From the NCBI GenBank assembly GCA_903900845.1, contig CAIUOU010000071.1, positions 1 through 38,945 on the forward strand: DNA of 38,945 bases, given 5' to 3'. The DNA is from an uncultured Opitutia bacterium (GTDB lineage Bacteria; Verrucomicrobiota; Verrucomicrobiia; Opitutales; Opitutaceae). Shown here one piece after another: positions 1 through 38,945 of this stretch (its first letter is position 1; the number at the start of each line of letters is the position of its first letter). The notes under the pieces were generated by a model, which saw only the letters and a list, made by a program, of their open reading frames with translations, made no database searches and was not told where the DNA came from. The translations under genes were made by a program, and so were the position numbers.

Positions 1-162
1 GAGGAATTCAGCCTCAACGGCTGCCCGATCCACTTCGATCTGGTCGGCAAGGAACGCGATCACGAGCGCGTCTCGCGCATCGAGGCCAGCGCCGCCCAGG
101 CCGCCTCCGGCGCCCGCCCGAAGTGGCGGAAGGCTGAGAAGGCCGGCGGTTTGGACGAATGA
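1..162 (+). CDS. 3' end of an unrecognised protein
   Basis: An open frame enters from the left edge and stops with TGA at 160-162, giving the last 53 residues of a protein. The fragment begins with a short hydrophobic stretch (GCPIHFDLVG) and ends in a charged, Lys/Arg/Ala-rich tail (PKWRKAEKAG). Its codon use is GC-rich like that of its neighbours. I do not recognise the family from this tail. The next gene lies on the opposite strand, so this gene and the S9 peptidase converge on the 225-bp interval that follows. That interval holds no gene but carries a perfect palindrome at 316-342. Confidence 0.6.
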   Translation, partial: EEFSLNGCPIHFDLVGKERDHERVSRIEASAAQAASGARPKWRKAEKAGGLDE

Positions 163-315
163 CCCGCCGCGGCTGTCAGCTTGGCCGTCTCTGCGGCGCT
201 CTATAGCCGCTGGAAAGCATTTTGAGGGCGGCGAGCGCCTCCGCGCTTTAACTGTCCCGTCGCTGTACGGACCAACTCGCGCAGCGCGTTCGGATTTTTG
301 AACGGAAAGGGTGCG

Positions 316-342
316 GATTCACCAGACACTGTCTGGTGAATC
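316..342. repeat. 27-bp perfect palindrome in a convergent intergenic region
   Basis: Two 13-bp arms, GATTCACCAGACA and TGTCTGGTGAATC, are exact reverse complements separated by a single C at 329. The element lies between the end of the partial gene (162) and the end of the S9 peptidase gene (388, minus strand). There is no T-run on either side, so an ordinary intrinsic terminator is doubtful. The near-zero spacer suits a dimeric DNA-binding protein, a dispersed palindromic repeat or a very tight hairpin. The rest of 163-387 shows nothing I can interpret. Confidence 0.7.
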
Positions 343-387
343 GGGCGGATGGGAATCCTGGCGCTTCGCGGTTGCGCTACCCCGTAC

Positions 388-2613
388 TCAGCGCCGCAGT
401 TCGCGCTGCAGAAAGTCCATGATGCGCGTTTGCTGGCGCATGCGGATCAGCGGGTCGCTCACCATGTGCGTGCCGAGCATCGGAAGCAGTTCGTAGGTTT
501 TGCCGGCGCGGAAGAGCGCGTCCGCGAGCTGCAGGGTGTGTTGGAAATACACGTTGTCGTCGGTGAGCCCGTGCACGAGCAGCAACGGGCGGCGAGCCTC
601 GGCGGCGTAGGTGGTGACGTTGCTCACGCGGTATGCCTCCGGCGCCTCCGCGGGCAGGCCGAGGTAGCGTTCGGTGTAATGGGTGTCGTAGTTTTCCCAG
701 GTGATCACCGGCGCGCCGACTACGCCGCAGCGGAAGACATCGGGCCGGCGGATGGCGGCCATCGCGGCAAAGTAACCGCCGAACGACCAGCCGCTCACGC
801 CCACGCGGGTGAGGTCCATTTGCGGCACCTGCTTGGCCAAGGCCTGCAGCGCGGAGATCTGGTCGGCGAGGGCGATGTCGATCAGGTTGCCCTTCACCGC
901 ACGTTCCCAGGCGCGTCCCCGCCACGGGGTGCCGCGGCCGTCGAAGCGAACCACGATGAAACCCTGGTCCGCCATCCACTGGTCGGGAAGATAAGCCCGC
1001 AGGTTGGCGGTCACCGTCTTGCTCGTCGGGCCCGCGTACACCCAGTGGATCACCGGGTATTTGGCAGTGGAGTCGAAACTCCGGGGCCGCGTGACGGCCG
1101 CGTCGAAGGAGGGGTCGCCCGCGGTGCGCATCAATTCCGTCCCGGGGGCGCGCGGAATAGGCTCGGCCAGCGAAGGCAGGGTGGCGACCACGCGGTCGTC
1201 GTCCGCCGAAACCACGTCGAGCCGCCACATGCCGTCGAAAAGATCCGTGGTGCGCAGCAGCAGCCGGGCCTCGTGCGCGTAGGCCGCGCCGTGCATCCCG
1301 CGGCCGCGGGTGATCGCGCGCCCGCGCGCTCCGCCGCCGAGTGGAAACGTCCAGACGTGCGTTTCCCGCGCGTCCTCGCCTCCGGCGACCCACACGGTGC
1401 CGGACTCCTCGTCGACTCCCAGCAGGCGGCGGTAGCCGAACGTCACCGGAGTGATCTCGTGGACGAGCGCGCCGGAGGCGTCGCGCAGCTCGACCTGCCA
1501 AGCGCCGTTGCGCTCCGTCGTCCAAAGGAAACGGGAGCCGTCGGTGAGCCAGAGCGGAGGCCGGAACGCCGAGGTGGAGCCGGATCCGTTGTCGTCGAGA
1601 TTCAGCCACGCGGCGTCGGTTTCACGGAGGAGTTCCTGGGTGCGGCCGGTCGCGGTGTTCACCGCGAGCAGGCGCTGCTCGGTTTGCGTGCGGTTCTGCA
1701 CGAGGATCGTGAGCGGCGCGCGCGGTGACCAAGTGACGTGGGCGAGGTACGGGAACGCGGTGGCGTCCCAGGAAACCGGCTTGGGCGCGCCGCCCTCCCG
1801 TGAAACCAGGAAAAGTCGCACGACCGCGTTGGCGGTGCCGGTGCGCGGGTAGAAGTACTTCGCGGGTGGCGTCTCGGGGTGAAGCGGGTCGGCGATGTGG
1901 CGCACCTCGACGCCGGACTCGTCGGTCTGCTGCACGAGGAGCGTGGCGGAATCGGGCGACCACCAGAAGCCGCGGCTCCGGCTCATCTCCTCCTGGGCGA
2001 CGAATTCGGCGGTGCCGTGGGAAAGTGTCGCACTGGCGCCCGACGTCACGGCGCGCATGGTGCCGGCGGCGGCGTCGATCACGTGCAGCTCGCGGTCGGC
2101 GCCGGCGGCGGCCACGAGGCGCCCGTCGGGCGAAAAACGTGGGTCGATCCAGCCGGTGCCGGGCAGCTGGGTGACCTTGAGGGTCGCGCGCTCCACGAGA
2201 TAGAGCCGCCCGGAGAGCGTGACGAGCAGCCGCGCGCCATCGCGCGACATCTGGTAGGCGGTGAAACCTTTCAGGCTCTGGCGCTGGCGTTCGCGGCGGG
2301 CCTTTTCCTCCGCGCTGAGGTTCTCCTCGGCGCCGCCGAGCAGCTGGGCGGGAGTGAGCAGCTCACGCTCCCGGTTGGCAGCCAGATCGAACTCGAAGAG
2401 GCGCAGCGTCGGGTCGCGCGGCAGCGACCGAAGAAAGACGACGTGCTTGCCGTCGGGTGTGACCTGCGGCGACACGGGCCGGCCGAGGGTGTAGTTTCGC
2501 GTCTCGGCGAGATCGCGGAAGTGGCGGAGCGCCTCCTCCTCGGGGGTGGCGGCGGCGAAGAGGGCGGGTAGGGCGGCGGCCAGCAGCAGCAGGTGCGGGG
2601 AGAAGCGACGCAT
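388..2613 (-). CDS. S9-family (DPP IV-type) secreted serine peptidase
   Basis: A 741-residue protein, the usual size for prolyl-oligopeptidase/dipeptidyl-peptidase IV enzymes, which cut short peptides, often after proline. ATG 2613 is preferred over an in-frame GTG at 2631 because it begins a clean signal peptide (MRRFSPHLLLLAAALPALFAAA), implying export. Residues ~30-490 form the DPP IV beta-propeller, with repeated SPDG- and TPDG-type blade motifs. The C-terminal alpha/beta hydrolase domain has the nucleophile motif GWSFGG (Ser610), an acid in HGLTDDNVYF, and a likely catalytic His in LGTHM near the end. It is the third gene of a fabV-dtd-peptidase run, 48 bp after dtd. Substrate specificity cannot be read from the sequence. 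Confidence 0.93.
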   Translation of the reverse strand: MRRFSPHLLLLAAALPALFAAATPEEEALRHFRDLAETRNYTLGRPVSPQVTPDGKHVVFLRSLPRDPTLRLFEFDLAANRERELLTPAQLLGGAEENLSAEEKARRERQRQSLKGFTAYQMSRDGARLLVTLSGRLYLVERATLKVTQLPGTGWIDPRFSPDGRLVAAAGADRELHVIDAAAGTMRAVTSGASATLSHGTAEFVAQEEMSRSRGFWWSPDSATLLVQQTDESGVEVRHIADPLHPETPPAKYFYPRTGTANAVVRLFLVSREGGAPKPVSWDATAFPYLAHVTWSPRAPLTILVQNRTQTEQRLLAVNTATGRTQELLRETDAAWLNLDDNGSGSTSAFRPPLWLTDGSRFLWTTERNGAWQVELRDASGALVHEITPVTFGYRRLLGVDEESGTVWVAGGEDARETHVWTFPLGGGARGRAITRGRGMHGAAYAHEARLLLRTTDLFDGMWRLDVVSADDDRVVATLPSLAEPIPRAPGTELMRTAGDPSFDAAVTRPRSFDSTAKYPVIHWVYAGPTSKTVTANLRAYLPDQWMADQGFIVVRFDGRGTPWRGRAWERAVKGNLIDIALADQISALQALAKQVPQMDLTRVGVSGWSFGGYFAAMAAIRRPDVFRCGVVGAPVITWENYDTHYTERYLGLPAEAPEAYRVSNVTTYAAEARRPLLLVHGLTDDNVYFQHTLQLADALFRAGKTYELLPMLGTHMVSDPLIRMRQQTRIMDFLQRELRR

Positions 2614-2661
2614 GCCGCGAGCAAACGGCACGATCGGCGCGAGTCCAGCGCGCGGCCCGTC

Positions 2662-3114
2662 TTACTCGCGGTCCTTTGAATCGACCAGGATCGTCACCGG
2701 CCCGTCGTTGACGAGCGCGACGTCCATGCGCGCGCCGAATCGCCCTGTCTGCACGGGGCGGCCGAGGGCGGCGGCGGCGAGCCGGTTGAACTCCTCGTAT
2801 AACGGGATGGCATGGTCGGGCGGGGCAGCGTCGTTGAACGACGGGCGCGTGCCCTTGCGGGTGCTGGCGAACAGCGTGAACTGGCTGACCACCAGAATCC
2901 CGCCGCCGGTTTCCGTCACGGCGCGGTTCATGCGCCCGGTTTTGTCCTCGAAGATTCTCAGCGCCGCCACTTTGGCGGCGAGCCAAGCCACGTCCTCGGA
3001 CGTGTCCTCGCGTCCGACGCCGAGCAGGACCAGCAGTCCGGGACCGATCTCGCCGGTGACGGCGCCCTCCACCGTGACACGGGCGGAGGCGACGCGTTGC
3101 ACGACCGCACGCAT
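2662..3114 (-). CDS. dtd: D-aminoacyl-tRNA deacylase
   Basis: A 150-residue cytoplasmic enzyme that hydrolyses D-amino acids, and glycine mischarged on tRNA-Ala, from tRNA, so guarding protein synthesis. The family signature is complete: start MRAVVQRV, the nucleophile-region motif SQFTL, and the C-terminal NDGPVT loop corresponding to the cross-subunit Gly-cisPro/NxGPxT region. Length matches the family (about 145-150). It starts 26 bp after the fabV stop and ends 48 bp before the peptidase start, so the three are probably co-transcribed. Confidence 0.97.
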
Positions 3115-3140
3115 GGGCGGGAGGTTTGCGCCCGGGCCGC

Positions 3141-4328
3141 TCAGAGCATCGGCACGTGGGGCTCGGTCTCGGTGTCGTAGTTGATCCCGGGCAGACCGAA
3201 GCCGAAGAGCTTCAGGAAGTCGGCGCGGTAACCGGCGATGTCGGTAAGCTCGGCGAGGTTCTCCGTGGTGACGCGCGGCCAGACCTCACGCACCGCGGCC
3301 TGGATCTCGGGACGCATCTCCCAGTCGTCGATGCGCACGCGGCCGGCCTCGTCGAAGCCCGGCTTGCTGCCGTTGTACATGCGCGTGGCGAACAGCCGTT
3401 GCACCTGCTCGATGCAGCCCTCATGAGTGCCGGCGGCCTTCATGATCTTGTAGAGGATCGAGATGTAGAGCGGCACCACGGGGATCGCGGAGCTGGCCTG
3501 CGTGACGAGCGCCTTGTTCACGGAGATGAACGCGCGGCCGCCGCCGTTGAGCTTCAGGAGGGAGTCGATGTTGCGGCCCGCGCGCTCGAGGTCGTTCTTC
3601 GCGAGGCCGATCGTGCCGTTCTTGTAGATCGCCCAAGTGACCTCGGGCCCGATGTAGGAGTACGCGACCGACTGCGCGCCGGGAGCGAGCAGGCCGGCCT
3701 CGGAGAGGGCGTTCATCCACATTTCCCAGTCCTCGCCGCCCATCACCGCCGTGGTGTCGGCGATCTCGGCCTCGTTGGCCGGATCGATCGTCACGGTGGA
3801 GACCACGCCCTTGTCGGTGTCGACGGTCTTGTTGGTGTACGAGTTGCCGACCGGCTTCAGGACCGAGCGGTGGGCCACGCCCGTGCGCGGGTGCGTGCGG
3901 CGCGGGGAGGCGAGGGAATAGACGACCAGGTCGACCGGACCGACCTCCGCTCGGAGCATCTCCAGCGTGCGACGCTTGATATCGTCGGAGAAGGCGTCGC
4001 CGTTGATGTTGCCGGCGAAGAGTCCGCGGGCGCGGGCCGCGCGGGTCATGGCGATGGTGTTGTACCAGCCCGGGGTGGCGGGGCGACCCTCCTCCGACGG
4101 ACGCTCGAAAAACACGCCGACCGTGGAGGCGCCGCAGCCGAAGGCCGCGGTGATGCGGGAGGCGAGGCCGTAGCCGGTCGAGGCGCCGATCACGAGGACG
4201 CGCTTCGGGCCGCCGGCGATCGGGCCGCGGCCCTGCACGTGATTGATCCATTCCTGAACGTGGGCGGCGCAGCCCTCGGGGTGGGCGGTCACGCAGACGA
4301 AGCCGCGGACCTTCGGTCGGATGATCAT
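3141..4328 (-). CDS. fabV: Trans-2-enoyl-CoA/ACP reductase FabV (NADH)
   Basis: A 395-residue enzyme that reduces the trans-2 double bond of enoyl thioesters with NADH in the last step of each fatty-acid elongation round. The start ATG 4328 ([12 protein letters not shown]) matches the family start; a 13-residue upstream extension was discarded. The nucleotide-binding loop reads [11 protein letters not shown]. The short-chain-reductase pair has the FabV spacing, Tyr235 and Lys244 (Y-x8-K), the numbers reported for FabV enzymes. FabV replaces FabI in some lineages and is known for low triclosan sensitivity. No other fatty-acid synthesis gene is in the window. Confidence 0.95.
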
Positions 4329-4401
4329 GGGGCGCGGATGATTTCGCGCGGCCGGCGGGAGTGGCAAGTGGCTTTTCCGAGGCGGCCGCGTGCCGCCGCG
4401 T

Positions 4402-5367
4402 TCACTTGGGCAGAAACTCGGTCGTCATCACGCGGTCGGCGGCCAGCTTGCCCTTCGCCACAAGGCCGAGCTCCTCGAGCATCGCGATCTGGCGCGCGAA
4501 CCGCGCGGGCTCTAGGCGTCCGATGCGGTCCGGGCCGCCGTCGGCGTCACGGCCCGTGACCAGGCGGTCCTGGATGATCATCCGGCGGGAGAATTCCATG
4601 AACTCGTCGGTGTTGGACGAATTGGCGCTCTTCATCAGCGCGTGGGCGGGCGCCGGGTCACCCTCGAGGTAGTCCCGCCAGCCGCGCAGGTAGGCGCGGG
4701 TGAAGGCGCGGAGATCCTCCGGTTTCTCCCGCGCGAACTTCCGGCTGGTGATGAGGACGGCGTAGCCGCGGTAGCCGGCATCCCAGGTGGCCAGGAACCG
4801 CGGCATCTTTCCGCCCGCCTTCGTGATGTGGAAGGGTTCGGCGATGTAGTACCCCTGCTGGAGCGCCTCCTTGTTGCCGAGGAAGGCGGCACTCGAGAAG
4901 TTCTGCGCCACGACGTTCACCTGCAGGCGGTATTTGCGTTTGAGAAACTCCAGGAACGGCCAGCTCGGACGCGCGACGATCGTGCGGCCCTGCAGGTCCT
5001 CGAAGGTGCGCACCGGGCTCTCGGCGTGGACAAGGATGCCTGCGGGATCGTCCTGGAAGACCGCCGCGAATTGCACGAACGGCATGCCTTCCGCCTGCTG
5101 CATCAAGGTGCCGACGTCGTCGGCCTGGCCGATGTCGGCCTTCCCGGTCGCGACGCTCGGCATCACGTGGGCTCCCGGGCCGCCCGGGATCAGGGTGACG
5201 TCCAGCCCCTCCTCGCGGAAAAAACCGCGGGCCTGCGCCTGGTAGAAGCCGCCGTGCTCGGGCTCGGCCATCCAGTCGAGCTGCACCGTCAGTTTCCGCG
5301 CCGCTTCGGCCGCGGCGGCGGTTGACAAGGCGGTGAGGGCGACGGCGATGAGCGCGGCGGTCTTCAT
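4402..5367 (-). CDS. ABC transporter substrate-binding protein (NMT1/THI5-like)
   Basis: A 321-residue exported binding protein. ATG 5367 gives a typical signal peptide (MKTAALIAVALTALSTAAAAEA); a longer frame upstream has no such start. The mature protein opens with QLDWMAEPEHGGFYQAQARG, the NMT1/THI5-like signature seen in thiamine-precursor, riboflavin and nitrate/sulfonate/taurine importers. It is the third gene of a minus-strand ATPase-permease-binding-protein set, 49 bp after the permease. The ligand is not determined; a pyrimidine (HMP/FAMP) or another small heterocycle is plausible. I saw no TPP riboswitch core upstream. Confidence 0.9.
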   Translation of the reverse strand: MKTAALIAVALTALSTAAAAEAARKLTVQLDWMAEPEHGGFYQAQARGFFREEGLDVTLIPGGPGAHVMPSVATGKADIGQADDVGTLMQQAEGMPFVQFAAVFQDDPAGILVHAESPVRTFEDLQGRTIVARPSWPFLEFLKRKYRLQVNVVAQNFSSAAFLGNKEALQQGYYIAEPFHITKAGGKMPRFLATWDAGYRGYAVLITSRKFAREKPEDLRAFTRAYLRGWRDYLEGDPAPAHALMKSANSSNTDEFMEFSRRMIIQDRLVTGRDADGGPDRIGRLEPARFARQIAMLEELGLVAKGKLAADRVMTTEFLPK

Positions 5368-5416
5368 GGCCGGGACTGGAGCGCAGGAAGCCGCGCTTTG
5401 CAACGCGACCCCCGCG

Positions 5417-6208
5417 TCAACGGTCGGAGCGTTCGTAGGAGTCGTGCCAATGGCGCAGGCAGAGCCAGGCGACCAGGAGTACAAGAGCGTTGAGCGCGAA
5501 TCCGAGCAGGCACGTGGTGGCGGCGGTGGCGAACAGGGCCGCGTAGCGCGCCTGGCTGGCGAAGATCACCGCCTGAAATCCGAGCCCACCGCCGTCGCCG
5601 GCCGAGGAGCCGGCGTTCATGTCGGCCACCACGGCGCCGATCGGCGCAATGGTCGCCGCGATGCGCAGCCCGGTGAAGAAATAGGGCAAAGCGGCCGGTG
5701 CGCGCAGCAGAAGGAGTTTTTGCCACGGGCGCGCACCGTACAATTGAAACAGTTCCACCAGGTTCCGGTCGGTCGAGACCAGCCCCTGCGTCGTGTTCAC
5801 CACCAACGGGAAGAACGAGATCACGAACGTCAGCAGCGCCACGCTCTTCAGCCCTGCTCCCACCCAGATCACGCAGATCGGCGCCAGCACGGGCAGCGGG
5901 GTCATCTGCAGGGCCATGAGGTACGGGTAGAACGCGCGCCTCACCCAAGGGGATAGTGCCAGCAGGACCGAGATCACGGTGCTCACCACCACGGCCAGCC
6001 CGAAACCGGCCAAGGCCCCTTCCGCCGTGTTGAGGGTGGCCCGGACCAGCGTCGCCTGGTGGTCCAGCATCGCCTGCCCAACGGCGCCCGGCGAGGGCAG
6101 GAGGAAGCGGGTGTCCTCCGACAAGGACTGGTGCACACCCTGCCAGACCGCGAGAAACGCCGCGCCGGCCGCAGCGGGCGGCAGGAGGCTGGTCAGCGGC
6201 TTTCTCAT
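5417..6208 (-). CDS. ABC transporter permease (NitT/TauT type)
   Basis: A 263-residue inner-membrane permease of the BPD_transp_1 type with about six hydrophobic segments (for example residues 67-87 and 105-125). A cytoplasmic coupling loop around residue 155, ELFQLYGARPWQKLLL followed by LP, corresponds to the EAA motif that docks on the ATPase. Its ATG overlaps the ATPase stop in an ATGA (6205-6208), implying translational coupling. It works with the ATPase and the NMT1-like binding protein on either side. Confidence 0.94.
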   Translation of the reverse strand: MRKPLTSLLPPAAAGAAFLAVWQGVHQSLSEDTRFLLPSPGAVGQAMLDHQATLVRATLNTAEGALAGFGLAVVVSTVISVLLALSPWVRRAFYPYLMALQMTPLPVLAPICVIWVGAGLKSVALLTFVISFFPLVVNTTQGLVSTDRNLVELFQLYGARPWQKLLLLRAPAALPYFFTGLRIAATIAPIGAVVADMNAGSSAGDGGGLGFQAVIFASQARYAALFATAATTCLLGFALNALVLLVAWLCLRHWHDSYERSDR

Positions 6209-6987
6209 GGCGCGAAGGGGCCGGCCGCATCCTCCACGGAGCGCAGCACGCGCGAGACTTGGGTGACGAGTTCGACGTATTCCCGCGACACGCGGGTTTC
6301 CGCGGTGCGCGGGTAGGCCAGCGGAATATTGATCTCCGCGTGCACGCGGCCCGGGTTGGCCGCCATGACGACAACGCGGTTGGAGAGGAACACCGCCTCG
6401 GCCACGGAATGCGTCACGAAGAAGGCGGTCCAGCCGGTCGCCTCGCGGATGCCCAGCAACTCCTCGTTGAGGTGCTCGCGCGTCATCTCGTCGAGCGCCC
6501 CGAAGGGCTCGTCGAGCAGCAGGATCCGCGGCGAGACGACGAGGGCGCGGGCGAGGGAGACGCGCATCTTCTGGCCTCCCGAAAGCTGCCGGGGGTACGC
6601 GTCGGCGCGGTCGGCGAGGCGCACCAGTTCCAGCACGCGTTGCCGAGCCGCCTCCCGTTCGCCCGCGGACGTGCCGCGCAGGCGCAGCGGAACCTCGACG
6701 TTCTGCGCGACTGTGAGCCAGGGGAGCAGCGTCGCCTCCTGGAAGACGAAGGCCAGCTCGCCCACCGCTTCGCCCGCGCTGCGTCCGTCGATCGTCAGCC
6801 GGCCGGATGTGACCGGATTCAAGCCGGCCACGAGGCGGAGCAGCGTCGACTTGCCGCAGCCGCTCGGACCGATGAGGGCCACGAGATCTCCGGGGCGGGC
6901 CGCGAGGTTCACGCCCGTGAGCACCGGCGGGCCGTCGCCGTAGGATTTGGCGACGTCCTGGAAGTCGACGAGATTCACGGCGGACAC
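6205..6987 (-). CDS. ABC transporter ATP-binding protein (NitT/TauT type)
   Basis: A cytoplasmic ATPase of about 260 residues that powers the importer encoded with it. It has Walker A GPSGCGKST, the signature LSGGQKMRVSLARAL, Walker B LLLDEPFGALDE and the switch histidine in THSVAEAV. The reading frame extends upstream to a TTG at 7062, but that adds an Arg/Pro-rich leader unlike the family. GTG 6987 (VSAVNLVDFQDV) gives the usual start and length; GTG 6978 is also possible. It is the first gene of the three-gene operon, divergent from the dicarboxylate transporter. Confidence 0.92.
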   Translation of the reverse strand: MSAVNLVDFQDVAKSYGDGPPVLTGVNLAARPGDLVALIGPSGCGKSTLLRLVAGLNPVTSGRLTIDGRSAGEAVGELAFVFQEATLLPWLTVAQNVEVPLRLRGTSAGEREAARQRVLELVRLADRADAYPRQLSGGQKMRVSLARALVVSPRILLLDEPFGALDEMTREHLNEELLGIREATGWTAFFVTHSVAEAVFLSNRVVVMAANPGRVHAEINIPLAYPRTAETRVSREYVELVTQVSRVLRSVEDAAGPFAP

Positions 6988-7270
6988 GCCGCGAGAAGGG
7001 CGCGGCGCGGCGCGCAGTGTCGAGTGGGAAAACGAACTGGGCGGCCGAAGCCGGCGTGGCAAACCGCCGCGCGGGCGGCCTGCCTGTCCGGTCCTGGCGG
7101 TGTCTCCCGACTAGACCTTTCGGAAAAGCCGCCCCTCCGATCAGATTAGCAGCGGTTGGGCTTCCGAGAAGCGCCCTAACTCCTGCGGGCCGCGCTGATT
7201 GAGGGCTCGCCCCCGGGGGCGGGCGGGACTCCTGTTGCCGTTGCTGGCGCTGCCGGCGCTAAGCCTCCCC
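6988..7270. promoter_or_regulatory. Divergent intergenic region with several small hairpins
   Basis: This 283-bp non-coding interval separates the leftward ABC operon from the rightward dicarboxylate transporter, so it must carry both promoters. Visible structures are a 5-bp hairpin GCTTC-CGA-GAAGC at 7160-7172 inside GGG...CCC arms, a GGCGG...CCGCC pairing between about 7087 and 7133, and a GC-rich palindrome near 7209-7222. I compared it by eye with TPP, glycine and ykkC-type riboswitch cores and found no convincing match. No clear -35/-10 pair stands out. Confidence 0.4.
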
Positions 7271-8554
7271 ATGACCCCGTCCGAATCCCCAACCGCGCCG
7301 CGCTCCCCGCGCGTTTCCCTCTACATCCAGGTGCTGATCGGCATCGTGCTCGGCGGCTTGCTGGGCTACCTGCAGCCGAAATTGGGCGTGTCGATGCGTC
7401 CATTCGGCGACGCCTTCGTGAATCTGGTTAAGATGCTGATCGGCCCGATCATCTTCACCACCGTCGTGGTGGGGTTGGCGGGAATGGGGGACCTCAAGAA
7501 GATCGGTCGGGTCGGCGCCAAGGCGCTTCTCTACTTCGAGATCATCACGACGCTCGCGCTGGTGATCGGCCTCGTGGTGTCCAATGTCTTCACCCCCGGC
7601 GCCGGGTTCCATGCTGATCCCTCCACGCTCGATGCCAAGGGACTCGCCCGCTACACCGGGGCGGCGAAGGAGATGGGTACGGTGGAATTCCTGATGAACA
7701 TCATCCCGAAGACGTTCGTCAGCGCCTTCGCGGAGGGGGAGATCCTCCAGGTGCTGCTGCTCGCGGTGCTCTTCGGCCTCGCGCTCGGCAGCATCGGGGA
7801 CCACGGGCGGCCTATTCTGAATCTCCTCAACGAGGTCGCGCGCGTCTTCTTCGGCATTGTCAATCTCGTCACCCGGCTGGCGCCGCTCGCAGCCGCCGGC
7901 GCCATGGCCTACACCATCGGGCAGTTCGGCGTGGGCTCCCTCGCGCGCCTCGGCGCGTTGCTGGCGTGCGTCTATCTCACCTGCGCGGTCTTCATCCTGC
8001 TCATCCTCGGCGCCGTCGCGCGCCTCTTCGGGTTCAGGATTCTTCGCATCATCCGCTACATCCGCGAGGAGCTCCTGCTCGTCATCGGCACGTCCTCCTC
8101 GGAGTCCGCCCTGCCCGGGCTGATGGAAAAGATGGAACGGGCCGGCTGCGCCAAACCCGTGGTCGGCATCGTCGTGCCCTCCGGTTACTCGTTCAACCTG
8201 GACGGCACCTGCATCTACCTGACCATGGCCGCGCTCTTCGTCGCGCAGGCGACCGACACCCCGATGACGCTCTGGGAACAGCTCGGGCTGCTCGCGGTCC
8301 TGCTCGTCACCTCCAAGGGTGCCGCGGGCATCACGGGCAGCGGTTTCATCACGCTCGCCGCGACGCTCGCCGCGACCGGCAAGATCCCGGTCGCGGGTAT
8401 GGCCCTCATCCTCGGCGTCGACCGGTTCATGTCCGAGGCCCGCGCGGTCACCAATTTCATCGGCAACGCCGTCGCGACGGTCGTTATCGCCAAGTGGGAG
8501 GGAGCCCTCGACGAGTCCAAGGCCGGACCGCTCCGGGCGGTTGCGAAAGATTGA
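7271..8554 (+). CDS. dctA: Dicarboxylate/amino acid:cation symporter (DctA-like)
   Basis: A 427-residue inner-membrane secondary transporter of the DAACS (SLC1-like) family, which imports C4-dicarboxylates or acidic amino acids with Na+ or H+. ATG 7271 is chosen over an upstream TTG. Family landmarks are the serine-rich hairpin [11 protein letters not shown] (residues ~277-287), [11 protein letters not shown], the [10 protein letters not shown] loop, and [17 protein letters not shown] near the C-terminus. The GYSFNLDGT and DRFMSEARA forms resemble DctA more than GltP, so succinate/fumarate/malate is the favoured cargo. The PEP carboxykinase gene follows after 25 bp, which supports a role in feeding gluconeogenesis. 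Confidence 0.92.
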
Positions 8555-8579
8555 TCCCTGGTCGACCCCTTTACGGCCT

Positions 8580-10406
8580 GTGAAGACGACCCGCACCGCT
8601 CAGCCGCTCTCGAGCAACCAGCACCTTCTCCGTTGGGTGGAGAAGATGGCCGCGCTGTGTGCGCCCGACGCGATCCATTGGGTCGATGGCTCGCAGGCGG
8701 AGTATGACGCCCTCTGCGCGCAGATGGTCGGCTCGGGCACCCTGACTCGGCTGAACGAGAAGCTTTGGCCGGGCTGCTACTACGCGCGCAGCGACGCCAG
8801 CGACGTGGCGCGCGTCGAGGACCGGACGTTCATCTGCTCCCATTCCCGGGAGGCGGCGGGGCCGACCAACAATTGGGAGAACCCCTTCGAGATGCGGCGT
8901 AAGCTCCGGGAGCTGTTCTCCAGCTGCATGCGCGGGCGCACGATGTACGTCTTGCCGTTCAGCATGGGGCCGGTCGGTTCCCCGATGTCGCAGATCGGCG
9001 TCGAACTCACCGACTCCCCTTACGTGGTGGTGAACATGCGCATCATGGCGCGCATCGGTCTTCCGGTGTTCCGTGAGATCGACAAGGGCGAGAAACGCGT
9101 GGTGCCTTGCCTGCACTCCGTCGGCGCGCCGCTCGCTCCGGGTCAGAAGGACGTCGCGTGGCCGTGCAATCCCGAGAAGTACATCGTCCACTTCCCCGAG
9201 ACGCGCGAGATTTGGAGCTACGGCTCGGGCTATGGCGGCAACGCCCTGCTTGGCAAGAAGTGCTTCGCGCTCCGCATCGCCTCGAACATGGCGCGCGACG
9301 AGGGTTGGATGGCCGAGCACATGCTGATCCTCGGCGTCGAGGATCCGCGCGGCGAGAAGACCTATGTCGCGGCCGCCTTTCCCAGCGCGTGCGGCAAGAC
9401 CAACTTCGCGATGATGGTCCCGCCGGCTTCGTTCCAGGAGCGTGGCTGGAAGGTCTGGACCGTGGGCGACGACATCGCGTGGATCCGACCCGACGCCGAC
9501 GGCCGCCTCCATGCCATCAATCCGGAGGCGGGTTTCTTCGGGGTGGCGCCGGGCACGTCGGTGCGCACCAACCCGAACGCCATGGCGGCCCTGGCGCGCA
9601 ACACGATCTTTACCAACGTGGCGCTGACGCCCGAGGGGGGCGTGTGGTGGGAGGGCATGACTGAGACGCCGCCGGCGCGGCTCAGCGACTGGCAGGGCAA
9701 CGAATGGACGCCCGAGATCGCCCGCGCGACGGGCGCCAAGGCGGCCCATCCCAACGCCCGTTTCACCGCGCCGGCCTCGCAGTGCCCGACCATCGATCCC
9801 GCCTGGGAGAACCCGGAGGGCGTGCCGATCAGCGCGATCATCTTCGGCGGCCGCCGCGCCACCACGATGCCGTTGGTTTACCAAGCGTTCAATTGGAGCT
9901 CGGGGGTCTACCTCGGCGCGACGATGGGTTCGGAAATGACCGCGGCCGCCGCCGGCACGCTCGGCAAGGTGCGCCGCGACCCGATGGCCATGCTGCCGTT
10001 CTGCGGCTACCACATGGGCGACTATTTCCGCCATTGGATCATGATGCAGAAGCGCCTCCGCGAGACGCCGCGCATCTTCCATGTGAATTGGTTCCGCAAG
10101 GACGCCGACGGCCGTTTCCTCTGGCCCGGCTTCGGCGAGAATATGCGCGTGCTCAAGTGGATCGTCGACCGTGCCCGCGGTCGGGCGCTCGGGCGTGAGA
10201 CGCCGATCGGCTGGATGCCGCGGTACGATGATCTCGACTGGACCGGGCTGGATTATCCGCGCGAAAACTTCGAGGTCCTGCAAGAGTTCGACCGCGCTCT
10301 CTGGCGGACCGAGGTCATCGGCCACGAGGAGCTCTTCCTCGACCTGCGCGACCGTTTGCCGAAGGAGATGCTCTTCGAGCGCGAGCTCTTGATCTGCCGG
10401 ATGTAG
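8580..10406 (+). CDS. pckG: Phosphoenolpyruvate carboxykinase (GTP)
   Basis: A 608-residue cytosolic enzyme converting oxaloacetate + GTP to PEP + GDP + CO2, the entry step of gluconeogenesis. GTG 8580 gives the family length of about 600; the next in-frame ATG at 8647 would remove conserved N-terminal sequence. Key motifs are the P-loop with the reactive cysteine, PSACGKTN (Cys271), the [12 protein letters not shown] segment, and the C-terminal lid region [19 protein letters not shown]. It follows the dicarboxylate symporter, and its stop codon TAG overlaps the GTG start of the next gene by one base, so the three genes probably form one transcript. Confidence 0.96.
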
Positions 10407-12307
10407 TGCCGGTGCGTGCGAATCGGTCTCATTCCTTGAACGCCGAACCCCCCCGGTTGAAACCCGCGGGTTCCGCCGTCCGCGCGGGACGCTGGCTGAC
10501 TCTTCTCATCACGGTCGTCCTTGCCGCGAGTTGGACGGGATCGCTGGTCCAGACCTCCGGCGGGCGTGTCGAGGTCACGGGATTCACGCTCCCGGCCCAG
10601 AATGGCCAGTGGGTGGCAGCCGACCTCTATCGTCCGCGGAGCGCCACCAAGGACGCCCCAGCCCCGCTCGTCGTCGTGGTGCCGGGTTTCCAGCGGACCA
10701 AGGAGACGCTGGGCAACATCGCCATTGAACTGGCGCGCCGCGGCGTGGTGGCGATCGCCATTGATCCGTACGCGCAGGGTTCGTCGAGCGCGTCCCTCAG
10801 CACGCAGGCGGCGACCACCGAGGGCTACGGGATGTTCGCGATGGTCGAGTACGCGGCGTCAACGCCGGCGCTGAACTACGTCGACAAGACGCGCATCGCG
10901 GCGACGGGCCATTCGGCGGGCGGCAACGCCGCGATCCGCGGGGCGAGTTTCTTCGGCAAGCAGGCGAAGGCGGGTGGTCGCCCCAGCGTGCTGCACTCGG
11001 TGTTCGTCTCGGGTTACGTACTAACCCTCACGGACAACGTCCTGCGCGACGTGCGCTCCAACGTCGGCATCAGCTATGCCCTGTATGACGAGGGCGCTTA
11101 CCGCAATGAGCTGGGCCACGGGGACATGCGGCGGGCGCCCGAGGCGCTGCGGTTGGTCAACTCGGGTCGCGCGAAGGACGAGCCGCGGCTCGGCGAGATT
11201 GAGCCAGGTCTTTTCTACGGTGACGTCGCCGCCCGGAACCTCCGCGTCGTGTTCAACGAGCGCGTCATCCATCCGCTGCAGCCCTACGACCGCGAATCGA
11301 CCGCGAACCAGATTGATTTCTTCATTCGGGTTTTCGGTCTGAAAGACGTGCCGCCGCCGGCGGATCAGATCTGGTTCTGGAAGGACCTGTGCGGGCTGGT
11401 GGCGTTGGTCGCGGCGTTGCTCGCGCTGGTGCCGTTCGCGCGGTTGCTGCTGGAGATCCCGTGGTTCGCGCGGATCGCGCGGCCGGTGCCGTCCGCGTCC
11501 CCCTCGCCGGTTGGGGCGGGCCGCTGGGTGCATTGGAGCGTGTTCGTGACCGGCGCGGCGATCGCCTGCGCGACTTACATCCCGCTCTGCGAGCTCTCGC
11601 AGCAGGTGTTCAAGGCGGCATCCAACCGCGAACCCACGTGGTTTTTCCCGCAGCGCATGAACAACGCCGTCATGATGTGGGCGTTCATCAACGGTCTGGT
11701 CGGTTTCGCGCTCTTCTTTGGCGTGTATCGTTTCTTCGGGCGCCGGCGCGGCGCTGATCCAGTGAATTGGGGCGCGGCTATCGGCGCCGGCGACCTGGCC
11801 CGCACCGCGCTGCTGGCGCTCGCGGTCTACCTCGGGTTCTTCGGCCTGCTCGGTGCCGTCCACGCGGTGTGGCACGTCGACTACCGCTTTACCTTCCTCG
11901 GCGCGCGGCCGCTTGAAGCGGTGGTTTTCCCGCAGCTCGCCATGTACCTGCCGTGCTTCCTGGTCTTTTTCGTCTCGAATTCGCTCCGCGCCAACGCGGC
12001 CCTGCGTTTCGCGGGCCAGCCCGAGTGGCGCGGCCGGTTATGGGCGGGTCTCGCCAACTCACTCGGTCTCCTGCTGATCATCGTGATCCAATACACCACG
12101 TTCGCGCGCACCGGCATCGTCTTCTGGACCGACGGCTGGCTCTACGTGAACCTGCTCTTCGGCGTGGTGCCGATGATGTTCTTCCTGCCTTTCTTCCACC
12201 GGGCCTTCTTCGGCCTGACCGGCCGGATCTACCTCGGTCCCCTCGTGATGGCCCTCGTCTTCATCACGATGCTCCTCACCAACTCCGTCACCTACATCCC
12301 GCTCTGA
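10406..12307 (+). CDS. Alpha/beta hydrolase fused to a multi-span membrane domain
   Basis: A protein of about 633 residues. Residues ~27-47 are a membrane anchor. Residues ~60-310 form an alpha/beta hydrolase domain with VVVVPGFQRTKETLG and nucleophile elbow GHSAGG (Ser170). From ~325 onward there are about eight hydrophobic helices ending at the C-terminus. The hydrolase probably faces the periplasm, but topology is inferred. The start is uncertain: GTG 10406 overlaps the pckG stop by one base, and GTG 10412 or TTG 10436 are alternatives. The acid and histidine of the triad could not be assigned with confidence. Substrate is unknown; a dienelactone-hydrolase/esterase-like role is possible. 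Confidence 0.8.
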   Translation: MPVRANRSHSLNAEPPRLKPAGSAVRAGRWLTLLITVVLAASWTGSLVQTSGGRVEVTGFTLPAQNGQWVAADLYRPRSATKDAPAPLVVVVPGFQRTKETLGNIAIELARRGVVAIAIDPYAQGSSSASLSTQAATTEGYGMFAMVEYAASTPALNYVDKTRIAATGHSAGGNAAIRGASFFGKQAKAGGRPSVLHSVFVSGYVLTLTDNVLRDVRSNVGISYALYDEGAYRNELGHGDMRRAPEALRLVNSGRAKDEPRLGEIEPGLFYGDVAARNLRVVFNERVIHPLQPYDRESTANQIDFFIRVFGLKDVPPPADQIWFWKDLCGLVALVAALLALVPFARLLLEIPWFARIARPVPSASPSPVGAGRWVHWSVFVTGAAIACATYIPLCELSQQVFKAASNREPTWFFPQRMNNAVMMWAFINGLVGFALFFGVYRFFGRRRGADPVNWGAAIGAGDLARTALLALAVYLGFFGLLGAVHAVWHVDYRFTFLGARPLEAVVFPQLAMYLPCFLVFFVSNSLRANAALRFAGQPEWRGRLWAGLANSLGLLLIIVIQYTTFARTGIVFWTDGWLYVNLLFGVVPMMFFLPFFHRAFFGLTGRIYLGPLVMALVFITMLLTNSVTYIPL

Positions 12308-12313
12308 ACCTGC

Positions 12314-12346
12314 CCGAGCTCGCGACGCGATACGTCGCGAGCTCGG
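12314..12346. terminator. Perfect 14-bp stem-loop between convergent genes
   Basis: Arms CCGAGCTCGCGACG (12314-12327) and CGTCGCGAGCTCGG (12333-12346) pair perfectly around the loop CGATA. The hairpin lies 6 bp after the hydrolase stop and 28 bp before the end of the leftward sulfatase gene, so it is placed to end transcription from both sides. There is no T-tract, so it may act as a Rho-assisted barrier or an mRNA 3'-end stabiliser rather than a classic intrinsic terminator. Confidence 0.65.
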
Positions 12347-12374
12347 TGGGCACTGAGCGATGCGCTGGGTGGGC

Positions 12375-13853
12375 TCAGGGGAACTTCGGCTTGGGGCCGA
12401 TGGCGTCGGCGCGCACGGTGCCGTCGGCGGCGATCAGCGGGGCGGCGTTCGCGACGCGCCCGAGCGGGCGGCAACCGGGCCCGATACCTTCGCGGCCGAG
12501 ATCGCCGTCCGTGGCCGCGGCGATCGCAGTGAGGCGGTGGACGATGTCGGCATTATCAGCGGCGACGTTGCGCGCCTCGCCGACGTCGGTCTCGAGGTTG
12601 TACAGTTCGCCTTTGGCCAGGTGGAGTTTCCACGCTCCGGAGCGAACCGCCTCGAGCACGAAGCCGCGGTGGTAAAGGAAGGTGTCGCGCGGGTGCGCCT
12701 TGGGGTCGCCCTTCAGGATCGGGGATTGATCGACGCCATCGAGACGGCGGCCCGCGGGCAGCGGCGCGCCGGCGAGCGAGGCAAAGGTGGGTAGAATGTC
12801 GCACATGGCGGTGATGGCCGGGGTGGACGTGCCGGCGGGGATCGTGCCGGGCCACCAAGCGATTCCGGGCACGCGGATGCCGCCCTCGAGGGTGGAGCTC
12901 TTGCTGCCGCGGAGCGGGGTGTTGGTGGCGCCCTGGTTCACCGGTCCACCGTTGTCAGAGACGAAGAGCACCAAGGTGCGGCGGTCGAGACCAAGGCTCC
13001 GGAGGCATTCAAGGATTTGTCCCACGCTCCAGTCGACCTCCTCGATCCAGTCACCGAGGAGACCGTTGGGGGACTTGCCGCGGAATTCGGCGTGCGGGTA
13101 CAGCGGGAAGTGCACGGCGTTGTGCGCGAGGTAGAGGAGGAACGGCCGGTCGCGGCGGTCGCGGATGAACGTGACGGCGCGCTCGGTGTAGACGCGGGTG
13201 TACTCGGCCTGGTCGGAGGCGCGGACGCGTCCGACCACGGTATTCCCCTCCATGATCGGCAACGGGGGCTGGCTGGCACGGAGGCCGGTGCCGTCGTCCT
13301 CAAAGGCGGGAGCGCCCTTCTTCGGGGGGGCCTTGGGGGTCGGGAGCGGGGCGCCGAAGTTGCTCTTCACGCCCTCGGCGGCGGGGCCCATGTCGTTGGA
13401 GTACGGGATGCCGTGGTACATCTCGAAGCCCTGTTGCAGGGGGAGAAAAGGCTTCTGGTCGCCGAGGTGCCATTTGCCGATGCAACCGGTCGCGTAGCCC
13501 GCGCCCTTCAGAACGTCCGCGATGGTGACCTCGTCCGGGTGAAGGCCGATGGCCGCCCCCGGGAAGAGCACGTGCGGGATCGGCAGGGCGCGTTTTGGAT
13601 AGGAGCCGGTGAGGAGCGACGCACGCGACGGCGAGCAGACCGGCGCGGCGTAGTGGCTGAGGAGCTTACGCCCCTCGGCCGCCATCCGATCGAGGTGCGG
13701 CGTGCGGTTGGTGGAACCCCAGGAGCCGAGCTCGCGGTAGCCGAGGTCATCGATGTTGATGACGATGAAATTGGGCCGGTCCGCGGTGGCAGCGTGCGCG
13801 ACGCCGGAGCCGGCGAGCGCCAGGCAAAGGAGAGAAAAGCGGGGGAGGTGCAT
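12375..13853 (-). CDS. Secreted sulfatase (arylsulfatase A-like, type I)
   Basis: A 492-residue sulfatase with a signal peptide (MHLPRFSLLCLALAGSGVAHA). It hydrolyses sulfate esters, and the target is probably a sulfated polysaccharide or glycan. The C-x-P-S-R formylglycine motif is CSPSR, with Cys73 the residue that must be oxidised to formylglycine. The N-terminal INIDDLGY supplies the calcium-binding aspartates, GKWHLG is typical of the family, and FVSDNGG carries the later Asp/Asn pair. It starts 4 bp after the stop of the upstream sulfatase gene, so the two are co-transcribed. No maturase gene (anSME or FGE) is in the window. Confidence 0.95.
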   Translation of the reverse strand: MHLPRFSLLCLALAGSGVAHAATADRPNFIVINIDDLGYRELGSWGSTNRTPHLDRMAAEGRKLLSHYAAPVCSPSRASLLTGSYPKRALPIPHVLFPGAAIGLHPDEVTIADVLKGAGYATGCIGKWHLGDQKPFLPLQQGFEMYHGIPYSNDMGPAAEGVKSNFGAPLPTPKAPPKKGAPAFEDDGTGLRASQPPLPIMEGNTVVGRVRASDQAEYTRVYTERAVTFIRDRRDRPFLLYLAHNAVHFPLYPHAEFRGKSPNGLLGDWIEEVDWSVGQILECLRSLGLDRRTLVLFVSDNGGPVNQGATNTPLRGSKSSTLEGGIRVPGIAWWPGTIPAGTSTPAITAMCDILPTFASLAGAPLPAGRRLDGVDQSPILKGDPKAHPRDTFLYHRGFVLEAVRSGAWKLHLAKGELYNLETDVGEARNVAADNADIVHRLTAIAAATDGDLGREGIGPGCRPLGRVANAAPLIAADGTVRADAIGPKPKFP

Positions 13854-13857
13854 GGGG

Positions 13858-15354
13858 TTATCGTTTCTGCCTGGTTTTCTTCGCGGAGGGGGAGCCGGCG
13901 GCGGCGAGGGAATCGACGTCGGGCAGGGGAAGGTAATCCCAATCGAGAATCATTTTTTCCGCCAAGGCGACGCGCAGACCTTGTTCGACCTCCCGCAGCG
14001 CGGGACTGCCGCTCAGGTTCTTCAGCTCGGAGGGATCGGACTCGAGGTCGTACAACTCGTAGACCGGACGTGGGTGCGAGAAGTAAGTGGCGGCGACGCC
14101 GGGGGAAAGCGTGCCCGCGGCGTGTGCGGCGGTGATTTCGCGCCACGCGGCGCCGCCGGCGGAGTCGACCGGGGAGTAGGGGATCCAGGGCGTGCAATTG
14201 TAGATGAACTTGTAGCGATCCGAGCGCACGGCGCGGGACAGGTCGTAGCCGCTGTTGCGCATGTTCACGGTCACCGGCGCGGAGCCATGGGGGCCGCGTT
14301 CGGTGAACACATGCCGGCGCGGCGTGAAGTTCTCGCCGTGGAGCAGCGGAAGGAAACTGACGCCGCTCATGCGCGGTCCGGGTGCGAGCCCGGCCGCGGC
14401 GAGGAGCGTCGGCGCGATGTCCTCGCCGCTAAGCAGCGCGCGGGATTCACCCCCGGGCCCGATGACACCGGGCCAGCGGATGACGAGCGGCACGTTGCAG
14501 CCGGGATCGTAGAGCGAGCCTTTGCCGTGGGGCAGCGCGGCGCCGTTGTCGCCGGCGAAGATCACCAGGGTGTCATTGGCGCGGCCGAAGCGCTCCAGGA
14601 TCGCGAGCACGCGGCCCATCGCCGCGTCGACGCGGTTCACCTCGGCGCAGTAATCAGCGAGTTGCTCGCGCATGCCCGGCAGGTCGGGCCAGTGCGGGGG
14701 GAGCTTCAGCGAGGCGGGAGGCGGCCGGAACTCGGCCGGCGCGTTCCACACGTGATGCGGATCGCTGAAATTGAGCCAGAGGGCGAAAGGCTTGCCGGCG
14801 GGAACACTCTTGAGGAATTCCTCGGTCTGCTCGACGGCCTGCTCGTCGGAGCCGGTGCGCAGGTAATCGACGCGGTCGGCGAACGTCCGCAGTCCGTTAC
14901 GTTCCATGATGCCGCTGATCTCGGGTCCGCCCCGGGCGGTGCCGCTCCGGGCGGAGCCGTCGAGATGGAACGAACGCCCGGCGATGCCGGTCTGGTAGCC
15001 GCCCTTCTGGCGCAGCAGTTCGAGGAACGTCACCTCGTCGCGCGGCAGCGCCGCGGAGAAGCGCGTCATGCGCGCGGCGACCGCGGAGCGGCCGGTGAGA
15101 TAGCCGGCGCGGGAGGGCACGCATTGCGGGGCGACCGTGAAAAACCGATGGAAGCGCATGCCGCCGGCGGCGAGGCGGTCGATATTGGGCGTGCGGACGT
15201 TCGCATCGCCGTAGCAGGACAGGAACGGGTAGCTGTGGTCGTCGGAGAGAACGAACAGGATGTTCGGCCGCGCGGGAGCCGCGGCCGGAGCGGCGGAGGC
15301 CGCGGCAAGCGCGAAGGCGATGCACCGGATAAGATACAAAGTGCGAAGGGGCAT
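13858..15354 (-). CDS. Secreted sulfatase (type I), second paralogue
   Basis: A 498-residue sulfatase, first gene of the sulfatase pair. ATG 15354 (MPLRTLYLIRCIAFALAAA) gives a signal peptide; the frame runs further upstream without a good start. The formylglycine motif is CVPSR (Cys78), with the metal-binding aspartates in FVLSDDHSYPF and FAGDNGAALPHGKG. The C-terminus is Lys/Arg-rich. It is clearly divergent from its neighbour (different spacing and inserts), so the two probably act on different sulfate positions or sugars. A LacI-type operator-like palindrome lies 57 bp upstream of the start. Substrate cannot be assigned from sequence alone. Confidence 0.94.
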   Translation of the reverse strand: MPLRTLYLIRCIAFALAAASAAPAAAPARPNILFVLSDDHSYPFLSCYGDANVRTPNIDRLAAGGMRFHRFFTVAPQCVPSRAGYLTGRSAVAARMTRFSAALPRDEVTFLELLRQKGGYQTGIAGRSFHLDGSARSGTARGGPEISGIMERNGLRTFADRVDYLRTGSDEQAVEQTEEFLKSVPAGKPFALWLNFSDPHHVWNAPAEFRPPPASLKLPPHWPDLPGMREQLADYCAEVNRVDAAMGRVLAILERFGRANDTLVIFAGDNGAALPHGKGSLYDPGCNVPLVIRWPGVIGPGGESRALLSGEDIAPTLLAAAGLAPGPRMSGVSFLPLLHGENFTPRRHVFTERGPHGSAPVTVNMRNSGYDLSRAVRSDRYKFIYNCTPWIPYSPVDSAGGAAWREITAAHAAGTLSPGVAATYFSHPRPVYELYDLESDPSELKNLSGSPALREVEQGLRVALAEKMILDWDYLPLPDVDSLAAAGSPSAKKTRQKR

Positions 15355-15411
15355 GCAGGAGAATTGACGGTGGCGGGAGTAGGCGACCAGCGGGAAAACC
15401 TGCGCTGAAAC

Positions 15412-15421
15412 AAACCGGTTT
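15412..15421. promoter_or_regulatory. LacI-type operator-like palindrome upstream of the sulfatases
   Basis: AAACCGGTTT is a perfect 10-bp palindrome with the central CG and A/T-rich flanks typical of LacI/GalR-family operators. It lies 57 bp upstream of the second sulfatase's ATG (15354, minus strand), where a repressor could control the sulfatase pair. No regulator gene is nearby. The rest of 15355-15560 holds no gene; it also contains a 7-bp hairpin CTGCGGT-ATGC-ACCGCAG at 15464-15481 of unknown meaning. Confidence 0.45.
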
Positions 15422-15559
15422 AAGCGCGGATTCCGCCGGCACACTTAGCCGCGACCGAAGCCCCTGCGGTATGCACCGCAGTGGTGTAGCCGCGGCTGCT
15501 GCCGCGGACCACGTCGTGGGCGCGACTTTCCCCGGTCTCTGTCTCCGGGCAGCGAAAGC

Positions 15560-15593
15560 AAAAAGCCCCGCGCCTGGTGGGGCGCGGGGCTTT
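15560..15593 (-). terminator. Intrinsic terminator after ppdK
   Basis: A 13-bp perfect stem (15562-15574 pairing with 15581-15593) around a six-base loop, GC-rich at its core (GCCCCGCGCC). Read on the minus strand it ends in a run of five T from 15564 down to 15560. It begins 24 bp after the stop of the pyruvate phosphate dikinase gene and fits a Rho-independent terminator for it. Confidence 0.88.
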
Positions 15594-15617
15594 GGAGATG
15601 AGCTGCAGCGGATTCGC

Positions 15618-18401
<2,784 letters not shown>

Positions 18402-18582
18402 GGTGATGAGGATGTGGTTGGAAAAAAGGTGGGCGGCGTCTGCGCAGGAAATGGGGAGGCAATAGGTCGGGCGGGGTGAGTGTCAACGATGCAGGCGGGC
18501 TGCGGCGCGCCGTTTCCCTGATCCGCGGGCAAACCGGCCCGCGCCGCACATCACGCTTCCGTTTTGGAAAAAAGCCCCCACG

Positions 18583-19419
18583 ATGCGCGCCCTTTTCGAC
18601 GTGAGCCCGACCGAGAACCAATCCGACGATCCGTACACTCCCGCCGAGGTGCAGGTCTCGCCGCGGGAAAAGCCGATGGGGTTCTGGCAGCACATCGATG
18701 AATTGCGCGGGGTGCTGCTGAAGAGCGTGATCGTGTTCGCGATCTGCGCGGTGTTCGTCGGATTCTTCGTCACCGAGTCGATGGAGGCCCTCCGCTGGCC
18801 GCTGGACTACGTCGCGAAAGATTATCCGGATTTCGACACCAAGCTGGGCACCATCTCGCTGATGGAGGTGTTCACGATGATCATCCAGCTGTGCGTCTTT
18901 GGAGGGCTGCTGCTGGCTTCGCCTTTCATCCTCTTCTTCATCGGGCAGTTCGTTTCTCCGGCGCTGACCGAGCGGGAGACGAAGGCGATCAAGCCCTTGT
19001 GCTTCTCGGCGCTGGTGTTGTTCCTGCTCGGTTCCGCCTTCAGCTTCTTCCTGCTCATGCCGAGCACGGTGCGGATCGCGATCGAGCTCAACCAGGCGAT
19101 GGGCCTCGAGACCCGCTGGACCGCCGGCAACTACTTCACGACGCTCACCTGGCTCGTTCTAGGCACCGGTGCCGTTTTTGAGTTCCCGCTCGTGATCGTA
19201 TTACTGGTCTGGCTCGGGGTGCTCACCACGGAGTTCCTCCGCAAGTACCGGCGGCACGCGATCGTGCTCATCTTCGTCATCGCCGCGATCGTGACGCCCA
19301 CGCCCGATCCGGTCACCCAGACGATCTTCGCGGCGCCGCTTTACGCGTTGTTCGAGATCTCGATCCTGGTTTCTTCGCGGGTCGAGAAACGCAAGCGGAT
19401 CGCCCGCGCCGCGGTCTGA
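18583..19419 (+). CDS. tatC: Twin-arginine translocase subunit TatC
   Basis: A 278-residue inner-membrane protein that recognises twin-arginine signal peptides and exports folded proteins with TatA. Six hydrophobic helices follow an unusually long polar N-terminus of about 30 residues. Diagnostic segments are FWQHIDELRGVLLKS (the cytoplasmic signal-binding Glu), VFEFPLVIVLLVW, and the late loop IVTPTPDPVTQTIFAAPLYA. An internal ATG at 18676 would give a more usual N-terminus. It diverges from ppdK across 181 bp (18402-18582). The kinase-NagB fusion follows after 27 bp. No tatA or tatB is in the window. Confidence 0.95.
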   Translation: MRALFDVSPTENQSDDPYTPAEVQVSPREKPMGFWQHIDELRGVLLKSVIVFAICAVFVGFFVTESMEALRWPLDYVAKDYPDFDTKLGTISLMEVFTMIIQLCVFGGLLLASPFILFFIGQFVSPALTERETKAIKPLCFSALVLFLLGSAFSFFLLMPSTVRIAIELNQAMGLETRWTAGNYFTTLTWLVLGTGAVFEFPLVIVLLVWLGVLTTEFLRKYRRHAIVLIFVIAAIVTPTPDPVTQTIFAAPLYALFEISILVSSRVEKRKRIARAAV

Positions 19420-19446
19420 GCGGGCTCCGGCGGCGTCCGTCGCCAA

Positions 19447-22400
19447 ATGACAGTTGCGCCGGAAACGTGCGGCTGTTGCATGGCCGGGATGGCTCTCAAG
19501 ACCCTCGACTCGACCGCGCTCCGCGCCGTCGCCTCGGCGTTCCGGCTGGGCGGCACCTACTGCGGGGGTGCGCCGCACGGCAACGGCCACATCAATGACA
19601 CCTACGTGGTCTCGTTCGAGCAGGGCGGGGTGACGACCCGCTACATCCTCCAGCGCATCAACGAGAACGTCTTTCGTAATGTCGACGTCGTGATGGAGAA
19701 CATCGCGCGGGTCACCGCCCACGCGGGCCGTCGCGCCATCGCCTCCGGGGCCCCCGACGCCATCCGCCGCGCGCTCACGCTCATCCCCACGCGCGCGGGC
19801 GGCAACCTGCACCGTGAGCCCTCGGGCGCCTGGCGCTGCTACATTTTCATCGAGGGTGCGCAGTCCTACGACGTCATCACCGACCCTGCCATGGCCCGCG
19901 AGGGCGCGCGGGCATTCGGCGATTTCCAGCGTCTGCTCAGTGACCTGCCGGGCGGGCGCCTGCAGGAAACCATTCCGCACTTCCATGACACGCGGCGCCG
20001 GTTTGAGGCCCTGCGCCAGGCGGTGAAGGACGATCGGGTGGGGCGGGTGAAGGAGGCGCGCGCGGAGATCGCCTTCGCGATGGAGCGCGAGCCGATGGTC
20101 GACGTGGTGCTCAACCTGCTCGCCCGCGGGGATATTCCCGAGCGCGTCACGCACAACGACACCAAGCTGAACAACGTGATGATCGACGACCGCACGGGCG
20201 CCGGCATTTGCGTGATCGACCTCGACACCGTGATGCCCGGCTCGGCGCTGTATGACTTCGGTGACATGGTGCGCTCGGCGATCAACTCGGCCGCCGAGGA
20301 CGAGCCCGACGTGTCACGCGTCAACGCCCGCCTCGATCTGTTCGACTCCCTCACCGAGGGCTACCTCGCCGCCAGCCGCTCCTTCCTGAATGAGGTGGAG
20401 ATCGCCCACCTCGCCTTTTCCGGGCGGCTCATCGCGCTGGAGATCGGTATCCGTTTCCTCACCGACTTCCTGCAGGGCGACGTCTATTTCAAGGTCAAGC
20501 GTCCGGCTCACAACCTCGAGCGCGCCCGCAGCCAGTTCGCGCTCCTGCGCAGCATGGAGGCCCAGCGCGAGCGCATGGAGGAGATCGTGCGCCGGCACGC
20601 CGCCAAGCCGGTTCCTTCCACCGCCGGCGCCGGCGCGCCGGTTCTTTCCACGCCGGAGTCCCAGCAGCGCGAGCGCATCGCGACCGAAGTGTTCGCGGAC
20701 GCCGACGAGGCTTGCGCGCGTCTGGCGGACGAGATCGCCGGGCTGATCCGCCAGAACGACGCCGCCGGCCGGCCGACCGTCCTTGGTCTCGCCACCGGCT
20801 CCACCCCGGTCCGGCTTTACCGGCAGCTCATCCGACTCCACCGCGAGCAGGGTCTCAGTTTCCACCGGGTCATCACCTTCAACCTCGACGAATACCACGG
20901 CCTCACCCGCGAGCATCCGGAGAGCTACTGGCGCTTCATGCACGAGCAGCTCTTCAACCACATCAACATCCCGGCGGAGAACGTGAACGTCCCTGACGGC
21001 ACCATGCCGAGGGCTGAGGTTTACGGGTGGTGCCGGCGCTACGAGGAGAAGATCCGCGCCGCGGGCGGCATCGATCTCCAGATTCTCGGCATCGGGCGCA
21101 CGGGCCACATCGGCTTCAACGAGCCCGGCTCCTCGCGCGAGTCGCGCACGCGGCTGGTCACGCTCGACGGCCTCACCCGGCGCGACGCCGCGCGCGACTT
21201 CCTCGGCGAGGCCAACGTGCCGCGCCATGCGATCACGATGGGGGTGGGCACTATCCTCGACGCCCGACGGATCGCGCTGCTCGCATGGGGCGAGGGCAAG
21301 GCCGGGGTTTTGGCCGACGCGGTCGAGGGCGCGCCGAAGGACTCGCTGCCCGCCAGCTTCCTGCAGGGCCACCCGCAGGTGCGCTTCCTGATCGACCGCG
21401 CCGCGGCTTCGGCGCTCACCCGCGTTCGTTACCCGTGGCTGGTCAGCCCGATCCGTTGGACGCCCGCCATGATCCGCCGCGCAGTGATCTGGCTTTCACG
21501 CCAGGCGAAGAAGCCGGTGCTGAAACTGCTCGACGAGGATTACGGTGAGCACGGCATGGCTGATCTCCTGACGGAGCACGGGCCTTCCTATCAGCTCAAC
21601 ATCAGGGTCTTTAACGAGATCCAGCACACGATCACCGGCTGGCCCGGCGGCAAGCCCAACGCCGACGACTCCTCGCGGCCCGAGCGCGCTTTCCCCTTCC
21701 CGAAGCGGATCATCGTCTTCAGCCCGGAGCCGTCGCACGATGTGCTGGGCATGGGAGCCACGCTCCGCCGGCTGAAGGACCAAGGGCACATCGTGTCCGT
21801 GGCCTACCTGACTTCCGGAAACCTCGCGGTGCCCGACGAGGAAGGCGCGATGGCGGCGGAGCTGGTCGGTGAGATCGCCGGCACCCTCGGTCAGACCAAG
21901 GATCCGGTGGCCGATTTCGCCGAGGGCGTCCGAAGGGAGCTGGCGGGTAAGAAAGCCTTCGCGGCCGACTCGGCCGGCATCCGTCGCCTCAAGGCGCTGC
22001 TGCGGCGCGGGGAGGCCCGAGCCTCATTGCGTGACTGCGATCTCACGCCCGCCCAGGCGACGTTTCTCGATTTGCCGTTTTACGAGCGCGGCCGCTACCG
22101 CCAGTTTGCGCCGGGACCGGCGGACCTCGCCGCGGTGGTCAACCTCCTGCGCGAGGCCATGCCTCACCAGATCTTTCTCACGGGTGACCGGGACGATCCG
22201 ACCTCGATCACCGCGGTGTGCCACGGGCTTTTGCGTCGCGCGTGCCGCGAGGTCGCCGGCGAGGCGTGGTTCAAGGATTGCCGGGCGTGGTCGTACCGGG
22301 GCGTCGACCAGCCATGGGAGGCGGCCGACGTCGACATGGCGGTGCCGCTCAGCCCGCGCGAACTCGCGCAGAAGATGCAGGCGGTCTTCCACCACAAGAG

Positions 22401-22551
22401 CCAGCGCAGCCAGACTCCGGTGGCGTCGGGGCTGCGCGAGCCATGGCAGCAGGCCGAGCAGCAGAATCGCGCGCTCGCCGAGACCTACGACGGCCTAGGG
22501 CTCGCCGATTACGAGGCAATCGAGGGTTTCGCGAGGATTCATCTGGCCTGA
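19447..22551 (+). CDS. Fusion: hexosamine kinase-like + NagB + degenerate PIG-L domain
   Basis: One uninterrupted frame of 1034 residues with three parts. Residues ~15-383 form an APH-fold kinase of the N-acetylhexosamine 1-kinase (NahK) type, with HNDTKLNNVMID (catalytic Asp238) and the metal-binding segment VIDLDTVMPG (Asp258/Asp260). A Pro/Ala/Ser/Gly linker (~384-407) leads to a glucosamine-6-phosphate deaminase (NagB) domain (~408-660) with ATGSTP, FNLDEYHGL (Asp481) and GIGRTGHIGFNEPGS; Thr552 replaces E. coli Asp141. Residues ~750-1034 resemble LmbE/PIG-L deacetylases but lack the expected ligands (SPEPSHD for SPHPDDD). NagB-LmbE proteins of about 650 residues are known; the added kinase is what I find unusual. 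The start is provisional (ATG 19480 or 19489 also possible). Likely cytoplasmic amino-sugar catabolism. Confidence 0.9.
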   Translation: MTVAPETCGCCMAGMALKTLDSTALRAVASAFRLGGTYCGGAPHGNGHINDTYVVSFEQGGVTTRYILQRINENVFRNVDVVMENIARVTAHAGRRAIASGAPDAIRRALTLIPTRAGGNLHREPSGAWRCYIFIEGAQSYDVITDPAMAREGARAFGDFQRLLSDLPGGRLQETIPHFHDTRRRFEALRQAVKDDRVGRVKEARAEIAFAMEREPMVDVVLNLLARGDIPERVTHNDTKLNNVMIDDRTGAGICVIDLDTVMPGSALYDFGDMVRSAINSAAEDEPDVSRVNARLDLFDSLTEGYLAASRSFLNEVEIAHLAFSGRLIALEIGIRFLTDFLQGDVYFKVKRPAHNLERARSQFALLRSMEAQRERMEEIVRRHAAKPVPSTAGAGAPVLSTPESQQRERIATEVFADADEACARLADEIAGLIRQNDAAGRPTVLGLATGSTPVRLYRQLIRLHREQGLSFHRVITFNLDEYHGLTREHPESYWRFMHEQLFNHINIPAENVNVPDGTMPRAEVYGWCRRYEEKIRAAGGIDLQILGIGRTGHIGFNEPGSSRESRTRLVTLDGLTRRDAARDFLGEANVPRHAITMGVGTILDARRIALLAWGEGKAGVLADAVEGAPKDSLPASFLQGHPQVRFLIDRAAASALTRVRYPWLVSPIRWTPAMIRRAVIWLSRQAKKPVLKLLDEDYGEHGMADLLTEHGPSYQLNIRVFNEIQHTITGWPGGKPNADDSSRPERAFPFPKRIIVFSPEPSHDVLGMGATLRRLKDQGHIVSVAYLTSGNLAVPDEEGAMAAELVGEIAGTLGQTKDPVADFAEGVRRELAGKKAFAADSAGIRRLKALLRRGEARASLRDCDLTPAQATFLDLPFYERGRYRQFAPGPADLAAVVNLLREAMPHQIFLTGDRDDPTSITAVCHGLLRRACREVAGEAWFKDCRAWSYRGVDQPWEAADVDMAVPLSPRELAQKMQAVFHHKSQRSQTPVASGLREPWQQAEQQNRALAETYDGLGLADYEAIEGFARIHLA

Positions 22552-22583
22552 GCGGGACCTTCGCTCCGCTGGTTTCACCCGTC

Positions 22584-23978
22584 ATGATTGATGTCCGTCC
22601 TTCATTGCCGCCGCCGTTGGAGCGGAACTTCGCCCCGGCCGCGCTGTGGAACCGCGCCTACCGCGACCTGGTGGCCCGCGACCCCTCGGCCCGCCCTTTG
22701 GCGGTTGTCGTCAGTTCGACCGCCGGCGCGGTTTCGCGTCACGACACGCACGTGCTCGGGGCCGGACATCCCGCCGCGGCGCTCTCGCTCACCTACGTGG
22801 AACGCCTCGTTAAGTTCCTGCTCTGGCAGAAAGGCGGCTGCTACGTGCGGATCGCGGGGGCCGAGGAGATCGTCTCCGGGCTGAAGCGGATCTACTCCGA
22901 AAGCGGCGGGCGCGCCTTCGACCATCGGTTCATGGGGGCGACCACGTTCCGTGAGCCGTTCGTGCTCGAGGCGGCATCTCTTTCGGCGCTGCCCGAGGGC
23001 AGGGTGGCTTCGCTGGCGGTTGGCCGGCACCTTGACGGCTGCCGGATCGGCTTCGACCTCGGCGGCAGCGACCGCAAGGCCGCCGCGGTGATCGACGGGA
23101 AGGTCGTTTTCTCCGAGGAAATTACCTGGGATCCGTACTTTCAAAAGGATCCCGCGTATCACCTTGAGGGTGTGCACGACTCGTTGCGGCGCGCGGCCGC
23201 GCACCTGCCGCGGGTCGATGCGATCGGCGGCAGCTCAGCCGGGGTCTACGTGAACAACGAGGTACGGGTCGCGTCGCTGTTCCGCGGAGTGCCGACGGAC
23301 CTTTTCGACCGGCACGTGCGCCGGATGTTTTTCACGCTCCAGCAGCGGTGGGGCGGGGTACCGTTTGAAGTGGCCAACGACGGCGAGGTCACGGCTCTCG
23401 CCGGCTCCATGTCGCTCGGCGACGGTGCGGTGCTGGGAATCGCGATGGGCACGAGCCTCGCGGCCGGTTACGTGACGCCGGAAGGCGGCATCACCCCGTG
23501 GTTGAACGAGCTCGCCTTCGCGCCGGTGGACTACCACCCGGCGGCGCCACGCGACGAGTGGTCGGGCGACATCGGTTGCGGCGTCCAGTATTTCTCGCAA
23601 CAGGCGGTTGGCCGGCTGGCCCCGATCGCGGGTTTCGCTTTGCCCGCCGGACTGCCGCTGCCCGAGCAACTCATCGAGGTGCAGCGGGCGATGGCGGCGG
23701 GTGACACGCGCGCCCGGGCGATTTACGAGACCATCGGCGCCGATTTCGGTTACGCGATCGCGCACTTCGCCGATCATTACGAGCTGCGCCACGTGCTGCT
23801 GCTCGGCCGCGTATCCTCGGGAGCCGGCGGCGAGATCATTCTCGACCGGGCCCGTGCGGTCTTGCGCACGGATTTTCCCGAATTGGCGGAGAAAGTCCGA
23901 CTGCACACGCCCGATGAGAAGGACCGTCGCCACGGGCAGGCCGTGGCCGCGGCCAGTCTGCCGGCTCTCCGGCGCTGA
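22584..23978 (+). CDS. ROK-family sugar kinase-like protein
   Basis: A 464-residue cytoplasmic protein starting at ATG 22584, 32 bp after the fusion gene. About 150 N-terminal residues without a recognised motif precede the ROK core. The core has a phosphate-binding loop FDLGGSDRK (Asp158), a catalytic-type aspartate in ANDGEVTALAG (Asp266), and an adenosine-loop equivalent MGTSLAAGYV. The CxCGxxGC zinc motif of many ROK kinases is absent, and there is no helix-turn-helix, so this is an enzyme-type rather than a repressor-type ROK protein. Context (amino-sugar deaminase upstream, PIG-L deacetylase downstream) suggests phosphorylation of GlcNAc, glucosamine or a related sugar. Substrate is inferred. 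Confidence 0.85.
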   Translation: MIDVRPSLPPPLERNFAPAALWNRAYRDLVARDPSARPLAVVVSSTAGAVSRHDTHVLGAGHPAAALSLTYVERLVKFLLWQKGGCYVRIAGAEEIVSGLKRIYSESGGRAFDHRFMGATTFREPFVLEAASLSALPEGRVASLAVGRHLDGCRIGFDLGGSDRKAAAVIDGKVVFSEEITWDPYFQKDPAYHLEGVHDSLRRAAAHLPRVDAIGGSSAGVYVNNEVRVASLFRGVPTDLFDRHVRRMFFTLQQRWGGVPFEVANDGEVTALAGSMSLGDGAVLGIAMGTSLAAGYVTPEGGITPWLNELAFAPVDYHPAAPRDEWSGDIGCGVQYFSQQAVGRLAPIAGFALPAGLPLPEQLIEVQRAMAAGDTRARAIYETIGADFGYAIAHFADHYELRHVLLLGRVSSGAGGEIILDRARAVLRTDFPELAEKVRLHTPDEKDRRHGQAVAAASLPALRR

Positions 23979-23995
23979 ACGCCGCCCCCTTTCCG

Positions 23996-24847
23996 ATGAA
24001 ACTCTCGAATCCCCAGGCCGACATTTATGTCCCCGGCGCGGACGCCACGCCGGAACAGGCGCTCGCGCGGGTCACGCACCTTTGCCTCGGCGCGCATCAG
24101 GACGACATCGAGATCATGGCGCATGCCGGCATCTCCGATTGCCTCGACACGCCCGGCAAGGCCTTCGGTGGAGTCGTCGTCACCAATGGTGCCGGTTCAC
24201 CCCGCACCGGCCCGTACGCGCACCTGACCGATGAACAAATGCAGGGCGTGCGGCGCGAGGAGCAGCGCAAGGCCGCCACGCTCGGCCGCTACGCGATCCA
24301 GCTCCAGTTGGCGCATCCCAGCTCCGTCGTGAAGACCCCGGGCCACGCCGGCGTGGCCGCCGATCTGGCCGCCATCTTTGGCGGATGCCGCGCGGAGGTG
24401 GTTTATCTCCACAATCCGGCGGACAAGCACGACACCCATGTCGCCGTGCTGCACCGCTGCCTTGAGGCGATTCGGGCGCTTCCCGCCGACCGCCGTCCGC
24501 GGCGGGTTCTCGGCTGCGAGGTCTGGCGCGATCTTGATTGGATGGTGGACTCCGACAAGGTTGCGCTGGATGCCGGCCGGCACCCGGCGCTGGCCCTCGA
24601 ACTGCTCAAGGTTTTCGACTCGCAGGTCACCGGAGGCAAACGCTACGACCTTGCGACCATGGGCCGACGCTCGGCGCACGCCACCTACCACACGTCCCAC
24701 GCGACGGATTGCGTGGCCGGCATCACTTGGGCGATGGACCTCACGCCGCTCGTTTCGAACCCGACCGCCTCCCTCGAGGAGTTCACGGTCGCTTATATCC
24801 GCCGTTTGCAGGAAGACGTGCAGGCGCGCGTCCGCCGGTTCGCCTGA
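23996..24847 (+). CDS. PIG-L/LmbE family deacetylase
   Basis: A 283-residue zinc-dependent N-deacetylase-like protein beginning 17 bp after the ROK gene. The metal site looks intact: GAHQDDIEIM (His and Asp ligands, an H-x-D-D form of the usual HPDD) and a later HDTH in LHNPADKHDTHVAV. Family members remove acetyl from GlcNAc-containing molecules. No signal peptide is seen, so it should be cytoplasmic. It closes the cluster with the kinase-NagB fusion and the ROK kinase. An attractive but untested role is deacetylation of GlcNAc or its phosphate before deamination, replacing NagA. Confidence 0.9.
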   Translation: MKLSNPQADIYVPGADATPEQALARVTHLCLGAHQDDIEIMAHAGISDCLDTPGKAFGGVVVTNGAGSPRTGPYAHLTDEQMQGVRREEQRKAATLGRYAIQLQLAHPSSVVKTPGHAGVAADLAAIFGGCRAEVVYLHNPADKHDTHVAVLHRCLEAIRALPADRRPRRVLGCEVWRDLDWMVDSDKVALDAGRHPALALELLKVFDSQVTGGKRYDLATMGRRSAHATYHTSHATDCVAGITWAMDLTPLVSNPTASLEEFTVAYIRRLQEDVQARVRRFA

Positions 24848-24932
24848 ACTCCGCCGGGTTGGGCGCCAGCTCAGTTCGCTTCCAAATCTAGGCTTTCCAA
24901 AGACAAGCGTCCGCCTACTTTGGACGGTTCCT

Positions 24933-25349
24933 ATGGAAAAGACGTTCCTTATCTGTAAGCCGGACGCGATGCAGAAGCGCTTGGTAGGCACCGTCATCAG
25001 CCGCTTCGAGGCGGCCGGTTTCGACGTCATCGCCTGCAAGATGGCGCGCCTTTCCCCCGCTTTGCTCCGGGAGCACTACGCGCACGTCGCGTCCAAACCC
25101 TTCTACCCGGATATCGAGCGCTTCATGAGCTCGCGGCCGGTGGTCATGATCGCCCTGCAGGGCGAAAACGTCGTCCAGCGCGTGCGCGATCTGCTCGGGC
25201 CCACCGACTCCCGCAAGGCCGCCAAGGGCACCCTGCGCGGCGACTTCGGCACCGACATGATGATCAACGTCCTCCATGCTTCCGACAGCGTGGAGAACGG
25301 CGTGGCCGAGATCGCGCGCTTCTTCCGCCCGGAAGAGGTTTTTGCCTGA
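24933..25349 (+). CDS. ndk: Nucleoside-diphosphate kinase
   Basis: A 138-residue cytosolic enzyme that transfers the gamma-phosphate of ATP to NDPs through a phosphohistidine. ATG 24933 gives the family start MEKTFLICKPDAMQK; the active-site histidine is in NVLHASDS (His115), and RPVVMIALQGENVV and RGDFG are conserved nucleotide-binding segments. HASDS replaces the more common HGSDS. It lies 85 bp after the PIG-L gene, a spacing that allows its own promoter. Confidence 0.97.
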   Translation: MEKTFLICKPDAMQKRLVGTVISRFEAAGFDVIACKMARLSPALLREHYAHVASKPFYPDIERFMSSRPVVMIALQGENVVQRVRDLLGPTDSRKAAKGTLRGDFGTDMMINVLHASDSVENGVAEIARFFRPEEVFA

Positions 25350-25485
25350 GTCTCCACGGGCCTCGGCTCGCGCGGTGGTGGAGCCGCTTGTGACGTTCCG
25401 GTAAATCCGTCGGTCGCCCGCTGGTACGTTGGCCTCCGACCTGCTACGCTTCGCGTCGTTTTGGGGATCAGCAACCACCCATACC

Positions 25486-25932
25486 ATGAGCGCTTCCAAG
25501 AAGAAAACCACCACCCGCAAGCCGTCGCCCGCCCCAGCGACCAAGTCCGCCGCGCCCGCCCGCAAGGCGGCGTCGCGTTCCGCCGCCCGTCCTGCGGCCG
25601 TCCCGTCGACGCCTGCCGCGCCCGCGGTCGTCGCCTCGCTGCCACCGGCGTTGGCGAAACCCGCGGCGCCCAGACCGTCGCTCACCACGATCACCGCGCA
25701 GGTGGACGTCGGTTTCGGCAACACGCTCTACATCCGTGGCGCGGGCGGAGGCCTCAGCTGGACCGTCGGGTTGCCTATGACCTGCGTGGCAGCCGACCTC
25801 TGGCGCATCTCGCTCGACGCTGCGCGGCAGGACATCGCCTTCAAGGTGCTCTTGAACGACCTTGCCTGGAGCTCAGGGGCGGATTACATCGCGACTGCCG
25901 GTTCGACTGTGACGGCGAGGCCGTCGTTCTGA
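25486..25932 (+). CDS. Small protein: Lys/Ala/Pro-rich tail plus carbohydrate-binding-like domain
   Basis: A 148-residue protein from ATG 25486; an upstream TTG at 25429 is less likely. Residues 1-65 are low-complexity Lys/Ala/Pro/Ser sequence (MSASKKKTTTRK and onward), resembling histone-H1-like or linker tails. Residues ~70-148 look like a small beta-sandwich with TAQVDVGFGNTLYIRG, GLSW and VLLNDLAWSSGADY. The pattern recalls starch-binding-like (CBM20/25-type) domains, but that is recognition by eye. There is no signal peptide, so both parts should be cytoplasmic. It lies 136 bp after ndk and converges on the acyltransferase gene. Confidence 0.75.
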   Translation: MSASKKKTTTRKPSPAPATKSAAPARKAASRSAARPAAVPSTPAAPAVVASLPPALAKPAAPRPSLTTITAQVDVGFGNTLYIRGAGGGLSWTVGLPMTCVAADLWRISLDAARQDIAFKVLLNDLAWSSGADYIATAGSTVTARPSF

Positions 25933-25948
25933 GGCGCGCTCCGGCCGA

Positions 25949-26581
25949 TCACCGGTCGGGGTTGAGCGCCAGGAGCCGGGAGCGGACCAGTTCCATTCCA
26001 GCGACCCGGTCCGCCAGCTGCTCCGGCTCGATGATCTCGCAGCGCATGCGCACGCGGGAGAAGGGGCGGGGCAGGTGGAAGCGGTCCCAGCTCCTGAGCC
26101 GCCATGACGAGGTGAACTCGGCGCCCACCAGGATCATGGGCGCCCGCGTGCGGCGGGCCACGATGACCGCACCGGGCTTGAAGTCATAGCAGGGTCCGCG
26201 CGGGCCGTCGGGCGTGATGCCAACGTCGCGTCCTGACTGCAGCACCTCGACCAACGCCGATGCGGCCTCGCGGCCCAGCCGGCTGCTGGAGCCGCGTACT
26301 GTCCGCAACCCGCCCATCGCGAAAAACGCCGAGAGCCAGGCGCCGTCCTCGCTGGCGCTCACCAGCGCATAGGCCGGGCGACCGATGCGGTAGCGCCGAA
26401 CGATCTCGGCGGCGAGGAAGAGCCGGTTGTGCCAAAGCACGATGGCGACGGGAACGTCGTGGCGGGTGTAGCGGCGGATGTCCTCGGGCGTGGCTTCGAA
26501 TCGCAGGGAGCGTCCCCAAGCGCGCAGCAACAGTCCGAAGGGAAGGAGTGCGAGCCAACGCCACCATGCGATGCGGTGCAC
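25949..26581 (-). CDS. Lysophospholipid acyltransferase-like protein (DUF374 type)
   Basis: A 210-residue membrane-associated protein of the LPLAT superfamily, DUF374 branch. Near the N-terminus is a hydrophobic segment (WLALLPFGLLLRAW), then the acyltransferase-type LWHNRLFLAAE (His-containing motif I) and ITPDGPRGP (substrate loop). Such proteins are thought to acylate a lipid, possibly lipid A related. The frame runs upstream to 26788 without ATG; GTG 26581 (VHRIAWWRWL) gives the family length. It converges with the preceding gene, with 16 bp between their ends. Confidence 0.82.
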   Translation of the reverse strand: MHRIAWWRWLALLPFGLLLRAWGRSLRFEATPEDIRRYTRHDVPVAIVLWHNRLFLAAEIVRRYRIGRPAYALVSASEDGAWLSAFFAMGGLRTVRGSSSRLGREAASALVEVLQSGRDVGITPDGPRGPCYDFKPGAVIVARRTRAPMILVGAEFTSSWRLRSWDRFHLPRPFSRVRMRCEIIEPEQLADRVAGMELVRSRLLALNPDR

Positions 26582-27044
26582 GCGTGGATCGGCGGGGACG
26601 CGGTCTTCTTGAGAGGAGGTCAGGCGCGCGGTTTTCGTGGAAACGCGGGGCGGCGCCAAGCGCAACTTCGGTGTCCCGTGATTCTCGCGGACCTTCCCGA
26701 CGGACTTCGGTCCCCGGAAAGGGGATCCGCGAAACACACCAAAGGCACGAAACCGAGCCCGTTGGCCCACGGAACGCACGGAAGCCACGGAAGAGGAAAA
26801 ACCTTGGGTCGGCCGGAGCCCGTGAGGCGGAGGGCCGAAGTCCTGCTTTCGGATTCGCGGGTTTCTCAGCTCTTTGTTTCCTCCGTTTGCGCCTGTCGGC
26901 TGTTTAAGAACCGAAGCGGAGGTCGTGAATCGGGACTAGGCCGCGCCGCACCTCTCGCGCACGCCTTGGGCCAGACGCAACGTTCGAGTCTTCGGATATT
27001 TCCCGTTCCGCCAGACAGCGTCCACACTGCCATACCTGAAAAGC
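26582..27044. other. Gene-free interval with short degenerate repeats
   Basis: A 463-bp stretch upstream of the acyltransferase (minus) and of a hypothetical gene (plus), so it should hold both promoters. Around 26735-26795 there are repeated CACGGAA/GCACGAA-like octamers (GGCACGAAACC, CCACGGAACGCACGGAAGCCACGGAAG), a low-complexity pattern I associate with intergenic DNA rather than coding sequence. I see no RNA gene, mobile element or clear promoter here. Confidence 0.5.
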
Positions 27045-27698
27045 GTGCTTTCTCGGCGCGATTCTACCCGCTCATTGGCCCCCTTTCGCGTTGCGCCGCT
27101 CCATCGGTTGACGCTTCGCGCCATCGCGGCCAACGACTGCGCGGTGCCGCCGTTTCCCGCTTGTCCCCATCTGCCCGCCGCCGTTCCGGGAATGGATTGG
27201 CGCGCGCTGCACGCCTTTCGTATCGGCGATCGCGGCGGGAGGTTTTATCTGGAATGCCTGCGCTACGGGGCTTCGCTTTGGGAGACCGGGTTCGCCGCAC
27301 GTTCTTTGCTCTGCCTCGACCGGGCGATGGGGGCCGAGCTCTCAGGCGACGAATCGGAACTGCTCACCCATCCCATGCCCTACGCGGCGGTGGCGTGGAT
27401 CGTCGCCCACGCGCCGGAAGGCGTCTTCCTCGGCAATCCGCGCGTTCATTTCCAGCATTACGCGGGTCGCATGAACGAGCCGCGCCGCGAGCAACGCGTG
27501 TGGCGAGCGTGGGCGTGTTGGGCGCTCACGCGCACGGTGCGTCCCGATCTGCCGGGCGATCCGCGTCACCGCATCACCGAGCCGGCAACGGAGAAGGTCG
27601 CGGAATCGCTCAGCCGCCATGGCTTGCCGGGTGAGCGGGAGCTGTTTCTCCAGACATTATCTCTGGCTTGCCGGTGGAGCCGGAGAGCCGGCGCCTGA
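27045..27698 (+). CDS. Hypothetical protein
   Basis: A 217-residue protein not recognised. The frame begins at GTG 27045; TTG 27108 or ATG 27192 (MDWRALHAFRIGDRGGRFYL) are possible later starts. Sequence from ~45 on looks like a folded, Trp/Arg/Leu-rich soluble protein (LECLRYGASLWETGF, LLCLDRAMGAEL, HPMPYAAVAWIVAHAPEGVF). There is no signal peptide, membrane helix or catalytic motif. Composition and frame use match the neighbourhood, and the competing frames are plainly shadows. It converges with the histidine kinase gene, 33 bp away. Confidence 0.65.
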   Translation: MLSRRDSTRSLAPFRVAPLHRLTLRAIAANDCAVPPFPACPHLPAAVPGMDWRALHAFRIGDRGGRFYLECLRYGASLWETGFAARSLLCLDRAMGAELSGDESELLTHPMPYAAVAWIVAHAPEGVFLGNPRVHFQHYAGRMNEPRREQRVWRAWACWALTRTVRPDLPGDPRHRITEPATEKVAESLSRHGLPGERELFLQTLSLACRWSRRAGA

Positions 27699-27731
27699 CG
27701 CGGGGATCGCCGGCGGAGGGAAAGTCCCGAA

Positions 27732-30203
27732 TCAGACCGGGATGGTGGTTGGGACTTCAGTATCCCGCCGGGAAGGCGCGGGGAGTCCGGCGAGCGCGTT
27801 AGCTATCATCTGGCGATCAATGGGCTTCGTCAGGTAGTGGTCCATGCCTACGGTGAGGCAGCGGTCGCGGGTCGCGGGAAGGGTATCGCCCGTCACCCCG
27901 ATGATGAGCGCCGGCTCATAGTCCGGATCCCGCGCCCGGCGCTGGTTTTCGAGGGATCGGATGCGGCGGGTGGCCTCGAAACCGTCCATTTCCGGCATGT
28001 GGCAATCCATGAAAACCACGGGGAAGCTGCGCACATTGAAGAGCTCGACCGCCGCGCGGCCATTGACCGCCTCCTCGCATTCATGTCCGAGGCGCTCCAG
28101 GGTCGCGCGCATGATACCGAGGTTCACGAGATTATCGTCGACGATGAGCAGCGTGCGAACGCGCGGCGGGGGAGCGGGGCCGGTGGCGCCTTGAGTCCGC
28201 AGCAACTCATTGACGAGTTGGGATCGGCGCAGCGGCATTCTGAGCATCCCGTTGATGGAAAGCTGGGAAATCTGTTGGTCGGGCACGACGGAGCCGAGTT
28301 GGCTCATTAGCACGACGGGAAGCGTGGCGAGCTCGGCGGTAGCCCGGAGGGTGCGGACCAGCTCAAGGCCGGAGGTTCCCGGCAGGGTTTCCTCGATGAC
28401 GGCGGCGGAGAAAGGAGAATCCCCCTGTTGGGCCTCGCGGGCCAGGTGCTGCGCGGCGCAGCTGTCTCTGGCGGTGGTCACGGTCGCTCCGAGGTGAGTT
28501 AGCTCGTCGCGGATCGCTTCCAGGGCGACAGGGTGATTGGCGACAACCAGGATCTTTTTCCCGGAAAGTTTCCGCGGGGTTTCGCTGCCGGAATCCCCCG
28601 CGCCAAACCAGGCCGTGAACCGGAACGTCGATCCGCTACCCGGAGTGCTCTCAAGGCTGATCTCGCCCTGCATCGCCTCCACCAGCTGCCGGCAGATTGC
28701 GAGGCCCAGTCCGGTGCCCCCGTAGCGGCGCGTTGTCGACTGGTTGGCCTGGGTGAAAGGCCGGAAAAGACGGGTCTTTTCCTCGGGAGCGATGCCGATG
28801 CCGGTGTCCTGCACCTCGAATTGCAGTTTCACCCTTCCGGGCGACGCGCCAGCGGGCCGGACGCACACCACCACATGTCCGCTCGCGGTGAACTTAATCG
28901 CGTTGCTAACCAGGTTGGTGAGGACCTGCCCGAGGCGGGCGGAGTCGCCGAGCACCACCTCGGGCACGCCGGGATCGATCCGGTGGATGAGTTCGAGGTT
29001 TTTCCCGAGCGCGGCCATCGCGAGCGAGTTGAGGCAGCCCTCAACGGCTTCGCGCGGTGAAACCGGTGAGCTCTGGAGGCTGAGCTTGCCCGATTCCATC
29101 TGCGCGAAGTCGAGGACGTCGTTCATCATCCGCAGAAGGGAGTCGGAGCATTGGCGAACGGTGGTCGCCATCTCCTGCTGCTGCCGCGTGAGTTGGGAGG
29201 AGATCAGCAGATCGGTCATACCCATGATGCCGTTCATCGGCGTGCGGATCTCATGGCTCATCGAGGCGAGAAAGCGTGACTTCGCGAGGTTCGCTTCCTC
29301 AGCGGCGGCGGCGTGCCGCTCGATCTGGCGCAAATAGTAGCGCTGCCAGAGAAAGCTCACCAGCACGCCCGCCATTATCAGCAGAGCCGGGAGCCAGTAG
29401 GGCTTGAGGTCCGTGAAAGTGATCCGCTGCGGCTCCACGGGCCCGATCCAGCGGGCATAGAGCTCATTGTAGGAGCCATCGTGCAGGGAGCGCGCTACGC
29501 CCTCGTTCAGGATGGAGAGCAGGCGGCTATCCCCCTTCCGGACGGCGAAGTAAAAGTTAACCTGCAGATCCTCCAGGAATCTCATCTCCAGATCGGCCGC
29601 GTTCTCCAGCCCGGTGCGCGCCAGGCTGTTGGAAATGGCGACGTCGCATTCTCCCGAGCGGAGGGAGTTCAGGAAGTCCCCGAATCGATTGTAAGCCGTG
29701 ATGGTTGTACCGGGCGGGTTTGTTTTGCGGAGATACGTCAGGGAATTGCTGCCTTCCATCGCGGCGATACGCTTACCCCTCAGCTCCGCCATCCGCTTGA
29801 TCGGCGCTTTTCCCGCCGGGGTAAAAGCCACGGCGTGCACGGTCACCAACTTGATCGAATAATCCATGATCTCGTGGTCACTGGCATCGTCCGGGCTGAC
29901 GCCGCACAGGGCGTCGATCCGGCCCGCTTGGAAATCCTTGAGATGCTGGTTCCACCACCCGAGCACCGGTTCCAGTCTGACTCCGGATTTACTTCCGATT
30001 TCCGCGAGCATCTCCGCCGCGAATCCGATCGGGCGATCGCCCGCACCCACTTGGGAGAAGGGCGCGGAATTGCGGTGCACCGCGATACGGTAAGAAGCGG
30101 GCGGGGTGGCGCTGGAGTCCGGAGCTGCGGGCTCCGCGACCGTTGCCCGCGCAGGACTGGCGACGATCAGCAACAAAGCTAGGCTGAGGCTGCGGGGTGG
30201 CAC
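27732..30203 (-). CDS. Hybrid histidine kinase with periplasmic solute-binding sensor
   Basis: An 823-residue membrane sensor kinase. GTG 30203 starts a good signal peptide ([20 protein letters not shown]); a TTG at 30242 is the frame limit. Residues ~35-260 form a periplasmic SBP_bac_3-type sensor. One transmembrane helix ([16 protein letters not shown], ~270-286) precedes HisKA with [13 protein letters not shown] (phosphoacceptor His317) and an HATPase_c domain with NAIKF, DTGIGI and GTGLGL. A first receiver-like domain (~560-690) is degenerate: ILVVANH replaces the acidic pair and Glu604 sits at the phospho-Asp position. The second receiver is intact, with LLIVDDN, phospho-Asp733 in [11 protein letters not shown] and TKP. 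No response-regulator gene adjoins. Confidence 0.95.
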
Positions 30204-30335
30204 GCCCTGATTGGCGCGTCGGGCTGAATGCTTCCCAAGCAAAAAAGACAGGAGAGCGGGTAGGGTTTATCACTCAGTCCGCCTGGGCTGTTTCTCGGCG
30301 GAGGGCCTTCGGGTTGCTTCGCGGAGATGGTCAAC

Positions 30336-30370
30336 AAAAACCCCGCCTCACCGTTGCCGGCGAGGCGGGG
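30336..30370 (-). terminator. Intrinsic terminator after tRNA-Phe
   Basis: A 9-bp perfect GC stem (CCCCGCCTC at 30341-30349 pairing with 30362-30370) encloses a 12-base loop and, read on the minus strand, is followed by five T (30340-30336). It begins 7 bp past the CCA end of the tRNA-Phe gene. Orientation and distance fit a Rho-independent terminator for that tRNA. Confidence 0.9.
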
Positions 30371-30377
30371 TCCAAAG

Positions 30378-30453
<76 letters not shown>

Positions 30454-30468
30454 ACTGGAGGAGCGGGG

Positions 30469-30497
30469 AACAAAGGCGCGCGCTTACGGTGCGTCAA
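30469..30497 (-). promoter_or_regulatory. Sigma-70-like promoter for tRNA-Phe
   Basis: On the minus strand, TTGACG (30497-30492) is followed by a 17-base spacer and TTTGTT (30474-30469), with the tRNA 5' end 15 bases further downstream at 30453. The -35 box is a five-of-six match and the -10 box is weak. Spacing and location support a promoter for the tRNA. Confidence 0.55.
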
Positions 30498-30632
30498 CGG
30501 GAATCTCCGGGGGGTTTCGCGGAGGTTTTTCGCCGCTTCGCGGGCGCGAGATGCGCGGAACGGACGCAACCGGGATGCCGCCAAATTACCACTTGCGGCC
30601 GCCTCCGGCGTGGGGCCAATTGATTCTCGTCC

Positions 30633-31007
30633 ATGACGTCCGCCGACTACCTGCCTTTCCTCATTCAAGCCGTGCTCGCCGCGCTCATCACCGGCGGTGT
30701 GATCGGCGCCAGCCACCTCCTCGGGCAGCGGTTCCGGCCCAACAAGATCAAGGACAGCGCCTACGAGTGCGGGATGGCGGGCGAGGGTTTGGTGCACACG
30801 CGTTTCTCGGTGAAGTTCTGGCTCACCGCGTTGCTCTTCATGCTGTTCGACCTCGAGGTGGTGATCCTGATCCCCTGGACTTTCGTCTACCGCGAGTTCC
30901 TAGCCGGCGGGATCCCGATCCTCGGGCCGGTTCTCTTCTTTATCGGAGTTCTCGTCCTCGGACTCGTCTACGAAGTGAGGAAGGGCGCGCTCAAGTGGGA
31001 GCGCTGA
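30633..31007 (+). CDS. nuoA: NADH-quinone oxidoreductase subunit A
   Basis: A 124-residue inner-membrane subunit of complex I (NuoA/ND3), part of the proton-pumping arm. Three hydrophobic helices (~8-28, ~62-82, ~92-112) surround the characteristic loop YECGMAGEG, carrying the conserved ECG, and the acidic FDLEVVILIPW segment in helix 2. ATG 30633 gives the usual size. No nuoB or other complex I gene follows: the next gene, 29 bp on, is a diadenylate cyclase fusion, so nuoA is separated from the rest of the complex. Confidence 0.95.
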   Translation: MTSADYLPFLIQAVLAALITGGVIGASHLLGQRFRPNKIKDSAYECGMAGEGLVHTRFSVKFWLTALLFMLFDLEVVILIPWTFVYREFLAGGIPILGPVLFFIGVLVLGLVYEVRKGALKWER

Positions 31008-31036
31008 GCTCCCGCCGCCGGAGCGCCTGACGCATC

Positions 31037-32383
31037 ATGCGGCTGGAAAAGATCATCTCCCGCGGGCGCATCGTCGACCTCCGCAGCCTCGACCTCGAGG
31101 GTGCGCTGCAGGAGCTGCTCGCGGTCTGCGTCGACAAGTTCCCGGACCTGAAGCCCGATGCGCTCCTGCGCGGCCTGCTGGCGCGCGAGAGCACGATGAC
31201 CACCTACCTCGGTTTCGGCGTCGCGCTGCCCCACGTCCGGGTGAAGATGGCCCGCCGCTACGTGCTCGCGATCGGCCGCAGTCGCGTCGGCATCCGGCAC
31301 GACGGCGCTCTGGCCGACGAGCGCGTGCACCTGATCGTGATGCTTATCGCGGGCGAGCGCGCCCGTGACTACCTCCAGGTGCTGGCGTCTATCGCGCGGC
31401 AGGTGAAGGACAAGGACCTGGTTGAAAACCTGGTCAACGCCCCCGATCTCGACGCGCTGCATGAGCGGCTGGTGGGCGGCTTTGGCGGCCTGCGGGCGAT
31501 CGAGGCGCAGCAGAACCGGATCAACCGGCTGATGTTCCGGGAGGCCGAGCGGGTTGCCAAAGGAGCGGGCTGCGTGGCGCTCGTGGTCTTCGGGGACACT
31601 TTCATCGGGGGGCTCCAGCCGGGCGTCCTTCGTTCCAGCCTAAAGACGATCCTCGTCACGCGCAACGCGCTCGAGCTGGGCGACGACGGCGAGGCTCGTT
31701 TCCACGAGACGATCCAGGTGCGCTCCTTCTCGCGCCAGCGGCTGGCGCAGCTGCGGAGCGCGATGCTCGTCGCGCTCACCCGCGGCGTCGTGAAGTTCAC
31801 CGACCGCATCTGCTGCGTCGGCGGCATCACCGGAAGCAACCAGTTCGACACCCTGGTCGTCGTCGACATCGAGCGTGAGTTCCAGACGCTGCTCACCGGC
31901 TCGACCGCGGACCTGCTGCCGCCCGACGTGAAACCGGAGGTGCTGGAGCGCGTCATCGCCGTCGCCACCGAGCTGGCGGTCGAGGGTCGCGAGGGACGTC
32001 CGGTGGGTTGCCTCTTCGTCGTGGGGGACAATGAGCGCGTCGCGTCGATGTCGAAGCCGCTCGTGCTGAATCCGTTTTACGGTTACAAGGAGGAGGACCG
32101 CAACATCCTCAACCCCTTCATGGACGAGACGGTGAAGGAGTTCTCATCGATCGACGGCGCCTTCCTCATCCGGGGTGACGGCGTGGTCGAGTCCGCGGGC
32201 AGTCTCATCCAGGCGATGGACACCACCCATGCCCTGCCGGGCGGGCTCGGGGCGCGGCATGCGGCGGGGGCGGCCATCAGCGTCGCGGCCAATTGCATCT
32301 CCATCGTCGTGAGCTCGAGCACCGGCCAGGTCACGCTCTTCCGGCGCGGAGTGATGCTGCCGCTGACGGAGAAGCGCCGCTGA
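31037..32383 (+). CDS. Diadenylate cyclase fused to a PTS EIIA-like domain
   Basis: A 448-residue protein. Residues ~1-150 resemble a fructose/nitrogen-type PTS EIIA domain with the phosphorylatable His66 in GVALPHVRV. Residues ~155-330 are a middle region I cannot name (ALVVFGDTFIGGL; TILVTRN). The C-terminal DAC (DisA_N) domain would make c-di-AMP from two ATP: DGA at Asp373 in SIDGAFLIRGDG, and GARHAAGAAIS (Arg407-His408) at the usual RHR position, with Ala409 replacing the second Arg. There are no membrane helices and no DisA DNA-binding part, so it is a soluble cyclase, possibly controlled by phosphorylation of the EIIA-like histidine. It follows nuoA by 29 bp. Confidence 0.88.
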   Translation: MRLEKIISRGRIVDLRSLDLEGALQELLAVCVDKFPDLKPDALLRGLLARESTMTTYLGFGVALPHVRVKMARRYVLAIGRSRVGIRHDGALADERVHLIVMLIAGERARDYLQVLASIARQVKDKDLVENLVNAPDLDALHERLVGGFGGLRAIEAQQNRINRLMFREAERVAKGAGCVALVVFGDTFIGGLQPGVLRSSLKTILVTRNALELGDDGEARFHETIQVRSFSRQRLAQLRSAMLVALTRGVVKFTDRICCVGGITGSNQFDTLVVVDIEREFQTLLTGSTADLLPPDVKPEVLERVIAVATELAVEGREGRPVGCLFVVGDNERVASMSKPLVLNPFYGYKEEDRNILNPFMDETVKEFSSIDGAFLIRGDGVVESAGSLIQAMDTTHALPGGLGARHAAGAAISVAANCISIVVSSSTGQVTLFRRGVMLPLTEKRR

Positions 32384-32461
32384 GCCGACGCCCGGTTCCG
32401 CCGGGTCCGCGCCGGGTTTTCGCGGCTTGCCAGCGCCGTAGGCGCGGCGTCCAGTCGGCGC

Positions 32462-32959
32462 ATGGCCATCCTCGGATCCTTGGAAACCGTGCGGGCGCAG
32501 AGCCCGCGCAGCGCGGCGTTCGCCGCGGCCTTCGCCTACGTACAGGACGTCCTGCGCGAGGGTTCGGCCGCGCACGCGCGGCTCCTCGCCGTGGAACCCG
32601 GGAAATCCGCGCGGGTGGAGCTGGGTGACGGGGTCTTCGCGGTGGAGCAGTCGTATCACACCAAGCCCCGCGCGGAGGGTTTCTTTGAGTCGCATCGCCG
32701 CCATATCGACGTGCAGGTGGTCGTGACCGGCGGCGAGGCGATCGAGGTGATCGACGCCGCGCGGAGCGCGGTCCAGGTGCCCTACGACGCTGAGCGCGAC
32801 TTCACCCATCACGCCGACGCCGCCGGCGCCACGCTCGCGCGGTTGGAGGCGGGCGACGTCGCCGTGTTTTTCCCCACCGATGTGCACATGCCGGGTCTCC
32901 GGTCAGGGGCCGCGCCGGTGCTGGTGAGAAAAACCGTGGTGAAGGTGCCGGTCGCCTGA
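32462..32959 (+). CDS. YhcH/YjgK/YiaL family protein
   Basis: A 165-residue cytoplasmic protein of the DUF386 family (beta-sandwich, cupin-like metal site). Family hallmarks are FFESHRRHIDVQVVVTGGE, with the metal-binding His/Glu cluster, FFPTDVHMPGL, and the C-terminal VRKTVVKV. Members act on sugars; some are linked to sialic acid or other sugar-anomer metabolism, but many are uncharacterised. It lies 78 bp after the cyclase and 21 bp before rlmJ. Confidence 0.9.
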   Translation: MAILGSLETVRAQSPRSAAFAAAFAYVQDVLREGSAAHARLLAVEPGKSARVELGDGVFAVEQSYHTKPRAEGFFESHRRHIDVQVVVTGGEAIEVIDAARSAVQVPYDAERDFTHHADAAGATLARLEAGDVAVFFPTDVHMPGLRSGAAPVLVRKTVVKVPVA

Positions 32960-32980
32960 GTCGGCCGCCCGCGAGGCAGG

Positions 32981-33850
32981 ATGAATTACCGCCACCAATT
33001 TCACGCCGGCAATTTCGCCGACGTGATGAAGCACGCGCTGCTGGTCGAGCTTGTGCGCCTCCTGCAGCGCAAGGACAGGGGGTTCGTGTTCGTGGACACC
33101 CATGCCGGCCGCGGTCGATACGACCTCGCGACGGCCGCCGCGGGGGATTCGCTCGCGCGTCAGCCCGAATGGCCGGAAGGGGTGGGGCGCCTCTGGGACG
33201 ATCCGGGCCTGCCCGGAGCCCTCGCGACCTACATTGCACTCGCCCGCGAGCACGATCGTTCCGGCGGCAATCTCGCGGTCGGTCCACGTTTCTACCCCGG
33301 ATCTCCGCTGCTGGCGGCCGCTCTCGCCCGGTCGGCCGACCGGCTCGTGCTCTGTGAACTGAATCCGATGGAGTGCGACGCGCTGCGCGGGATCATGGCC
33401 GCGACGCGCCGATGCGAGGTCCGTTGCGTCGACGGCTACCTCGAGCTCGCGGCTTTGCTGCCGCCGTTGGAGCGCCGGGCCTTGGTGCTGATAGACCCGC
33501 CCTACGAGGCGCAGGATGAGTTCGCCCGCGCGCTCGCCTCCTTGCGCGAGGGCCTGCGGCGTCTGGCCGGCGGAGTCTTCGCGCTTTGGTATCCGCTCAC
33601 TGGCAGGGCGCGGGCGGAGGATCTTTTGAGCGCGCTTGCAGGATTCGCGCCGACTCCGGTGCTTTCGGTCGAGCTGACCATCGCGGCGGTTTCCGGCGGC
33701 CCGCGCCTCAGCGGCTGCGGTCTGGCGGTGGTCAATCCGCCCTGGCAGTTCGACGAAACCGCGCGCGAGATCGTGGGCTTTCTCGCCCGGCGCTTGGCGC
33801 AGGGACCCGGTGGTGGCTTCCGCGTGGACTGGGTGGTGCCCGCCGTCTGA
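32981..33850 (+). CDS. rlmJ: 23S rRNA (adenine-2030-N6)-methyltransferase RlmJ
   Basis: A 289-residue SAM-dependent methyltransferase that methylates A2030 (E. coli numbering) of 23S rRNA. The N-terminus MNYRHQFHAGNFADVMKH is the strongest RlmJ signature. FVDTHAGRGRYDL is the SAM-binding motif I, LVLIDPPYE is the catalytic (D/N)PPY motif, and GCGLAVVNPPW lies near the end. Length (about 280) and start agree with the family. It follows the YhcH-family gene after 21 bp and is probably read through with it. Confidence 0.96.
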   Translation: MNYRHQFHAGNFADVMKHALLVELVRLLQRKDRGFVFVDTHAGRGRYDLATAAAGDSLARQPEWPEGVGRLWDDPGLPGALATYIALAREHDRSGGNLAVGPRFYPGSPLLAAALARSADRLVLCELNPMECDALRGIMAATRRCEVRCVDGYLELAALLPPLERRALVLIDPPYEAQDEFARALASLREGLRRLAGGVFALWYPLTGRARAEDLLSALAGFAPTPVLSVELTIAAVSGGPRLSGCGLAVVNPPWQFDETAREIVGFLARRLAQGPGGGFRVDWVVPAV

Positions 33851-34296
33851 GCGCGACGGCGTGCCTCAATCCCCGTACTGCAACCGCGGACCGGGGCGCG
33901 ACCGACCGAGGGCCCCGCGGCCCGGAGCGGGAGGATCCATCAGGAGCGGCGGCCGGAAACGTCCGCCGCCGGAGGAGGAGAGCGGCACCGCTTTCGCCAA
34001 GGACAGCGTTCCGGTCGCGGGAACGGGGCTCCGTTGGGTGTTGGTCCGGGAATAAATGAGTTTGCGGAAGAGACTTTTCATGGCGGAACGAACTTCGGGT
34101 GGGAGGTGCCACTCAGTGACCCGCGCTGCCTGAAAATGTGCCCTTGCCCAGCACGCGGCGCCCGCTCAAGTTCCGAAAGTCAGCGTTTCTACCCCTTGAA
34201 ATCTTCCGCTGTCCACCGCCTTCCCCGGACGTTCTGACGCCCCGGTTCGCGCCCCCACTTGTCCGTCCCTCAACTCAAACCAGACAAAATCCCCGT
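33851..34296. other. Gene-free interval before the MFS transporter
   Basis: A 446-bp stretch between rlmJ and the transporter. Short frames exist on both strands (for example a 71-codon minus frame from ATG 34081), but they are Pro/Arg/Gly-rich with no ribosome-binding site and look like noise. The last ~100 bp become less GC-rich and probably hold the transporter promoter; I could not pick a convincing -35/-10 pair. No RNA gene or repeat was seen. Confidence 0.5.
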
Positions 34297-35847
34297 ATGA
34301 CGAGTAATCCAGCAATCAGCAACCAAGGCACCGTCCCGAACGCCAGCCGGCTTCTGTGGGCGGGCTTCATGGCCATCCTAGCCGCCGGCGTGGGCTTCGC
34401 GCTCCGCGGCGGTATTTTCGGCGCGTGGGCGTCGGAGTATGGCTTCACTGCCACCCAGCTCGGCGCCATCGGTGGCGCGGGCTTCACCGGTTTCTGCTTC
34501 GGCATCATCATCGGCGGCGTGATCGTCGACAAGCTGGGCTACGGCAAGCTGGTCGCCCTTGCGCTCCTCGGTCACGTGCTCTCCGCGGTCGTCACCTTCA
34601 TGGCGACCAAGCAGAACGCGTACGACTTCCTCTACTGGGGCATGTTCATCTTCGCCTATGCGAACGGCACCCTGGAGGCGGTGGCGAACCCGCTCGTCGC
34701 CACGGTCTACCCGCAGAACCGCACGCATTACCTGAACATCCTCCACGCTTCGTGGCCGCTCGGAATGGTCGTGGGCGCGGTCGCCTCCTACCTGCTCGGC
34801 AACGTCATGGGCCTCGGCTGGAAGGGCCAGCTGGCGTTCTACCTCGTCCCGACTGCCGCCTACGCGATCATGTTCATGGGCCAGTCTTTCCCGAAGTCCG
34901 AGGCCGCCGCCAAGGGCGCCAGCTTCGCCGACATGTTCAAGGATGTAGGCCTGCTCGGCGCGGCCGTCGTCTGCTACCTGCTCGCCCTCTTCTTCGGCGG
35001 CGCCGCGATGGGCTTCACCATTGGCGGCGTGCTGCTGATCGCGGTCGGCGTGCTCACCCGCTTCTCCTTCGGGTCGTTCCTGCTGTTCGTGCTCTTCATT
35101 ACCCACGCGCTCGTCGGCGCGGTCGAGCTTGGCACCGACGGCTGGATCGAGGCCATCACCGGCAACCTCTTCACGCCGGAGCAGGGCAAGATCCTCTTCG
35201 TCTGGACCTCCGCCATCATGTTCGGCCTGCGGTTCTGCGCGAACTTCATCGAGACCAAGCTCGGGCTCTCGCCGGTCGGTTTGTTGCTGACCTCCGCGAT
35301 CCTGGCGGTCGTCGGCCTGCAGATGGCCTCGGGGATGAACTCCTTCGTCATCGCGCTGGTCGCCCTCGGCCTCTACGCGGTCGGCAAGACGTTCTTCTGG
35401 CCCACGATGCTCGCGGTGGTTGGCGATCGCTACCCGCGCTCCGGCGCCGTCGCCATGTCCATCATGGGCGGCATCGGCATGCTCTCCGCCGGCCTGATCG
35501 GCGGCCCCGGCCTTGGTTACGCCAAAGACCGCTTCACCGCGGAAAACCTGAAGTCCACCAACGCCGCGGTCTATGACGCCAACAAGGCCGCTGCCCCGTC
35601 CAAGTTCCTGTTCCTCGCCCCGGTCACCGCGGTTGACGGCAGCAAGCTCGAGGCCGCCAAGAAGGCTGGCGACAAGGGCACGCCCGAGCAGAAAGCCATC
35701 GTAGCCGCCAACCAGCTGGGTGACCGCGCTACCCTCAAGATCGACTCCTACATCCCGCTCACCATGGCCGCGATCTACCTTGCGATGCTGCTCTACTTCA
35801 AGGGCATCGGCGGGTACCGCGCCGTGAAGCTCGAGGAGCAGACCTGA
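34297..35847 (+). CDS. MFS transporter
   Basis: A 516-residue inner-membrane transporter of the major facilitator superfamily with 12 predicted helices. ATG 34297 ([11 protein letters not shown]) is chosen over an upstream frame extension. Helices 1-6 begin at ~17, with the loop 2-3 equivalent [13 protein letters not shown], and the C-terminal half ends at ~510. Between the last two helices is a hydrophilic insert of about 72 residues (~409-481), Lys/Ala/Asp-rich. Substrate is unknown; sugar or sugar-acid uptake is common for such carriers in this type of genome. It is followed by a strong terminator at 35865-35901. Confidence 0.9.
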
Positions 35848-35864
35848 TCACGGTCCGCTCCAGC

Positions 35865-35901
35865 AAAAAGGCCGCGCCCTCCTGGGCGCGGCCTTTTTTT
35901 T
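35865..35901. terminator. Strong bidirectional intrinsic terminator
   Basis: A 10-bp perfect GC stem, GGCCGCGCCC (35870-35879) pairing with GGGCGCGGCC (35884-35893), with loop TCCT. Eight T follow on the plus strand (35894-35901) and five A precede it (35865-35869), so it can act both ways. It serves the MFS gene (plus) and the leftward hsp20 gene that ends at 35923. Confidence 0.95.
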
Positions 35902-35922
35902 GCCCGAACGGCGATTTAAACC

Positions 35923-36306
35923 TCAGGCCACCCGGGCCAGCGCGGCGCGCGCCCGCTTCGGCAGATTCACAGTCAGCACGCCGCGGGTGATCTCGGCCGC
36001 CATCGCCCCGAAATCAAAACTGTTCCCCAGACGCAGGCGCAGGAGATAGTCCCGCTGTACGCCCTCCAGATTCAGGGCCTCGAAGTTCACCCGCACCGGA
36101 TGCGGTTTGCGCGCGGTCACGGTGAGATCCGAGCCATTGCCCTCGATGTCGACCCCGGAGGCCTCCACCCCGGGCACGTAGACGGTCAGCCGCAGGCCGT
36201 GGTCCGTCTCGCGGCATTCATAGACGGGTTCCCGGAACGAGGCGACCCGGGCCGCGGAAACGGGGGCGGTGGACGGGTTCCTGGTGCTGAGCAGCGTGCT
36301 TTTCAT
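35923..36306 (-). CDS. Hsp20/alpha-crystallin family small heat-shock protein
   Basis: A 127-residue ATP-independent holdase chaperone that binds unfolding proteins. Residues ~28-120 form the alpha-crystallin domain, with YVPGVEASGVDIEGNGSDL and the closing GVLTVNLPKR (the conserved G-x-L-x-V-x-L-P-K motif). The N-terminal arm is short, and there is almost no C-terminal extension, so the usual I-x-I/V oligomerisation motif is absent. It starts at ATG 36306 next to a leader with complementary segments that could regulate translation. Confidence 0.92.
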   Translation of the reverse strand: MKSTLLSTRNPSTAPVSAARVASFREPVYECRETDHGLRLTVYVPGVEASGVDIEGNGSDLTVTARKPHPVRVNFEALNLEGVQRDYLLRLRLGNSFDFGAMAAEITRGVLTVNLPKRARAALARVA

Positions 36307-36381
36307 GGGGAGGAGGGATGCGGAAACGTCTCCTCACGGGGTCTGGGGACCGCCGGGCTTCAGAGAGCTGAACGTTTCCGC
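36307..36381 (-). promoter_or_regulatory. hsp20 leader with alternative base-pairing elements
   Basis: On the minus strand, GAGGAG (36335-36330), the only SD-like segment near the start, is complementary to CTCCTC (36315-36310) just before the ATG at 36306. A longer 10-bp inverted repeat, GCGGAAACGT (36320-36329) with ACGTTTCCGC (36372-36381), overlaps the loop of that hairpin, so the two pairings may compete. A thermosensor-like role is an inference. The rest of the 327-bp interval up to 36633 contains no gene. Confidence 0.35.
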
Positions 36382-36633
36382 TGAGGCGGAGGTTCAGTTC
36401 TGGTGGCCCGAGCCGGCTTTTTGGTTCCAGACGGAAACAACGGCCGGCCGCGGCGCACCCGGGCGCTGCCAGGCCTGCATGAAGCAGGCGCCGGAGCGGC
36501 GGATCGGGTGCTGTTGGCGGACGGACATCGTGAAGCGGGCGGTCACGTTGCTTCCTGCAGACGGCGTGCCAAGTAAAAACTTGTCCGCAGCGCGGGGATT
36601 GCGCCGGTTAATCGCCCGCCCCACCGTCGCGGC

Positions 36634-37008
36634 ATGACCTCCGCTTCCGACGCCCGGACCACCGTGGCTGAATTGAAGTCCAGCGTGCTCGCCTTCGTTC
36701 GCGCGCGCGATTGGGAGCAGTTTCACTCGCCGAAAAACCTCAGCATGGCGCTCGCGGCCGAGGCCGGGGAGCTCATGGAGCATTTCCTGTGGTCAACGCC
36801 GGACCAGGCGGCGGCGATGGCGCGCGACCCGGAGAAGCGCGAGCGCATCGCCGAGGAACTCGCTGATGTCGTTATCTATGCGCTGGAGTTCGCCAATATG
36901 ACGGGGATCGACGTGGCGGCCGCGATCGAGGCGAAGCTCGCCTCGAACGCCCGGCGCTATCCCGTCGAGAAGGCGCGGGGCCGGTCCGACAAGTACACCG
37001 AGCTTTGA
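36634..37008 (+). CDS. MazG-like nucleotide pyrophosphohydrolase
   Basis: A 124-residue cytosolic protein of the all-alpha NTP pyrophosphohydrolase superfamily (MazG/RS21-C6-like, dCTPase type). Such enzymes cleave (d)NTPs to (d)NMP + PPi and help clean the nucleotide pool. The metal-binding pattern is present: LAAEAGELMEHF (E-x-x-E-type helix) and, after ~30 residues, EELADVVIYALEFAN (E-x-x-D). The preceding WEQFHSPKNLS is typical of the RS21-C6 branch. Nucleotide preference is unknown. It stands alone on the plus strand between hsp20 and the zinc-ribbon gene. Confidence 0.92.
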   Translation: MTSASDARTTVAELKSSVLAFVRARDWEQFHSPKNLSMALAAEAGELMEHFLWSTPDQAAAMARDPEKRERIAEELADVVIYALEFANMTGIDVAAAIEAKLASNARRYPVEKARGRSDKYTEL

Positions 37009-37081
37009 GCGGCCCAGCCGCCCCCGGGTTATCAGCGATCGCGCGCCGTGCCCCGGAGCCAGGGGAGGGCGGGAGACTCGC

Positions 37082-37303
37082 TTAGTTCGCCCCGAAGCAG
37101 CCGCATTGGGAGCCGCACGGACGCGGAGGCGGTTCGGCTTTCTGGGCGATGAAACCGAAGCCGCCCGCGATCACGCGGCGCACGGGCTCACCGGTCTCGG
37201 GATGGCGGGTGAGGGGAGCGTCGTTCATCGATTGGCGTACCTCGAAGCGGCGCGGCGCCGCGCCGGGATTCTGGGGAACCGTCTCGTAAACGTAAGTGGT
37301 CAT
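37082..37303 (-). CDS. FmdB-like zinc-ribbon protein
   Basis: A 73-residue protein with the N-terminus MTTYVYETVPQ and RRFEVRQSMNDAPLTRHPETGEPVRRVI, matching the FmdB/regulatory zinc-ribbon family in layout. The usual first C-x-x-C pair is missing (Glu-Val-Arg where CxxC is expected); cysteines occur only at the C-terminus in PCGSQCGCFG. If a metal is bound it must be through that cluster. Function of the family is unclear. It lies 66 bp after mogA on the same strand. Confidence 0.85.
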   Translation of the reverse strand: MTTYVYETVPQNPGAAPRRFEVRQSMNDAPLTRHPETGEPVRRVIAGGFGFIAQKAEPPPRPCGSQCGCFGAN

Positions 37304-37369
37304 GGGTGGGTCCGGACAACTTTGGAAACCGCTTGGAGCCGCGCAAGTCCCGCGCGTTTGGTCTTCGTT

Positions 37370-37903
37370 TCAGGCCTTTGGGCGAAACGCCTTCATCGCC
37401 GCCTCGTTGGTCTCGAGGCGCGGGCCGCCGATGAGGTCGATGCAGTACGGAATTGCGGGGAAGACGGCCTCGAGGTTCTCGCGGATCGCCTTGGGGCGCC
37501 CGGGCAGGTTGACGATCAGCGTGCGTCCACGGATACCCGCCGTCTGGCGCGAAAGGATCGCGGTAGGGACGTATTTCAGCGAAGTCGCGCGCATGAGTTC
37601 GCCGAAACCCGGCAGCAGCTTGTCGCTGACCGCCTCCGTGGCCTCCGGGGTCACATCCCGTGGCGCCGGTCCCGTGCCGCCGGTTGTCACCACCAGGCAG
37701 CAGCCGGAATCATCCGCCAGACGCCGTAGCTCCGCCTCGATCAGCGGCTGTTCGTCGGGAATGACGCGGTAATCGACCTCGAACGAGGTCGCGAGCCACT
37801 CGCGCAGCAGGGCGACGCAGGCCTTGCCCGGAGTGTCCTCGTACACGCCGGCACTGGCGCGGTCGGATATGTTGAGGACGCCGATACGGGGAGGGTTGGC
37901 CAT
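37370..37903 (-). CDS. mogA: Molybdopterin adenylyltransferase
   Basis: A 177-residue enzyme that adenylates molybdopterin before molybdate insertion, the last stage of molybdenum cofactor assembly. The start IGVLNISDRASAGVYED, the substrate loop TTGGTGPAPRDVTPEAT and PGFGEL, LSRQTAGIRG, and NLPGRPKAIRENL match E. coli MogA almost throughout. MogA rather than MoaB is favoured by the PGFGE and VPTAILSRQ segments and the FRPKA ending. It lies 38 bp after gluQ. No other moa/moe gene is in the window. Confidence 0.95.
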   Translation of the reverse strand: MANPPRIGVLNISDRASAGVYEDTPGKACVALLREWLATSFEVDYRVIPDEQPLIEAELRRLADDSGCCLVVTTGGTGPAPRDVTPEATEAVSDKLLPGFGELMRATSLKYVPTAILSRQTAGIRGRTLIVNLPGRPKAIRENLEAVFPAIPYCIDLIGGPRLETNEAAMKAFRPKA

Positions 37904-37941
37904 CGCCGGAGAAAACTTGGCGCAGTGTGCGGAGGCGAGAC

Positions 37942-38787
37942 TCAGGTTGGATCGACCGCGAACCCGGCGATCAGTTCGGAGGGCGTTCGGCCGGCGGCGC
38001 GCAAAGCGCGGAGGGAAAGCGCGTCATGCCGTTTGGCCAGGCGCGTGCCCCGCTCGTCCCGTAGCAGTGAGGCGTGGAAATAGGCCGGCGGCGGAGCTCC
38101 GAGCGCGCGGAAAAGGAGGAGCTGGCGGAACGTGCTGCGGACGAGGTCCTCCCCGCGCACGACCTCCGTGATGCCGAAATCGGCGTCGTCCGCCGCGCAG
38201 GCGAGCTGGTAACTGGGGGTGCCGTCGCGCCGCCAGACGAGGAAGTCGCCAAAGTCACGACCGGCGACGGCCGCCTGCCGGCCCAGGCGCGCGTCAGTGA
38301 AGGCGATTTCCTCGCCATCGGGCACCCGAAAACGCCAGTTGGCGGTGATGATGTCCCCGAGGTTGGGTAGGGGCCATCCGGCGGACGGCCGGAAAACGGG
38401 AGGATACAGAGGCTCGTCATCCGCACCGCCTTCATGCGGGGCGCCGGCGGCCTCGAGCACATCGCGCCGCGAACGTGTGCACGGGAAGATGAGTCCCGCC
38501 GCGTGGAGGCGTTCCAAGGCCGCGCGGTGGGCGGGAAGGCGGGCGGACTGGGAGATCATCGGCTCACTCCAGCGGAGGCCAAGCCATGCGAGGTCCTCGC
38601 GCATCGCATCGACGAACTCCGGTCGGCAGCGGTCGCGGTCCAGATCATCGTTGCGCAGCAGCAGCTCGCCGCCGGACTCCCCGGCCCGTTGTGCCGCCAG
38701 CCAGAACGTGCGCGCATGCCCGAGGTGAAGCAGACCTGTGGGCGAGGGCGCGAGGCGTCCGCGGTAGGATGGGCGAGGTGCGTGCAC
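37942..38787 (-). CDS. gluQ: Glutamyl-Q tRNA(Asp) synthetase
   Basis: A 281-residue truncated GluRS paralogue that attaches glutamate to queuosine in the anticodon of tRNA-Asp. The start is GTG 38787. The HIGH-type motif is LAPSPTGLLHLGHA, the RNDDLDRDRC segment binds substrate, and the KMSKS-like motif is RLAKRHDA; the length shows there is no anticodon-binding domain. Of the four zinc ligands known in E. coli YadB, Cys103 here and a Tyr are kept, but the other two cysteine positions carry Arg and Phe, so the zinc site is probably lost. It is the first gene of a gluQ-mogA-zinc-ribbon run, divergent from tRNA-Tyr. Confidence 0.93.
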   Translation of the reverse strand: MHAPRPSYRGRLAPSPTGLLHLGHARTFWLAAQRAGESGGELLLRNDDLDRDRCRPEFVDAMREDLAWLGLRWSEPMISQSARLPAHRAALERLHAAGLIFPCTRSRRDVLEAAGAPHEGGADDEPLYPPVFRPSAGWPLPNLGDIITANWRFRVPDGEEIAFTDARLGRQAAVAGRDFGDFLVWRRDGTPSYQLACAADDADFGITEVVRGEDLVRSTFRQLLLFRALGAPPPAYFHASLLRDERGTRLAKRHDALSLRALRAAGRTPSELIAGFAVDPT

Positions 38788-38858
38788 AACGATCGGCTGG
38801 GGGCGAAAAATGCGCTTGCCGTTCGGAAGTCGAGTCGCGACGTTCCGCGCCCCGCGCT

Positions 38859-38944
<86 letters not shown>

Positions 38945-38945
38945 A

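Follow-up and report, generated by a model that had tools for sequence, protein, structure and literature searches.

Architecture of the fused gene and its probable operon

The window analysed here, 38,945 nucleotides of contig CAIUOU010000071.1 from an uncultured Opitutia bacterium of the family Opitutaceae, contains a stop-free open reading frame of 1034 codons on the forward strand (19447-22551), which joins a sugar kinase-like domain to a glucosamine-6-phosphate deaminase (NagB) domain and an LmbE-like region. Pfam searches of this frame returned APH (residues 43-296, E 2.5e-21), Glucosamine_iso (residues 418-642, E 8.8e-22) and PIG-L (residues 757-917, E 8.7e-6), the last at 26.7 bits and slightly below its 28.2-bit cut-off. 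Residues 402-1032 matched the NagB-LmbE family model NF002557 (PRK02122) of NCBIfam with 814.2 bits against a cut-off of 384, covering positions 20-651 of the 653-position profile, in agreement with the first-pass annotation, which had noted that long NagB-LmbE proteins are known; the window protein departs from this family in its added N-terminal kinase and in the absence of the LmbE metal ligands. The three domains that the annotation had placed in one frame were likewise recovered as predicted folds, assigned by VIA-align on an AlphaFold2 model (mean pLDDT 83). The model loses confidence in a few loops and over the linker, model residues 376-392, and because its pTM is only 0.60, the relative placement of the domains was not used.

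Full-length homologues in a single frame occur in nine of the 27 genomes of the genus, the window's included, and the fusion of kinase, NagB and LmbE-fold domains in one protein is therefore real and not a sequencing or assembly artefact. This excludes both a stop/start hidden between residues 384 and 407 and a mis-assembly of halves that are always split in homologues, the two errors that had been considered from the sequence. The translation start, by contrast, had probably been placed 11-14 codons too early, at 19447: considering ATG codons only, a Met stands 32 or 33 residues ahead of GHINDT in each of the eight other fusions, five of them have a second at 35 residues, and the equivalent places in the window are 19489 and 19480. 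The gene thus probably spans 19489-22551 (1020 residues), with 19480 also fitting better than 19447. In the open-access PMC literature, we found no description of a kinase/NagB-LmbE fusion, in keeping with the earlier remark that such an N-terminal domain was unfamiliar, and the protein is a conserved, apparently undescribed fusion of two known enzyme kinds.

To our knowledge, sugar-1-phosphate kinases of the NahK type are known mainly from bifidobacteria and biotechnology. The N-terminal domain (19504-20613; model residues 6-375) resembles the N-acetylhexosamine 1-kinase NahK by its APH-fold Pfam match, by alignment and by predicted structure. Aligned with Bifidobacterium longum NahK, it scored 293 bits (E 2e-86) over positions 9-366 of the 372-residue query, and structural comparison yielded a Z of 47.9 and an rmsd of 2.1 over 356 residues at 42-43% identity (VIA-align), with a TM-score of 0.92 by target length (Foldseek). 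The stretches THNDTKLNN and IDLDT, the Arg of IRFL and the Tyr of GDVYF are identical in the two proteins; in NahK, we take the Asp of HND to be catalytic, the Asp of IDLD to bind Mg, and Arg306 and Tyr317 to lie on the sugar side. The window kinase shares with NahK/LnpB (PDB 4OCJ, 4WH1) the whole-domain fold, the HND and IDLD motifs and the Arg/Tyr pair of the C-terminal end. In passages of PMC8106489 and PMC9599254, B. longum NahK appears as a stand-alone enzyme in the lacto-N-biose pathway, whereas in Opitutaceae the window kinase makes up the N-terminal third of a fused protein.

The NagB domain (20674-21435; model residues 396-649) scored 268.5 bits against the curated equivalog TIGR00502 (cut-off 236.9) and reached a Z of about 34 to NagB structures (VIA-align). 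We take Asp72, Asp141, His143, Glu148 and Lys208 to be the catalytic residues of E. coli NagB. In this numbering, Asp72, His143, Glu148 and Lys208 are retained in the window, and the place of Asp141 is occupied by Thr in all 69 aligned NagB-LmbE proteins and by Asn in B. subtilis NagB (2bkv). A connector (21436-21699; model residues 650-737), mostly helical in the model and with 85% mean pairwise identity among the nine fusions, leads to an LmbE/PIG-L-fold domain with a degenerate metal site (21700-22542; model residues 738-1018).

This last domain has the fold of the LmbE/PIG-L de-N-acetylases (BshB, MshB and diacetylchitobiose deacetylase), with a Z of about 22 to BshB (Z 22.2, rmsd 2.8, 207 residues) and to diacetylchitobiose deacetylase, so that the LmbE-like region of the first-pass annotation holds as to fold; the loss of its metal ligands had been missed. 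According to passages of PMC4101496, LmbE enzymes require an HXDD + H metal motif. In the window, EPSH replaces HxDD, and the later stretch reads DRDDPTS, without the third His. The alignment of 69 NagB-LmbE proteins, which includes the window's and other fusions, shows an intact motif in six and the absence of both His in 63; because the loss is common to unfused proteins, it predates the fusion. Lacking a metal site, the domain is probably not a deacetylase.

Downstream, in what we infer to be the same operon, a ROK-fold sugar kinase-like gene (22584-23978, forward strand) begins 32 nt after the fusion. It has no Pfam match, and its predicted fold is closest to glucokinase (best E 4.3e-14), with GlcNAc/ManNAc kinases and ROK regulators also matched. 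It is followed by a PIG-L/LmbE de-N-acetylase gene (23996-24847, forward strand; PF02585, 46.4 bits), in which the metal motif absent from the fusion is intact (HQDD...DKHDTH); all 40 aligned rows, the window's included, retain HxDD and the later DKH..H. Both genes follow the fusion at eight of the nine loci, the ROK gene being only partly recovered in L067, and L055 shows neither. Promoter and terminator scans gave no excess over shuffled sequence.

Distribution and origin of the fusion

The nine single-frame fusions come from the window's genome (G000) and from G081, G104, G121, G123, G126, G130, G133 and G134, and the eight other proteins are 70-79% identical to the window's. All eight are also in public records as metagenome-assembled sequences (L050-L056, L067), with groundwater, a pond and deep water casts among the sources. 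Unfused NagB-LmbE occurs in two genomes of the genus (G006 and G124), and G122 holds only the C-terminal end, at a contig edge; the other 15 of the 27 gave no NagB-LmbE match at E 1e-20, each having a separate kinase and/or NagB-type match. Among the matches listed, kinase and NagB-LmbE outside the fused group are encoded by separate genes that often lie side by side, an arrangement that the first-pass annotation had missed, and no fusion was found outside the genus; rarer ones may exist in the phylum. Candidate kinase-NagB fusions in G499, G645, G509, G395, G420, G435 and G563 (matches over approximately query positions 20-667) proved to be adjacent separate frames, and no domain fusion was evident on rough inspection of long stop-to-stop frames at G100, G450 and G060.

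The linker (20614-20664, forward strand), already noted as rich in Pro, Ala and Ser, has a pLDDT below 50 at model residues 376-392 and coincides with the intergenic gap of a split congener. In this congener (G124, L060), the kinase gene ends in TGA, and 61 nt on, an ATG begins MNSYTPESQQRER; at the position of this gap, the window reads APVLSTPESQQRER, with no stop. The comparison indicates that the fusion linker is derived from a former intergenic gap. The former NagB start is still an in-frame Met in seven of the nine fusions, the window and G126 being without it, and the window has GGAGGAG ahead of an in-frame GTG at 20587; together, these features suggest that NagB-LmbE could in addition be produced as a protein of its own.

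Mean pairwise identity among the nine fusions is 77% for the kinase, 46% for the linker, 87% for NagB and 82% for the LmbE-like part, with pN/pS values of 0.27, 0.71, 0.18 and 0.21, respectively, and the fusion domains are under purifying selection. A kinase tree of 45 rows united the nine fusions in one clade (support 99/97). In a NagB-LmbE tree of 69 rows, eight were joined with support of 100/100 and L055 (G134) was loose, all nine grouping in 48% of bootstraps. These results point to a fusion that probably arose once, within a single genus of Opitutaceae, out of the gene order kinase / NagB-LmbE / ROK / PIG-L; a second fusion event or later splits may have occurred.

Gene context of the kinase and the site of phosphorylation

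We compared 40 kinase loci across the phylum, hand-picked from the listed matches to span families and in several cases shortened by contig ends, counting same-strand neighbours up to 1.5 kb away. A nucleotidyltransferase lay beside the kinase at 17 of the 40 loci and a GalE-like epimerase at 15, one or both being found at 23; a ROK, PIG-L or NagB homologue was a neighbour at 17, both kinds of neighbour were present at 10, and a further 10 had none of the sought genes within this range. In G398, from another family (L095) and possibly an Akkermansia, a 53%-identical kinase sits between epimerase and nucleotidyltransferase genes, and no fusion was seen; an NCBIfam scan of this lone kinase gave no match. 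The unfused G049 has the order NTP-kinase-NagB/LmbE-ROK-PIG-L, matching that of the window. Pfam labels also place genes for a GH20 hexosaminidase and a sodium:solute symporter within the G046 operon (L120). In the window's genome, the nucleotidyltransferase is a single copy (52% identity) on another contig (C17:18612-19475), and no close relative of the cluster's epimerase turned up (best match 36%).

Relatives of the window kinase often adjoin nucleotidyltransferase and epimerase genes, like bifidobacterial NahK, and passages of PMC8106489 and PMC9599254 describe this trio in bifidobacteria as a 1-kinase making UDP-sugars. The neighbours at 23 of 40 loci are those expected of a 1-kinase feeding UDP-GlcNAc, so that no odd regiochemistry is needed, and from gene context, we predict that the window kinase phosphorylates GlcNAc/GalNAc at O1. 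The first-pass annotation had pointed out that a 1-kinase and a 6-phosphate deaminase do not catalyse consecutive steps, and proposed a different regiochemistry of the kinase, channelling or regulation. The puzzle stands, but a different regiochemistry is unsupported, given that residues and fold follow NahK and that relatives often have these neighbours; we read it instead as a branch point. Direct channelling from the 1-phosphate to the 6-phosphate step likewise found no support, and it is simpler to assume that the two activities are controlled jointly at a branch point.

Amino-sugar supply and a proposed branch point

At E 1e-30, the glmS model TIGR01135 matched 108 of 120 genomes of the same family; 101 scored over the cut-off, and the other seven matched partially or more weakly. 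The 12 without a match at this threshold are G000, G081 and G104, which are all the fusion genomes within this sample, and nine others; G000 reached 24 bits, and all 14 controls scored over the cut-off. The unfused congeners G006 and G054 have glmS, and among the 117 non-fusion relatives, it was unmatched in nine and without a match over the cut-off in 16. By simple counting that ignores kinship, the chance of all three fusion genomes lacking glmS is ~0.0008 (12 unmatched) or 0.0035 (19 below the cut-off); as the three are related drafts, we treat the pattern as a lead and not as a test. Passages of PMC5902328 report that Akkermansia muciniphila, which shares the absence of GlmS with the three fusion genomes tested, needs GlcNAc or GalNAc for wall synthesis and that its NagB was considered incapable of amination under physiological conditions; they name no kinase for this supply, and the word does not appear in the main text of the paper.

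The window's genome also has three NagA-like genes (199.9, 179.7 and 168.3 bits), all under the curated cut-off of 225.65, which seven of the 14 controls exceeded. An absence of NagA is thus unsupported as the cause of the fusion, and the PIG-L gene may be dispensable for ordinary GlcNAc-6-P catabolism. The GlmM model gave partial matches of 74 and 65 bits in this genome, with only eight of 14 controls over the cut-off, and glmU scored over its cut-off in none of the 27 genus genomes and in only nine of 14 controls.

We favour, with a probability of roughly 60%, the reading that the fusion is a branch-point amino-sugar enzyme, formed from two neighbouring operon genes, at which GlcNAc is divided between salvage to UDP-GlcNAc and deamination to fructose-6-phosphate. 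The kinase would convert GlcNAc (or GalNAc) and ATP to HexNAc-1-phosphate, from which an unlinked nucleotidyltransferase would make UDP-GlcNAc for the cell wall. NagB would convert glucosamine-6-phosphate to fructose-6-phosphate and ammonia for glycolysis; the ROK-fold kinase, together with a deacetylase (either the operon PIG-L protein or a NagA-like one), would make its substrate out of GlcNAc. The LmbE-like part would be structural or regulatory. The fusion would fix kinase and NagB at 1:1, and a single polypeptide would monitor the GlcNAc pool and divide it; where GlmS is missing, wall precursors would come mainly through the kinase branch. The domains and their folds, the conservation of the fusion, its gap-derived linker and single kinase clade, purifying selection, the 1-kinase context, the gene order in G049, the ROK and PIG-L genes after eight of the nine fusions, the lone nucleotidyltransferase of the window's genome, the lost LmbE ligands and the glmS pattern argue for this reading. 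It is weakened by the 10 bare kinase loci, the nucleotidyltransferase on another contig and an epimerase match of at most 36% in the window's genome, the possible separate NagB-LmbE, the 48% bootstrap value, the few and related genomes behind the glmS pattern, and the NagA-like genes.

Alternatively, the fused ends could be the first and last steps of a purely catabolic route through 1-phosphates, in which the kinase makes GlcNAc-1-P, the operon PIG-L protein GlcN-1-P, a hexosamine mutase GlcN-6-P, and NagB fructose-6-phosphate. We know of no PIG-L enzyme that acts on GlcNAc-1-P, which we count against this route; the mutase candidates are only the partial GlmM-model matches (74 and 65 bits), and the nucleotidyltransferase/epimerase neighbours (23/40) indicate UDP-sugars. 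We therefore regard it as quite unlikely, even with an intact PIG-L deacetylase gene downstream of the fusion and a NahK-type kinase directly ahead of nagB in G499 and eight genomes of family f48. It would bypass an enzyme from GlcNAc-1-P to GlcNAc-6-P, which passages of PMC9599254 give as undescribed in prokaryotes.

A neutral fusion, in which a stop between co-transcribed genes was lost and a flexible linker left both enzymes unaffected with no gain, would suit the disordered, poorly conserved linker (46% identity, pN/pS 0.71), the old start codon retained in seven of nine fusions, and the unfused relatives that do without it. A frame that stayed open and domains that stayed conserved in nine species, even at 70-79% identity to the window, the disappearance of the old Met in the window and G126, and glmS being unmatched in the three fusion genomes tested make this unlikely. 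Three folds in one chain would also give consecutive steps from GlcNAc to fructose-6-phosphate if the kinase acted at O6, the LmbE-like domain deacetylated and NagB deaminated. Such a complete enzyme is highly improbable: the missing HxDD+H motif led us to reject the LmbE-like domain as a GlcNAc-6-P deacetylase, the residues and neighbours of the kinase suit a 1-kinase, and the adjoining ROK-fold kinase is a better candidate for the 6-kinase step.

When two genes are fused, this is good evidence of a joint function of their products, and the present fusion links a sugar-1-phosphate kinase to the enzyme by which amino sugars become committed to glycolysis, which makes the relation of GlcNAc-1-phosphate to GlcNAc catabolism testable. 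A broader possibility, which we put forward tentatively, is that some Verrucomicrobiota without GlmS build their walls from scavenged GlcNAc/GalNAc through a NahK-type kinase, a dedicated nucleotidyltransferase and an epimerase, and that this is the 'GlcNAc shortcut' proposed for Akkermansia. One Opitutaceae genus would then have joined a now-essential kinase to NagB, creating one protein that chooses between wall and glycolysis, with the dead deacetylase domain in a regulatory role. The kinase, nucleotidyltransferase and epimerase genes are candidates for the GlcNAc/GalNAc wall supply in GlmS-less Verrucomicrobiota, and of all these results, the link between the fusion and the loss of GlmS most deserves to be followed up.

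glmS and the fusion gene

Searching with the glmS model TIGR01135 (E 1e-30) gave no match in G000, the genome of the window, or in its congeners G081 and G104, which together constitute all fusion-bearing genomes of the 120-genome family sample, whereas glmS was matched in both unfused congeners within that sample and in 108 of the 120 genomes overall (101 above the cut-off). Within the fusion gene, GGAGGAG followed by an in-frame GTG lies just 5' of the linker (window 20577-20589), and internal initiation at this site could yield a separate NagB-LmbE protein.

Neighboring and overlapping frames

The following gene (window 22584-23978) encodes a protein of ~464 residues with a predicted ROK fold and an extra N-terminal part that matched no Pfam or NCBIfam model; in relatives, the ROK-fold gene adjoins the NagB-LmbE and PIG-L genes. 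Elsewhere in the window, a 1002-residue open frame (15471-18479) runs antisense to a 927-residue frame (15618-18401, minus strand), which we take to be pyruvate phosphate dikinase, and is probably a GC-rich shadow frame.

Related domains in other gene settings

Among the matches listed, a second NagB-LmbE subfamily of the same phylum (loci L099, L100, L110, L111, L114 and L115) keeps the full LmbE metal motif, making active and degenerate versions comparable; genome G037 carries both. A large amino-sugar operon in genome G046 (L120:154-11289) comprises nucleotidyltransferase, kinase, epimerase, NagB-LmbE, GH20 hexosaminidase, SSF transporter, ROK and PIG-L genes.

Eight genomes of family f48 carry two diverged NahK-like kinases in tandem, followed directly by single-domain nagB (L084-L089, L092 and L093). 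In G398, which we guess to be Akkermansia, an epimerase, NahK-like kinase and nucleotidyltransferase form a cluster (L095:4058-7003), whose genes are candidates for a GlcNAc/GalNAc shortcut to the cell wall in this organism.
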